Shown: positions 1 to 50,609 of the stretch, one piece after another | Layout: every line of letters begins with the position of its first letter | Numbering within the stretch: the first letter of the stretch is position 1 | Origin: a virus | Length of the DNA: 50,609 nt | IMG/VR virus record: IMGVR_UViG_3300026551_000001 | Location: 1-50,609 of that record | Strand: one strand, 5' to 3' | The notes under the pieces: model-generated | Seen by the model: the letters and a program-made list of their open reading frames with translations, nothing else | The model's database searches: none | What the model was told of the DNA's origin: nothing | Program-made: the position numbers and the translations under genes

Positions 1-127
1 CTACATTCTTAGAATATGCAACTCCGATTGGAACCGTAGCAGGTTTTGTCGTCGGTTGGCTCGGAGGTAAGTATACCTTCGTCGGTCTCAAGAACGGGAT
101 CGTTACAGAAGTTAATACCTTAAAATC
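1..127. repeat. Terminal repeat, copy 1 (contig overlap)
   Basis: Bases 1-127 are identical to 50483-50609. The same small reading frame continues smoothly through the join, so the two ends overlap and the molecule closes as a circle of 50,482 bp. The length of 127 equals a common maximum assembler k-mer, so this is more likely an assembly overlap of a circular or permuted genome than a biological direct terminal repeat. Confidence 0.95.
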
Positions 128-161
128 AGATGTAACGGCTATTAAAGCTAAGTTACCTTAA
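1..161 (+). CDS. Small single-TM lysis-cassette protein, 3' part
   Basis: This is the 3' end of a gene whose ATG lies at 50476. Joined across the contig ends it encodes about 61 aa. An N-terminal hydrophobic stretch rich in glycine (TPIGTVAGFVVGWLGG) should form one membrane helix, followed by a short amphipathic, probably coiled-coil tail ending in KLP. It sits between the endolysin and a holin-like gene and overlaps the latter by one base (TAATG), so it belongs to the lysis cassette. It could be a pinholin, an antiholin or an inner-membrane spanin-like protein. There is no lipobox and no similarity I can name, so the exact role is open. Confidence 0.75.
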   Translation, partial: TFLEYATPIGTVAGFVVGWLGGKYTFVGLKNGIVTEVNTLKSDVTAIKAKLP

Positions 162-556
162 TGTTAACCGCAATCCTAGGCTTATTGCCAGGTATCTTTA
201 CTACGGTTAATGGAATTACTACAGCTATCTCTAATGAGAGAATAGCCCATATAACTGCTGCTACCGATCAAGAGAAAGTAGAGATTGAAGAGCGTATTAA
301 GACTTTAGAATCTCAACGAGATGTTCTTATTGCAGATAGTACACACAGTAACTTAGATCTTACTATGCGTACTATTCTTGCAGCAGGTCCTGCTTTTATA
401 TTAGCTAAAGTATTTATATGGGATAAAGGATTTGCTTGGTATGAAGCTAATACAGTTATCAGTCCTGATCTTTGGAATGTAATTATGGTAACTATAGGTT
501 TCTATTTCTTACATAACACCATTGTAGGTACTGCTAAAGAGTTTATGAAACAATAA
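161..556 (+). CDS. Putative holin (3TM, GTA-holin-like)
   Basis: 131 aa. An N-terminal hydrophobic segment (residues 1-22) is followed by a charged coiled-coil stretch (about 26-57) and two C-terminal hydrophobic segments (about 68-85 and 103-122) separated by WDKGFAWYEAN. This layout fits the three-TM holins of phages and gene-transfer agents, which form membrane lesions that let the endolysin reach the cell wall. It follows the endolysin and a small single-TM protein, and its start overlaps the previous stop and its stop overlaps the next start (TAATG). The role is inferred from topology and neighbours. Confidence 0.65.
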   Translation: MLTAILGLLPGIFTTVNGITTAISNERIAHITAATDQEKVEIEERIKTLESQRDVLIADSTHSNLDLTMRTILAAGPAFILAKVFIWDKGFAWYEANTVISPDLWNVIMVTIGFYFLHNTIVGTAKEFMKQ

Positions 557-1698
557 TGCAAAAGATGACTTTACTGCAGTTAGTGCAGAATATATTAAGT
601 TCTATGTCTTCTGATGAAGTAAACTCTATAGGAGATACTACAGAGGCTATGCAAATAGCTACTATACTTCAGACGACTTACTTCAATGTAATTAATAGAG
701 CTGGGCTACCTGATCAATTTGAACTATTTCAACTTAATCCTTTTACTGATGCTACTCAGCCAGTAATGATGACTAGACCTGATAACATTGCTAAGATGGA
801 ATGGCTTAAGTATTTCAATACTAATCCCTTCCAAGGTACTCAGTTTACAACTCAGTTCGGAGCCTTTAGTCATGGTCTTAATACAGATCTTATTACTAGT
901 AATTGGACTACCTCATCTACTACAACTAATACCATAGGTACAGGATTACAGACATTTACAGTCGGTGCTAATCTACCTGCATTTGTAGGACAACAAGTAC
1001 AAGCTTCTAATGGTGGTGTTAACACTATGTTAGGGACTGTCTTTAGTTATGTAGGTACTACGTTGATTCTTAATGTAAGTGCTATAGGAGGTGCAGGTAC
1101 ATTTAGTGTCTGGACTTTACAGTCTACAGTAGGAATAGGAGCTATTCCAGGATATCAGTATGTAACTATAATTCCTGTTCAACAGTTTCTAGATATGACT
1201 AGTTCATTTAATCCTACGGATAATAATGTCAATTCATTTAACTTTAGAGTCAACGAAGAGAACTTTCTATTTTACTACAAAACAGACCATCAACCTCAAT
1301 ATTGTACTGTTCTGGAGAATTTCTACATAGTATTTGATTCATTTGATAAGTCTCAAGATAGTACTTTACAAGCGTCTAAGACTCAAGGTTATGGACAATT
1401 AGTTCCTACTTTCTTGATGCAAGATAACTTCATTCCAGTAATGGATGGTAAACAATTTCAATTACTATTGAATGAAGCTAAGTCTTTAGCTTTCTATGAA
1501 CTTAAACAGATGCCTCATCAGAAGGCTGAACAGGAATCTAAACGTCAATGGGTTAATGTAGAGAAGACTAAATCCTTAACAAATAAACCTACGTATTTTA
1601 ATCAATTGCCTAATTTCGGTAGACGTGCTGGAACAGGTGGATATTCAGGAATGAGGGATACAAATGATCGCTTCTTTGGCGGCTATCTCGCCGGATAG
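556..1698 (+). CDS. Nozzle/tail tubular protein A-like, with inserted domain
   Basis: 380 aa. The N-terminal part (TLLQLVQNILSSMSSDEVN...) and the C-terminal part (LLLNEAKSLAFYELKQ) have the pattern of T7 gp11-type tail tubular/adaptor proteins that sit under the portal. T7 gp11 is about 196 aa. The excess here is largely a Ser/Thr/Gly-rich beta insertion at roughly residues 110-190 (GTGLQTFTV ... GAGTFSVWTL), of the kind often found in fibre and appendage proteins. The next large gene is gp12-like, which supports the call. It overlaps the holin gene by one base. The identity of the insertion is inferred. Confidence 0.65.
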   Translation: MQKMTLLQLVQNILSSMSSDEVNSIGDTTEAMQIATILQTTYFNVINRAGLPDQFELFQLNPFTDATQPVMMTRPDNIAKMEWLKYFNTNPFQGTQFTTQFGAFSHGLNTDLITSNWTTSSTTTNTIGTGLQTFTVGANLPAFVGQQVQASNGGVNTMLGTVFSYVGTTLILNVSAIGGAGTFSVWTLQSTVGIGAIPGYQYVTIIPVQQFLDMTSSFNPTDNNVNSFNFRVNEENFLFYYKTDHQPQYCTVLENFYIVFDSFDKSQDSTLQASKTQGYGQLVPTFLMQDNFIPVMDGKQFQLLLNEAKSLAFYELKQMPHQKAEQESKRQWVNVEKTKSLTNKPTYFNQLPNFGRRAGTGGYSGMRDTNDRFFGGYLAG

Positions 1699-1705
1699 AA
1701 CTAAG

Positions 1706-1966
1706 ATGACATCAGATGATCGTATTCTGATGTTGGAAGTATTAGATGGAAAGAAAGCTAACGATAGTTTAGTAGATGTTAATAATAATCTACATGCTAT
1801 TTTACTTCCTAATAACTTATGGACTCTAAAATACGAACATGGTTTTCTTCCTGGTCCTCTTAAGAATATATCCTTCACTAATTTTAATCTTCTTCTAAAA
1901 CATGTTAAAGAATATATTGAACGTAGAGGAATGAAAGTTAAAGAAATAATTGATGTATGGCCCTAA
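1706..1966 (+). CDS. Small unknown protein between the tail-tube genes
   Basis: 86 aa from ATG 1706 (MTSDDRILML). A longer open frame begins at 1664 inside the previous gene, but the 1706 start leaves a clean 7-base gap. No signal or membrane segment is visible. The protein is mixed alpha/beta in appearance, with a basic C-terminal half (LLKHVKEYIERRGMKVKEI). It overlaps the gp12-like gene by 10 bases. Because it is locked between two tail genes in the late operon, a head-tail assembly role is plausible but not shown. Confidence 0.7.
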   Translation: MTSDDRILMLEVLDGKKANDSLVDVNNNLHAILLPNNLWTLKYEHGFLPGPLKNISFTNFNLLLKHVKEYIERRGMKVKEIIDVWP

Positions 1967-4395
1967 ATCCTAGCGTACAGAATAACTTTACTGGTGGTCT
2001 TAAGACTGAATTCACTGGTCTAAACTTTCCTGAAAACGCATGTACTCAGACTGAGAATTGCGTTTTCACTATTATTGGGGATGTCTTACGTAGAGAAGGA
2101 TTTGATTATGAAGCGAACGCTGTTCTCAATCTCAACATTGATAGAACTAATGTTGCTATTAACACTTATAAGTGGAATAATGTTGGTGGGGATGGTAATA
2201 CTCAGATAATAGTCCTACAGGTAGGAGTAACTTTATTCTTCTTTCAATCGACTAACGCAACTATACTTAATCCTTTATCCAGTACTAAATTAACTTCTTT
2301 TGTTAATTTATCTAGTTTTGTTTCTCCGGGAACTGTTTTCAACTCTACAATAGAATGTCAATTTACTGATGGTAATGGTTATTTATTTGTCTTCCATACA
2401 AACATAGATTCTATCTTCTGTATATTTAATGCCGGCGTTATAACAGCTAAAGCTATTACTATTCAGATAAGAGACTTTGCAGGTATACCTGAACCTGGAA
2501 TAGCGGATAACTTCAGACCTACTACACTAACTGCAGAACATAAATACAATTTAATTAATCAAGGCTGGACTCAAGGGTCTGCTTGGACAGGTACAGGTAA
2601 TGCTAATAACTTTGGCCTAACTTTACCTTGTATAGGTAATAGTTGGACCATGACGATATCATCACAAACTAATACTACTACCCTCACAAACGGAAGTGTT
2701 ATTAAAGTTAATATTCCTGGAGCTGCTATAGTAGGTGCTAATAATAATAATCAAAACTTATCCGCCACAGTCACTGGAGTTGTGAATAATTATGTAACTC
2801 CTTTTAACACTGTGACTATTATAGTTGGAACTATAAGTTACGATTGTAGTAGAACTGCATTCGGTTTCTGGTCAGGAGGTAATTTCTTTCAGACTAGTAA
2901 CGAAGCCATCTCAATGTCTTTAATTAATGTAGGTTTCATAAATTCTTGGTTTTCTGCTATAGGAAATTATCCATCTAATTCAGATGTTTGGTGGTTGTAT
3001 AAAGATAGTACTAATCTGTTCAATCCTACAACTACTATTGCTAATGTTCAACAGCCAATCGGTCCTGCTCCTAAAGGTTCTTTTATAATAAATGCTTTTA
3101 TACAAGATAGATCAGCTGTTTCTAGCATAAGTGGTTTAACTACCGTTACTACTCCTCTTAGACCTACAGTAGGTACTTGGTTTCAAGGTAGATTATTCTA
3201 TGCAGGTGTAAATGCTTCTCAGCAACCTACTGGAGATGAACCATATTATACATGGACAGAGAATATTTATTTCTCTCAAGTAGTTACAGATACATCTAAG
3301 TTTGGTAAAGCTTATCAAGTTAATGATCCTACAGCTCAGAATCTATTTGATATATTACCTACAGACGGAGGGGTTATAACAATTCAAGGAGCTGGGTCTA
3401 TATATGAACTATTCCCTATTCAGACGGGTATTATTGTTAGAGCTGCTAATGGCGTATATTATATATCCGGAGGAAGTGGAGTAGCCTTCTCTGCTAGTGA
3501 TTATTCAGTAAGTAAGATATCTAATATTCAAAGTATATCTCCTACCAGATCAGTTAATGTACAGGGTTGGCCTATGTTTTGGAATGAAGAAGGTATTTAT
3601 TATGTTACTGTTAGACAGAACTCCAGTTCTATTAGAAGTCCAGATATTAACTTAGATGTTCAGAATTTATGTCTAGGAACTATTCTATCCTTTTACGCAA
3701 GCATACCGCTGCAAAGCAAGAAGTTTGCAAGAGGAGATTATCATCCTTTAGACTACATAGTTCAATTCTGTTACAGAAGTACAAATGAATCTAATGTAAC
3801 TGATAGATATCAATTTGATAGTATTATAAACTTTAATATAGCTACTAAAGCTTTCTATCTATATCAGATATCTACAGCTACTAATTCTCCCTATATTCAT
3901 GGTATTAACTATGTAGCAGGTCCAGGTGGAAGTTCATCTCCTAATCCTGTATTTAAATATATAACTTCTCAACAGATACCTAATACATATAACTTTACTT
4001 TCTCAGAAGAAAGAGATCCTACGTTTATAGATTGGGTTACTTCTGGAGTATCTTTAGATTATGTTAGTAACTTTGTAACTGGATATAAACTATCTGGTAA
4101 AGCTGTAACTAAATTTCAACCTCAGTATGTTTATATATATTCTAACAACAGTGCCAATACTTCATATCAAATACAGGGTATATGGGATTACGCAATTAAC
4201 AGAAACTCCAATAAGTTTGGAGTTCCTCAAATAATAAATAATTTCTTAAATACAACTAACTTTAGTCGACTGTTTCGTAGACACAGAATACGAGGTAGAG
4301 GATTAGTTCTTCAGTTTCAAATATCATCTGTGACTAAGAAACCATTCGATATAATGGGATGGTCTATCTTAGAGAATGTACAGGAGCATATGTAA
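1957..4395 (+). CDS. Tail tubular protein B-like (T7 gp12 family)
   Basis: 812 aa. The N-terminus (NFTGGLKTEFTGLNFPENA, then RREGFDYE) is characteristic of the large tail-nozzle/stabilisation proteins of T7-like podoviruses. In T7, gp12 forms the hexameric nozzle below gp11. The protein is rich in beta-forming residues and Asn/Thr/Ser, and has WFQGRLFYAG near the middle, a motif I associate with this family. No membrane segments are seen. Its stop overlaps the next start (TAATG). The family call is from pattern memory, not a search. Confidence 0.75.
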   Translation: MALNPSVQNNFTGGLKTEFTGLNFPENACTQTENCVFTIIGDVLRREGFDYEANAVLNLNIDRTNVAINTYKWNNVGGDGNTQIIVLQVGVTLFFFQSTNATILNPLSSTKLTSFVNLSSFVSPGTVFNSTIECQFTDGNGYLFVFHTNIDSIFCIFNAGVITAKAITIQIRDFAGIPEPGIADNFRPTTLTAEHKYNLINQGWTQGSAWTGTGNANNFGLTLPCIGNSWTMTISSQTNTTTLTNGSVIKVNIPGAAIVGANNNNQNLSATVTGVVNNYVTPFNTVTIIVGTISYDCSRTAFGFWSGGNFFQTSNEAISMSLINVGFINSWFSAIGNYPSNSDVWWLYKDSTNLFNPTTTIANVQQPIGPAPKGSFIINAFIQDRSAVSSISGLTTVTTPLRPTVGTWFQGRLFYAGVNASQQPTGDEPYYTWTENIYFSQVVTDTSKFGKAYQVNDPTAQNLFDILPTDGGVITIQGAGSIYELFPIQTGIIVRAANGVYYISGGSGVAFSASDYSVSKISNIQSISPTRSVNVQGWPMFWNEEGIYYVTVRQNSSSIRSPDINLDVQNLCLGTILSFYASIPLQSKKFARGDYHPLDYIVQFCYRSTNESNVTDRYQFDSIINFNIATKAFYLYQISTATNSPYIHGINYVAGPGGSSSPNPVFKYITSQQIPNTYNFTFSEERDPTFIDWVTSGVSLDYVSNFVTGYKLSGKAVTKFQPQYVYIYSNNSANTSYQIQGIWDYAINRNSNKFGVPQIINNFLNTTNFSRLFRRHRIRGRGLVLQFQISSVTKKPFDIMGWSILENVQEHM

Positions 4396-4883
4396 TGTTA
4401 TCAACTGTCTTCGGAGTAGCCGGCATAGGTTTAGGTATAGCCGGAGGTCTAGAGTCTATGGGAGCAGAAAAGAATGTAGCTAAGACTGAAGCTGAGATTG
4501 TTGGATACGAGAAACAAGCAGAATCTCAACGTAGACAAGCCATGGAATTAAGTGCTCAAAGATCTTCTTTGGAAGTAACACGTAATGCTCAGAGAGCTAG
4601 ATCTATGGCTCTAGAGAATGCGACTACTCAAGGTGCTCAGTTTGGTTCAGGTCTACAAGGTGGATATGGTTCTATCTCTGGTCAATCTGGAACCAATTTG
4701 TTAGGTATAAGTCAGAATCTTCAGATTGGTAGAAACATATTCGATATTAATGCTGAGATATCTGATGCTAGAATAACTGAAGCTAAGTACAAAGGTCAAG
4801 AAGCCGAAGGTGCAGGTTTAATGAGTTTAGGAAAGAGTGTCTTAGGTTTAGGAAGTCTTCCATTATTTGGAGGTGGTAAGTAA
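4395..4883 (+). CDS. Internal virion protein (T7 gp14-like position)
   Basis: 162 aa from ATG 4395, which overlaps the previous stop; an in-frame extension to 4359 lies inside the upstream gene and is rejected. A hydrophobic glycine-rich N-terminus (VFGVAGIGLGIAGGLES) precedes a long charged alpha-helical region (EAEIVGYEKQAESQRRQAME...), and the C-terminus is Gly/Leu-rich. Size, topology and position directly before two very large virion proteins match the small ejection protein gp14 of T7-like phages, which enters the outer membrane during infection. The assignment rests on layout. Confidence 0.65.
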   Translation: MLSTVFGVAGIGLGIAGGLESMGAEKNVAKTEAEIVGYEKQAESQRRQAMELSAQRSSLEVTRNAQRARSMALENATTQGAQFGSGLQGGYGSISGQSGTNLLGISQNLQIGRNIFDINAEISDARITEAKYKGQEAEGAGLMSLGKSVLGLGSLPLFGGGK

Positions 4884-7800
4884 TGGCTGAAGCTCAGCCT
4901 ATCTCTTTAGACCAACCTGAAGAAGAGCAACAGACTCCTTTAATTAATTTAACTCCTCAAGATAGTATTCCTGTCTCTGAAGACATAGCCACTAAAAGAG
5001 CTTCTAAAGCTACGTTTGGTCTAACTCAGAAAATACCAGAGAAAACCTATCCAGATTACTACCGTTCAATATCCAATGGACAAGAGTTACAGACTCGTAG
5101 AGAGATCTCTACTACCTTAGACTATCAGAATACCTTGAATCGTTATAAACGTATCCAGGACTTCGCTACGTCTAAGGGAGATGCTTTAACACCAGAAGAT
5201 CTAGATAACTTACAGAATTTTATAAATGTTCCTTCTGCTGATCCTAGATCAGTCTTTGAAGACAATTACTCCAGGCGCTATATGGATACTCTTCGCAGTG
5301 CTCCTGGGTTTCCTGGTTCTTGGTATGATGACGTAGCTACTCAATATCCTCAATTAGTTCAAGCTACCGAGAACGTAGGTTCAAGGCGTATGCAACAAGC
5401 AGAATATGCTAGAACTAATAGAGAGAATGCAGAGGCTAAATCTAGAGCTCAATCTTATTTTGGAGATGTAATAGATAGAGCTAAAGAAATGATTCCTGGT
5501 TATGTAGAGTATAATCAGAGAATGGCTACTCCTAGTGGAGAATCTATGTTCCAAGGATTACTTGGAACTCAGTTAAATAATCTTGCTGTAGCTGGTTTAG
5601 ATCTTCCTGATCCTCAATTCAAAGATTGGTTTGATAGTAATTTCAATCGTCTTTTAAATAAAGATCCTCAACAAGCTGTGATGTTTGCTCATGCTGTTGA
5701 AGGTCAATCTATGTCTGAAACTACATTTAATAATGCTTTTACTTTATTAGATGCATCAGGTATCTATGGTACAGCTAAAGGAACTATTAAAGTTATTCGT
5801 GGTCTAGCTACTAAAGAATTAGGTCGTAGAGAGATACAAGATATTACTAAACAGATGGCTCAGTCTTCTATAGGAGCTCAGAAAGCTCCTGTCCAAGTAG
5901 TAGCTCATGCTGCTGCAGGAGATCTAGGAGAAGCTGCTGTACAACAATCTACCGCTAATGCTATGGGTGTGGCAGCAGGTACTGCTAATCTAGAAGAGAT
6001 GGCTCTTAATAAGCAGATGTCTTTCCTTAAAGCTCAGCAAGATAATATGAGAGCTACTTTTGGTAACTATGGACAGGAAGTAGTTAATCGTATTCAAGAG
6101 AAATCTGGTATCTTCTATGATAATCTTAGGACAGCTATATTGAATCGTATGCGTGTAGAACGTATACCAGAAGTAATAGCTACTCAGGATGGTATTAGAG
6201 CTATCAAAGAAGAGTTTTTAAATGATTATCCAGGTCTTCGCAATTCAATTATAGATATGAACTCCTTCTTACATTTAGAAGGATTAACCGATGTCGGTGG
6301 AGTAAAGTTCATAACTGCTAGCATAGGAAGAGAAGTTCCTAACGTTCATGATATTGTAATTAACTTAGGTAGACATACAGCAGAGTACTTTTCTTCTGAA
6401 GAAGAAGCTAAAGGAGTAGCTAATCTATATGGTCTGGTCGATCCTGTAATTAAAAATAGAGGAACAGGTTATACTATTGAACTGACTAAACCTTTAAATG
6501 AGACGTCCAAAGTATCTAGAGATTTCTTATTAAAAACTACCACATCTAAATCTCCAGATAGTTATGTTAATGCTTTCTTAGGATTCTTAAGAACTCCAGA
6601 TGAAACTCTATCTTTAGAACATAGACTTAACCGTAAGGTAGCTGCCTACGGTGGGTCTAATTTACTTAAAGTAGCTAAAGAAGAAATGAAATCTATTAGG
6701 GCTCTTACTAGATGGGCTTTACCTGGTACTCCTAAACGTGAGAGATATGATCAATGGGCTAAAGCTATAAATGAGTCTAGATATACATATGATCCTATGA
6801 CTCAACAGAGAGGATACTCTTTCTTATCTCCTGCTGAATTAGGAAATTACTATCAAACTAACTTTGGTAGACCTCCTTCCATAGGAGAAACACAAGCTTA
6901 CTTTACATTCTTTCGTATGACTGAGATGGATGCTATCTTACGTGATATGGGTTTATATAGGAATATGTCTAGGTTAGGTACAGAGCATTGGCAATTTTCT
7001 TCTTTAGGACACTATGGAGAAGAACTTAAGTCAGGGTTTGTCCCAGCTATTAAACAGAGTGTATTTCCTATTGGTCAGGATCCTATTCTAGTATTAGGAG
7101 ATTCTCAAGGTACTCATAAGATTGGTACTGTAGGGGGTAGAGGATTTGCTCCTAAGTTTGTAAATCAGATTAGAGATGATATTCAAGCAGGTACTAGACA
7201 AGTCTATAGAATATATGATCCTGAGACTAGACCTTTACAGAAGTTCTTAGATGATGATAATTCTCGTATTAGATATGTAGTTACTTCAAACACAAGAGGA
7301 GCTGAAAATAAACCTTTACCATTTAGCAATCTATCTAGACGTGGTGGCGGTCATTTTGATTATGATTATGATTTTTATATTAAACAAGGTAGAGTAGGTT
7401 GGGATAATGCTTATAAGAAGCATGTCTATGAAGGTGATAATACCATCATGGCTGCTCTTAGTCATGAACAAGGTAGACAAGTAGCTCAAGCTTTAGATGA
7501 AGTACGTATAGCTATTCTTAATAAAGATGAGGCTGCAGCTAAAGCTGTAGCTCAAACTAAAATACCAGCCATTCCTTTTAAAGAAATAAAGAGCTGGTTT
7601 AATGCTAAACGTAATTCTAATGGTGATTTAATTCCTCCTCGTCTTAATAGGCGTGAACCTATTATGGTAATTCCTAAGGGAAGTACTGTAATAGACCAAG
7701 ATCCAGGAATTCAGAGTAGAGCTTATTATGGTTCAACTCCTACGGGTAACCCTAGGTTTAAAGATGGAACTAGAGAAGGTTCTGATGCCAGACAGTATCA

Positions 7801-9868
7801 AGTTAAGTATACTCAAGAACGTGATGCTTATGACTTATATGCTGTCAGAGACACCGGAACTGTACGTAATCCTTTATGGCAATATGAACCAGCAGAGTTA
7901 GTCGATCCTATTACTACTCTTAATAGAGGTATTAAAGATATAGTTAGTTCTACATTTATGGATGATTATAAAATCTACGCTGTAGAACATTGGCTTAAAG
8001 AAGCTTCTGATCTTCTTAAGATGGATAAAGAAGATTCATGGAAGTCTTCTCCATTCTGGGCTTTCCATCACATGGAGTTCAAGAATGATGCTATGAAGAA
8101 TAATCCTCTTAAAGTAAGACAGTTGGAAGATGCTAGATTCAAGATTAAACAATTCTTAGGTACTCCATCTAACTTTCAGAATATGTTAGAACAGTTATCT
8201 CAGAACATAGCTGATAGTATGTACATTAAGTTCGGACCTGGAGGAAATCAATTAACTAAAGGTATAATATTAGCTCCTTCCTGGGCTGTAGCTAATCTGA
8301 CTAAACCGATAGATTTCTTAAACTATGCTACTTATCATGCAGTCATAGGTCTATTCTCTCCTGCTCAAATATTAGTTCAATCTATGAATTATGTGACTAT
8401 GGCTGGTATAGCTGGTTGGGATAGAGCAGGACAAGGAATGGTTGGTGCTTTACTACATCAATATGGAAGACTTAACTCTAATCCTGAGATTATTAGTGCT
8501 TTAGGAAGAATAGCCGAGAAGTTTGGATTTAGACCAGGTGAATGGGAAGAAGCTAGAGAGTTTGGTAATAATACTGGAATGTTTAATGTCGGTTCTTCTC
8601 ACATCTTATATGATAATCATTATGCTCCTAAATTAATATCCAACGGTGTTAATAACTTCTTAGATTTAGGTAGTATGTTCTTTAGAGGAGCTGAGCAACA
8701 CTCTAGGTTTGGAGCTTATTATATAGCTCATAAAGAATGGAGAGACTTGCATCCTACTGGACGTATTACTAATTCAGATAGAGCAGTTATTCTGGATAGA
8801 GCTGACTTACTATCAGGTAATATGTCCAGAGCTTCTAAATCTAGAATTCAATACGGCATAGGATCTTTCCCGACTCAGTTCTTAGGCTATCAATTAAGAT
8901 TAGCAGAACTCTTCGGAGGTAAACGTTTAGCTGGGACTACTTCAGAACGTGTTGTCAATAGAGCTAGATTGTTAGGAACATTCGCTGTTGCTTTCGGTTT
9001 ACCTACTGCTACAGGTATTGTAGGTCTTCCTATAGATCAATGGTTTAGAAAAGCAGGAATAGAGAACGGTTATGTAGTCGGAGATAAATGGTATCAGACT
9101 GCTATTATGGAAGGATTGCCTGCATTCTTTGGTCAGATGGCCACTGGTAATGTTTATGACGTAGGTCAGAGATATGGTACTCCTGGTCCAGATGTCATCA
9201 GAGACGTTCTAGTCGGAGATAAAGGTTGGTGGAATATTGTAGGAGGTGCATCTTTCTCTACGTTAGCTAGTGCATATCAACTAGGAGATGGTTTCAGAGC
9301 AGCCATGGTATCCTTCTTAAGACAAGATAATGAAGCATTTCCTTTAACAGCTAATAACTTTGTAGACCCTTTTAGAACTGTATCTTCTTTCAGTAATTCA
9401 TGGAAAGTAAGGTATGCTCTTAATACTGGTAGATGGATGTCTCGTAATGAAACTTACATGGATAATACATCTCCTGCCAATGCTATCTTTATGGGTATAA
9501 CTGGATTACAGCCACAGCAAGTAGCAGATATAAATAAAGTTACCTGGTCTCTAGCTGATCGTAAAGCTCAAGAAGAATACGGTAAGAAAGAGTTTGTTAA
9601 ATATTTCCATAGGTTTCTTATAGATCAAGAACATAATCCTGAGTTAGCTAGAGAAGAGTTTAAACAAGCGAATGCTTCCTTAATAGCTAATGGATATCCA
9701 GAAGATAAATATGCTGAGGCTCTGACAGAATCTATCCAAGGTAATGAAACATTAATACAAAGACTTAATTGGGATTTCTATATGAAGAATCTACCCAATG
9801 CTCAGAAAGAAGGCAAGATGGAAGCATATACAAGAGCAGTTCAATTCTATCAAGGTAGAGGACGTTAA
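4883..9868 (+). CDS. Giant internal virion/ejection protein
   Basis: 1661 aa, the largest gene. An acidic, Pro/Gln-rich N-terminus (to about residue 50) is followed by a mostly alpha-helical body. A central part with SIGREVPNVHDIVINLGRH and TAEYFSSEEEAKGVA resembles a segment seen in large polyvalent and ejection proteins of podoviruses. I see no lytic transglycosylase signature, unlike T7 gp16. The run of the gp14-like gene, this gene and a 708 aa gene mirrors gp14-gp15-gp16, so it is probably part of the core ejected into the cell with the DNA. Hydrophobic stretches in the C-terminal third (for example VAFGLPTATGIVGLP) could insert in membrane. Confidence 0.65.
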   Translation: MAEAQPISLDQPEEEQQTPLINLTPQDSIPVSEDIATKRASKATFGLTQKIPEKTYPDYYRSISNGQELQTRREISTTLDYQNTLNRYKRIQDFATSKGDALTPEDLDNLQNFINVPSADPRSVFEDNYSRRYMDTLRSAPGFPGSWYDDVATQYPQLVQATENVGSRRMQQAEYARTNRENAEAKSRAQSYFGDVIDRAKEMIPGYVEYNQRMATPSGESMFQGLLGTQLNNLAVAGLDLPDPQFKDWFDSNFNRLLNKDPQQAVMFAHAVEGQSMSETTFNNAFTLLDASGIYGTAKGTIKVIRGLATKELGRREIQDITKQMAQSSIGAQKAPVQVVAHAAAGDLGEAAVQQSTANAMGVAAGTANLEEMALNKQMSFLKAQQDNMRATFGNYGQEVVNRIQEKSGIFYDNLRTAILNRMRVERIPEVIATQDGIRAIKEEFLNDYPGLRNSIIDMNSFLHLEGLTDVGGVKFITASIGREVPNVHDIVINLGRHTAEYFSSEEEAKGVANLYGLVDPVIKNRGTGYTIELTKPLNETSKVSRDFLLKTTTSKSPDSYVNAFLGFLRTPDETLSLEHRLNRKVAAYGGSNLLKVAKEEMKSIRALTRWALPGTPKRERYDQWAKAINESRYTYDPMTQQRGYSFLSPAELGNYYQTNFGRPPSIGETQAYFTFFRMTEMDAILRDMGLYRNMSRLGTEHWQFSSLGHYGEELKSGFVPAIKQSVFPIGQDPILVLGDSQGTHKIGTVGGRGFAPKFVNQIRDDIQAGTRQVYRIYDPETRPLQKFLDDDNSRIRYVVTSNTRGAENKPLPFSNLSRRGGGHFDYDYDFYIKQGRVGWDNAYKKHVYEGDNTIMAALSHEQGRQVAQALDEVRIAILNKDEAAAKAVAQTKIPAIPFKEIKSWFNAKRNSNGDLIPPRLNRREPIMVIPKGSTVIDQDPGIQSRAYYGSTPTGNPRFKDGTREGSDARQYQVKYTQERDAYDLYAVRDTGTVRNPLWQYEPAELVDPITTLNRGIKDIVSSTFMDDYKIYAVEHWLKEASDLLKMDKEDSWKSSPFWAFHHMEFKNDAMKNNPLKVRQLEDARFKIKQFLGTPSNFQNMLEQLSQNIADSMYIKFGPGGNQLTKGIILAPSWAVANLTKPIDFLNYATYHAVIGLFSPAQILVQSMNYVTMAGIAGWDRAGQGMVGALLHQYGRLNSNPEIISALGRIAEKFGFRPGEWEEAREFGNNTGMFNVGSSHILYDNHYAPKLISNGVNNFLDLGSMFFRGAEQHSRFGAYYIAHKEWRDLHPTGRITNSDRAVILDRADLLSGNMSRASKSRIQYGIGSFPTQFLGYQLRLAELFGGKRLAGTTSERVVNRARLLGTFAVAFGLPTATGIVGLPIDQWFRKAGIENGYVVGDKWYQTAIMEGLPAFFGQMATGNVYDVGQRYGTPGPDVIRDVLVGDKGWWNIVGGASFSTLASAYQLGDGFRAAMVSFLRQDNEAFPLTANNFVDPFRTVSSFSNSWKVRYALNTGRWMSRNETYMDNTSPANAIFMGITGLQPQQVADINKVTWSLADRKAQEEYGKKEFVKYFHRFLIDQEHNPELAREEFKQANASLIANGYPEDKYAEALTESIQGNETLIQRLNWDFYMKNLPNAQKEGKMEAYTRAVQFYQGRGR

Positions 9869-11994
9869 TGGCTACGTTTGCTCCTCAAGTACCCCAGACT
9901 CCAGATCCTTTCTATTTACATTTATCTAAGCCTGTTCCAGAACCTGCTGCAGATAAATCTAAAGGAGAAGCCTTTAAAGTATTAGGAGATACTTTAGGAG
10001 AGACAGGTAAAGTAACTGATACAGGAATTAAAGATATTGTTCTTAAACCTGAACTGGAGAAGATGCAGAATGTTGATGAAGAGAATATCTCTACTCTAGA
10101 ATCAGATAAGAATGCTGTTACAGATGCTAAATCTTACGGACAAGCTGATCAGGATACTGATGTCTTAACTAAACAAGGGACTGCTTCAGTTCCTACATCT
10201 ATTAGTCAAGGTATTAAATCAGTACAAACTCATCAAGAAGCTAGAGATAATGGTAAGATTACAGAGACTCAAACATTAGGTAAACAATACCAGATTCTTA
10301 AAGATCTTAGAGCTCAATGGCCTCAATATAGAAACTATATAGATCAAGAATCAGAGCGTATTACTGGTAAAAATATAGCTAACAGTTATAAGAATTCTCT
10401 TGTAGCTGATCTCAATGCTACTCAAGCAGCTAAACAGAAAGAATTAGAAGAGGTAGATGGACAGTTCAGAAGGTTAGAGGATGAAGGTATTGGAGGTTTA
10501 GCCTTAGCTTCATTCCATAATCAACTTAGAGCAGGTCAAAGATCTCTTCCAGAAGCTAGATTATTTATAGCTCAGAATACTGCTTTTATGGGTATTCATA
10601 AACAGAGACAGTTTTCTTCTGAAGAAGAAGGGTATGGTATCGAGAGTGAGAAAAGAAATGCTCCTAATATGATGGATGGTCTTATTAACCAAGCATCATA
10701 TACCCATGCTAATTCTTTGTTTACTCCTAAAGGTCAAGTAGAAGATATAGTAGGTCGTATTGGTAGAGGTGAAACTGTAAATCCTGATGCTGTTCTTAAA
10801 GCTAGTCAGGAGATAGCAGGTCAAGAACAAGCTTATAGAACTGATATTATGAGAGATCTTAATAATCCTAAGAATGGTATTAATGGTAAATCTTTAGCGA
10901 CTATCTTAGGTCCATCTGAGACTAATAATCGAATAGAAGCAGGAGCAGAGTATTTTAAAGGTAGACAGAGACTTCTTACCAATGGAGATTATAGTGCTAT
11001 TCATGGTGTAGATAATGCCGCTAAAGCTATAAATTCTCAAGCTAGATTAAGTCTTTTAAATGATAAAGACATAGGTCCGACCTTAAGATTATACGAAGCA
11101 TTCGGATCTTCAGCTCCTCAATTTGCTAAAGATTTCACAACTGCTTCTCTGACTGGTCCAGTATCTAAACTTCCAGGCGGTATGCCTGTCTTCTTACAGA
11201 AGAAAGCCATGGAGATGTTTACAGGAGCTTCTTCAAAATCTATAGCTGATACTATAGCTGATATTAGTAACGCTCCAGATATTTCTCCTAGTGTTAAAGC
11301 TAAGAGTTCTAATGAATTAATAAGCAATGTAGAAAAGTTAGCTGATCCTAAGACTCCAGATAACATTGCAGAGAATATTGCTAATAAGGTTTATAGTTCT
11401 CAGAACTTAGGTATAGTCAGTAAGTTTGAGAAGAACAACGGAGATAATCTTTCTATCTTTGGTAGGTTATCTGATCCTAGTATGCTTCAAAGAGTCTGGC
11501 AACTAAGTGGTCAGAATCCTGGTAATCCTCTATGGCGTAATGCTAAAGATTGGGCTGAACGTTCTTTCGGAGATCATATATTTGCAGACAACTTAAGACA
11601 ATTAGTAGCTGAACAGAACATACTTATGAAGCCTTCTCCTTTTTCAGGAGGAGATACAGCTAATCTAGCTCAGAGACGTAACTTCTCCATAGGTTGGGAT
11701 ACTGCTGCTCATGAACTTAAAGTAGATGCCCCTAATGATCCTATGTTTGATGGAGTCAGAAAGAATGTAAATAGAATTAACTATGGTCTTCACAATATTA
11801 AGTCTATAGCTGAGACTGAAGGTTCAGATGTCAATACTTACTTACTTAATCGTCTACAACAGTTTGGTGTGCATACTGACCCTCTTATTACAGGTATATA
11901 TAACTCTATAGCTAAACAGAAAGAGAATGAAGAGAACTTTAAGAGAATGGCTAAAGAGAAATATCAAAAGAGAGAGAAAGAAACAGGGCAGTAA
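9868..11994 (+). CDS. Internal virion protein, 708 aa
   Basis: 708 aa, soluble, largely alpha-helical, rich in Lys/Glu/Asn/Ala. It ends in a highly charged helix (ENEENFKRMAKEKYQKREKETGQ region). No enzyme motif is recognised. It overlaps both neighbours by one base (TAATG) and sits between the 1661 aa protein and the phosphatase/peptidase fusion. By position and helical make-up it is a candidate for the gp15-like core or ejection protein. No specific homology can be claimed. Confidence 0.65.
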   Translation: MATFAPQVPQTPDPFYLHLSKPVPEPAADKSKGEAFKVLGDTLGETGKVTDTGIKDIVLKPELEKMQNVDEENISTLESDKNAVTDAKSYGQADQDTDVLTKQGTASVPTSISQGIKSVQTHQEARDNGKITETQTLGKQYQILKDLRAQWPQYRNYIDQESERITGKNIANSYKNSLVADLNATQAAKQKELEEVDGQFRRLEDEGIGGLALASFHNQLRAGQRSLPEARLFIAQNTAFMGIHKQRQFSSEEEGYGIESEKRNAPNMMDGLINQASYTHANSLFTPKGQVEDIVGRIGRGETVNPDAVLKASQEIAGQEQAYRTDIMRDLNNPKNGINGKSLATILGPSETNNRIEAGAEYFKGRQRLLTNGDYSAIHGVDNAAKAINSQARLSLLNDKDIGPTLRLYEAFGSSAPQFAKDFTTASLTGPVSKLPGGMPVFLQKKAMEMFTGASSKSIADTIADISNAPDISPSVKAKSSNELISNVEKLADPKTPDNIAENIANKVYSSQNLGIVSKFEKNNGDNLSIFGRLSDPSMLQRVWQLSGQNPGNPLWRNAKDWAERSFGDHIFADNLRQLVAEQNILMKPSPFSGGDTANLAQRRNFSIGWDTAAHELKVDAPNDPMFDGVRKNVNRINYGLHNIKSIAETEGSDVNTYLLNRLQQFGVHTDPLITGIYNSIAKQKENEENFKRMAKEKYQKREKETGQ

Positions 11995-13976
11995 TGGGAA
12001 TCTCTTTTGGTGATGGTCGTTGGTTTGATAATGAGTATGAGCAAGTAGCTGATAGTCATCAACAGCAGCCATTACGTTTAACTATTACTCCTCATATGAA
12101 TGAAGGTGAATCTGAGACTGGATCTTCTCAAGGAGGTTTAGAAGAACCTAAAGATATTCATATCATCAGACATGGTACTACAGAAGAGAATGAAGAAGAT
12201 AAGATTCGTGGAACTCAGGATGATGTTAAGTTAAGTGATGAAGGTCGTAAACATGCCCTAGACGCCGCTGAGGAGCTCCGTAGTAAAGGTATTGAGTCAT
12301 TGGTGACCTCACCCCTAGCCAGAGCAAAAGAAACATCCCAGATCATTGGTAAAGAGTTGGGAATACCTATCACAGTCAGCGATAAGTTAAAGACTTGGAA
12401 TGTAGGTAACTTTGAAGGTAAACCTTGTGAAGGTAATAACGATACATTACAAGATTATGCAGAGAATAAACCAGATGAGAAAGTACCTGGTGGAGAGTCT
12501 TATAATGAATTTAAAGATAGAGCATTCGAAGGTATTAGAGAAGCTATCTTAGCTAATAAGGATAAGAAGTTAGGTATAGTAACTCACCATATGGTCGAGA
12601 GTTCCTTAGAAGGTTGGGAGAAGACTGGACAAGATAATCCTAGTCTAGATTTATCTAAGTTATTTGAAGATACAGACCAACCAGGTTCAGTACGTAAGAT
12701 GACTATGGAACCTGATTCTACTATTATGAAGGGAAAGGATAATCTTCCTTTTCAGAAAGAAGTACAGCCATATCTAAAGAAGTTTAGAGATGCTTTGACT
12801 GATTATGTAATGAATGCAAGTGGAAATCTTAAAGAGAATTTATTAGATATTCTTAAACATCCAGAGAATATGATTGGTCCTCAGGAAGGAATGTTTATTG
12901 CTCCTTCATTAGGTAAGCGATTATTTGCTCAAGGACTTATGAAACAAGGTTTATCTCCTGCAGAAGTTAAAGCTCTGACTGGAGTAGAACGTGGTGCAGA
13001 TAGTAAGCTACGTCAAGAGATTAGTGATTTACCTTCTCAAGTGGTTAATGAAAAGCTTTTAAAAGATCATGTACTTCCTTTGGAGTGGGTCTTTCATCAT
13101 CCTGATTTTTTTAATGTATATCCTGAAGCTAAAGATATAAAAGTCTTATATAATCCTAAATTACCTAATACTACTGATGCTAGATTTACAGGAGATATTG
13201 AACTTAATCCTGCTTTAAAAGATCCTATGGATATTCATGATGCTATACTTCACGAATTACAACACTGGGTTCAGTATAAAGAAGGCTTTGCATTTAATGT
13301 TCCTTCTGATGCTCCTGAAGCATTTGTAAAAGAATTCGGAGCTAGAATGCGTAAAGAAGGAGTTAAGGGAGAAACTCCTAAACAAAGAATATATAGACAG
13401 TTAACATCAGAGGTCGAAGCTAGAAATACTCAAGCTAGAGCAGGCATGACTGAAGAAATGAGACGTGAGTCTCTAGCTACAAGTACAGAAGATATTCAGA
13501 GATCTCACCAACTTATCTTCGATGAGAAAGGTAATAGAATTGATGCTTCTCCTTCTATGTCTAAAGAACCTCCTAAAAGATTTGGATTACCTGTAGAAGT
13601 ATTTGAACAGAGACTAAGAGATGTTATAGAAAAGAATCCTGACTTAAGACAAGTACCTTGGGGATGGACCCTAGAAGAAGTTAAATCTATACCTTTAGAT
13701 GATTACTTTAAAGGACTTAAGGAAGGATTTGGAGATACTTATGCAGATTATCTAAAGAATAAGAAAACTAGAAATCCTTCTATGTCTAGATTTGGCAGTC
13801 AAGAAGATACTCCAGATTGGTTCAAAGAAGAAATGAGACAGACTTTGGAGAAAGAGTTAGGAGGATCTAAGAATACTCCTATTAAAACTAGATCTAATAC
13901 ATCGGGTATGAGTGAAAGACAGAAAGAACTGAAAAAGATTAATCAGAAATCTAGAAGTCGTTTACAATCAAAATAA
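11994..13976 (+). CDS. Histidine phosphatase-metallopeptidase polyvalent virion protein
   Basis: 660 aa. Residues 54-200 form a histidine-phosphatase (phosphoglycerate-mutase-like) domain. It has the RHG motif at 59-61, the substrate-arginine motif TSPLARAKET (104-113), an FEGKP element (140-144) and the second catalytic histidine in VTHHMVE (196-202). Residues 320-435 resemble a polyvalent-protein-associated zinc-metallopeptidase domain: GVERGADSKLR, HHPDFFNVYPEAKDIKV, then HELQH (420-424), which matches HExxH. The C-terminal third is charged and unassigned. It is the last gene of the late operon, after three internal virion proteins, so it may be packaged and injected. Both domains keep their key residues. 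Substrates are unknown. Confidence 0.8.
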   Translation: MGISFGDGRWFDNEYEQVADSHQQQPLRLTITPHMNEGESETGSSQGGLEEPKDIHIIRHGTTEENEEDKIRGTQDDVKLSDEGRKHALDAAEELRSKGIESLVTSPLARAKETSQIIGKELGIPITVSDKLKTWNVGNFEGKPCEGNNDTLQDYAENKPDEKVPGGESYNEFKDRAFEGIREAILANKDKKLGIVTHHMVESSLEGWEKTGQDNPSLDLSKLFEDTDQPGSVRKMTMEPDSTIMKGKDNLPFQKEVQPYLKKFRDALTDYVMNASGNLKENLLDILKHPENMIGPQEGMFIAPSLGKRLFAQGLMKQGLSPAEVKALTGVERGADSKLRQEISDLPSQVVNEKLLKDHVLPLEWVFHHPDFFNVYPEAKDIKVLYNPKLPNTTDARFTGDIELNPALKDPMDIHDAILHELQHWVQYKEGFAFNVPSDAPEAFVKEFGARMRKEGVKGETPKQRIYRQLTSEVEARNTQARAGMTEEMRRESLATSTEDIQRSHQLIFDEKGNRIDASPSMSKEPPKRFGLPVEVFEQRLRDVIEKNPDLRQVPWGWTLEEVKSIPLDDYFKGLKEGFGDTYADYLKNKKTRNPSMSRFGSQEDTPDWFKEEMRQTLEKELGGSKNTPIKTRSNTSGMSERQKELKKINQKSRSRLQSK

Positions 13977-14004
13977 TAGTTAAAATTTCATGCAGACATA
14001 AAAA

Positions 14005-14036
14005 TAGCCTCGGTAAGCGTAAGCCTACCGAGGCTA
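14005..14036 (-). terminator. Terminator ending the early operon (convergent point)
   Basis: Perfect 11-bp stem TAGCCTCGGTA / TACCGAGGCTA. Read on the - strand it is followed by TTTTT (+ strand A-run at 14000-14004), a classical Rho-independent terminator for leftward transcription. Read on the + strand the loop can close as a GUAA tetraloop but there is no U-tract, so the late transcript, which arrives from the other side after the stop at 13976, would be stopped less well. Confidence 0.85.
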
Positions 14037-14150
14037 AGTCATGTGGAGTTTGCGGGAACCCCTTTTAGTTTCTTACATCAGAGCTCGCTTGTAGTTTGGT
14101 ATACTGACCCGACCTCTGATGATCTACTCTCGACGTAGATTAGTTTTAAT

Positions 14151-14762
14151 TTACGCTGCGAGTGCCACTTCAGTTTCAGAGTCAGTAGTTGAAAGAGGAA
14201 TCACCTTAACAGGAGGTGTCCAGTTCCAAGTCTCCAACTGCTCGATGGCATCAATGACGACGTTATAGTCAGAATCGCCATCTCTATCGTAAGAAAAATC
14301 CTCATGGTCTAGACGACAGGCTACGAGGATACGCTCGATTCGCTTAGTCTCTGCACTAAGCTTAGTCACGTACTGACTGTAGCCAACTTCATCTTTGACT
14401 ATAGTCGGATCGACCCAGTGTAACCACTCAGCCAAGTGATAAGGATTACTGTATTCAATTTCCTTCATATCGAAATCTAAATCACCGAGACGGAACTTAC
14501 CAGCCTTCAGCCATTCATCAGCTTCCGCCATAGTCTTAGGTCTCGGGCTCTCAATACCGAAACGTACGGCAGCTTCATTCTGTTTCTTTGTGACGATATT
14601 GTTCAGCTCTCGGAGGAAGTAGTTCTTGCTCTGAGCGTTAACATCTTCATTAATGTTGTACCACATGGTAGTCTCCTGTTTATTGAACTCTTTAACCTTT
14701 TTATTCCACTCAATGTCTGATTGAGTTAAAGGTCCAAACCAAACTCCATCTCTACAATACAT
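14151..14762 (-). CDS. Unknown early protein with SsrA-like tail
   Basis: 203 aa from ATG 14762, directly after the HNH stop. The open frame extends upstream to 14984 but would overlap the whole HNH gene, so the extension is rejected. The protein is acidic and tryptophan-rich (WYNINEDVN, WLKAGKF, WLHWVDPTIV, TWNWTPP) with no recognised domain. Its last residues, STTDSETEVALAA, end in ALAA, the same four residues that end the E. coli SsrA tag. The tail resembles that of the 92 aa protein at 19164-19442. It is the last gene before the operon terminator. Confidence 0.75.
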   Translation of the reverse strand: MYCRDGVWFGPLTQSDIEWNKKVKEFNKQETTMWYNINEDVNAQSKNYFLRELNNIVTKKQNEAAVRFGIESPRPKTMAEADEWLKAGKFRLGDLDFDMKEIEYSNPYHLAEWLHWVDPTIVKDEVGYSQYVTKLSAETKRIERILVACRLDHEDFSYDRDGDSDYNVVIDAIEQLETWNWTPPVKVIPLSTTDSETEVALAA

Positions 14763-14763
14763 A

Positions 14764-14997
14764 TCAGTGTCTCGGCGGTTGTCTGATTCTGTTGGCGTGC
14801 TCTGATACGACGTGGGTTGGTACCTTGTCCAACGAGCCAGTTCGGTGATAACCAATATGATCCAACTCTCTATGGTCTCCTTTTGTAACTTTTCCCAATC
14901 TCTCAGCATGTGCCCTAGCAGCATTGCGTGCCTCTCTACGGCGTACCTGTGCTGGAGTGTCTTCCCATCTTGTTTCTTTTTCATAGTTTCTATTCAT
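14764..14997 (-). CDS. HNH endonuclease family protein (small)
   Basis: 77 aa from ATG 14997 (MNRNYEKETRW), chosen because it overlaps the upstream stop (ATGAATAG); an in-frame extension to 15051 lies inside the upstream gene. The core RRREARNAARAHAERLGKV-TKGDHRELDHIG-...-SEHANRIRQPP matches the compact HNH proteins of phages: a basic helix, then GD..xxDH and a closing histidine/asparagine helix. Such proteins nick or cut DNA and are often carried as free-standing genes in podoviruses. The catalytic DH pair is present. A packaging or host-DNA role is possible. Confidence 0.75.
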   Translation of the reverse strand: MNRNYEKETRWEDTPAQVRRREARNAARAHAERLGKVTKGDHRELDHIGYHRTGSLDKVPTHVVSEHANRIRQPPRH

Positions 14998-15313
14998 GTA
15001 TTCTAAACTTAACCTCTGATTTCTTCTGTTGCCGAGCCTCTTGCGAGGCATGTTCTTGTTTCATTAATGTATAGTGAAGAGGCATGGTTAAGTTTAAATA
15101 AGCATTAACCATTGTCTTTTGAGCCCATGGTTTAGGTATGGGGCCGAAAGATAAATCGACTAAATCTTCATCATTCTTAATCCAATTATTTCTTCTTAAT
15201 TCATCTTCTATTAAATCTTTAATATGTCCTATGCTTATAGTAGTTTCTATAATCTTAGGATATTCTTTTGTGTGGTCCGGATATTTAATAGCCTCAGGTT
15301 TCAGAGGTTTCAT
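14990..15313 (-). CDS. Unknown early protein, 107 aa
   Basis: 107 aa from ATG 15313, which has AGGAG six bases upstream. Upstream in-frame ATGs (15379) fall within the neighbouring gene. The sequence is charged with a basic C-terminus (KQEHASQEARQQKKSEV) and no recognised domain. ISIGHIKDLIEDELRRNNW is an amphipathic helix and VVDLSFGPIPKPW-type beta content follows. It overlaps the HNH gene by 8 bases and the small upstream gene by 20 bases. Its function is not recognised. Confidence 0.65.
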   Translation of the reverse strand: MKPLKPEAIKYPDHTKEYPKIIETTISIGHIKDLIEDELRRNNWIKNDEDLVDLSFGPIPKPWAQKTMVNAYLNLTMPLHYTLMKQEHASQEARQQKKSEVKFRIHE

Positions 15314-15425
15314 CTTCATCTCCTGTCGAGGGTCGCTGAGGGAAGCGCCTCTCTCGTCGGACTTTCTTCTTTTGTTCAATTCGTAATCTTTCTGCTTTAT
15401 TGGTTGGATGTTTATTCTTACTCAT
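15294..15425 (-). CDS. Small basic protein, 43 aa
   Basis: 43 aa starting ATG 15425, which overlaps the stop of the upstream membrane-protein gene (ATGA). It is very basic in the first 33 residues (NKAERLRIEQKKKVRRERR) and acidic at the end (GDEDETSET). It could bind nucleic acid. Its 3' end carries the Shine-Dalgarno of the next gene. The call rests on start/stop coupling only. Confidence 0.55.
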   Translation of the reverse strand: MSKNKHPTNKAERLRIEQKKKVRRERRFPQRPSTGDEDETSET

Positions 15426-15601
15426 TGGTTGAATAACTTATGAATATCAAATGGAGTCGAGTACATTAAGATACAGGCTTTACCTAAACATGTGGACATA
15501 CTGTTAACATATATTAATGCTGAGATAACACCTAAACTAAACCATATAATTCTATGAAGTAGTTTATCTACAAGATCAACGATAACCATAACGTACCTCA
15601 T
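15422..15601 (-). CDS. Small membrane protein, 59 aa
   Basis: 59 aa from ATG 15601, which overlaps the endonuclease I stop (ATGA). An alternative start at 15589 has GAGGT five bases upstream. The sequence has hydrophobic segments at the N-terminus (MVIVDLVDKLL) and in the middle (IIWFSLGVISALIYVNS), so at least one membrane helix is expected. Function is unknown. It lies between endonuclease I and a small basic protein gene. Confidence 0.6.
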   Translation of the reverse strand: MRYVMVIVDLVDKLLHRIIWFSLGVISALIYVNSMSTCLGKACILMYSTPFDIHKLFNQ

Positions 15602-15945
15602 AAACCTAATAACCAATCTTCTGGAACATTACCGATGGCATATCTGAATCCATTCTTTATAGCCCATTTAATCTGTTTCTCTTTATATTCATAAAAGACT
15701 ATTCTCAGATCTATATTAGGATGCTGTCTCTTAACTGCTAACAGTTTGCATTTATCCTCTGGTCTTAGATAGCCTTTATATTCAATGTATATCTTTCCTA
15801 AAGGGGTATATAACTTAAAGTCTATAAGGTAGTGTCGAGCTAAGACATAAGGAATCTTTTCAGTTTCGTATTCAAATATAATCTTAGCTCGACGTAACTG
15901 ATTGGCTATAGATTCTTCTGATTTATTTCTAGTTCTTTTAGATAT
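15598..15945 (-). CDS. Endonuclease I (T7 gp3-like Holliday junction resolvase), non-AUG start
   Basis: About 115 aa. The product matches T7 gp3 along its length: KSEESIANQLRRAKIIFEYE, IPYVLARHYLIDFKL, IYIEYKG and KRQHPNIDLRIVFYE. The catalytic set corresponds to the first Glu of SEES, Asp of IDF, and Glu and Lys of IEYKG, all present. The enzyme cuts branched DNA before packaging and degrades host DNA. The frame has no methionine and no GTG or TTG; after an in-frame TGA the only near-cognate starts are AUA at 15945 (within the last codons of the upstream gene) and TTA at 15951. AUA is therefore proposed. The stop overlaps the next start (ATGA). The enzyme call is strong; the start is an inference. 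Confidence 0.82.
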   Translation of the reverse strand: MSKRTRNKSEESIANQLRRAKIIFEYETEKIPYVLARHYLIDFKLYTPLGKIYIEYKGYLRPEDKCKLLAVKRQHPNIDLRIVFYEYKEKQIKWAIKNGFRYAIGNVPEDWLLGL

Positions 15946-16117
15946 TGTTAATTCTCATTTCTTCTAGTTGTTGTACTTTACGGGCTAATTCTAATATTAA
16001 ATCCATATCCATATTTGGATATAACAATCTACTATCTTGACCGTCATATTCTCCAGCAGCATTGATGTTGCTAAGATATTCTATGATTAATTGAGTTAAT
16101 AATAGTACATCAGACAT
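15938..16117 (-). CDS. Small acidic helical protein, 59 aa
   Basis: 59 aa from ATG 16117 (MSDVLLLTQLIIEYL), overlapping the stop of the upstream gene; an upstream in-frame ATG at 16138 is possible. It has two helical stretches rich in Leu/Ile (LLLTQLIIEYLSNINA and MDLILELARKVQQLEEMR) separated by a Gly/Asp/Tyr linker, suggesting a small dimeric helical protein. It is unknown. Its last codons contain the proposed AUA start of endonuclease I, so the two may be translationally coupled. Confidence 0.65.
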   Translation of the reverse strand: MSDVLLLTQLIIEYLSNINAAGEYDGQDSRLLYPNMDMDLILELARKVQQLEEMRINNI

Positions 16118-16280
16118 CTTGTTTCTCATCTTCATCATTTAAATATTTACAATCTCTAATAGGTTTCTCACATTCGCACCAACCGTTTAATAGTTTACAG
16201 TCAGTCGGACTGTTATTATTATGTGGTTGAAACAAGTAATCAGTGTATGACTTGTCCAGCTCTATTGATCTCGATGACAT
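16110..16280 (-). CDS. Small Cys-containing protein, 56 aa
   Basis: 56 aa, ATG 16280 with AAAGGA six bases upstream, inside the 3' end of the exonuclease gene (41-bp overlap). The second half has spaced cysteines (TDCKLLNGWCECEKPIRDCKY) that could bind a metal, and the tail is very acidic (LNDEDEKQDV). The strong ribosome binding site and the ATGTCTGA overlap with the next gene support it as real. Function is unknown. Confidence 0.6.
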   Translation of the reverse strand: MSSRSIELDKSYTDYLFQPHNNNSPTDCKLLNGWCECEKPIRDCKYLNDEDEKQDV

Positions 16281-17097
16281 CAGGTTTCCTTTCTACGTGG
16301 GTAAGGTACTTAGGTCCATCGGAGTATAGAAAAGTTCTGAGACCAGGGAAACAAGTGTTCTTGTAGGCACTGTAGCTTGCTTTGGTATCAAGACCGATAT
16401 TCCCAGATCTACCTTCTGGTACTGTTTTACAGGTACATCTCGGAGCTTGAATAGAGTTTGCATATGATTTATATAATCTAATTCTCTCTTTGATGAACTC
16501 TTTTCGTAATGTATGTTCATATAATAACATATGTCCTAGTTGTTTGTCAATGATTAATAAGCATGCTTTATCTTTTACCAGTACCAAATCGTCGTTAATA
16601 CTAGCGCCCATATAAGCGTCAAGTTGAGATAGATAGCCCCAATCGTCAAGCGTTGTTTGATCTTTCCTTTTGAATTTATCCATCCCACGGCTAGAGGAAG
16701 ATTTAACATCAACAATGTAGCCGTCGATAATGCAGTCTCTATGACCGCGGATACCATCGAGAACAAGTTCATCCTGCTCTCCCGTAACTGTATGTCCTGA
16801 AGCCTTGGCAAGAGCTATAGCTTGAGCCTCTATTATATGACCAAAGGAATATTTGAACTCTGCCCATGGTGGTAGAGGCTCTGCTAACTCTGGTGTATGT
16901 ATCGAATGCCATAAAGCTTTAGGACAGACAGGCCCTAGTTTAGACATTCTTAAAGAAGGTTTATATGTATAGTTATATTGAGATTGTAATCTTTTGGTTA
17001 TGTTATTAGACAAATCCAGGGCTAGCTCATCAGTGAACCAGCCTCTGGTTGTCAATAGATATTGTATATCGGTAACCAGAGTATCGATTGTTTTTAT
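16240..17097 (-). CDS. PD-(D/E)XK exonuclease (gp6-position), probable AUA start
   Basis: 285 aa if begun at AUA 17097. The nuclease core is clear: SLRMSKLGPVCPKALW, FKYSFGHIIEAQAIALAKASGH, then GHRDCIIDGYIVDVKSSSS, in which an Asp and the D-x-K of VDVKS fit the PD-(D/E)XK catalytic set, followed by YLSQLDAYMG. This is the RecB/Cas4-like phage exonuclease type that processes DNA ends and supplies nucleotides. No ATG, GTG or TTG lies between the stop of the upstream gene and the core. The open frame continues to an ATG at 17211, but that would overlap the upstream membrane-protein gene by 118 bp. AUA overlapping the upstream stop as ATAA, eight bases after AAAGGA, is preferred. Confidence 0.78.
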   Translation of the reverse strand: MKTIDTLVTDIQYLLTTRGWFTDELALDLSNNITKRLQSQYNYTYKPSLRMSKLGPVCPKALWHSIHTPELAEPLPPWAEFKYSFGHIIEAQAIALAKASGHTVTGEQDELVLDGIRGHRDCIIDGYIVDVKSSSSRGMDKFKRKDQTTLDDWGYLSQLDAYMGASINDDLVLVKDKACLLIIDKQLGHMLLYEHTLRKEFIKERIRLYKSYANSIQAPRCTCKTVPEGRSGNIGLDTKASYSAYKNTCFPGLRTFLYSDGPKYLTHVERKPDVIEINRAGQVIH

Positions 17098-17351
17098 GGT
17101 ATCATTCCTTTTACTTGATGTGCAAGTTGTAAGTATAAGATTAGTTGTCCAAAACCTACGATTGGAGCGAATGCAGCCATTGTTACAAATGTCTGTGCTA
17201 TCTCCAACCATTTATCCTTCTTCTTAGGTGGTTCTGGTTTCTTGGCAGAGTCTTTGATTTCCTTTTCAACAGTCTTCCAAAAGTCTATTGTTTCTTTCAT
17301 CTGTTGAAGAGGGCTTTGTTGTGGACCGAAAGGACTTCCGTATCCATACAT
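17094..17351 (-). CDS. Small membrane-anchored protein, 85 aa
   Basis: 85 aa from ATG 17351, which has GGAGG six bases upstream; the longer open frame to 17411 runs through the G6/C6 hairpin and is rejected. Layout: a Gly/Pro/Gln-rich N-terminus (MYGYGSPFGPQQSP), a charged helix, a Pro/Lys linker (KKPEPPKKKDKW), then a hydrophobic C-terminal half (TFVTMAAFAPIVGFGQLILYLQLA) that could form one or two membrane segments. It lies just 3' of the structured region and is probably translationally coupled to the exonuclease. Function is unknown. Confidence 0.7.
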   Translation of the reverse strand: MYGYGSPFGPQQSPLQQMKETIDFWKTVEKEIKDSAKKPEPPKKKDKWLEIAQTFVTMAAFAPIVGFGQLILYLQLAHQVKGMIP

Positions 17352-17391
17352 TGTAACCTCCATTCTAAATGGATTAAATATATTTTCTAAC

Positions 17392-17409
17392 GGGGGGATT
17401 TGTCCCCCC
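17392..17409. other. G6/C6 hairpin flanking the structured region
   Basis: GGGGGG, a six-base loop ATTTGT, then CCCCCC. It is a very stable hairpin on either strand. Neither side has a U-tract (the - strand continues GTTAGAAAATATA), so it is not a normal intrinsic terminator. It lies between the RNA-like region and the GGAGG-led membrane-protein gene and may be a processing or boundary element. Confidence 0.7.
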
Positions 17410-18444
17410 AAACTTAAGGTGGTTGTTTCATTTGTCCAGAGTGCACTAACATAAACATGTTACTACACCTCCATTAGTTAAAGTCTCGGACATGAGACTT
17501 GGGAGTCTCTCGATGGTTGACTGCCATTGAGACTCTGACTCTTAAGATCTCTACATCGAGAGGTCTGACGTGTCTGTTCCAGGTTTACTCCCACTGAGTA
17601 GTGTTTTAATGGGCGTTCCGGCTAGACATTGGCTAGTTCCCGGTTATACCAGTGTACTGGACACTGCGTCTCTTTAGATCTTTCGTCTGTTCAGCACAGA
17701 CCGGCGATCCTGTAGAGTATTCGATACTGAGACATCAACCTGAGGAACTTTTGAACCAATGGCTAATGGGACCACGGTGTCCAACAGTCTAAGATTTCAA
17801 CTCTTCAGAAGAGTGTCTACTTAGTTAATGATGCTACTGCTCAGCCTTTTCAGATCATATCCTTGTTGAGTCTACCACAGGTTGTTCGGTCTTACAACAT
17901 ATATAGGTTGCACCCTATATGCATCCGATCACATGGCACTCGCTCTATACCAATTCCGAGTTCGACTCTTATTTAGAGTCCTCATGAGCGTACCGTTGCT
18001 TTTCTGCCACTGTACCAGATCAAGGCTTAGATCCTACTTGTCCCTATGACTAGATCGTACTTGGAGTGACCTACTACACAATAGATCAGGATACTAATCA
18101 TAGGTCCTGCTTATGCTTCTCTAGCTGTTAGCTAGTTGACCACAGGTACACCACCATCCTTTGCCGTCCCTATGCCTTAAGGGTTGGACTCTATCAGGCT
18201 TTATTCCAACAGGACTAAGCTGACTGATCTCGTCTGTCACCGGAGGATAGATCTAAGTACCGGTTAAGTCCTACTCTCCGATATTTATAGCCTCCATGTC
18301 GGAGATAGCACGGGCCTATGCAGCGCTCTCATTCACTATGCTGTCCAAGTGACTAGTACGTTACTCATCCCAAACGAAGATGCCTTCCGTACATCTTACA
18401 CATAGGAGCGCTTACGAGAGGTAGGTCATCACTCCTACGTTAGT
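17410..18444 (+). ncRNA. Candidate ~1.03-kb structured RNA with no ORF
   Basis: No reading frame of 60 codons or more exists here on either strand, although the rest of the genome is densely coding. Two 60-base stretches I counted (17581-17640 and 18121-18180) are each 50% G+C, clearly above neighbouring genes. Perfect hairpins follow one another: 17481-17500 (7 bp), 17545-17566 (8), 17650-17666 (6), 17685-17701 (6), 17716-17728 (5), 17800-17814 (6, extended by 17789/17824), 17901-17920 (7), 17964-17980 (6, inside 17941/17990), 18121-18135 (6), 18275-18305 (10), 18322-18328/18406-18412 (7) and 18421-18438 (5). Three stems (17503-17535, 17545-17566, 18275-18305) hold a G-U pair in + reading that would be an A-C mismatch in - reading, hinting at + strand RNA; the flanking genes are on -. 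No terminator or clear promoter is seen. Strand is therefore uncertain. Confidence 0.6.
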
Positions 18445-18470
18445 TTAACCGTGTTCGAAGTCACGGTTAA
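18445..18470. other. 9-bp hairpin over a stop codon at the RNA-region border
   Basis: TTAACCGTG, an eight-base loop, then CACGGTTAA. The stem includes the TAA of the 116 aa gene. There is no U-run on either side. Together with the G6/C6 hairpin at 17392 it brackets the 1-kb structured region, so it may be a processing border. Confidence 0.6.
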
Positions 18471-18795
18471 TAGTGGATGATTCTCCACTACTCTCGGTTC
18501 TGAATTCTTTCCCAATTAAATCATCTTTGGGACCTTCTGCTGGCCATTCTCTGCCAGTATTGTTCTGAGCTCGTTCGACTGCGGGTCGAATAGTAATTGG
18601 AGGAGAAGCTCGTTCTACTACTTCAATTACCTGACAGACGAATACTCTTGTAATGGTATTATCACTATTTAACTGTTTAGCAGCGTATCCATGAGCATCT
18701 ACTAATGTTGTCTTACAATTAGTAGGAATATTTTTAGGAAAGTCTTTATCCTGTATTGCTTTGAAAGCAACCGTTGCATAAAATTTCTCGTTCAT
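18445..18795 (-). CDS. Unknown early protein, 116 aa
   Basis: 116 aa, ATG 18795 with GGGAG upstream. The N-terminal half is beta-rich (EKFYATVAFKAI, ITRVFVCQVIEVVERA) and the C-terminal half is polar and probably disordered (Glu/Ser/Gly/Asn). No family is recognised. Its last codons and stop form the left arm of a 9-bp hairpin (18445-18470) that borders the structured region. Confidence 0.65.
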   Translation of the reverse strand: MNEKFYATVAFKAIQDKDFPKNIPTNCKTTLVDAHGYAAKQLNSDNTITRVFVCQVIEVVERASPPITIRPAVERAQNNTGREWPAEGPKDDLIGKEFRTESSGESSTINRDFEHG

Positions 18796-18863
18796 CTTAG
18801 AACTCCCTACTTCGTTTCGTTCAGGAACTTCTCTTAGTTCAGTTCACATCACCGCGTAGATGG

Positions 18864-18879
18864 GTCTATTATAATAGAC
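18864..18879. promoter_or_regulatory. Palindrome containing TATAAT
   Basis: GTCTATTATAATAGAC is a perfect 16-bp palindrome upstream of the 116 aa gene and reads TATAAT on both strands. On the - strand a poor -35 (TTATTA) lies at about 17 bp. It may be a weak promoter or an operator. The spacer 18796-18922 has no other gene. Confidence 0.35.
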
Positions 18880-18922
18880 TAATCTATACTTAATAATATA
18901 CTTAATTCTTTTACCTTTATTC

Positions 18923-19099
18923 TTACCTTTGGATCTGTGCACCCTTGTTGAACGCATCTCTAAAATCCAACATCCTTTGGTATTGTATCTTCTTTTGGAC
19001 ATTGTTTTTCACCTGACGTTCAATCAGTCTCTGATGAGCAGTCATTGGTAAAGAGCCATCAGATTTCTTTACTTTGTTCTTAATAGGAGGTCTTTTCAT
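18923..19099 (-). CDS. Small basic protein, 58 aa
   Basis: 58 aa from ATG 19099, with GGAGG six bases upstream; an upstream ATG at 19114 is less well placed. It is strongly basic and probably helical (IKNKVKKSDG, HQRLIERQVKNNVQKKIQYQRM). A nucleic-acid-binding role is possible but no family is recognised. It follows a 14-bp hairpin. Confidence 0.6.
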   Translation of the reverse strand: MKRPPIKNKVKKSDGSLPMTAHQRLIERQVKNNVQKKIQYQRMLDFRDAFNKGAQIQR

Positions 19100-19114
19100 A
19101 TTATCCTCCGTCAA

Positions 19115-19155
19115 AGGAATAGGGAACTCCCACGGAGATAAGAGTTCCCTTTCCT
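19115..19155. other. 14-bp intergenic hairpin
   Basis: AGGAA(T)AGGGAACTC pairs with GAGTTCCCTTTCCT across a 12-base loop, with one bulged T at 19120. It fills the gap between the 92 aa gene and the 58 aa gene. No downstream U-run is seen in - reading, so RNase processing is more likely than termination. Confidence 0.6.
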
Positions 19156-19163
19156 CAGTAAGA

Positions 19164-19442
19164 TCAGGCAGCTAACTCAATCGTAAGACTCTCGGTTGTA
19201 GTAACCGGTTCGTTATCATTCGCAACAACCAAGTCGGTAACCAACATATCCGTCGGAAACGGAAAGGAGACCATCTTGATCGCTTCTAGAATGAAGACAT
19301 CGTTACGATGCTTAGCAGAATGCTTCTTAGCACTATCAATAACTGCATCTAACGAAGTCCAGCCATTTAAACCATCGTAGACCATACCTCCACCACGGAC
19401 ATAACCGTAGCTAGGATCATAAGCTAACCAGAACTTATTCAT
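19164..19442 (-). CDS. Unknown early protein with SsrA-like tail
   Basis: 92 aa from ATG 19442 (MNKFWLAYDPSYGY), with GGAG eight bases upstream; the frame upstream to 19529 overlaps the SSB gene. The N-terminus is Tyr/Gly-rich and the middle reads LDAVIDSAKKHSAKHRNDVFILEAI. The tail is VVANDNEPVTTTESLTIELAA, which has the ANDN block and terminal LAA seen in alphaproteobacterial SsrA tags. The TTxESxTxxLAA ending is shared with the protein at 14151-14762. It follows the SSB gene. Function is unknown. Confidence 0.7.
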   Translation of the reverse strand: MNKFWLAYDPSYGYVRGGGMVYDGLNGWTSLDAVIDSAKKHSAKHRNDVFILEAIKMVSFPFPTDMLVTDLVVANDNEPVTTTESLTIELAA

Positions 19443-19452
19443 GTTTTTACTC

Positions 19453-19959
19453 CTAGAATTCAGGATTATCAGCAGGCACTTTATTAAAGCCTCTGATTTC
19501 CTTTGGTTCCCTATTACTATTTGCTTCATAAGGGACTAATTTATCTACTCTGATAGAAACCAATCTAGCTGCTGTTCCTCCCATCTTAGCTCCAGGAGGA
19601 CTATAACTATAAGTCTCTAATTTAATAGTCACTTCAGAACCGTTACCAACATTAACGTTATAAGGTAGATTGTCTTTATCGATTATCATAGGCGCAGCAT
19701 ATAATCTACGCACACCTTTAATGATCTTCTCTGCTTGACAACCGAAGGCCATGTTATCTCCGTCCTCATCCCTCCTTAACCTATTCTTTAATCCTTCATA
19801 TTGTCTTCCATTTATAGTTTGTATTTCCTTTAATTTCTTAATCTTATCTAGAGATTCTTCATTAGGATATAACACCATGGCGTACTTACCGTACATATCT
19901 GGTGTAGCGACCCTAACCCATTTAGCTTTACCTTGTAAGTAGACGCTATTAGTAGCCAT
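19453..19959 (-). CDS. Single-stranded DNA-binding protein, T7 gp2.5-like
   Basis: 168 aa. The pattern LQGKAKWVRVATPDMYGKYA ... VLYPNEESLDKIKKL ... GLKNRLRRDEDGD ... VNVGNGSEVTIKLETYSY ... GTAARLVSIRVDKLVPYE is typical of the phage gp2.5-type OB-fold SSB found beside T7-like polymerases. The protein ends in Phe after ADNPE, echoing the terminal Phe of gp2.5 that contacts polymerase and helicase, but the tail is short and only weakly acidic. It coats ssDNA and coordinates the replisome. The start overlaps the previous stop (TAATG). Confidence 0.82.
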   Translation of the reverse strand: MATNSVYLQGKAKWVRVATPDMYGKYAMVLYPNEESLDKIKKLKEIQTINGRQYEGLKNRLRRDEDGDNMAFGCQAEKIIKGVRRLYAAPMIIDKDNLPYNVNVGNGSEVTIKLETYSYSPPGAKMGGTAARLVSIRVDKLVPYEANSNREPKEIRGFNKVPADNPEF

Positions 19960-20123
19960 TATATCAGTTCAACTCTGACTACCGTAGCTTCAAGAGCCTC
20001 TGGATTATTCTCTTCGAATTGTTCTAAGGCTAATACCTCAGCGTCATTCGGTCCTTTAACATCATCTACATCTACTTCAGCAAACATAGGTACTTCATAT
20101 TCAATATGTACTCTGTATTTCAT
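19959..20123 (-). CDS. Small acidic protein between pol and SSB genes
   Basis: 54 aa, starting inside the DNA polymerase stop (TAATG) and ending inside the SSB start (TAATG). It is beta-rich then acidic-helical (MKYRVHIEYEVPMFAEVDVDD, DAEVLALEQFEENNPEAL). Tight coupling on both sides supports it as a real gene. Function is unknown; a replisome accessory is possible from position. Confidence 0.65.
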   Translation of the reverse strand: MKYRVHIEYEVPMFAEVDVDDVKGPNDAEVLALEQFEENNPEALEATVVRVELI

Positions 20124-22126
20124 TAATGGGTTACCTTCCAGTTTGTTCCTATTGTTTCTTTTCCATCATTCATGTAACTCCCTGCTAAAGGACACTTAAG
20201 TCCAAACATTTCACCTACCTCTCTCAATGCATCGCATTGTATTTGAGCCATCCAACGAGCTTCTTCTAGATCATTGGATGGCATTTCTGTCTGCCATTCA
20301 TCATGAACTAAGTTGACTAAGATCGGTTTCTTCGTACCAAACGTCCTATCCCCCAGATTATTCCAATGATTATCATTATATGTAGGAATGGTAGAATCTG
20401 ATACCAAGTTTGCATATCTCTTCTCCTCCGTCTCGCGTAAACGCTTCGACACTTTCTCTAACCACAGGATCGTGGCATGCTTCATTACAACTACTTCACC
20501 GTTCTGAAGATAACCACTCATAGCTAAGTGTCGTCTTTCACTTTCAGTTTCTCCCAGGATGTTAACCTTCCTACCATCCAGCCCAAAGAAATAGCCTCTC
20601 TTCGCATCTTTAGGAATAATAGTCTTTTTGAGCCTAGCGAATCCTTCGTATCGTCCCAGTAAATTAGCAAGAGCTTCTTTCGTTTTGTCTTCATTCGAGT
20701 CGAGAACTTCAGCCAGTTTCTTAATCCCTGCTCCAAGAAGAAGAGCGTAGATAAATCTTTTGGCAGCAGCTCTAGATTTACAGATACTTCCAAGAATTCT
20801 TTGGTTAAGCGAGTGCGGATCGCTTCCGTCATGTTTAGAACCCTTAACGATGGCATCTGTGAACTCCTGGTCGTCTATGTAGTGAGCAAATATTCTAAGC
20901 TGAATTCCTTCTGCGTCAACTCCAACGAGCAGTTTATTCTTATGTGCAGAGAAGCAGGAGCGCATTTCCCCGCCAAGTAACTTGACTTTCCCTTGAGTGT
21001 CCAACTCGTTCGGAATATTGGCCATATTAGGTTTTTGGTGTGCCATACGATGCGTCCATGCACCGATAGCAATAAACCTTCCATGTATTCTTCCGGTAGA
21101 TGGATTGTATAGGTTAGACCATTCGGTGAGAGTTCTCCTTCTCGCCTCGAATAGAATTCTTCTGGCCAGAGTTCTAGCTGACCTTGGAGCAGCACTGGGT
21201 AGTGAACTGATATTAGTTTCATTGATCTTCCACCCATATTTCTTAAGATCTTCTCTAATTATACCTTGTCTATCAGACTCTACGTGCGTCTTAGTCTTGT
21301 CCGTTGGTTTCCAACCTGCTCCTGTAAGAACGTCCACAATCTGTCTGTGGCTTGATGGATTAAAGGATTTGAATTCACATCTACAGAAAGGGTATCCATT
21401 GAATTCTGTAAGATCTCCATCTTGAACCCACCTGAAATCTTTGCGATGTAAAGTACCATGTTTAGTTCTTTCTGGATGTATTTCTCTTATTAAAGAAAGA
21501 TGAGGAGGAAAGGATTTAAGTATCTCTTCATCTAAATTCTTTAATTCTAAAGTTACTTTCTCCAGTAACTTATTACACTTTGTAATATCAAAATAAAACC
21601 CATTATTGTGCAAAGAATTAACAATGATTTGGAACTTGTGTTCACAAGTAATAGCATTCCTGTACTTAGGATTATTGATGCTATCAAGATAGCTAAGATA
21701 AATACGCTGACAGATATCGACGTCCCTAATACAATACGTAACCATCTCTTCAGATAACTTAGACCAGTCATTGAATTCTCCTTTAGGTAAGTTAAATTCA
21801 ATTCCGTAATCTTCTATTGAATGTCCTTGGCGCGAATAGTTAAATAACTTAGAAATAATAAGGGTATCAATAATATTGGTAAGACTAATGCAATCATAAA
21901 ACTTAATAAGATTACACAGGACAGGGTAATCATAACCAAGAATGTTGTGCCCCACCAATCTAGTACATCTTTTAACCAAGGTTTTAAACTTCTCCACCTC
22001 TGTTTGATCTTCGTGGAGATTTCTAAATACATAATATTCTCCTGTATCTGTGTCTTTACAGACGACACACCATATCTTAGTAGGACTTTCTAATTTATCG
22101 CATTCAATATCAATTATTAATTGCAT
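20123..22126 (-). CDS. Family A DNA polymerase, T7 gp5-like
   Basis: 667 aa, against 704 for T7 gp5. The 3'-5' exonuclease is intact: Exo I DIECD (D6, E8), Exo II GHNILGYD (N61, D66) and Exo III YCIRD (Y131, D135). Polymerase motif A is VGVDAEGIQLR (D404), motif B is RAAAKRFIYALLLGAG (from R452), motif C is VHDE (608-610). It replicates the phage genome with the primase-helicase and SSB. The region between the exonuclease and motif A seems shorter than in T7, so the thioredoxin-binding insert may be missing (inference from length). It starts at ATG 22126 and is coupled downstream by TAATG. Confidence 0.93.
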   Translation of the reverse strand: MQLIIDIECDKLESPTKIWCVVCKDTDTGEYYVFRNLHEDQTEVEKFKTLVKRCTRLVGHNILGYDYPVLCNLIKFYDCISLTNIIDTLIISKLFNYSRQGHSIEDYGIEFNLPKGEFNDWSKLSEEMVTYCIRDVDICQRIYLSYLDSINNPKYRNAITCEHKFQIIVNSLHNNGFYFDITKCNKLLEKVTLELKNLDEEILKSFPPHLSLIREIHPERTKHGTLHRKDFRWVQDGDLTEFNGYPFCRCEFKSFNPSSHRQIVDVLTGAGWKPTDKTKTHVESDRQGIIREDLKKYGWKINETNISSLPSAAPRSARTLARRILFEARRRTLTEWSNLYNPSTGRIHGRFIAIGAWTHRMAHQKPNMANIPNELDTQGKVKLLGGEMRSCFSAHKNKLLVGVDAEGIQLRIFAHYIDDQEFTDAIVKGSKHDGSDPHSLNQRILGSICKSRAAAKRFIYALLLGAGIKKLAEVLDSNEDKTKEALANLLGRYEGFARLKKTIIPKDAKRGYFFGLDGRKVNILGETESERRHLAMSGYLQNGEVVVMKHATILWLEKVSKRLRETEEKRYANLVSDSTIPTYNDNHWNNLGDRTFGTKKPILVNLVHDEWQTEMPSNDLEEARWMAQIQCDALREVGEMFGLKCPLAGSYMNDGKETIGTNWKVTH

Positions 22127-22151
22127 TAAGTATCTTAATGTATTTCATCAG

Positions 22152-22316
22152 TCATCTTCCATCTTTAAATACTTTTACAGGAAAGTGATGTTTATTTGAC
22201 TCAAGTCTTTGTTGCCGTCTTAAATACCTATACCAATCATCAATCTTAAATAATTCTTCTGTAAATTCTTTTTGAAGGTCTTCTTTAAGTTTCTTAGGGT
22301 TTTGTATTTTAGACAT
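22152..22316 (-). CDS. Small charged protein upstream of polymerase
   Basis: 54 aa. Its ATG at 22316 overlaps the stop of the preceding gene (ATGTCTAA). It is highly charged and helical (KIQNPKKLKEDLQKEFTEEL, DDWYRYLRRQQRLESNKHH). No family is recognised. It ends 26 bases before the polymerase start. Confidence 0.6.
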   Translation of the reverse strand: MSKIQNPKKLKEDLQKEFTEELFKIDDWYRYLRRQQRLESNKHHFPVKVFKDGR

Positions 22317-22470
22317 ACTGCACCTTTAGTTTGTTATAGTAAGCTTCTTCTTTATCTATAGCAGACTTAAATTTATAAGAATCTCTGTTCTTCATCCACT
22401 TAACATCACTAAGTAATTGTCTCATAGTATACCAATCATTTAAATTAATAGGTCCGATAATGTTACTCAT
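22309..22470 (-). CDS. Small unknown protein, 53 aa
   Basis: 53 aa from ATG 22470, overlapping the upstream stop. It is polar and helical (NDWYTMRQLLSDVKWMKNRD, AIDKEEAYYNKLKV). It shares a DDWY/NDWY element with the next small gene, which may hint at common ancestry or the same contact surface. No family is recognised. Confidence 0.6.
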   Translation of the reverse strand: MSNIIGPINLNDWYTMRQLLSDVKWMKNRDSYKFKSAIDKEEAYYNKLKVQYV

Positions 22471-22679
22471 TTATTTTTTCTAATATATTTTTTTGCTTCA
22501 TCTAAAGATGTAAACCAAGATAAAAGATCATTATGTTTCTTGTATAGTAGTTTATCACTTTCTAATTTTTTATCTAATTTATAGACATTATATCCTTCGG
22601 CGAAAGGACGTCTTGAGAACACTATTAAATAATCTTCTTCTTTGTATACCTGTTCGTCTATAATATCTTCGTTACTCAT
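22467..22679 (-). CDS. Small unknown protein, 70 aa
   Basis: 70 aa. The sequence suggests a compact alpha/beta fold: an acidic start (SNEDIIDEQVYKEEDY), a beta strand (YLIVFSRRPF) and a C-terminal helix (SLDEAKKYIRKNK). Its stop overlaps the next start (ATGA-type). It is unknown and lies in the run of small early genes before the polymerase. Confidence 0.6.
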   Translation of the reverse strand: MSNEDIIDEQVYKEEDYLIVFSRRPFAEGYNVYKLDKKLESDKLLYKKHNDLLSWFTSLDEAKKYIRKNK

Positions 22680-22682
22680 TTT

Positions 22683-22808
22683 TCAACATCTCCAAATCTT
22701 CTTATCCCATATATTAGGTAAAGACATATGTTCTTTATTAGAACATAACCAACTCCAACACCAGAACTTTAAAGATGAATTACTAAACAATCTTTCTAAG
22801 CTATTCAT
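22683..22808 (-). CDS. Tryptophan-rich micro-protein, 41 aa
   Basis: 41 aa with a strong ribosome binding site (GGAGG, six bases from ATG 22808) and an 8-base overlap with the upstream gene. It contains six tryptophans and four cysteines (KFWCWSWLCSNKEH, PNIWDKKIWRC). It is too short for any family call. The strong translation signal argues that it is expressed. Confidence 0.5.
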   Translation of the reverse strand: MNSLERLFSNSSLKFWCWSWLCSNKEHMSLPNIWDKKIWRC

Positions 22809-23145
22809 CTTTATCCTCCACAGGTATCTGTATAATCTCATGTAAGATAAACTTCTTACAGAAATCTTTAGGATCTACCCATCTAATGACTTGTCCTTCA
22901 TTAACAGCTAATTTAATTGATTTCTTAGTCTTAACTATAACATGATACTCTAATAAGTCAAGACCTAACTTAGGAGAATAAGCTAAGAATATAGTAAATC
23001 TCTTCATAGGAGATAACCAATCTATTACTTCTTCTGGAGTATCAGGTGGTCCTTTACCTCCGGTAATTACTCTTAAAGATTTACGCTTCTTTCGTACCTC
23101 TTCTTCTTTATCCATTCTTTCATCTTCAGTATCAGTTATTGACAA
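22801..23145 (-). CDS. Unknown early protein, 114 aa
   Basis: 114 aa with a charged N-terminus (TEDERMDKEEEVRKKRKSLR) followed by a compact mixed domain (RFTIFLAYSPKLGLDLLEYHVIV, AVNEGQVIRWVDPKDF). No known motif. It follows a hairpin-rich spacer (23146-23263) and is coupled to the Trp-rich micro-gene. Confidence 0.6.
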   Translation of the reverse strand: MSITDTEDERMDKEEEVRKKRKSLRVITGGKGPPDTPEEVIDWLSPMKRFTIFLAYSPKLGLDLLEYHVIVKTKKSIKLAVNEGQVIRWVDPKDFCKKFILHEIIQIPVEDKDE

Positions 23146-23263
23146 TGCTTGTCTCCTTCTAGAATGCCTCTAGGAGCTCGTAGGAAGCTCACTGGTGAGT
23201 TATTTTATGTACCCAGGTAGGGTAGTACCTCTATAAAAATAATGCACTACGGACCTTCTTATG
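23146..23263. other. Intergenic spacer with several short hairpins
   Basis: About 118 bases without a gene. It contains TAGA-ATGCC-TCTA, GAGCT-CGTAGGA-AGCTC, CTCAC-TG-GTGAG and TACCC-AGGTA-GGGTA in a row between the UDG gene and the 114 aa gene. There is no U-run, so this looks like one of the folded spacers typical of this operon rather than a terminator. Confidence 0.5.
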
Positions 23264-23977
23264 TTACAGTTTCCAATCTATAGGCTCTAACTTATCTTTA
23301 GATAAAAATGAATTAACTCTGCTGAACATCCTGCTACCAGAGAATGGATGTTCTCCTGCACAGAAACCTCTAGGACTCGGATGACTCACTTCGATTAAGT
23401 CTGAGTACTTCTCGTCCACATATTCTTTCAATTCTCGCGCAATACTTCCGCATAGAACGAAGCAGATGCCTTTTTTGTTTAGTCGTGAAACGATCTCGAC
23501 TGTAAGTGACCGCCATTGAGTCCAATGTAGATGTGAGAGTGACAAGAATTGTAGACAAGTCGGTATCGTGTTCCACAGTAAGACTCCTTGTTCAGCCCAT
23601 GGTTCTAAGTTACCAGACTTAGGAAAGATAGATCTCTTACCTTCTTTATCAAACCATTCGTAATGTAAGTCATTATGTAACTCTCTGAAAATATTAACTA
23701 AGGTAGGAGGGAATGGATATTCCTTACTATTGATACAATCTTTAGGAGTACTAAAGGCTAATCCTGTAGCATATTGAGGATTAGGATAAGGATCTTGTCC
23801 TATTATGGCAACTCTAACTTTATCAAATGGTGTAATGTCAAGGCTAGAAAACAGATCGCTCCTGTTTGGATTAAAGTAATAACGCTGAGACTCAAGATTA
23901 TCCAGTCTGATTTGGACATCTTCCCACTCCTTTGATCTCCAAAAGTCTAGATCTTCCCACGATGTAAAGTCACTCAT
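23264..23977 (-). CDS. ung: Uracil-DNA glycosylase
   Basis: 237 aa, family 1 UDG. The water-activating loop GQDPYP is at residues 60-65 (catalytic Asp62), the uracil-recognition Phe/Asn region follows (LAFSTPKD; LWNTIPTCL), and the second catalytic motif HPSP has His199. The segment between (LSLSHLHWTQW) diverges from the usual LTVRAG..SHxxxGW pattern. The enzyme removes uracil from DNA. It overlaps the primase-helicase stop by four bases, so it is made with the replisome. This implies that the phage does not use uracil-DNA and keeps it out during replication. Confidence 0.93.
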   Translation of the reverse strand: MSDFTSWEDLDFWRSKEWEDVQIRLDNLESQRYYFNPNRSDLFSSLDITPFDKVRVAIIGQDPYPNPQYATGLAFSTPKDCINSKEYPFPPTLVNIFRELHNDLHYEWFDKEGKRSIFPKSGNLEPWAEQGVLLWNTIPTCLQFLSLSHLHWTQWRSLTVEIVSRLNKKGICFVLCGSIARELKEYVDEKYSDLIEVSHPSPRGFCAGEHPFSGSRMFSRVNSFLSKDKLEPIDWKL

Positions 23978-25503
23978 GCTGCTATTCCCTCAGTTGCAGC
24001 AAAGTTATCGTTATCCGATTTTATTTCTGAGAGAGTGTACGTAATAGGGTCAAAAGTAAGCACACCTCCCATTCCAGTGCGCCCGCAATATCTGTTCTTT
24101 GAAACGATGATAGTCGTTTCTTTAGAAGCTCGTTCGATATCTCGGGTAAGATCGATTCTGATGTCTGCGACTTTTCCAATTGCTCTACTACTCCTTGTTT
24201 GTCCGAAATCATTGACGTGACTCACTACTATTAATCCAAAATCTAATTCCTTGACCATCATCTCTAATCTGGTGGAGATTTGGTCAAGAGCTTGGCGTTC
24301 ATTCTCTCCCGCCAAGAGAGGAATGGCCATGCAAATGTTACCGAAAAGAATAAAACGACAGCCACAGGCAGAAACGAGAAACCTAATAGTGTCGCAGAGT
24401 GTCTCTGCAGAGTCGCCCCCAAAGCTAGAATGAAGGTACAGCCGCTCATCCATGCGAATAACCTTGGAGACAGCAGAAAAGATTTCATCTTCCTTGAGAC
24501 CGCTGTCGGGAAGGTGCGCGGGTCTTTTGAGCTCAAGTCCAGCAATAGCTTGGAGGTGCCTTCTAGGGCTTTCTTCATGGAGAATACATCCTATTTTATC
24601 ATCTGTTACCTTTAACAAATGATGTTCGAGGTTGTACATTAATTCAGTCTTACCTACTCCTTCTGGAGCAGTAATTAGAACGATTTCCCCTGTCCTTAGC
24701 CCATACGTCTTTTCGGTTAAGGTAGGGAATGGATAGGGGATACCGTATTGTACTTTACCTTTCAGAATAGTTTTGAAGTCGTCGAAGGAAGAGACGATGG
24801 TCTCGGGCAAGTATTTGCGGGAATTAAACCATGTGTTCCTGAGTACTTCACCTTCACCATTCTGAAGGTATTCATTGGCATCTTTCCTTGATGTTAGTTT
24901 TACATCAAAGACTTTGCCATAGTCGAAAAGCTTAGAAACTGCTGCTGTAGCTTCTCTGCCCACACTGTCGCTGTCGAAACAGAGGTAGACTCGATCGAAG
25001 CTACTAAGCCAGGATCTACATGCTGTGCAGTCACGTACGCTGCTAGAAGCAGACTGGACAGAAACCACAGGTTGATGTAGTACTTGGTAAAGGGAACACG
25101 CATCTTGTTCTCCTTCGGTGATGGTCACATATTTATGTTGACCAGCGTTGAACTTATCTGATCCGAATAGACCTGCTTTGCTAATCTCTCCTACGCTGGA
25201 GAAATCTTTGCTGCCAAGCTGTCTAACCTTGTAGCTACCGTTCGGATAACGATAGCCAATCGAGACCGGCTTACCGTCGGAATCGATTTTAGTTTTGACG
25301 TCATAGAAGCGGAAAGTTTCCGCATTGACGCCACGCCATGGACAATACTCATAGGTAAACTCCTTGGTTGAAGGAGAGGTTAATGGCGGAAAATAATGAC
25401 TACATGAAAAACAAAACCCATGTCCATCATCGTAGGTAGCTTTAGCATCTGAGCTACCACAGACTTCACATGGAATATGTAAATTAACTACTTGGGAAGT
25501 AAT
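23974..25503 (-). CDS. Primase-helicase, T7 gp4-like, with AUU start
   Basis: 509 aa from AUU 25503. A zinc-ribbon lies at residues 9-34 (HIPCEVCGSSD ... GFCFSC; C12, C15, C31, C34), almost identical in spacing to T7 gp4A. A TOPRIM primase domain follows, with ITEGEQDA (near 127) and FDSDSVG, then a RecA-like hexameric helicase with Walker A APEGVGKT (279-286) and LIVVSHVNDFGQTR. No ATG, GTG or TTG exists between the in-frame TGA upstream and the zinc-ribbon. AAGGAG lies seven bases before AUU, and T7 gp4A begins at the same relative place. A GTG at 25128 would delete the whole zinc and linker region. The C-terminus SDNDNFAATEGIAA is SsrA-like. It overlaps the upstream gene by 20 bases. Confidence 0.88.
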   Translation of the reverse strand: MTSQVVNLHIPCEVCGSSDAKATYDDGHGFCFSCSHYFPPLTSPSTKEFTYEYCPWRGVNAETFRFYDVKTKIDSDGKPVSIGYRYPNGSYKVRQLGSKDFSSVGEISKAGLFGSDKFNAGQHKYVTITEGEQDACSLYQVLHQPVVSVQSASSSVRDCTACRSWLSSFDRVYLCFDSDSVGREATAAVSKLFDYGKVFDVKLTSRKDANEYLQNGEGEVLRNTWFNSRKYLPETIVSSFDDFKTILKGKVQYGIPYPFPTLTEKTYGLRTGEIVLITAPEGVGKTELMYNLEHHLLKVTDDKIGCILHEESPRRHLQAIAGLELKRPAHLPDSGLKEDEIFSAVSKVIRMDERLYLHSSFGGDSAETLCDTIRFLVSACGCRFILFGNICMAIPLLAGENERQALDQISTRLEMMVKELDFGLIVVSHVNDFGQTRSSRAIGKVADIRIDLTRDIERASKETTIIVSKNRYCGRTGMGGVLTFDPITYTLSEIKSDNDNFAATEGIAA

Positions 25504-26239
25504 AATAAGGCTCCTTCATCATTGCTTTTGCTCTGTAAATCGTGACAGGTTTACACCTAAATCCCATATCAATTAACTCAGACCAGTATGTCTGGATACC
25601 AACATACATCCATACCCACATACCTATGTCAGCCATCTTAATATCTGTCTTACCCTTCTCCTCATATTGTATACGTCTATTAGGTATATGTATATGTACT
25701 TTCTTACGTTCATACTGTACAGTATTGGCATACTCTTTGTCAAGAGAAATTATAGTATTTCCTCTGACTGCTAATAACTGTCCTTTGATCTTAGCAGGTT
25801 GAGCTAATCTACTTGTATTAAGATCAGCCCAGTCTTCGAACATAGGTCTCTTATCTGTTTCTAAAGGAATAGGAAATGTCTCAGTTCCTAAATCCTTAGA
25901 CCAAAACTCAAAGTTATCTACAGTATAACAATTAGCTACTAAGATACAATTGTTCTCTATTTGTTTGAATTTCTTTCTACCTTGTAGAAGATCATCACAT
26001 ACGAATAGAAGATTATATATATTATCTTCTATTGTACTGATGTCAGGAGTACAATGCATTCCTTCTACATTCCACTCAGACTCAACATTCTTCCACCATG
26101 CTGCCGATGGTTTAGCTCCTAACTTATGCCAACGTTCTTCAATCTGTTCAGCTAGAATTTGAGCAGGAGTACGTAAGTCAAGTTCTTCAACAACCTCTGG
26201 TTTTTCAACAACTGCTGATTTTCTGCTAAACAAAGTCAT
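25484..26239 (-). CDS. Unknown early protein, 251 aa
   Basis: 251 aa from ATG 26239 (MTLFSRKSAVVEKPEVVEEL), with GGAG upstream; the open frame to 26347 is a hairpin region and is rejected. The N-terminus is acidic and helical, the body is Trp- and Tyr-rich (SAAWWKNVESEW, MADIGMWVWMYVGIQTYW). No motif is recognised. Its 3' end carries the Shine-Dalgarno of the primase-helicase, so the two are translationally linked. A replisome accessory role is possible. Confidence 0.65.
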   Translation of the reverse strand: MTLFSRKSAVVEKPEVVEELDLRTPAQILAEQIEERWHKLGAKPSAAWWKNVESEWNVEGMHCTPDISTIEDNIYNLLFVCDDLLQGRKKFKQIENNCILVANCYTVDNFEFWSKDLGTETFPIPLETDKRPMFEDWADLNTSRLAQPAKIKGQLLAVRGNTIISLDKEYANTVQYERKKVHIHIPNRRIQYEEKGKTDIKMADIGMWVWMYVGIQTYWSELIDMGFRCKPVTIYRAKAMMKEPYYYFPSS

Positions 26240-26331
26240 CTTACGCTCCTGCTTATAGGTGGACTCTGATAATATGCCTAGGACATACGAATACCAGATT
26301 GCTCGGGCTATCAGAGTCCGCTTATAAGTAG

Positions 26332-26521
26332 TAGTCGGAGAGTGCATTTCACCTTATGCACTCTCCTAGGTAGGTAGTTGCCTTCGGTGCCGGATACCTA
26401 CCTAATGTAATAGTCGGAGAGTGTAGGTAACCCAAAGGCCACTTACGTGGTGAGGCAAAGGCCTACACTCTCCTATAGGTAGCGCTCTTCAGATCAAGAC
26501 TGGACTTCAGCGTTCTACCTA
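26332..26521. repeat. A-B-A'-B' tandem hairpin array
   Basis: Four long hairpins in 190 bases. A: GGAGAGTGCAT / ATGCACTCTCC, 11 bp (26337-26366). B: TAGGTAGGTA / TACCTACCTA, 10 bp (26367-26404), with an inner C(UUCG)G. A': GGAGAGTGTAGG / CCTACACTCTCC, 12 bp (26416-26473). B': TAGGTAG+CGCT / AGCG+CTACCTA (26476-26521). A and A' share TAGTCGGAGAGTG, and B and B' share TAGGTAG, so the unit was duplicated. The last stem covers the stop codon of the 466 aa gene. No gene lies in 26240-26514. Confidence 0.75.
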
Positions 26522-27915
26522 ATACCGAACTTCTTAGTTCCTCCTGCAGCAGGAACAGAAGTAGTAGCTTTATCAGCAGGTTTATTGAGTAGTTCTTCAG
26601 CAGCTTTAAGATCATTAACAGCCTTAGCATGAGCTGCCAATAATCTGATGTGATGGTTGACTAAGTTTTGCCAACCGACAGCAGCAATCTTGGGGTATGT
26701 GTCAGCAAGATCACACTTCTTTTCGAATGACATCTTGAGGCCATTGGCTAATTCTTCAGGAATACCCATTTGTTGAGATAGCGTAGGCCAGTTCTTCTCG
26801 AAGTCAGCTATTTGCTGAACATCCATGATCTCTAGATTGTTGACATCGATGGTTTTCATGAAGCTATCCAAGAAGTCTTGACGTTGTTCTGCATCTATGG
26901 TCGGAATGATTGTCGGAGGATCTTTTCCTTCCGTGACTGGATCAGGTTTTGCAGAGATAGGAGATGAAGGTCCGACAGGCTTCTTGTCCTGAAGTATCCT
27001 CGCAGCTTCATCAAAGGACTTAGCTGTAATCTTCTCTACAATCTTCTTAGCTCTGATCTTAGGTCTATCTTTGAAGTTAGCAGGTACAGCGGCTATTCTA
27101 CCTTCCCTCATTAGCTTCTCATACCAGTTTCTTAAACTGTTCTTACCTTGGATGTTGACCGGAGGTTCGACTAATTCGAACTCTTCATTCTCCAACTTCT
27201 CTTCTGCTTTAGATGGAATAATTGATGTATTGGTACTCAACATAGCTGCTAATTTGTTCTTAGCATTAGTTGTAGTCAGATGACTTCTGTCATCCGAACC
27301 TTCTTTGTATCCGAAGGTATTAGAACAATAACCCCATTGGAAATCATCACCTAAATTATTGTCTTTAGAAAACGTACAAGAGTTGCCTGTAGAAAGAAAT
27401 AAACTAATGGCCCCACGATGTCCAATAAGACCCGAAACAATCTCATCATGTGTGGAAGGATCTTTAACATTCTCCCACATCTTAGTCATGTTTCCTTCGA
27501 AGAGTTTATAGTCTTTCTTGAATCTTATCTTAAGTTTCTGTGCTGCTAGATATTCAGGAGTATGTGAATTATTGGTGTCGACATAAGGGAAGTCTCCCTC
27601 CAATACTCCGACAATAAGAGGATCTCCTGCATCACTAGATAGAAGAACAATAGGTTGTTTATCTTCCTCTGGAATGACATTGGTAATGTTAGATAGATAG
27701 AAGATAGCCTTCTGATCTTTCAAGGACTCTTGAAGAGTCATCCATTTATCGACGGTAAGATGATCAGCACTGACTAATTGGAGTTCAGTACCGTTGTGGA
27801 TGATTGCTCCTGAACCTCCTTTGTTCTTCTCTACTTGTATCTTCATTACAGCTTCTGGTATGATCCAGGTAGCTTCTTTGACTAGGAGTGAACCTCTGTT
27901 TAGATCGGTAGCCAT
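26515..27915 (-). CDS. Unknown early protein, 466 aa
   Basis: 466 aa from ATG 27915 (MATDLNRGSLLVKEA), with GGAG upstream; the open frame to 28086 overlaps the membrane-protein gene and is rejected. The N-terminal half is mixed alpha/beta (QLVSADHLTVDKWMTLQESL; IVLLSSDAGDPLIVGVLEGD). A Pro/Lys-rich linker (KKPVGPSSPISAKPDPVTEG) precedes a helical C-terminal domain with QQIADFEKNWPTLSQQMG, and the protein ends basic (GGTKKFGIR). No family is recognised. It is the largest early protein outside the polymerase and helicase. Confidence 0.7.
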   Translation of the reverse strand: MATDLNRGSLLVKEATWIIPEAVMKIQVEKNKGGSGAIIHNGTELQLVSADHLTVDKWMTLQESLKDQKAIFYLSNITNVIPEEDKQPIVLLSSDAGDPLIVGVLEGDFPYVDTNNSHTPEYLAAQKLKIRFKKDYKLFEGNMTKMWENVKDPSTHDEIVSGLIGHRGAISLFLSTGNSCTFSKDNNLGDDFQWGYCSNTFGYKEGSDDRSHLTTTNAKNKLAAMLSTNTSIIPSKAEEKLENEEFELVEPPVNIQGKNSLRNWYEKLMREGRIAAVPANFKDRPKIRAKKIVEKITAKSFDEAARILQDKKPVGPSSPISAKPDPVTEGKDPPTIIPTIDAEQRQDFLDSFMKTIDVNNLEIMDVQQIADFEKNWPTLSQQMGIPEELANGLKMSFEKKCDLADTYPKIAAVGWQNLVNHHIRLLAAHAKAVNDLKAAEELLNKPADKATTSVPAAGGTKKFGIR

Positions 27916-27946
27916 GGTATTCTCCGTGTTGAATGATAACCTATCA

Positions 27947-28336
27947 CTATTGGTTGAATAGTTCCTGTAGAGATTTCTTTGGTAGTCCAGAGATTTTCTC
28001 AACAGGAGGTGTTTCATCCCAGGGTGGCGTACTAGCGAGACCAGGCTTAAGGTCATCGATAGCCCACACCTTAGCATACTTTTCATATAGATAGTATCGT
28101 TCGTCGTTGGTTATCTTCCCTTCTAGGTAGGTTTTGTCTACCTGTTCAAGAAACATATCGGCGACCATAGTCTCTAATTCTTTATCCCTTTCTTGTGTCA
28201 TATGGTATTTCCTTTTAAGTCTTTTCCTGTAGAAGTAAGGAATGAATTGATAATAAGAAACAATATTTCTAACCATATAATACAATAGTATAGTTAACAT
28301 GCCAAAAGCTACTATTAGTCCGTATTCTTCTGACAT
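27947..28336 (-). CDS. Membrane-anchored early protein, 129 aa
   Basis: 129 aa with an N-terminal membrane helix (GLIVAFGMLTILLYYMVRNIV), a basic juxtamembrane patch (FYRKRLKRKYH) and a soluble acidic-helical domain (DKELETMVADMFLEQVDKTY; NDERYYLYEKYAKVW). The C-terminus is Pro-rich. The topology suggests inner-membrane anchoring with the domain in the cytoplasm. It is the first protein gene after the tRNA. Function is unknown; host takeover or replication anchoring are guesses. Confidence 0.7.
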   Translation of the reverse strand: MSEEYGLIVAFGMLTILLYYMVRNIVSYYQFIPYFYRKRLKRKYHMTQERDKELETMVADMFLEQVDKTYLEGKITNDERYYLYEKYAKVWAIDDLKPGLASTPPWDETPPVEKISGLPKKSLQELFNQ

Positions 28337-28376
28337 GTTAGTTCTCCTATTGGTGCTCCGTAGTGAAACGTAGGAG

Positions 28377-28462
28377 TGGTGCTCACAGCCAGACTCGAAC
28401 TGGCACGGATATTCTCCATCAGATTTTAAGTCTGATGCGTCTACCTATTTCGCCATGTGAGC
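28377..28462 (-). tRNA. tRNA-Leu (anticodon UAA)
   Basis: Read on the - strand: acceptor stem GCTCACA / TGTGAGC (7 bp), D arm GCG...CGC with AGG in the loop, anticodon stem TCAGA / TCTGA with loop CTTAAAA (anticodon TAA), a 14-nt class II variable arm with GGA/TCC, T arm GCCAG-TTCGAGT-CTGGC, discriminator A, and an encoded CCA. It reads UUA, which is very common in the late genes, so it probably supplements the host pool. It is flanked by strong hairpins in the same transcript. Confidence 0.95.
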
Positions 28463-28471
28463 TAGATGAGA

Positions 28472-28519
28472 ACTCCGGTGAGAGCTCAGTAACGAATACC
28501 TACTCCTCATCACCGGAGT
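28472..28519. other. 10-bp hairpin beside the tRNA
   Basis: ACTCCGGTGA pairs perfectly with TCACCGGAGT, and the stem can extend (GAG/CTC with one bulge) to a nested AGTA/TACT. It lies 5' of the tRNA in the - transcript and may help tRNA excision by RNase III-type or RNase P processing. Confidence 0.6.
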
Positions 28520-28549
28520 CTGCTCCATAGTGTGGGGACTACGGAGACT

Positions 28550-28590
28550 AACGTAGTGGCATGGTATCTGAGGGTATCATGCACTACGTT
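28550..28590. other. 17-bp hairpin over the end of the zinc-finger gene
   Basis: AACGTAGTG(G)CATGGTAT pairs with GTATCATGCACTACGTT, loop CTGAGG, with one bulge at 28559. Two pairs (28564/28577 and 28567/28574) are G-T in + reading. The stem includes the stop codon at 28577. It is one of the longest hairpins in the early operon. Confidence 0.6.
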
Positions 28591-28753
28591 TCAGAACTGA
28601 ATTAAATAATTCTTTTAACGTTGGATGTAGATCACTTAAATTTACTTCTTCTCTTATTCTTTGACGACATTCTTCACATAACCATTTGAAGGTATATGCG
28701 CAGTTGTCGTGTTTGACGGTTCTCCGTCCACATCTACAAATGCCAATAGCCAT
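28577..28753 (-). CDS. Small zinc-finger protein, 58 aa
   Basis: 58 aa. Two Cys pairs (CRCGRRTVKHDNC; WLCEECRQR) give a CxC...C...CxxC arrangement that should bind zinc. It is basic in the first half and helical in the second (REEVNLSDLHPTLKELFNSV). CGGAG precedes ATG 28753. It may bind DNA or a host protein. No family is named. Confidence 0.65.
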   Translation of the reverse strand: MAIGICRCGRRTVKHDNCAYTFKWLCEECRQRIREEVNLSDLHPTLKELFNSVLKRSA

Positions 28754-28758
28754 TAGGT

Positions 28759-29145
28759 TTACTCCGTTTTATCCCCTTCCAGCCAGTGTATGGTGTTAGT
28801 ATTGTATCTCAACATAGCCATATCTCTAGAAGGATAGACTATGGATATTTCTTTAGTAACTCCTAGACTAGATTGATAGTACTTCTCAAAGAAGAATCTA
28901 TTACCTGAAAACTTCATAACTAATTGATTATATCTTCCACCTACTAAATTGACTATATACCATTCATCAATACCTTGAGCAAAGTCAGACTTCCATGTCG
29001 TCTCATTCTCCCTAATGTTGAGAGATGTCGGATCGAATGGAACATCGTTAGCTAATTTCCTCCATATAGGATTAAACCTAGTAGAATGCTTCTTAAGATA
29101 AGCTCTTCTACTTGCCTGTTTCTTCGGTCTTCTTCGCTTGCTCAT
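28759..29145 (-). CDS. Unknown early protein, 128 aa
   Basis: 128 aa from ATG 29145 (MSKRRRPKKQASRRAYLKKH); an upstream ATG at 29154 is possible. A very basic N-terminal 20 residues precede an aromatic-rich beta domain (GIDEWYIVNLVGGRYNQLVM, RFFFEKYYQSSLG). It overlaps the upstream CxxC gene. Possibly nucleic-acid-binding. No family is recognised. Confidence 0.6.
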   Translation of the reverse strand: MSKRRRPKKQASRRAYLKKHSTRFNPIWRKLANDVPFDPTSLNIRENETTWKSDFAQGIDEWYIVNLVGGRYNQLVMKFSGNRFFFEKYYQSSLGVTKEISIVYPSRDMAMLRYNTNTIHWLEGDKTE

Positions 29146-29284
29146 ACAGTTCAAACCTTTCTGGATGAACGTATCTTACCTCCTTACCGTTAGGATCTAT
29201 ACAGAGTTGTCTTTGAGTCTGTCCACAATTAGGACAACTGACTGCCAACATATCCTCCCACTTCAACTTGCTAGCCTGTCCCAT
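29108..29284 (-). CDS. Small CxxC protein, 58 aa
   Basis: 58 aa from ATG 29284. It has one CPNCG knuckle followed by a lone Cys (QRQLCIDPNG) and a helical C-terminus. It is the first gene after an internal near-consensus promoter (29317-29344), with CGGAG upstream of the start. It may bind zinc. It overlaps the next gene by 38 bases. Confidence 0.6.
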   Translation of the reverse strand: MGQASKLKWEDMLAVSCPNCGQTQRQLCIDPNGKEVRYVHPERFELYEQAKKTEETGK

Positions 29285-29316
29285 TGTTTCTCTCCGTCTG
29301 AATTCCCAGTGTCATA

Positions 29317-29344
29317 ATTATAACACAGTAGATAGTTAAGTCAA
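29317..29344 (-). promoter_or_regulatory. Internal sigma70 promoter of the early operon
   Basis: On the - strand TTGACT (29344-29339), a 16-bp spacer, and TATAAT (29322-29317). The arrangement is the same as the main early promoter at 32163-32190 (TTGACT-16-TATAAT). It would boost expression of the genes from 29284 leftwards, including the tRNA and replication genes. Confidence 0.75.
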
Positions 29345-29523
29345 GAGTCAGAGGCTCTTATACCACGATTCCTTGCAATATCTGCAGGATTGCCTCCTTC
29401 TTCGTTTATTATCTCCATGATTTCTATTACTTGATCTGCAGTGATTTCATTACCTTTAAACATAATTAACAGTTCATAGATTTGTTCTCTAGTTAGAGAG
29501 GTGCATATATATTTACTTTTCAT
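29341..29523 (-). CDS. Small protein resembling the GatB/YqeY C-terminal domain
   Basis: 60 aa from ATG 29523 (MKSKYICTSLTREQ). Residues about 15-58 (EQIYELLIMFKGNEITADQ, VIEIMEIINEEGG, NPADIARNRGIRASD) follow the pattern of the helical tail domain of GatB and YqeY, with its N-E-I-T/S, E-x-G-x-x-P-x-x-I and G-I/L-x-x-x-SD elements. In GatB this domain contacts tRNA. A small stand-alone version in a phage is unusual. The promoter of the next gene overlaps its 3' end. The similarity is from memory and needs a profile search. Confidence 0.6.
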   Translation of the reverse strand: MKSKYICTSLTREQIYELLIMFKGNEITADQVIEIMEIINEEGGNPADIARNRGIRASDS

Positions 29524-29750
29524 ACATAGTCTCCATCGACTAACCATCCACCTTCAGGCCAGAACTTCCTAGTTCTTTCCATTATATCCGCAGATATCCG
29601 ACGATATCTCTCTGGTTCTATCTCATCCGGAGGAAACATATTCTCTATGACACACATCTGTTCTCCTTCATCCCAGAAGACTCTGGTAATGGTATAGTTA
29701 CCTTTACCAGATATGTTTACGTAATGTCCTTTCTGTGGTCTAGTCCTCAT
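29520..29750 (-). CDS. Unknown early protein, 76 aa
   Basis: 76 aa. An N-terminal beta part (KGHYVNISGKGNYTITRVFW) with acidic turns is followed by a helical, Arg-rich middle (PERYRRISADIMERTRKFW). It overlaps both neighbours by four bases, so it sits inside a tightly coupled group. No family is recognised. Confidence 0.6.
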   Translation of the reverse strand: MRTRPQKGHYVNISGKGNYTITRVFWDEGEQMCVIENMFPPDEIEPERYRRISADIMERTRKFWPEGGWLVDGDYV

Positions 29751-30217
29751 TCTCGTAATCTTTCCACCATGGTCGATTGTTCTTTCTTTTCGGACTTAAT
29801 AAGATCATCAATCCTAGACACAACATTGGTAATAGCGTCGCCGCTGCTATTAACGTTACTATCCATCCCATAGTTCTTACTCCATTTGTGTATTAATTTA
29901 ACTAAAGATTCCTCATCAATTGGTTTACTTGTTACTTCGGTAGTAGACCAACTATAGATTTGCCTACCTAATTCAATCATCTCACCATAGGTGAGTGATT
30001 GACATATATAGGCAATGGATGCTAAAGAATCATCCTTTGGATCTATACCTAAAGTATCTCTAGACTGTTTAGCATATAGTTTAGCCTTCTCAGCAGCCTC
30101 CTCACGCTCGTATTCGTGACAGGTATCGCATTGTATTCTATTAGCTACGAATTCACTGAGAGAACAATGAATACCTTTGTGGGCTTGCATACAGTAGTAT
30201 AGCTTAGTGCTGCTCAT
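29747..30217 (-). CDS. Unknown early protein, 156 aa
   Basis: 156 aa. It contains an N-terminal Cys/His group (YYCMQAHKGIHC ... IQCDTCHEYE) that could be a zinc finger, and a helical body (REEAAEKAKLYAKQSRD; SLVKLIHKWSKNYG). The C-terminus is charged. It overlaps both neighbours by four bases. Function is unknown. Confidence 0.62.
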   Translation of the reverse strand: MSSTKLYYCMQAHKGIHCSLSEFVANRIQCDTCHEYEREEAAEKAKLYAKQSRDTLGIDPKDDSLASIAYICQSLTYGEMIELGRQIYSWSTTEVTSKPIDEESLVKLIHKWSKNYGMDSNVNSSGDAITNVVSRIDDLIKSEKKEQSTMVERLRE

Positions 30218-30636
30218 GGTTCTATACTCCTCTGTTGTATTTCAAGCATCTTACGAATCAAGTAAGACTTCAACATAGGATCGTATTGTAGTTTATGCAT
30301 TAACAAGAAATCATTAATGGACCTCATGACATCAGGTCTTAATTGAGGTCCTTTAAGTAATTGATATGCAGCATCGGAGGACTGCTTATAGGATGGCTCT
30401 AGGACTGCGTAGGAAGGCCGTGGGTGCGTTATTTTCTTAGTCAGGTAGGTAGGGTGCCAACAGAGTTTACTCTCACCAGCGACCTTCTTATGCTGGTATT
30501 TATCTGTTACATGTCGAGGTTCAGACCAACAAATGGACGCATGTGCACATGAATATGCTACTGTCAAGATCATAGCAGTAGCTAACGTTAAGACTATCCA
30601 GTAAGATACCTCAGATAGATTATCTTTCCAAGACAT
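30214..30636 (-). CDS. Membrane-anchored early protein, 140 aa
   Basis: 140 aa from ATG 30636 (MSWKDNLSEVSYW), with CGGAG upstream; the frame to 30675 lacks a site. Residues 12-31 (YWIVLTLATAMILTVAYSCA) form an N-terminal membrane helix or signal anchor. The rest is basic and helical, ending LLMHKLQYDPMLKSYLIRKM. No family is recognised. Confidence 0.65.
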   Translation of the reverse strand: MSWKDNLSEVSYWIVLTLATAMILTVAYSCAHASICWSEPRHVTDKYQHKKVAGESKLCWHPTYLTKKITHPRPSYAVLEPSYKQSSDAAYQLLKGPQLRPDVMRSINDFLLMHKLQYDPMLKSYLIRKMLEIQQRSIEP

Positions 30637-30731
30637 GATCATCTCCGTATGTAAACACGTGGAGAGTACGCACAAGCTGATGCACTGACCAGAGCAAAGC
30701 TTGATCTCTCCTTTTGGCGGCGTGTACAGCC

Positions 30732-30780
30732 AATAACCTACTAACTGGTGAGGGGTCTAATTCACTAGCCATAGGTTATT
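30732..30780. other. Two-part intergenic hairpin
   Basis: Outer stem AATAACCTA / TAGGTTATT (9 bp) and inner stem CTGGTGA / TCACTAG (7 bp, one G-T in + reading), between the 127 aa and 140 aa genes. A smaller CAAGCT / AGCTTG pair lies at 30673-30703. No U-run is seen. Confidence 0.55.
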
Positions 30781-31164
30781 CTAGTTGTATAGTTCTACTT
30801 CGAACCATTCAGGTTTAATCCATTCTACTGGAGGACCTTTGATACCGTGATATTGTTTATATAGTTCTTCTCTACTACTGAATGCTGACCTGCCTCCTGG
30901 AAATTTACTACCTTGAGGTACAATCACACATTCGTAAATACATTCAGGATATGGATCCGTTAAATCAATATTAACCACAGTATGGTAACCTTTAATCAAA
31001 CAGCCTAAAGGAAATAGACGTTTACATTGTTGCTTAGCAGAACGTATAGTCTTAGCATTAAGAGTCTTACCTCCGTGACTTATGAAATTCTCCCTTGCTT
31101 TGATAAGATGATACTCTTGCATATCCTTAGCTCTTGCACGTCTCTCTTTAAGTCTTTCGTTCAC
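30781..31164 (-). CDS. Unknown early protein, 127 aa (GTG start)
   Basis: 127 aa starting at GTG 31164, chosen because GGAGG lies at a good distance upstream. The N-terminus is very basic and helical (ERLKERRARAKDMQEYHLIK), followed by AKTIRSAKQQCKRLFP and a beta-rich acidic C-terminal half (PECIYECVIVPQG ... IKPEWFEVEL). It overlaps the preceding small gene by 17 bases. Unknown. Confidence 0.65.
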   Translation of the reverse strand: MNERLKERRARAKDMQEYHLIKARENFISHGGKTLNAKTIRSAKQQCKRLFPLGCLIKGYHTVVNIDLTDPYPECIYECVIVPQGSKFPGGRSAFSSREELYKQYHGIKGPPVEWIKPEWFEVELYN

Positions 31165-31312
31165 GCTTACCTCCTCCCAATAGACCTACCTTTTGATACC
31201 AAGAACGATCAGCCCCGTTCTTGAGTTCCTTCTTTACTTCAGTCAATGTTTTTCCTATTGACCTACGTACGTCACCAGGATTACCAGGTTTATAGACCTT
31301 AGGTTTCTTCAT
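31148..31312 (-). CDS. Small basic protein, 54 aa
   Basis: 54 aa from ATG 31312, with GGAG about ten bases upstream. It is basic (MKKPKVYKPGNPGDVRRS, TLTEVKKELKNGAD) and ends LLGGGKRERKT. It overlaps the next gene's GTG start. It could bind nucleic acid. Unknown. Confidence 0.55.
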   Translation of the reverse strand: MKKPKVYKPGNPGDVRRSIGKTLTEVKKELKNGADRSWYQKVGLLGGGKRERKT

Positions 31313-31338
31313 TTAACATTCTCCGTGAGTTAAAAGAA

Positions 31339-31426
31339 TAGCCAGTATTGCTAACGTATTCACATACGTTCATACACTGGCTAAGTTGCATCCTTACTCA
31401 ATCAAGAGGCAGTTAACGTAAGGATG
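31339..31426. other. Two consecutive hairpins in an early spacer
   Basis: First: TAGCCAGT / ACTGGCTA (8 bp) enclosing AACGTAT-TCAC-ATACGTT (7 bp), 31339-31383. Second: CATCCTTAC / GTAAGGATG (9 bp), 31389-31426. They fill the 127-base gap between the 54 aa and 112 aa genes. There is no U-run. Confidence 0.6.
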
Positions 31427-31439
31427 TTCGTGAAACTAT

Positions 31440-31778
31440 TTAGGAGATTGGTCTTATTAGACCTATACTATCTCTTCGATATTTATACTCACCATAGCCC
31501 ATAGGCATAGGTTTTTGAGTTATATAACGTTGGGTTACTTCGATATATTGATCAACGTAATAGTCTGTATCGTAATCTCCATTCAAGAACTTAGGCCATG
31601 GCTTGATGTTGTTAGCCTCTAAGAACGTACTCTGATACTCTGGTTTAATACAACCAGGTATTACCCCACGTCCACGTGTAACGACACGTGATGTAGGATG
31701 TAAGATAACAAAGTTAAGTCTTCTAGGTCTACGCCCTACCTCAGATATGTATGCTAACATTGGTCCAGTCTCCCACAT
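31440..31778 (-). CDS. Unknown early protein, 112 aa
   Basis: 112 aa. It is basic and Arg-rich in the first half (VGRRPRRLNFVILHPTSRVV) and Tyr-rich in the second (DYDTDYYVDQYIEVTQRY; MGYGEYKYRRD). No motif is recognised. Third gene from the early promoter. It ends just before a double hairpin. Confidence 0.62.
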   Translation of the reverse strand: MWETGPMLAYISEVGRRPRRLNFVILHPTSRVVTRGRGVIPGCIKPEYQSTFLEANNIKPWPKFLNGDYDTDYYVDQYIEVTQRYITQKPMPMGYGEYKYRRDSIGLIRPIS

Positions 31779-31788
31779 TTAAATCGGA

Positions 31789-31956
31789 TTAACAGAATAC
31801 TATGCCATTATCTCCGGCATAGTTATATTCGTTGTATGACCAGTATATGTCTATCTCTGGACAAGCTGTTGCACACCACGCAGAACAATAGATTAGGTAG
31901 TTTAGTTCAGACATAACCTCTGGATTAGGAGCCATCTCATCCATCTTCCTCTCCAT
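31789..31956 (-). CDS. Small acidic Cys protein, 55 aa
   Basis: 55 aa from ATG 31956 (MERKMDEMAPNPEVM). The open frame runs upstream to 32118, but that part overlaps the better-supported first gene of the operon. It has Cys-rich YLIYCSAWCATACPEID and ends in Cys. It is acidic. Unknown. Confidence 0.5.
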   Translation of the reverse strand: MERKMDEMAPNPEVMSELNYLIYCSAWCATACPEIDIYWSYNEYNYAGDNGIVFC

Positions 31957-31963
31957 GTTCTGG

Positions 31964-32131
31964 TCAACAATCACAGGAACATTTCTTTCCCTGTGCACGA
32001 TTACGGAAGCATATCCAAGCATGCCATTCATTATCTGGCATGGCTTGGATGTCTTTCCGTGCCTCTGCTTTGGTCTGCTCATTAATGCAGTCACCATACA
32101 AAGCTTCGTACAAATCATTGAAGCTGAGCAT
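31964..32131 (-). CDS. First gene of the early operon, 55 aa
   Basis: 55 aa from ATG 32131, with GGAG eight bases upstream and about 30 bases below the early promoter. The sequence MLSFNDLYEALYGDC ... CFRNRAQGKKCSCDC is helical with a Cys-rich, possibly metal-binding tail. Immediate-early position suggests host takeover or anti-defence, but nothing in the sequence proves it. Confidence 0.65.
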   Translation of the reverse strand: MLSFNDLYEALYGDCINEQTKAEARKDIQAMPDNEWHAWICFRNRAQGKKCSCDC

Positions 32132-32162
32132 CTTTATCTCCAATTGCTTTCCCAGTATGATT

Positions 32163-32190
32163 ATTATAACATAACTAATAGTTGAGTCAA
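32163..32190 (-). promoter_or_regulatory. Main early promoter, leftward
   Basis: On the - strand TTGACT (32190-32185), a 16-bp spacer and perfect TATAAT (32168-32163), followed by the first early gene. The -35 lies in a palindrome AGTCAAG-GT-CTTGACT (32185-32200), which could be an operator. It is divergent from the promoter at 32242. Confidence 0.85.
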
Positions 32191-32241
32191 GGTCTTGACT
32201 GGGCTATCTTAACTTTTATTGCATTATATGTAAAATAAAGC

Positions 32242-32269
32242 TTGACAAGCTCTATTTTATGTGTATAAT
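32242..32269 (+). promoter_or_regulatory. Rightward early promoter P1, full consensus
   Basis: TTGACA (32242-32247), a 16-bp spacer, TATAAT (32264-32269): both hexamers are perfect. The -35 lies in a perfect palindrome AGCTTG-A-CAAGCT (32239-32251). It drives the unit ending at the terminator 34404-34440. Confidence 0.9.
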
Positions 32270-32294
32270 AAGGAGACCTCCGCCAGAGATATCC

Positions 32295-32510
32295 TACATA
32301 TAGTATTACGTCTTATAGTTAACCGAAGGTTAGTTCTTACGTAATACATATAGTATAGTCTGACCATAGCGTACGAACTGATGCGACCTATCACGTTAGT
32401 GATTGCGCGTAGCGTCCTATTATAGGACTAGCGTAGTCCTATTTAATAGGATTCAACCGTAGATTGAATAAACAATAATATACAATTGTTCACGGTTTGT
32501 TTATAACCGC
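32295..32510 (+). ncRNA. Strongly folded leader of the rightward early unit
   Basis: No gene is seen from P1 to about 32630. Six hairpins follow one another: GTATTACGT / ACGTAATAC (32303-32347, with TAACC-GAA-GGTTA inside), ATCAC-GTTA-GTGAT (32390-32403), CCTATTA+TAGGACTA-GCG-TAGTCCTA+TAATAGG (32416-32450, 15 bp with a TT bulge), ATTCAA / TTGAAT (32451-32469), AACAAT / ATTGTT (32471-32490) and CGGTT / AACCG (32493-32509). TACATATAGTAT is repeated at 32295 and 32345. It may be a stable leader, a riboregulator or a stand-alone RNA. Confidence 0.5.
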
Positions 32511-32603
32511 GTTATGAACGTATAGAGAACATGGAATGTATCGCTTATGTGTGACAATTCAGCACACTATGCTAAATCCTTGATAGATAAGGACTATTCA
32601 GAC

Positions 32604-32631
32604 TTGACACAGTAATTGGTTGGTCTATGAT
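32604..32631 (+). promoter_or_regulatory. Rightward early promoter P2
   Basis: TTGACA (32604-32609), a 16-bp spacer, TATGAT (32626-32631). It is the second sigma70-type promoter of this unit, below the folded leader and about 215 bases before the 460 aa gene, so that gene can be expressed with or without the leader. Confidence 0.7.
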
Positions 32632-32776
32632 GGAGACAATAAGAAGAAACAAGTACATTGGAATGTGGACCGGGCTTTGCCCTCTCCAGTTGTTTCTCAT
32701 CGTTAATCGGATCGAAGGCATTGCCGCCATCTTGCCCGTAATAGGCAAAGAGGAAAGCAATGAAAGAATACAATGA
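32630..32776 (+). CDS. Possible 48 aa ORF upstream of the 460 aa gene
   Basis: 48 codons from ATG 32630. It has a hydrophobic middle (LQLFLIVNRI, GIAAILPVIG) but no Shine-Dalgarno, and the start overlaps the P2 -10 box, so a P2 transcript would lack it. The opposite strand also has an open frame here (32594-32803). Weak candidate. Confidence 0.2.
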   Translation: METIRRNKYIGMWTGLCPLQLFLIVNRIEGIAAILPVIGKEESNERIQ

Positions 32777-32844
32777 GGCTATAAACAACATACCGACGGG
32801 CAAGATGAAGGCAATGTCGACGATCCAAATATGGAGTAGATACT

Positions 32845-34227
32845 ATGTCAGATCAAGACACATTCTATGCCGAGTTAGCGCAACAGTATCGAGATAAGTT
32901 TCAGTTACGTTATGGCCGTCCAGTTAATCTGACCGATACGGAAATAACGGATATCATCGACAACGATGATACTGAAAATGAAGATACTGATACTGTTGAT
33001 CGGTCTATCTTGGTACAGATGAAAGACGCTGAAGCACCGGAGGAAACTACGGGTATTAACAGCGTCCATGTTATCGAAAGCTTGGCTATTAATATGGCAC
33101 GTAAAGCTGCAAACAACGCAGTATTTATGCAACATGTTAAGGAAGCTTTAGAAGCGCCAGAAGTGATGAAGCGCGCATCTACAGTTATGTTGTGGGATAT
33201 GCGCAACATATTCTGTACTAAGCGTGAAGATGGTCAGTGGGATTGGAGTGAAATAGATAAATTGCCAATCCCTGGCAGTATGCGCAAACGTGATAGGTTA
33301 ATGTTAGATGACATGGACCTTGGACCATTAGGTAACCGATTACATGATAAGTATTTGGTTCCTACTACTGAGGTAGGTAAAGATGGCAAACCTAAGAATG
33401 AAACACGTTCATTCTATAAGACGTTTGCTAAACATTTACCGCATGGTGAGGAAATCCAAGACAAGCTAGATAGTTTGGTCTTGGCTAACAAACCTGAAAC
33501 CAGACAACAAGCAATGGTTGAACACCGCACTATGTCATCGACTAAACGAGATGCGGAAGGTTATCGGTTAAGAGAACGTAAAAGCCGATTACCTAAGCTT
33601 GCAGGACAAGCTATTGCGTGTCGTTTCCAATGGCGTGATATCGAGGAAGAGTTACCCAAGGTAGCAGTCGGGTTTAACTTCCTTGAATTCGATGATGTTG
33701 GTCAAGGTATTGAAGATTTTACAGAGGTAGCTAAACCTTATTGGATTAGTGCTAAAGCTAATACCAATAAGAATGATATTTTAAGCGCAACTGAGTTTCT
33801 ACGTTTGAATATCCAAGTCGCCAAAGATAATGGCGGCACATATGATGCACTCTCTGCAACACTAGCAAGAGCACCTAAGAAGCCATCGACTGGCATCAAA
33901 GAGATCGATAGTCCAGAAATGTTGACGACATATTGGGCTGTCGAGGCTGCTTTCATGGATCAAAGACACAGCGACTGGCGTAAAAGAGAGACGGCCATCA
34001 TCGCTGCATTGAGAGCAGACCCTCATGCAATACGATCCTTCGGCAATGTTCAGATGGCTACCGATGGAGTCTGGAAGGTTATTCAGCCTCTATATGATGC
34101 CCTCATCCAAGAGGATATCAGAGCAGAGGCGAATGAGAGAAAAGAAAAGGCTAAGAAACTAGCAGAGAGACACAATGAACAGGTTAAGCCTGTCCAAGAT
34201 AACAAACTAGCCGATCTAATGAAGTAG
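32845..34227 (+). CDS. Unknown protein, 460 aa, own transcription unit
   Basis: 460 aa. The N-terminus is acidic (TDTEITDIIDNDDTENEDTD), the middle is charged and mixed, and the C-terminus is a Lys/Glu/Arg-rich helix (EANERKEKAKKLAERHNEQ) ending LADLMK. WDMRNIFCTKREDGQWDW and ACRFQWRDIEEELPKVAVGF are notable segments. No family is recognised. It is alone, with a 54 aa partner, between two strong promoters and a terminator on the strand opposite to the early operon. Codon choice is more G+C-rich than in the late genes. This suggests separate ancestry and high early expression. An origin-binding or host-directed protein is possible. Confidence 0.75.
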   Translation: MSDQDTFYAELAQQYRDKFQLRYGRPVNLTDTEITDIIDNDDTENEDTDTVDRSILVQMKDAEAPEETTGINSVHVIESLAINMARKAANNAVFMQHVKEALEAPEVMKRASTVMLWDMRNIFCTKREDGQWDWSEIDKLPIPGSMRKRDRLMLDDMDLGPLGNRLHDKYLVPTTEVGKDGKPKNETRSFYKTFAKHLPHGEEIQDKLDSLVLANKPETRQQAMVEHRTMSSTKRDAEGYRLRERKSRLPKLAGQAIACRFQWRDIEEELPKVAVGFNFLEFDDVGQGIEDFTEVAKPYWISAKANTNKNDILSATEFLRLNIQVAKDNGGTYDALSATLARAPKKPSTGIKEIDSPEMLTTYWAVEAAFMDQRHSDWRKRETAIIAALRADPHAIRSFGNVQMATDGVWKVIQPLYDALIQEDIRAEANERKEKAKKLAERHNEQVKPVQDNKLADLMK

Positions 34228-34234
34228 GTGACAC

Positions 34235-34399
34235 ATGAGAGTGAATATCAATGGCTCTCATGTAGTGGTTTGTATGTCCGTCTATGATTTGCATATCATC
34301 TGTGATGCTTTGCAAAAGGGATGCGCATACAAATCGGACAAGGAACCACGTATTGAGTTGAGAGATAAAATACTCAGTGCGATACAAGATACCAAATAA
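34235..34399 (+). CDS. Small protein after the 460 aa gene, 54 aa
   Basis: 54 aa from ATG 34235, seven bases after the previous stop, with TAGGTG upstream. The sequence MRVNINGSHVVVCMSVYDLH ... LRDKILSAIQDTK looks like a small alpha/beta protein. It ends five bases before the terminator stem. Unknown. Confidence 0.65.
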   Translation: MRVNINGSHVVVCMSVYDLHIICDALQKGCAYKSDKEPRIELRDKILSAIQDTK

Positions 34400-34403
34400 A
34401 CTA

Positions 34404-34440
34404 ATAGCCCTAGGCTTAACAGCTTAGGGCTATTTTTATG
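34404..34440 (+). terminator. Rho-independent terminator of the rightward early unit
   Basis: ATAGCCCTAGGC, loop TTAACA, GCTTAGGGCTAT (12 bp with one G-T), then TTTTTAT. Classical intrinsic terminator. Confidence 0.93.
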
Positions 34441-34832
34441 TTTATCGTAGTATACATTAGGATATTACGCGTATTACTTTAGTTACAATACTCTTAATCT
34501 ATGACATTAAGATACTAATGTATTCATTGTACTAAAAGTATTTCTATAATACTCAACTAATAGTTATAGATACTAGTATAGTATTATATAGATACTTACG
34601 TTATATTACTTAGAGTATTACGCTAGAAAAGAGCCTTAAGAGGTATCCTACCATAATCCTATTATAATCCTCTCGTAATCCTATAAATAATCCTATTAGA
34701 ACCCTCCATAGGGGGTCGTAGGGGGTCAAGGCAGCAACGAATTACACCTAAAATATATCTGACAATATTTTTTACATATAGGAAGCCCGTACAGAAGACT
34801 TTTTATAGGGTGGTACTAAGGTAGCGGGCATG
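34441..34832. other. AT-rich spacer with phased repeats (candidate origin)
   Basis: About 390 bases without a gene. The left part is very AT-rich, with recurring TATTAC motifs (34461-34479, 34601-34621). Then four TAATCCTAT-type repeats start at 34654, 34665, 34676 and 34688 (the second is TAATCCTCT), spaced 11, 11 and 12 bp. Then TAGGGGGTC occurs twice, at 34709 and 34719, spaced 10 bp. Spacing near one helical turn suggests a protein binding along one face, as at iteron origins or regulatory arrays. Confidence 0.5.
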
Positions 34833-35042
34833 TCATTTAAATGCATCAGTGAGCCTCCTAGGTACCCTCTCGCCTCTGATATCTTGCATTGCTACATTTC
34901 TCTCATAGAACTTGTATCTTCTAAGAATATCGTTAGCTCTAGTCAGATTATACATGTATTGAGATAAAACTTTATCTTTCCATTGTAATCTAAACATATT
35001 ATTATATCTAGAATCTTTAACTACTTTAATAGGTTTAGGCAT
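34833..35042 (-). CDS. Small basic protein divergent from the late operon
   Basis: 69 aa, basic (MPKPIKVVKDSRYNNMFRLQ ... ANDILRRYKFYERNVAM ... GERVPRRLTDAFK). It is transcribed away from the late promoter, toward the repeat array. No family is recognised. Its place between candidate origin and late promoter makes a DNA-binding regulator plausible, but no helix-turn-helix can be claimed. Confidence 0.55.
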   Translation of the reverse strand: MPKPIKVVKDSRYNNMFRLQWKDKVLSQYMYNLTRANDILRRYKFYERNVAMQDIRGERVPRRLTDAFK

Positions 35043-35070
35043 ATTTATATATCTTTCTATAAAATAATAC

Positions 35071-35099
35071 TTGACAAAGGATTCAAAGTATGATATAAG
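35071..35099 (+). promoter_or_regulatory. Late operon promoter
   Basis: TTGACA (35071-35076), a 17-bp spacer and TATAAG (35094-35099), preceded by TGA, which gives an extended -10. It is the only strong promoter seen ahead of the 29-kb structural operon. CTTGACAA is shared with P1. Confidence 0.8.
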
Positions 35100-35107
35100 A
35101 CAATTAT

Positions 35108-35127
35108 CTTAAATAGACGTATTTAAG
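35108..35127 (+). other. Hairpin at the late transcript start
   Basis: CTTAAATA-GACG-TATTTAAG, an 8-bp stem with a 4-base loop, right at or just below the expected +1. It could be an operator or a 5' mRNA stabiliser. Confidence 0.5.
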
Positions 35128-35154
35128 TTATAACATATATAAAGATTTAAATCA

Positions 35155-35328
35155 ATGAATATTGGAGATAGAGTTATAAAAGTTACAGGAGATTATGCAT
35201 TTAATGGTATTATTGTCTCTAAGTTTAATAAACTTAATGGTGCTGAAAGATATGTAGCAGAAAACAAAGAAGGTATCTTATTTATATTCTCCAGTAAACA
35301 ATTAAAAGGATTCAATAATGAATTATGA
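35155..35328 (+). CDS. Small conserved-type phage protein, 57 aa
   Basis: 57 aa. The pattern MNIGDRVIKVTGDYAFNGII ... GAERYVAENKEGILFIFSSKQL is like a small beta-rich (SH3-like) protein family that I recognise from phages of proteobacteria. First gene after the late promoter. It overlaps the next gene by 11 bases. Function is unknown. Confidence 0.65.
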   Translation: MNIGDRVIKVTGDYAFNGIIVSKFNKLNGAERYVAENKEGILFIFSSKQLKGFNNEL

Positions 35329-35539
35329 TAATAACAAACAAGATAGTTATAATGGAATAATGGGTTCTCCTATGGATGCTAAGAAACATCCTGCCCATAA
35401 GATCTCCCATCCTCATGGCAACCATGGAGTCTTACCTGACATCAAAGGACATGATAATACCCATGGTAGGTCTTCTATAGGATCTCCTCTTCTTCAAGGA
35501 CAAGCTGATAGCGGAGCTCCATCAGGGATGTCTATGTAA
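35318..35539 (+). CDS. His/Gly/Pro-rich protein, 73 aa
   Basis: 73 aa, disordered in appearance and rich in His, Gly, Pro and Ser (KKHPAHKISHPHGNHG, GHDNTHGRSSIGS). It could bind metal, but no domain is visible. Coupled to both neighbours. Confidence 0.6.
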   Translation: MNYDNNKQDSYNGIMGSPMDAKKHPAHKISHPHGNHGVLPDIKGHDNTHGRSSIGSPLLQGQADSGAPSGMSM

Positions 35540-35898
35540 TGGCTGAACACGGTCTCCCTTCAGTTCCTCCGACTATGCCTCTGTATAGATCCGGAGTTGA
35601 CTCAGAACATAAATTTACAATCCAAGATAATGGAATAGACGATATGAAGAAATCAGCCAGGGAAAGACAACTCAAGAACAGAGCTCTAATCCATAATGCC
35701 TTCCCTGCTCAAGGATCAGAAACAGCTCCTCCTCAATCTATGAGTAATGCTCCAGGTAAAGAACCAGGAGGAATCAATAGAGGAATGCAATCTCAAGAAG
35801 CTATAGATCAACAAGGCAGTAATCCTACAGTAACTAATCCAGGATCTTATTCAGGATACTCTGGAGGTAACTACTCCTCAGCTCAGGAACCCTACTAA
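35539..35898 (+). CDS. Polar low-complexity protein, 119 aa
   Basis: 119 aa, rich in Ser, Pro, Gln and Gly (PSVPPTMPLYRS; GSETAPPQSMSNAPGKEPGG; YSGYSGGNYSSAQEPY). A short basic helix lies in the middle (DDMKKSARERQLKNRALIHN). Probably intrinsically disordered. Unknown; coupled by TAATG. Confidence 0.6.
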   Translation: MAEHGLPSVPPTMPLYRSGVDSEHKFTIQDNGIDDMKKSARERQLKNRALIHNAFPAQGSETAPPQSMSNAPGKEPGGINRGMQSQEAIDQQGSNPTVTNPGSYSGYSGGNYSSAQEPY

Positions 35899-36257
35899 TG
35901 AATTACTCAACAGGACAAGAATATGGAGATAGTCCTCCTTCTGTAGGTCTATCTAAAGTCTCTACCTTAAGTACTAAAGATTATATGCTTCCAGTTATTG
36001 ACGTAGACAAACAACGAAGGAATTTCCCCTGCTATGAAGTCAACCAATACTTCACGTTACAAGACATTATCACCGGAGATACTGAAGGAACTACTGACAC
36101 AGATGCAGAGACCCACGGACCTCAATACGACAAACCCTCCGGAGAGTTCCAATCTACATCAGGAGGCTACACTAAAACCTATAAAGCCTATAAGAATGCC
36201 ACAAGAAAGCGTGGAGGAACGATTGGGTCTATCAAAGCCCTCGGCACAGGTCGATAA
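35898..36257 (+). CDS. Unknown late protein, 119 aa
   Basis: 119 aa. It is polar, with KDYMLPVIDVDKQRRNFPCY and a Gly/Thr-rich middle; the C-terminus is basic (YKAYKNATRKRGGTIGSIKA). No domain is recognised. Another open frame (36034-36288) overlaps it but has a poorer start, so this frame is preferred by TAATG coupling. Confidence 0.55.
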   Translation: MNYSTGQEYGDSPPSVGLSKVSTLSTKDYMLPVIDVDKQRRNFPCYEVNQYFTLQDIITGDTEGTTDTDAETHGPQYDKPSGEFQSTSGGYTKTYKAYKNATRKRGGTIGSIKALGTGR

Positions 36258-36277
36258 CTATACAAGGCTTCTTAAAG

Positions 36278-36472
36278 GTGAGCTCTAAACAAATATCTAA
36301 AGATTATCCTTTTGGTTATAAATTCAGACCAGGAGAGAATTATACATTTGTTTCTTCTGAAGCTTATGGACAGTTTCGTAAAACAGGAGAATATTCATAT
36401 CCAGTAGGGTATGGTCCATTCAAACAAAAAACAGTAACTGTTAAATTAGATAATAGTTGGATTAATGCGTAA
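36278..36472 (+). CDS. Small unknown protein, 64 aa (GTG start)
   Basis: 64 aa starting at GTG 36278. It is aromatic and beta-rich (DYPFGYKFRPGENYTFVSSE; GEYSYPVGYGPFKQ). It overlaps the next gene by eight bases. No family is recognised. Confidence 0.55.
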   Translation: MSSKQISKDYPFGYKFRPGENYTFVSSEAYGQFRKTGEYSYPVGYGPFKQKTVTVKLDNSWINA

Positions 36473-36800
36473 GCAGATTCACGAAGGTTACGTAATGATA
36501 GACCATAGAGCTTCTCCTGGTCTATCTGAAAAGGAAGCCTTATCCTTAGGTTATAATCCTTCTCATGTCTCCGAAGGACAATTATTCGAAGCTAAAACCA
36601 ATCATTGCAATCACTGTGGAACGGTAGTAATAATCAATCCTCTTCGTACGAGAGAGAGATCATATTGTTCTTATTGTGATAAATATATCTGTGATAACTG
36701 TGGGGTATCAGTCAAACTACCCGATTATGTACATAAAACCTATCAACAACAACTAGAAGAAAGTCATACTTTCTATTCAAATCAAGGAAATATTATTTAA
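36465..36800 (+). CDS. Zinc-ribbon phage protein, 111 aa
   Basis: 111 aa. VMIDHRASPGLSEKEA is followed by a double zinc-binding pattern: CNHCG, then CSYCDKYICDNCG. This combination occurs as a small protein in many proteobacterial phages as far as I recall. It may be structural or regulatory. Coupled by TAATG to a structural gene. Confidence 0.7.
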   Translation: MRKQIHEGYVMIDHRASPGLSEKEALSLGYNPSHVSEGQLFEAKTNHCNHCGTVVIINPLRTRERSYCSYCDKYICDNCGVSVKLPDYVHKTYQQQLEESHTFYSNQGNII

Positions 36801-37336
36801 TGGCTAAACGATCGTTTAACACTTTTGGACAGACTTGGACTCAGACTGCCTTAGCTACCAACTTAGCTAACGGTACCTATATGGCTATGGTCGGATCTTC
36901 GACTACTCAGATCACAGATATCTTAGAAGTTCTCATTTCAGGTACTTCTGCTGCATCTGCCGTCGGTGCATTCGCTTATATCCCCATTTCTACTGCTCAG
37001 GCAGGTGGTGCTACAGCTTTAGCAGCTCCTAACTCAGATGGTCCTATCCAATCCAACGCAACTCCAGTTATCAATACTACATATGTAGCTGCTACTACTA
37101 ATGGACCTCAAGCATCTAATGGTATCACAGCACCTAAGATTAACTTAGGTCTTAACTGTTTCGGTGGTATCATACGATGGAACGCAGCTCCTACACAGCA
37201 GTTTACTATGATTGGTAATGCTGTTTTTGCTGCAGGTACTCCAGTCACCTTTGGACAGTCAGTTCTTATGAATATGACTGCCGGTACAGGTGCTTCCGTC
37301 ACTGCTAACGCACACGTCATCTATGAGCCGTACTAA
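36800..37336 (+). CDS. Probable structural protein, 178 aa
   Basis: 178 aa, Ala/Gly/Thr-rich and beta-rich (YIPISTAQAGGATALAAPNS; AAPTQQFTMIGNAVFAAGTP). Composition resembles capsid decoration or tail-surface proteins. It shares its style with the 117 aa (41104) and 170 aa (47809) proteins. Exact role unknown. Confidence 0.6.
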   Translation: MAKRSFNTFGQTWTQTALATNLANGTYMAMVGSSTTQITDILEVLISGTSAASAVGAFAYIPISTAQAGGATALAAPNSDGPIQSNATPVINTTYVAATTNGPQASNGITAPKINLGLNCFGGIIRWNAAPTQQFTMIGNAVFAAGTPVTFGQSVLMNMTAGTGASVTANAHVIYEPY

Positions 37337-37710
37337 TGGCCGCTTCTCGTAACGATTCTTATCAATTATCTCAAGATACAGTCTTTCAGAATCGTGTACA
37401 ACAGTCCTTAATTGCAGCTTGTATAGCTATTACAAATGAAGGTTGGTCTGTTGCTTTCCATAGAGAAAGAGATAGATTTGCTGTTAGTATCTTAGCAGCA
37501 GGTTCGACGACTAATCAAAATTCCTTTGTAGTGTTATTTACCAATGCTGTGTCTACTGATACGAACGTATTAGCAGATGCTACCGTCGGTGGTACAGTCG
37601 CAATTACTGCTGCTTCTAGAGCTGCTCAGTCACTTCTAGTAACAGATGCTCACATTGATTCTGCTGTCTCCTCTATGTTCAATTCTTTCATAACAGAACC
37701 TAACGGGTAG
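37336..37710 (+). CDS. Probable structural protein, 124 aa
   Basis: 124 aa. NDSYQLSQDTVFQNRVQQSL then IAACIAITNEGWSVAFHRER is a pattern I associate with small virion proteins of proteobacterial phages. No signal or membrane segment. It precedes the beta-helix protein. Confidence 0.55.
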   Translation: MAASRNDSYQLSQDTVFQNRVQQSLIAACIAITNEGWSVAFHRERDRFAVSILAAGSTTNQNSFVVLFTNAVSTDTNVLADATVGGTVAITAASRAAQSLLVTDAHIDSAVSSMFNSFITEPNG

Positions 37711-37711
37711 A

Positions 37712-38524
37712 ATGTCGACATCTACGGGTATTAGTTTAACTCCTGCTCCTTATTGGCCCAACGTATACACTACAGGAGTTCCTATCGGAACTACTCTAAC
37801 TGTTGCTGGGTCTAATACAATTAATGCCCCTGGAACTTATGACTCTTTAGACTTTACTGGATTTGTTACTATTGCTGCTAGTAACGTAACTTTAACAAAT
37901 TCCCGTATAAGAGCCATTGCATCTGATCCTTGGTCTCTTGAAGTCAACGGTACTCAAACTAATGTCTTAGTTAAGAATGTAACTATAATCGGAGCTAGCA
38001 ATGCTACTACGACTGGTGGAGCTACGTATGGTTTCTATGTCTCAGGTAATTCAGGTGCTACGTTTGATGCATGTAATATTTCACATGTAGGACAGAATGC
38101 TATTAATAATGGTAATGTCTTAGTTAAGAATTGTTACATTCATGAATTAATATCAGATCCTACTAGCCACTATGAATGTATATATTATGGAGGTGCAGGC
38201 GGAGCTAATCCTAGTTTCTCTTTAGATCTAGAACATAATACATTCATGAATGCTAATAATCAGACAGCTTCTGTCTATATAGAGAACTTCTTCGGTGTCG
38301 TTAATAACGTTACAGTTAATAATAACTTAATAATTGGAGGAGATTTCTCAATATATGTAGAAGGGAATCAGAATCCTAATAATATTACAAATGTTACAGT
38401 AACTAACAATGCTATGGGAGCAGGCATATTTGGTTATACTCATTATGATCAAGCAATAGCTCCTGTTTATCAAGTTATACACACTAACAATTACGATTGG
38501 ATTACAGGGGTAGCTATTCCCTAA
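37712..38524 (+). CDS. Right-handed beta-helix protein (tailspike-like)
   Basis: 270 aa. Regular short repeats rich in V/I/N/T (SNVTLTNSRIRAI, NVLVKNVTIIGAS, NVLVKNCYIHEL, NVTVNNNLIIGG, NVTVTNNAM) are typical of parallel beta-helix folds such as pectate-lyase-like and tailspike proteins. These bind or cleave surface polysaccharide. No catalytic set can be assigned. It is followed by a repeat-rich appendage protein, so both may belong to the receptor-binding apparatus. Confidence 0.7.
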   Translation: MSTSTGISLTPAPYWPNVYTTGVPIGTTLTVAGSNTINAPGTYDSLDFTGFVTIAASNVTLTNSRIRAIASDPWSLEVNGTQTNVLVKNVTIIGASNATTTGGATYGFYVSGNSGATFDACNISHVGQNAINNGNVLVKNCYIHELISDPTSHYECIYYGGAGGANPSFSLDLEHNTFMNANNQTASVYIENFFGVVNNVTVNNNLIIGGDFSIYVEGNQNPNNITNVTVTNNAMGAGIFGYTHYDQAIAPVYQVIHTNNYDWITGVAIP

Positions 38525-40758
38525 TGGCTTCTCCGTCTCTTAATCCGGCTGCTGGCGTATCAGCAATCAATGCTACGACTACAATCACTAGTCCAACTCT
38601 TACTACAACAGTAACCAATACAGTTATCATTGCAGTAGTCTATAGTGAAAGAACAGCAGCTAGTGTTAGTTCTGTTGCTTCTGTTACAGGTGGTTTGTCT
38701 TTTACCAGATTTGGTGGTTTCTCAACAGGATCGGGAACAACTCTTATGTTCACCGATGTCTGGTTCTTAGGTTCCGCTACAACATTTAGCGATACAATCA
38801 AAGCAACACTGAATGTTACTCCTGGTAATGCTGTTATGCATTGTTTCGGAGTTCAAGGTTGCGCAGGGATAACTTTACTATCTGCCTTTGATCCTAATGT
38901 AGGTCTACCTTTTACAGTTACAGGAACTACTAGTCCATCGACGATTACGTACTCAACCAGTAATCCAGATGATTTGATATTAACCTGTTGGTTAAATGGT
39001 AATAGTTCAGCAGGAACAGCTGTCGCTCCAGCAATTCCTACCGGCTTTACAAATATACTTACTACGACTAATGCAGCTGGTAGTGGTTCAGTAGGTACAC
39101 GTACATCTTTACTTTCTGTATCTGCAACACAGTCTAGCGCTACCGCTACTTGTACAGTTGGTACTCCGTCTACTGTAAATGGTCTTCTATTTGCTTTAAC
39201 AGCAGATTTAAGTTCTAGTCCAGTCAATAATAAAGATTTCCATAATCCTAATACATTTCCTAGACCTGATGTTTATTATCAATGGTATTCAGAACAATTA
39301 GTTAATCTTCCTAATCCTAAACCTTCTTTACAGAATGATTGGCCTTTACCTAATAGAGGATATGTTTACTCCGATTGGTACAAGTGGATAGAAACGGGAA
39401 ACACCCTTCTTCCTTTTAATCCAATTCCTCATAATCAATTTGATTGGCCGAATCCAAGAGCATACCCTCCAGGCGGATCTTATGTTTATTTCTCTGAACA
39501 GTTAGTTAACCAGCCTAATCCTAAGCCAAGTCTTCAAAGTGACTGGCCTAATCCTTTTAGAACTATATGGTATCAAGCTTGGTCAGAAGCAGGTAATGTT
39601 CAACTACCATTTCCGACTCCATTTGTACCATTAGATCAGACTAATATTAGAGCTAATTTTTGGTTTAGAGACTGGAATCAGAATTTATTACAGACTACTC
39701 TTTCTGTAGCACCTGTACCGTTTATACAGAATAACTGGCCTAATCCTAGTCCCATTTCCTGGTTTAGGGATTGGAATGAAAATTTACTTACTAGTACATT
39801 ATTCCAATCGTTAGCTGTTACTATGCCCTTTAATAATACATGGGATATACCAGTAACATTCAAAGTTAATATACAAACCTGGATTCAAAACTTACTAGAA
39901 AATACCTTAAGTCCTTCTGGTGCATTACCATTCAATCAGTTTGATTGGCCTAATCCTCAAAGAATTATATGGTTTAAAGATTGGAATGAAGATTTATTAA
40001 CTTCAACATTATTCCAGTCATTGGCAATACAAATGCCATTTGCAGGAATATGGGATTTACCTCAGGCTTCTCAAAGATTAGGCTTAACGTGGAATCAAAA
40101 TCTACTTGAAACTACTTTATCTGTTAGTACTCAATTACCCTTCACACAAACGTTTCAATCCTTTTTTTTTCCTACCCCATTTAGTTATAATCAATATTCC
40201 GCGGGCTTAACAAATCTACCTCAGCCTACTCCATTTTTTCAGAATGTAGATTTTCCACTTCCAGTAATTAATAAGCCAATAGATCCTACTTGGCTACAGA
40301 ATCTTTCTGAATTCTTACAATCCGAAACATTCCCATTTGTACAAACAGATTGGAAAAATCCTTATCCAATATATTGGTACAGAGATTATAATCAAAATCT
40401 AGTAATTTATATACCTACAGGTGCTCTACCATTCAGTCAATTTGATTGGCCTTTGACTAGATCACCTAAACCAATAGATCAGTTCTTCTATCAAGCTTTA
40501 GTTCTTAATCTTCCCGAACCTCCTACACCTCCTGCTATTATATCTTCAGGTAGACAGATAACAGAAGCTGAAGTAGCAGCAGAAGTAGCTCAGTGGTGGA
40601 AGAGACAAGAAGCAGCTAGTCTAATACATCCGACTGAATTTGCTCAACTAGGAGCCTCTAAAGGTGGCATAGCAAGAGCTAAATCATTAACCTCAACACA
40701 GAGATCAACCATTGCTACAATAGGAGCTAATACTAGATGGCAGTCCCCGCGAAAGTAA
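38524..40758 (+). CDS. Repeat-rich appendage protein with DWPNP motifs
   Basis: 744 aa from ATG 38524 (TAATG overlap); nine more in-frame codons upstream are rejected. Residues 1-230 are Ser/Thr/Ala-rich and beta-like. From about 240 to 680 there are about a dozen degenerate repeats of roughly 35-45 residues built on PF-x-Q-x-DWPNP and W-x-x-WNQNLL-x-x-TL. The C-terminus is basic, with GASKGGIARAKSLTSTQRS then TRWQ, like the KGG/AR-rich motif of small DNA-associated proteins. Probably a fibre or surface appendage. The function of the basic tail is unknown. Confidence 0.65.
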   Translation: MASPSLNPAAGVSAINATTTITSPTLTTTVTNTVIIAVVYSERTAASVSSVASVTGGLSFTRFGGFSTGSGTTLMFTDVWFLGSATTFSDTIKATLNVTPGNAVMHCFGVQGCAGITLLSAFDPNVGLPFTVTGTTSPSTITYSTSNPDDLILTCWLNGNSSAGTAVAPAIPTGFTNILTTTNAAGSGSVGTRTSLLSVSATQSSATATCTVGTPSTVNGLLFALTADLSSSPVNNKDFHNPNTFPRPDVYYQWYSEQLVNLPNPKPSLQNDWPLPNRGYVYSDWYKWIETGNTLLPFNPIPHNQFDWPNPRAYPPGGSYVYFSEQLVNQPNPKPSLQSDWPNPFRTIWYQAWSEAGNVQLPFPTPFVPLDQTNIRANFWFRDWNQNLLQTTLSVAPVPFIQNNWPNPSPISWFRDWNENLLTSTLFQSLAVTMPFNNTWDIPVTFKVNIQTWIQNLLENTLSPSGALPFNQFDWPNPQRIIWFKDWNEDLLTSTLFQSLAIQMPFAGIWDLPQASQRLGLTWNQNLLETTLSVSTQLPFTQTFQSFFFPTPFSYNQYSAGLTNLPQPTPFFQNVDFPLPVINKPIDPTWLQNLSEFLQSETFPFVQTDWKNPYPIYWYRDYNQNLVIYIPTGALPFSQFDWPLTRSPKPIDQFFYQALVLNLPEPPTPPAIISSGRQITEAEVAAEVAQWWKRQEAASLIHPTEFAQLGASKGGIARAKSLTSTQRSTIATIGANTRWQSPRK

Positions 40759-40862
40759 GTAAATATGCACAAAAGATTGGTAGACTAGGAGGCAGACCTA
40801 AGAAGGAAAACCAGGCAAGCATGGCTACAGCTGGACTAAAAACCAGGCAAGCATCACGATAA
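40737..40862 (+). CDS. Small basic protein, 41 aa
   Basis: 41 aa, starting inside the previous gene's 3' end and ending in the next start (TAATG). It is strongly basic, with KYAQKIGRLGGRPKKENQAS and ATAGLKTRQASR. GRPKK is AT-hook-like. It echoes the basic tail of the preceding protein. Confidence 0.55.
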   Translation: MAVPAKVSKYAQKIGRLGGRPKKENQASMATAGLKTRQASR

Positions 40863-40969
40863 TGGCTAAAAGAGTTGAAGACTTCTTATTCGGTCTATTA
40901 TTTGGAATGGGCTTCGCCATTGCTAACAATGTATTAAACTTTATAGGACAATTCCTACATGGACACTAG
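40862..40969 (+). CDS. Small membrane peptide, 35 aa
   Basis: 35 aa: MAKRVEDFLFGLLFGMGFAI followed by ANNVLNFIGQFL. Hydrophobic, and should form one membrane helix with a positive N-terminus. Tightly packed (TAATG upstream, next ATG directly after the stop). Unknown. Confidence 0.55.
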   Translation: MAKRVEDFLFGLLFGMGFAIANNVLNFIGQFLHGH

Positions 40970-41104
40970 ATGCCAGTAGGTTACGAGAAAATAAGAGATG
41001 CTTTTAAACGTAAAGGTATGTCTCTAAAGGCTGCTAAAACTAAAGCAGCTAAAATATGGAATTCAAAACATAAAGGCTCTCAAGCCGTAGGAAGAGGAAA
41101 ATAA
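40970..41104 (+). CDS. Small Lys/Ala-rich protein, 44 aa
   Basis: 44 aa: GYEKIRDAFKRKGMSLKAAK then TKAAKIWNSKHKG. Very basic and helical. Phages and gene-transfer agents often encode similar short Lys-rich proteins near structural genes. The pattern suggests nucleic-acid binding. Confidence 0.6.
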   Translation: MPVGYEKIRDAFKRKGMSLKAAKTKAAKIWNSKHKGSQAVGRGK

Positions 41105-41457
41105 TGGTTCAATATATGAGTGATGGAGGTATTGCAGGTTTCTACAATACAGTAGCAGCTGCGTCTGCAGGTGCAGTTAAACTATCAGCCACACAAGGTC
41201 AAACTACTGGAACTATTGGAGATTATCTGGAAAGTATAGTAATTTCAGCAGGAGCTACTCCTGGAATATTTTCTCTTTTGGACAGTAATACTACGACTAT
41301 TTTAACTTTTACCCCTGTAGCTAATACTGTTACTTATTTTCCTTTAAGGATATACGCTAAAGTCACAAATGCAACTGTAGCAAATCAAGGTTGGTTTGTT
41401 AATACAGGGGCTGCGGCTACTACTAATACAGTTATAGCAGTAGGTAAATTCTCTTAA
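41104..41457 (+). CDS. Probable structural protein, 117 aa
   Basis: 117 aa, beta-rich, Thr/Ala/Gly-rich (AAASAGAVKLSATQGQTTGT; TPVANTVTYFPLRIYAKVTN). Looks like a small virion surface protein. It lies just upstream of the terminase region. Confidence 0.6.
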   Translation: MVQYMSDGGIAGFYNTVAAASAGAVKLSATQGQTTGTIGDYLESIVISAGATPGIFSLLDSNTTTILTFTPVANTVTYFPLRIYAKVTNATVANQGWFVNTGAAATTNTVIAVGKFS

Positions 41458-41460
41458 TAC

Positions 41461-41739
41461 ATGATTGTCTGGGAAATAAGCCTAGGGACTATAGTAACCC
41501 TTATAACGTTATTATTTGTTGCATCAGGTTTTTATTGGAAGACAACATTTGACGCTAAGGAAATTAAAGGTGATATTAGAGACATTAAGGAAGATATTAA
41601 GATTTTAAATCAAGTGATTATAGGTTCCGCTATTTTAACTAAAGATGTAAGTTATTTAAGAGAAAGAGTAGAACTTTTTGAACGTAGATTTGATAAAGTA
41701 TTAGATTATCTTCGTAAAGGTGGACACGAGATTGGGTAG
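41461..41739 (+). CDS. Membrane-anchored coiled-coil protein, 92 aa
   Basis: 92 aa. N-terminal membrane helix (ISLGTIVTLITLLFVASGFYW), then a long charged coiled coil (AKEIKGDIRDIKEDIKILNQ; LRERVELFERRFDKVLDYL). The layout suits an i-spanin-like or other membrane-tethered factor. It overlaps the terminase by 20 bases. In some phages a small protein here is the small terminase, but the membrane helix argues against that. Confidence 0.6.
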   Translation: MIVWEISLGTIVTLITLLFVASGFYWKTTFDAKEIKGDIRDIKEDIKILNQVIIGSAILTKDVSYLRERVELFERRFDKVLDYLRKGGHEIG

Positions 41740-43318
41740 ACCTAAGGGTAGTCTAAATAAATCTAAAGTTAAATTATCTGATATAAGAGCAGATCGTAAG
41801 TTTCTTGCTGAGTCTTCTTTAGTAGAGTTTATTAACTTAGTACATCCTAAGAGAGTTCTAGGTAATATACACAGAGAAGTAATTAGTTGGTGGTGTAAAC
41901 AAGATTCTAAGACTCATCAACTTCTACTCTTACCTAGAGATCATATGAAATCTACTCTTATAGCTTATAGGTTAGCTTGGGAGTTAACTAAAGATCCTAC
42001 TAAGAGAATTCTACTTATATCTAGTACTTCTAACTTAGCTATTAAACAACTTAAGTTTATTAAAGATATTCTGACTAACGATACATATAGAATCTATTGG
42101 CCAGATATGGTCGAGAGAGAGGAAGCTAGACGTGAAAAATGGACAGAAAGAGAAATCTCAGTCGATCATCCCTTGCGAAAGGCAGAGTCTATCAGAGATC
42201 CATCCATATTTACTGCTGGTCTTACTAGCAATATTGTCGGTCTCCATTGTGACATTGCCGCTCTGGATGATGTGGTTGTTGAGTCCAATGCCTACTTAGC
42301 AGATGGTCGAGAGAAAGTACAGAGTCAATATTCTTTGTTATCATCTATTGAATCGGTGAATGCAAAAGAATGGGTGGTCGGGACTAGATACCATCCTAAA
42401 GATTTATATTCTAGTCTACAAGAAATGGAGATTGAAGATTACGATGAATTGGGAAATGTATCCAATGCAACACCTCTATTTGAGGTATTTGAACGACAGG
42501 TTGAATCCGTTGGCGATGGGACAGGGGAATTTCTCTGGCCTAGACAACAAAGAACAGATGGACGATGGTTCGGTTTCGACAGTAAAATCCTGGCCACAAA
42601 AAGAGCACAGTACATTAACAAAGTACACTTTAGGGCCCAGTACTATAACGATCCGCACGACATCGATTCGTCCGCAATTAAACGAGATCTGTTCCAGTAC
42701 TACAACCCAGCCTTTCTCGGACAAAAAGATGGAAGATGGTTCTTTAAGAATGAACGACTCAACGTCGTCGCAGCCGTCGATTTCGCGTATTCGTCAGGGA
42801 AAAGGGCGGATCACTCAGCGATAGTAGTCGTAGGAGTCGACGGTAAAGGTAATTACTATATTTTAGATATAGATAGATTTAAGACAGATAAGATATCTGA
42901 CTACTTTAACAGAATATTAAAATTACATGAAAAATGGGCTTTCCATAAGTTAAGAGCAGAAGTCTCTGTAGCTCAGCAAGTCATAGTCAGAGATCTTAAA
43001 GACAATTATATTAGACCTTTTGGCTTGTCTCTCTCTGTAGAGGAATACCGTCCTAGCCGATGGCAAGGATCTAAAGAAGAGCGTATTCAAGCTACTTTAG
43101 AGCCTAAATATTCTAATCTACAGATGTGGCACTATGCAGGTGGTAATTGTCAAACATTAGAAGAAGAACTTATCTTTACTAATCCTGCTCACGATGACAT
43201 AAAAGATGCTTTAGCTTCAGCAGTAGATTTTGCTGTAGTTCCCTTAGATATATTTAGAATGAAGAAAGATGCTCAAACAGTGTTTCAATTTCATAGTAAG
43301 TTCGGTGGTGTAACTTGA
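41720..43318 (+). CDS. Terminase large subunit
   Basis: 532 aa (GTG start 41720). ATPase: Walker-A-like LLPRDHMKST (70-79), of the P-R-x-x-x-K-S type found in T7-like and related terminases, Walker B IAALDD (179-184), and motif III around VVGTRYHP. Nuclease: VVAAVDFAYSS (D354) and ADHSAIVVVGVD, with the acidic C-terminal HDDIKDALASAVDF. It pumps DNA into the prohead and cuts it. The N-terminus LGRPKGSLNKSK is AT-hook-like. No separate small subunit is recognised. The stop overlaps the portal TTG start. Confidence 0.92.
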   Translation: MDTRLGRPKGSLNKSKVKLSDIRADRKFLAESSLVEFINLVHPKRVLGNIHREVISWWCKQDSKTHQLLLLPRDHMKSTLIAYRLAWELTKDPTKRILLISSTSNLAIKQLKFIKDILTNDTYRIYWPDMVEREEARREKWTEREISVDHPLRKAESIRDPSIFTAGLTSNIVGLHCDIAALDDVVVESNAYLADGREKVQSQYSLLSSIESVNAKEWVVGTRYHPKDLYSSLQEMEIEDYDELGNVSNATPLFEVFERQVESVGDGTGEFLWPRQQRTDGRWFGFDSKILATKRAQYINKVHFRAQYYNDPHDIDSSAIKRDLFQYYNPAFLGQKDGRWFFKNERLNVVAAVDFAYSSGKRADHSAIVVVGVDGKGNYYILDIDRFKTDKISDYFNRILKLHEKWAFHKLRAEVSVAQQVIVRDLKDNYIRPFGLSLSVEEYRPSRWQGSKEERIQATLEPKYSNLQMWHYAGGNCQTLEEELIFTNPAHDDIKDALASAVDFAVVPLDIFRMKKDAQTVFQFHSKFGGVT

Positions 43319-45126
43319 CTGGTAAAGTACTAGAACTTCATAATGTAATACAACCAGATATGTTAGCTACCCGTATTACTGAGAAATGGGTAGAATGGGA
43401 GACATTACGTCAGGTAAAGAAGAATGATTGGGAGGAAGTTAGACGGTATGTCTATGCTACAGATACTACTCAAACTACTAACAACCAACTTCCTTGGAAA
43501 AATAAGACTACTGTTCCCAAATTATGTCAAATAAGAGACAATCTATATTCAAACTATACAGCTACGCTCTTTCCACAACGTAAGTGGTTGACATGGGAAG
43601 CTAATGAAAGAGATTCTAGTTCTAGAGATAAACGAGATTCTATAACCAACTATATGGCATGGGTAGTCTCTCAACCATCTTTTAAACATGAGATGGATAA
43701 GATTATCATGGATTACATAGATTTTGGTAATTGTTTTGGTACTGTCGAGTGGATGGATCAAAGAGTACAATTACCAGATAAGACACAAGTAGGATATGTA
43801 GGTCCAGCAGTAAGAAGGATCTCTCCTCTTGATATTGTCTTTAATCCTACAGCAGAGAACTTCTATCAATCTCCTAAGATTGTTCGTAGTATTATATCTA
43901 TGGGTGAATTAAGAGATTATCTCCAGAGGATGTCTACTGATGAGAATAGAACTCGTTATACAGAGTTATTCGATTACTTAAAGAATATTAGATTCCATGC
44001 TAGAACGTTCCAAGGAGATTGGATCCAAAGAGATCATCTCTATGCTATGGATGGATTTACTTCATTCAGAGCTTATTTATTACAAGATTTCGTAGAGATA
44101 TTAACTTTCTACGGTGATTATTATGATTACATCAATGACATCTTCGAAAAGAACCGTGTAATTACCATAATAGATCGCCACAAGTTAATATCGAACGAAC
44201 CAGGTCCTTCATACTTTGGTTATGCTCCTATATTCCATGTTCCATGGCGTAAGAAGCAAGATAACTTATGGGGTATGGGACCATTAGATAATCTGGTCGG
44301 TATGCAATATCGTATGGATCATATTGAAAATATGGGAGCAGATGTATGGGATTTAGTAACATTCCCAGTACAGAAGGTTAAGGGCTTCGTCGAAGACTTT
44401 ACATGGCAACCAGGTGAGAAGATATTTGTATCAGACGAAGGAGATGTAGAACTACTAGTTCCTGAAGTGAACGTAATGCAATCTGACATGAAGATAGAAC
44501 GTTTAGAACAACTCATGGAACAAATGGCAGGTGCTCCTAGAGAAGCCATGGGATTTAGGTCTCCAGGTGAAAAGACTAAATATGAAGTCCAACGTCTAGA
44601 AAATGCTTCTTCTCGTATTTATAGTAATAAAATAAAACAGTTTGAAGAACAGGAAGAAGAACCTCTCTTAAATAGCCTCTTAGAACTCGCTAGACGTAAC
44701 ATGGTAGGTGCTACGACAATTAAGGTATTTGATGATGAGTTTAAATTAGCGACCTTCCAGACCCTTACAGTCGACGATATAACAGGTATAGGTCGTATTA
44801 AACCTGTAGCTGCTAGACACTTCGCAGAGCAAGCGGAACTTATCCAGAATCTTACTAATCTAACTCAATCTAATCTATGGCCTATAGTACAACCTCACTT
44901 CTCAGGGGTTAAACTTGCCAAGATATTAGAGAAGACCTTCAACTTAGAAGACTTTGAAGTGGTTACTCCCTACATAGCCTTAGCTGAACAAGCAGATGGT
45001 CAGAAGCAAGCTCAAGCTCTAGAAGAGCAGATGCATCAATCTACCATGACTGCAACAGGTTTAGGTAGTGACTTTGATATAGGACAGAATCCACCTCAAG
45101 TTCAACCAGGACAACAGAATCGATGA
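43315..45126 (+). CDS. Portal protein
   Basis: 603 aa, TTG start 43315 overlapping the terminase stop (TTGA); an ATG at 43360 is an alternative. Supporting segments are WKNKTTVPKLCQIRDNLYSN, PLDIVFNPTAENFY, WRKKQDNLWGMGPLDNLVG (typical clip/stem region) and GAPREAMGFRSPGEKTKYEV, then a helical C-terminus with a Gln-rich tail. Twelve copies form the DNA channel of the head. Position between terminase and scaffold agrees. Confidence 0.85.
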   Translation: MTGKVLELHNVIQPDMLATRITEKWVEWETLRQVKKNDWEEVRRYVYATDTTQTTNNQLPWKNKTTVPKLCQIRDNLYSNYTATLFPQRKWLTWEANERDSSSRDKRDSITNYMAWVVSQPSFKHEMDKIIMDYIDFGNCFGTVEWMDQRVQLPDKTQVGYVGPAVRRISPLDIVFNPTAENFYQSPKIVRSIISMGELRDYLQRMSTDENRTRYTELFDYLKNIRFHARTFQGDWIQRDHLYAMDGFTSFRAYLLQDFVEILTFYGDYYDYINDIFEKNRVITIIDRHKLISNEPGPSYFGYAPIFHVPWRKKQDNLWGMGPLDNLVGMQYRMDHIENMGADVWDLVTFPVQKVKGFVEDFTWQPGEKIFVSDEGDVELLVPEVNVMQSDMKIERLEQLMEQMAGAPREAMGFRSPGEKTKYEVQRLENASSRIYSNKIKQFEEQEEEPLLNSLLELARRNMVGATTIKVFDDEFKLATFQTLTVDDITGIGRIKPVAARHFAEQAELIQNLTNLTQSNLWPIVQPHFSGVKLAKILEKTFNLEDFEVVTPYIALAEQADGQKQAQALEEQMHQSTMTATGLGSDFDIGQNPPQVQPGQQNR

Positions 45127-45272
45127 AGACCGAAGCATTAAAGATTCAAGAGAAATTAATAAAAGATGAACCTTTAACTAGAATAGATAGAAACTTTCTT
45201 ATTGGTTTCATCTTCTTTGCATTAGAGTTTCAAGAATATATAAAAGGTACGACCCAACCTAGGAGAGAATAA
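45123..45272 (+). CDS. Small protein between portal and scaffold, 49 aa
   Basis: 49 aa, ATG overlapping the portal stop (ATGA) and stop overlapping the scaffold start (TAATG). It is basic and helical with one hydrophobic stretch (FLIGFIFFALEFQEYI). Unknown; an assembly helper is possible. Confidence 0.6.
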   Translation: MKTEALKIQEKLIKDEPLTRIDRNFLIGFIFFALEFQEYIKGTTQPRRE

Positions 45273-46039
45273 TGACCGATATTCTAGACGAAACAAGTTT
45301 AACCCAAATTGATCCTGATAGAAAATATCTTCAAGATCTAGTTGGAGAAGATAAAAAGTTTAAATCTAACGAGGACCTTGCTAGAGGTAAACACATTTCA
45401 GATTCATATATAACTTTATTAGAGAAGCGTTTAGATGCTTCTAGACAAGAGTATATGGATCTAAACCAGCAGTATAATGCTAGGGCGAAGATAGAAGAGT
45501 TGCTAGACCAAATGGCAGTTCAGCGTTCAAGTAGCGAACAACCCACAGTGAAAGACGATAAAATACAACAGCCCCAATTTGATCCTAAACAATTAGATGT
45601 TCTTATTTCTAATAAAATCTTAGAGAATGAAACGACTAAACGTCAGCAAGACAACGCTAACTTTGTAAGGGATAAAATTATAAAAGAATATGGTTCTGAT
45701 TATCAGAACACAGTCAATAGACAAATCAATGAATTAGGACTAACTCGAGAGGAATTTAATAGTATGGCTCGTATACAACCTAAGGTTTTACTTAGATCTC
45801 TAGGTCTAGATGAACAGATTAAACAAGATCCTTTCCGTTCTCTTCCTCAATCTCAACAGAGAACAACTACGACTGGACCTACAGTAGAAAAACGTACTTG
45901 GTCTTATTATCAAGATATGAAGAAGAAAGATCCTGATCTTTGGCAGTCTAAGAAAATAGCCGTTCAGATGCATAATGATGCTATCGCCTTAGGCGAAGAC
46001 TTCAGAGATGGAGATTATTACGCATATGGACACACTTAA
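45272..46039 (+). CDS. Scaffolding protein
   Basis: 255 aa, highly charged and helical (DEDLARGKHISDSYITLLEK-type region, RLDASRQEYMDLNQQYNARA), no hydrophobic core, Gln/Thr-rich linker near 200, and a charged C-terminal helix. Length, composition and position between portal and major capsid protein identify it as the internal scaffold. No protease motif is seen. Confidence 0.8.
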   Translation: MTDILDETSLTQIDPDRKYLQDLVGEDKKFKSNEDLARGKHISDSYITLLEKRLDASRQEYMDLNQQYNARAKIEELLDQMAVQRSSSEQPTVKDDKIQQPQFDPKQLDVLISNKILENETTKRQQDNANFVRDKIIKEYGSDYQNTVNRQINELGLTREEFNSMARIQPKVLLRSLGLDEQIKQDPFRSLPQSQQRTTTTGPTVEKRTWSYYQDMKKKDPDLWQSKKIAVQMHNDAIALGEDFRDGDYYAYGHT

Positions 46040-46064
46040 CTAAAACTAAAAGGAACAAACTCAT

Positions 46065-47024
46065 ATGGCAGGTTTTATGGATGCCAATACTCAGTTCCTA
46101 GTTAGAACTAATCTTTGGTCGCGTCAGATCAAAGAACTCTTACTAGATGAACTGAATGCTATGAAGTTTGTCCGTATTTTATCTGACTTCCCCGATGGTT
46201 ATACGTTAAATATTCCGTCGATTGGTGAAGCTACTGAACAAGACTTTACTGAAGGTCAAGCAATTAAATACTCTGCGATGGATACTGGTAATTTTACCTT
46301 CTCCTTCGATCAGTATAAATATTCTGCTAACGCCATCTCAGAGAAGTTCAAGAGAGATAGCTACTATGCTTCTGATGTTATCGCTGCCTTCGTGCCTCGA
46401 CAACATCGAGTCTTAATGGAAGGCGTGGAAACACGTATTCTTGCTCAAGCTAATAACGGACAGACTGCTTCTAACCCCAATATCATTAACTTGGCTGACC
46501 ATCGCTTCGTCGCCACAGGTATCAATACTGGTCTGGCTTTACCAGATTTCGCTCGTGCACAGTATGCTTTAACAAAGGCTAACGTGCCTCTGACTAATTT
46601 AGTCGGTATTATTGATCCTAGTGTCGCCTATACGATTCAGACTCAAGCTAACCTTGTTAACTTACTCTCTCCGATGCCTATGTGGGAAGGTGTAGTGAAA
46701 GAAGGTGCAGTTAGTGGATTTAAGTTTAGGTTTAATCTTTATGGATTTGATCTTTACGTATCCAACTATCTTCCCTCAATCACTACAGAAACGATTAGTG
46801 GTACTACTGTAACTACAGGTGTTGCTAATTACTTCTTCTCAGCGGCTCCAGGAGATACGTTACCATGGGTTGGTGGTTTCCGTCAGATGCCGACCGTCTA
46901 CTCGGAGTTCAATAAAGATCTCCAGCAAGAGGAATATCTGACTATCACCGAGTATGGTTTCAAGCTTTATCGGCCTGAAAACATGGTCACCATCTTAACC
47001 GCTACTGGCGTTGTGCCGAGCTAA
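46065..47024 (+). CDS. Major capsid protein
   Basis: 319 aa. It has segments typical of podovirus HK97-fold coat proteins: FPDGYTLNIPSIGEATEQDF, FSFDQYKYSANAISEKFKRD (E-loop/spine region), GIIDPSVAYTIQTQ (P-domain) and a C-terminal KLYRPENMVTIL. An AAGGA site precedes ATG 46065. Its place after the scaffold and its well-spaced start fit high expression. No cleavage site or fused decoration domain is seen. Confidence 0.88.
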   Translation: MAGFMDANTQFLVRTNLWSRQIKELLLDELNAMKFVRILSDFPDGYTLNIPSIGEATEQDFTEGQAIKYSAMDTGNFTFSFDQYKYSANAISEKFKRDSYYASDVIAAFVPRQHRVLMEGVETRILAQANNGQTASNPNIINLADHRFVATGINTGLALPDFARAQYALTKANVPLTNLVGIIDPSVAYTIQTQANLVNLLSPMPMWEGVVKEGAVSGFKFRFNLYGFDLYVSNYLPSITTETISGTTVTTGVANYFFSAAPGDTLPWVGGFRQMPTVYSEFNKDLQQEEYLTITEYGFKLYRPENMVTILTATGVVPS

Positions 47025-47039
47025 TAAGGAGGTAACATT

Positions 47040-47753
47040 ATGGTTTCTGGCTTTTGGTATAATCAGGATGGTCTCCCCATCCAATACGGCACTCAGAAGG
47101 CCGTATCCGACACTGCAGGCGATTACCTCGTCTATGGTGAAACTAGAGAGATTGAACAGTTAATTCCCTTAGTCCCTATGCAACAGGGCTCTGGTAATAC
47201 TCCTCTCATTGCAGCTCCACCTACCACGTTCTCTGGAACTGGTAACTTTGCTGCAGCGGGAATCACCTCTCCTAACGTTCTCTTTCCTTTACAAATCACT
47301 GCTCCAATCGTTACTACGACTGGTGGTAATTTAGTCTTCAATAATACTAATATCTTCATTGAAGAAGTTACTGCTGAGAATTTAATTACCGCTACTGGTG
47401 GTACGAGCATTGCAGTCGGATTAGTTGTAACTTCTCCAGGTTCTCCTAGTTCTACATTTGTACAGGCTACGCCTAATCCAGGTGCTCAATTAATCACTAC
47501 TTTAGCTATCGCTAATATGACTGCTGGTCAGAGGGTTACGTTTACCGTACCTTCTACTACTGGTTTGCGATGGGATACTGCAACTGCAGTTGGAACAAGT
47601 GGTGCATGGTTAGGTAATACTCCTTTAGTGACTAATGCTATTACTCCGCTGCCTAATACAGCGTGGATTAGCACTATCGCTACAGGTGCATTTACTAACG
47701 GGTTGATCAAACTTCGCGTTAGATACACAATCTATGGAAACATTAGTTTCTAA
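47040..47753 (+). CDS. Probable capsid decoration/head protein, 237 aa
   Basis: 237 aa after a very strong ribosome binding site (AAGGAGG). The N-terminus SGFWYNQDGLPIQYGTQKA is followed by a Thr/Gly/Ala-rich beta region and ends RVRYTIYGNISF. Its position directly after the major capsid gene, the strong site and the beta composition suggest an abundant head protein. No family is named. A UUCG-capped hairpin follows. Confidence 0.6.
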   Translation: MVSGFWYNQDGLPIQYGTQKAVSDTAGDYLVYGETREIEQLIPLVPMQQGSGNTPLIAAPPTTFSGTGNFAAAGITSPNVLFPLQITAPIVTTTGGNLVFNNTNIFIEEVTAENLITATGGTSIAVGLVVTSPGSPSSTFVQATPNPGAQLITTLAIANMTAGQRVTFTVPSTTGLRWDTATAVGTSGAWLGNTPLVTNAITPLPNTAWISTIATGAFTNGLIKLRVRYTIYGNISF

Positions 47754-47767
47754 TAATGATTTATGGT

Positions 47768-47788
47768 GTGGGGTCTTCGGACCCCCAC
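47768..47788 (+). other. UUCG-capped hairpin after the capsid genes
   Basis: GT-GGGGTC, loop TTCG, GACCCC-(C)-AC: eight pairs with one bulged C and a C(UUCG)G tetraloop. No U-run follows (TGTATAGAAAGG), so it is more likely an mRNA 3'-end protector or a partial stop than a full terminator. Confidence 0.7.
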
Positions 47789-47808
47789 TGTATAGAAAGG
47801 ATAAATAA

Positions 47809-48321
47809 ATGGCTGTTGTTGATCAAGCTCGACTTGTAGATATGGCAGGATTGGACGATAGTATCAACAATACTCGCGTTCGTGCCACAAAGACTCCTAT
47901 TACAGTAGGAGCAACTACTTTTCCATCTAATCCGTTTGGAACTAATTACATTGATGGTACCGGTACCCCAGTAAGTGTTACTTCCGGTACTAGTTTTACT
48001 TTCACAGCAGGTAATCTTTTAACAGGTATTATAGTTGCTAATCCTACTGCAGCTATTACTGGTACTTTTGATACTGCTGTAAATATTGTAGCAGGTGTTA
48101 ATGCAGTGACTGCTGGTGCTGTCGTTGGAGATTATATCTCTTGTTTAATTATAAATGGAAATAATGCTAATGCTCTTACGTTAGCTGCAGGTGCAGGGGG
48201 TAGTTATGATGCAAATCAATTAGCCGCTGCTCGTATTATCTCTGCTAATGCGTCTAAATATTGCTTATTTAGGTTAACTAATGTTACTTCTGGTTCTGAA
48301 GCTTATGTAGTCTATTCCTAA
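47809..48321 (+). CDS. Probable structural protein, 170 aa
   Basis: 170 aa, beta-rich, Ala/Gly/Thr-rich (VDQARLVDMAGLDDSINNTR at the N-terminus; AAGAGGSYDANQLAAARIIS near the end). AAGGA precedes the start. It overlaps the fibre gene (TAATG). May be a head or adaptor protein. Unknown. Confidence 0.6.
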   Translation: MAVVDQARLVDMAGLDDSINNTRVRATKTPITVGATTFPSNPFGTNYIDGTGTPVSVTSGTSFTFTAGNLLTGIIVANPTAAITGTFDTAVNIVAGVNAVTAGAVVGDYISCLIINGNNANALTLAAGAGGSYDANQLAAARIISANASKYCLFRLTNVTSGSEAYVVYS

Positions 48322-49799
48322 TGGCAGACAAAATCACTCTAGGTAGTGTAGGAAACATTGATAATAGTTTACTGACTACCATTAATAATAACAATGCTTT
48401 AATTACTACTGCTTTTGATAATACGCTATCTAGAGATGGTACTACTCCTAATCAGATGTTTGCTACTTTAGATATGAATAGTTTTCAGGTGTTGAATTTA
48501 CCTTCTCCTGCTACTGTTAATTCTCCAGCTAGATTAGTAGATGTCGTAACTAATCCTACTATTACTGTTCCTGCAGTAGGTACTTCAGGAGCTGTAGTAG
48601 GTCTTTTAAATACTAATAATACTGAGTCTGGTAATAATACTTATTCAGGTACTAATAGTTTTACTGGTCCTTCTAATACTTTTACTAATACAGTTACTAT
48701 GAATGGAACAGTTAATTTTGCTTCTTTACCTACATTTACAATGGCAGGTAGATCTGTCTTAGGAAATAATTCCAGTGTTTCAGGACCTTCTTCTGCTTTA
48801 ACTATTCCAGCTTTATTAGGCTTACAGTTAGTTCCTACGGCAGCTACTAATGCAATAGCTTTACAAACTACTTCTACTGGAGCAGGTACAGCTAATCAAG
48901 GTACTGGCTTACAACAGTATTACAATCTTTTAAATATAACGGGAGATAATGTAAACTGTGGTAATAACAATACTACAAGCTTTTCTTTAGGTCTTCTTAT
49001 TAACCAAGCCTTCGGTGGTACCAATTGTTTTGGAGGTCGAATTGGATTAAGTTCTGAACTTACCATGACTTCTCCTACTGCAGCTACCAATGGTGTTAGA
49101 TTCTATGCTGCTGTCTTAGGACAAGGGCAAGCTAATACATCTGATGGTGCTGCTGGTGGTAGAATGTATGGAGGTAATTTCTTAGGAGTTCTCACTAGTG
49201 GAGCTACTAGTAATTTCTCACAATGTTCTGCTTTATATGATCAAATCTTCATTCAATCAGGAGCTTCTGTAACTACTAAGACTATCCATACATTAGCATA
49301 TGGAGCTTCAGATGCAATTCAAGGCTTCACCACTGATGCCGCTATACTTATTTCAGCAGAAACAGGAGCTGCAGCCGGTGGTAAGAATGCTATATTAATT
49401 AGTAATGTCTTAGGTGCTCAACCTTTAGCTACTTCAGCTACTGTATTAAATATACAAGGTTCACCTACTATTACCAACGGTATAGATCTTAGTAATGCTA
49501 CTATCTCTGGTTCAGCATTTAAGAGTCCTGGTTTCTCAGTAGGTGGTGGTGGAAATGTTCTTTCTGCTAGTAATGCTCAGATTGCCAATGGAACAGCTAT
49601 TCCTGCAGGTGGTACAGCCGCCGTAGGTTATCTATTTTCAAGTACAACTAACTTTGGTATCTTCTTTGGTTCAGGTGCTCCTACATTAAGTGCTGCTCAA
49701 GGATCTATTTATCTTAGATCTGATGGTGCTATTAATGCTCGTATGTATATCAATACCAACGGAACTACTGGTTGGACTGCATTTAATACGATAACCTAA
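48321..49799 (+). CDS. Tail fibre-like protein, 492 aa
   Basis: 492 aa. The N-terminal part has LSRDGTTPNQMFATLDMNSF then QVLNLPSPATVNSPARLVD, the phage fibre anchor pattern (S/R-D-G ... LDMN-x-x-x-x-NLP-x-P ... PA-R-L-x-D). The middle is an Asn/Thr/Gly-rich beta shaft. The C-terminal part (LRSDGAINARMYINTNGTTG with WTAFN) resembles the closing knob segment of fibres. Expected to recognise the host surface. No intramolecular chaperone motif is seen. Confidence 0.75.
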   Translation: MADKITLGSVGNIDNSLLTTINNNNALITTAFDNTLSRDGTTPNQMFATLDMNSFQVLNLPSPATVNSPARLVDVVTNPTITVPAVGTSGAVVGLLNTNNTESGNNTYSGTNSFTGPSNTFTNTVTMNGTVNFASLPTFTMAGRSVLGNNSSVSGPSSALTIPALLGLQLVPTAATNAIALQTTSTGAGTANQGTGLQQYYNLLNITGDNVNCGNNNTTSFSLGLLINQAFGGTNCFGGRIGLSSELTMTSPTAATNGVRFYAAVLGQGQANTSDGAAGGRMYGGNFLGVLTSGATSNFSQCSALYDQIFIQSGASVTTKTIHTLAYGASDAIQGFTTDAAILISAETGAAAGGKNAILISNVLGAQPLATSATVLNIQGSPTITNGIDLSNATISGSAFKSPGFSVGGGGNVLSASNAQIANGTAIPAGGTAAVGYLFSSTTNFGIFFGSGAPTLSAAQGSIYLRSDGAINARMYINTNGTTGWTAFNTIT

Positions 49800-49936
49800 T
49801 GGAACAGAAGATTAAATCTATATTAGGAGATCTTATGTTTAATATGATTTCTTTACAAGCTCAAGTAGAACAATTACAACAGGAAGTAAATAAACTTAAT
49901 GATGAAGACAAGTCTAAACGGAAGAAGTCTGATTGA
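49799..49936 (+). CDS. Small coiled-coil protein, 45 aa
   Basis: 45 aa, ATG overlapping the fibre stop (TAATG). A clear heptad-like helix (LQAQVEQLQQEVNKL) follows MEQKIKSILGDLMFN, and the end is basic. It overlaps the endolysin start by 38 bases. Similar short coiled-coil genes precede lysins in other phages. Role unknown. Confidence 0.6.
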   Translation: MEQKIKSILGDLMFNMISLQAQVEQLQQEVNKLNDEDKSKRKKSD

Positions 49937-50474
49937 ATCTTTTGAAGGATTAATTCTTCAATCTTATGATGATTACAACGATCATGTAGTAAATCCAGGA
50001 GATACAGTTCATGGGACTCTTACTATTGGTTATGGGCATACCAGTGCTGCTGGCGATCCTAGCGTATTTCTTGGGCAAGTACTTACACAGTCTGACGCGG
50101 ATAGAATCCTCGGACAAGATCTCGGACGAGTCGAACAAGAAGTAAATACTCTTGTTAAAGTTCCTCTGAATCAAAATCAGTTTGATGCTCTTGTTTCATT
50201 CCAATTCAATACAGGAGCTTTAGGACACTCTTCTGCCTTACCTCTTTTAAACGAAGGTAAGTATACAGAAGCTGCAGATCATCTGTTATTATATGATAAA
50301 GCTGGGGGTAGAACACTAGCAGGTCTAATCCGTCGTAGGAAGGTCGAGGAGAAGCTTTTCCTATCTCAAGCCACTACCCTACCTGACACCTCTACAAAAC
50401 CTACCAGTGACGTTCCTACGAGCTTCTGGGGCTATCTGGTTAGCCTTCTAACAACCTTAATGAAAGGAAAATAA
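49899..50474 (+). CDS. Endolysin (GH24 muramidase)
   Basis: 191 aa (start 49899 or the second Met at 49902). The catalytic set of T4/P21-type lysozymes is present: Glu16 in SFEG, the Asp-rich SYDDYND, and Thr in LTIGYGHT, followed by VKVPLNQNQFDALVSFQFNTG. No N-terminal signal-anchor is seen. A hydrophobic C-terminal segment (SFWGYLVSLLTTLMKGK) may bring it to the membrane. It cuts peptidoglycan at the end of infection, released by the holin two genes downstream. Confidence 0.9.
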   Translation: MMKTSLNGRSLIESFEGLILQSYDDYNDHVVNPGDTVHGTLTIGYGHTSAAGDPSVFLGQVLTQSDADRILGQDLGRVEQEVNTLVKVPLNQNQFDALVSFQFNTGALGHSSALPLLNEGKYTEAADHLLLYDKAGGRTLAGLIRRRKVEEKLFLSQATTLPDTSTKPTSDVPTSFWGYLVSLLTTLMKGK

Positions 50475-50475
50475 T

Positions 50476-50609
50476 ATGTGGACTACATTCTTAGAATATG
50501 CAACTCCGATTGGAACCGTAGCAGGTTTTGTCGTCGGTTGGCTCGGAGGTAAGTATACCTTCGTCGGTCTCAAGAACGGGATCGTTACAGAAGTTAATAC
50601 CTTAAAATC
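50476..50609 (+). CDS. Small single-TM lysis-cassette protein, 5' part
   Basis: ATG 50476 lies one base after the endolysin stop. The frame runs off the contig end and continues at base 1, ending at 161. The N-terminus (MWTTFLEYATPIGTVAGFVV) and Gly-rich hydrophobic core form the membrane segment. See the 3' part for the interpretation. Confidence 0.75.
   Translation, partial: MWTTFLEYATPIGTVAGFVVGWLGGKYTFVGLKNGIVTEVNTLK
50483..50609. repeat. Terminal repeat, copy 2 (contig overlap)
   Basis: Identical to bases 1-127. See copy 1. Confidence 0.95.

What the first reader, a model, noticed from the sequence alone, without database searches (positions are those of the whole stretch)
17410..18444. 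A 1-kb ORF-free, hairpin-packed region inside the replication operon: candidate new large phage RNA
Every other part of this genome is coding or a short spacer, yet 1,035 bases here have no frame of 60 codons on either strand. At least a dozen perfect stems of 5-10 bp follow one another, two counted 60-base stretches are 50% G+C, and the region is bracketed by a G6/C6 hairpin (17392) and a 9-bp hairpin (18445). Known giant phage RNAs (GOLLD, ROOL) are of similar size and complexity, so this could be a divergent member or a new class. Three stems carry G-U pairs only in + reading, which would make the RNA antisense to the operon.
Basis: partly seen in the sequence, partly recalled or inferred. 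Interest (0 to 1): 0.88.

Follow-up and report, generated by a model that had tools for sequence, protein, structure and literature searches.

The report
New giant structured phage noncoding RNA
A stretch of about 1,000 bases without a protein gene, inside the DNA-replication operon of an uncultured phage, is the gene of a very large folded RNA that dozens of related phages share, that matches no RNA family in Rfam, and that in most relatives carries copies of one arm of transfer RNA.

Summary
The ORF-free stretch is real (17,412-18,444) and is an RNA gene, not a decayed gene. Four close homologues (75-80% identity, same neighbours) are also gene-free. Their alignment supports 282 consensus pairs, 46 with compensatory changes (21.5 in shuffles). 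About 75 more phages with a related Cas4-type exonuclease have a 1.0-2.2 kb ORF-poor, same-strand interval at this place. They share a conserved hairpin (loop GGAGGCUAAAA) whose stem covaries across 22 distinct sequences, a second hairpin (UGRC-AGACGWGAUCA-GYCA) and a 3' CCUUAAG motif. 59 of 75 relatives carry one to four tRNA T-arm hairpins without tRNAs (91 on the operon strand, 0 on the other). The RNA is therefore sense to the operon, not antisense as first proposed. No Rfam family matched, ROOL and GOLLD included, though those two searches lacked a positive control. A small basic membrane protein is encoded directly downstream in 73 of 77 relatives, recalling OLE RNA and OapA. Best reading: a new class of large ornate phage RNA, perhaps a membrane-tethered RNP. 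Its function is inferred. The window's own copy lacks a canonical T-arm, and no expression data were available.

The parts
17352..18444 (-). the large noncoding RNA gene (operon sense), about 1.09 kb between the stop codon of the upstream 116-aa gene and the start codon of the membrane-protein gene; exact transcript ends unknown
   Evidence: ORF-free here and in 4 homologues aligned over the whole length; 282 consensus pairs, 46 with compensatory change
18275..18305 (-). hairpin H1: stem UCUCCGA/UCGGAGA (18305-18299 with 18281-18275) around the family-wide conserved loop GGAGGCUAWAA (18295-18285)
   Evidence: stem covaries in 22 distinct sequences: 102 summed pairs against 64.9 +- 5.7 with re-dealt arms, 0 of 2000; all 7 pairs have double changes
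18221..18239 (-). hairpin H2: UGAC-AGACGAGAUCA-GUCA; UGGC/GCCA in other phages
   Evidence: A-U to G-C compensation at the middle pair, double change in 6 of 13 sequences in A4 and 10 in A5
17902..17919 (-). hairpin UAUAGG-GUGCAA-CCUAUA; in relatives the same GUGMAA hairpin sits just 5' of a tRNA T-arm
   Evidence: seen in group 2; GUGMAA/UGNAA hairpin directly 5' of a T-arm in 13 of 92 T-arms, shuffled mean 0.5, max 3
17881..17898 (-). conserved hairpin GUUGU-AAGACCGA-ACAAC that takes the place of the T-arm in the window's group
   Evidence: stem never varies in the 5 close homologues (helix 26); position by comparison
17413..17421 (-). 3'-end motif CACCUUAAG
   Evidence: CCTTAAG at -900 to -200 of Cas4 in 30 of 77 loci; about 0.06 expected per 700 nt
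17392..17409 (-). G6/C6 hairpin at the 3' boundary (GGGGGGACAAAUCCCCCC), no U-tract after it
   Evidence: pairs kept in all 5 close homologues, one pair compensated GC to CG (helix 46)
17094..17351 (-). small basic protein with C-terminal transmembrane segment, directly downstream of the RNA (candidate partner)
   Evidence: such an ORF lies upstream of Cas4 in 73 of 77 loci against 29 of 170 control places; no Pfam or PHROG match
16240..17097 (-). Cas4-domain exonuclease, used as anchor to find relatives
   Evidence: phrog_1990, E 1.6e-19
18445..18795 (-). 116-aa protein of unknown function directly upstream of the RNA, conserved in the close group
   Evidence: 49-73% identical in L030-L033; no PHROG or Pfam match

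Best explanation
The region encodes a large (about 1.1 kb here, 1.0-2.2 kb in relatives) noncoding RNA, transcribed with the phage replication operon on the minus strand of the window. It folds into dozens of helices with conserved apical loops. It is the founding copy of a new family of ornate phage RNAs, present in a broad lineage of uncultured phages of about 50 kb. SHOWN: noncoding in homologues, covarying helices, operon-strand orientation in relatives, family-wide motifs, tRNA T-arm hairpins in most relatives, constant genomic neighbours. INFERRED: the RNA works as a structural RNA or RNP scaffold. Its T-arm hairpins and conserved loops act as docking modules, either for T-loop tertiary or intermolecular contacts or as look-alikes bound by host T-arm-binding proteins such as TruB, TrmA or RNase P (my estimate: tertiary or assembly contacts 55%, bait for tRNA-binding proteins 35%). 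The small lysine- and arginine-rich membrane protein encoded just downstream plausibly binds the RNA and tethers it to the membrane (40%). Overall probability: structured RNA gene 0.97; family not in Rfam 0.93; membrane-tethered scaffold mechanism about 0.35.
For: Four homologues with the same neighbours, 75-80% nt identity. No conserved frame on either strand: 72 of 91 gap runs are not multiples of 3, sense ORFs in all five are at most 46 aa, and antisense frames break between homologues. Covariation: 46 pairs with changes on both sides against 21.5 +- 3.2 shuffled, 4-11 when slid. Consensus energy -228 against -136 +- 10 kcal/mol for column-shuffled alignments. H1 covariation in 22 sequences; 10 of 11 pairs with double changes over 37 distinct sequences. 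The covariance model found members outside its training set at the expected place and on the operon strand. T-arm hairpins: 91 operon-strand, 0 opposite strand in the interval, 6.1 per 10 kb against 0.09-0.19 elsewhere. Their sequence keeps C56 (93/104), G53-C61 (98/104) and Y60 (89/104) while outer stem pairs vary. ARAGORN found no functional tRNA and there is no acceptor-stem partner beyond chance. Basic membrane protein downstream in 73 of 77.
Against: No expression data. The window's own RNA has no canonical T-arm: the insert that carries it in L030, L032 and L033 is missing in the window and L031, so T-arm arguments apply to the family, not strictly to this copy. Sequence homology between the window group and the most distant groups rests on short motifs and the H1/H2 model; 16 of 75 relatives have no T-arm, and many lack a clear H1/H2 match. 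G-U against A-C counts on strand-neutral helices are uninformative. The membrane protein may simply be a co-transcribed neighbour, and the cut-offs used to call it were chosen after a first look. Five close sequences share ancestry, so counts of double changes are not independent events.
Confidence: 0.65

Rival explanations
1. The RNA is a very long cis-acting leader or operon-internal regulatory element that controls translation or processing of the downstream membrane-protein and Cas4 genes, not a free-standing RNA.
For: It always lies directly upstream of those genes on the same strand; the 3' CCUUAAG motif and G6/C6 hairpin sit just before the ribosome-binding site (sequence).
Against: 1.0-2.2 kb with many conserved apical loops and T-arms is far larger than known leaders; many motifs are near the 5' end, about 900 nt from the gene.
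Confidence: 0.2
2. The RNA is chiefly a decoy or bait: its T-arm copies bind host tRNA-recognising enzymes (TruB, TrmA, RNase P) or tRNA-targeting defence nucleases, to recruit them as chaperones or to titrate them.
For: Full T-arm identity (UUCRANY, G53-C61, C56) is kept, more than a generic T-loop needs; one to four copies in 59 of 75 relatives; no acceptor stem. That TruB and TrmA act on isolated T-arm hairpins is from my own knowledge.
Against: The window and L031 lack a canonical T-arm; 16 of 75 relatives lack one; nothing here tests binding.
Confidence: 0.25
3. A DNA-level element, such as a replication origin or recombination site, whose hairpins act in single-stranded DNA.
For: Location among replication genes; dense hairpins.
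Against: T-arm hairpins occur on one strand only (91 against 0); conserved unpaired loops with freely varying stems are typical of RNA; consensus fold is strand-biased.
Confidence: 0.03
4. A decayed or recoded protein gene.
For: Length of a normal gene; antisense frames of 68-99 aa in some homologues.
Against: All homologues lack a conserved frame; most indels are not multiples of 3; antisense frames shift between homologues; compensatory changes.
Confidence: 0.01

Closest known systems
GOLLD RNA (Rfam RF02032)
   Same: phage or prophage RNA of 800 nt or more, ornate fold, tRNA association, unknown function (PMC12286853)
   Different: no Rfam match; T-arm hairpins instead of whole tRNAs; here in the replication operon, not a tRNA island
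ROOL RNA (Rfam RF03087)
   Same: large phage-encoded ornate RNA of unknown function, forms an RNA nanocage (PMC12286853)
   Different: no match; ROOL model has 574 positions, this RNA is 1.0-2.2 kb; different neighbours
OLE RNA with membrane protein OapA
   Same: large ornate RNA; the OLE complex sits at the membrane and includes a membrane protein (PMC12286853, PMC12265935)
   Different: no Rfam match; bacterial, not phage; OLE is about 600 nt; the membrane protein here has no Pfam or PHROG match
ICP1 noncoding RNA of about 800 nt (PMC7567579) and Kayvirus lnc001/lnc002 (PMC9241854)
   Same: abundant long noncoding transcripts from ORF-less phage regions
   Different: different phages and location; sequences not compared here
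tRNA T-arm / T-loop modules
   Same: 5-bp stem, UUCRANY loop, G53-C61, C56
   Different: isolated arms without acceptor, D or anticodon arms

Membership tests
GOLLD (RF02032) | match to the Rfam covariance model | tested here: not met
   cmscan of window and relatives at gathering and E<=0.5-1 thresholds, direct family search in 13 records: none; no positive control rang
GOLLD (RF02032) | association with tRNA genes | tested here: not met
   ARAGORN: no functional tRNA in 60 relatives' loci (only an undefined tRNA-??? call in L082); the window's only tRNA is about 10 kb away
ROOL (RF03087) | match to the Rfam covariance model | tested here: not met
   no positive control rang
ROOL / GOLLD | homo-oligomeric nanocage | not testable with these tools
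   needs in vitro transcript and cryo-EM
OLE | match to the Rfam model | tested here: not met
   cmscan against all 4227 families
OLE | membrane-protein partner | tested here: inconclusive
   small basic membrane protein encoded next to the RNA in 73 of 77 loci; binding not tested
large ornate phage noncoding RNA (kind) | hundreds of nt, noncoding, covarying multi-helix fold in several phages | tested here: met
large ornate phage noncoding RNA (kind) | abundant transcript during infection | not testable with these tools
   no RNA-seq available
tRNA or tmRNA | complete cloverleaf | tested here: not met

The most novel reading that the evidence does not exclude
A class of RNA with no known counterpart: a phage giant RNA built as a multivalent array of tRNA T-arm look-alikes, tethered to the membrane by a dedicated basic membrane protein, which captures host tRNA-handling proteins or assembles through T-loop contacts to reorganise the infected cell.
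Probability: 0.2. Interest if true: 0.93.

Novelty: new variant of a known kind. Interest (0 to 1): 0.82.

Why it matters
Very few giant ornate RNA classes are known and those of phages have no assigned function. This would be another, among the longest (up to about 2 kb), with wide distribution, clear covariation, a constant operon context that names a candidate protein partner, and built-in T-arm mimics that give a testable link to tRNA biology.

Tried and rejected
blastn of the region against 50,697 named phage records: no match. Named phages with a related Cas4 gene (phiM6, CRP-13, T5S1) have dense coding at this place and no such RNA. No Cas4 relative in genome contigs, so no host or prophage context. 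Acceptor-stem partner for the T-arms: not above chance (51 observed, 53.5 shuffled). G-U against A-C asymmetry as strand test: uninformative. The pattern TCCGGTGRCAGACGA alone is too short, most of its 95 contigs look like chance. Positive control genomes for GOLLD/ROOL could not be found. Consensus promoters in the region: not above shuffles; terminator-like sites 4 against a mean of 1.4, but no such site on the operon strand at the RNA's end.

Full report
OBSERVATION. The window is a virus record of 50,609 bases with phage DNA polymerase, primase/helicase, Gp2.5-like SSB, Cas4-domain exonuclease, terminase, head-tail adaptor and major head protein genes. Between the 116-aa gene that ends at 18,445 and the small membrane-protein gene that starts at 17,351, both on the minus strand, there is no ORF of 60 aa or more; it is by far the longest such stretch. 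ORF-freeness is not rare by itself (85 of 300 shuffles), and the single-sequence fold is only moderately stable against shuffles (z -2.9 minus, -2.6 plus).

CLOSE HOMOLOGUES. Scans with the flanking proteins found four contigs (L030-L033) with the same gene order and 75-80% identity across the region. None has a sense ORF longer than 46 aa in it; antisense frames of 68-99 aa in some are broken by frameshifts in others, and 72 of 91 gap runs are not multiples of three. In alignment A1 RNAalifold gives 282 pairs. 94.3% of cells pair; 46 pairs have changes on both sides against 21.5 +- 3.2 in shuffles and 4-11 when partners are slid. Consensus energy is -228 kcal/mol, against -194 for the opposite strand and -136 +- 10 for column-shuffled alignments.

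THE FAMILY. An alignment of the Cas4 proteins retrieved some 76 further loci. Nearly all have an ORF-poor interval of roughly 1-2 kb on the operon strand upstream of Cas4. Alignable subgroups exist (for example L006/L007/L013, about 1.57 kb; L008/L009), and short motifs tie them to the window: GGAGGCUAAAA, UCCGGUGRCAGACGA, GACAAGUAGGAU, GGGUGCAACC. The loop GGAGGCUAAAA is closed by a stem of changing sequence: in 22 distinct sequences the arms give 102 summed pairs against 64.9 +- 5.7 when re-dealt, none of 2000 as high. A covariance model of this core found members outside its training set (L039, L045, L053, L081, L083, L086, L105 among those with E < 0.01). Over 37 distinct sequences 10 of 11 pairs show double changes. 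A 3' CCUUAAG motif is present in 30 of 77 loci where about 0.06 per locus is expected.

T-ARM HAIRPINS. Hairpins with a 5-bp stem and a UUCRANY loop occur 91 times on the operon strand of the intervals and never on the other strand. The loop keeps C56 and Y60, the stem keeps G53-C61 and G52-C62, the outer pairs vary. They are not tRNAs: ARAGORN reports none in 60 loci except one undefined pseudo-tRNA call in L082, and an acceptor-strand partner is no more common than chance. In 13 cases a GUGMAA-type hairpin stands directly 5' of the T-arm (0.5 expected); the window has that hairpin followed by a different conserved one, so its own copy has lost or never had the T-arm.

STRAND. The T-arm orientation, the model hits and the consensus energies all point to the operon strand, which is the minus strand of the window. 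G-U counts do not decide.

CONTEXT. In 73 of 77 loci a small protein with a basic N-terminal part and a C-terminal hydrophobic segment is encoded between the RNA and Cas4 (29 of 170 control places). The cut-offs were set after a first look, so the figure is descriptive. It has no Pfam or PHROG match. OLE RNA, which localises to membranes with OapA (PMC12265935, PMC12286853), is the obvious parallel. Named phages with a related Cas4 gene lack the RNA.

KNOWN FAMILIES. cmscan against 4227 Rfam families found nothing in the window region or in relatives at gathering or relaxed thresholds (single weak matches to unrelated families only). ROOL and GOLLD searched alone gave nothing, without a positive control. 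Published motifs that are not in Rfam could not be compared.

CONCLUSION. The finding is a real, new, large structured phage RNA. What it does is inference: a structural RNA or RNP scaffold with T-arm docking modules and a likely membrane-protein partner is the reading I favour.

Noticed in passing
window 23264-23977 (-): Uracil-DNA glycosylase superfamily protein (PF03167, E 3.4e-9) within the replication operon.
   Followed up: no
window 28377-28462 (-): tRNA-Leu (anticodon taa), the only tRNA of the window.
   Followed up: no
window 19121-19150 (-): Terminator-like hairpin with a 13-bp stem (AGGGAACTC...GAGTTCCCT) upstream of the 116-aa gene.
   Followed up: no
window 17094-17351 (-) and counterparts upstream of Cas4: Small basic membrane protein family without Pfam or PHROG match, conserved in architecture but hardly in sequence across the lineage.
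   Followed up: partly
L082 3453-3548 (+): ARAGORN calls an undefined tRNA-??? (four-base anticodon atgt) inside the RNA interval, perhaps a tRNA-like domain of the giant RNA.
   Followed up: no
window 15617-15937, 22127-22466, 32186-32571, 34388-34832, 40759-41103: Other ORF-free gaps of 320-445 bp, not examined.
   Followed up: no
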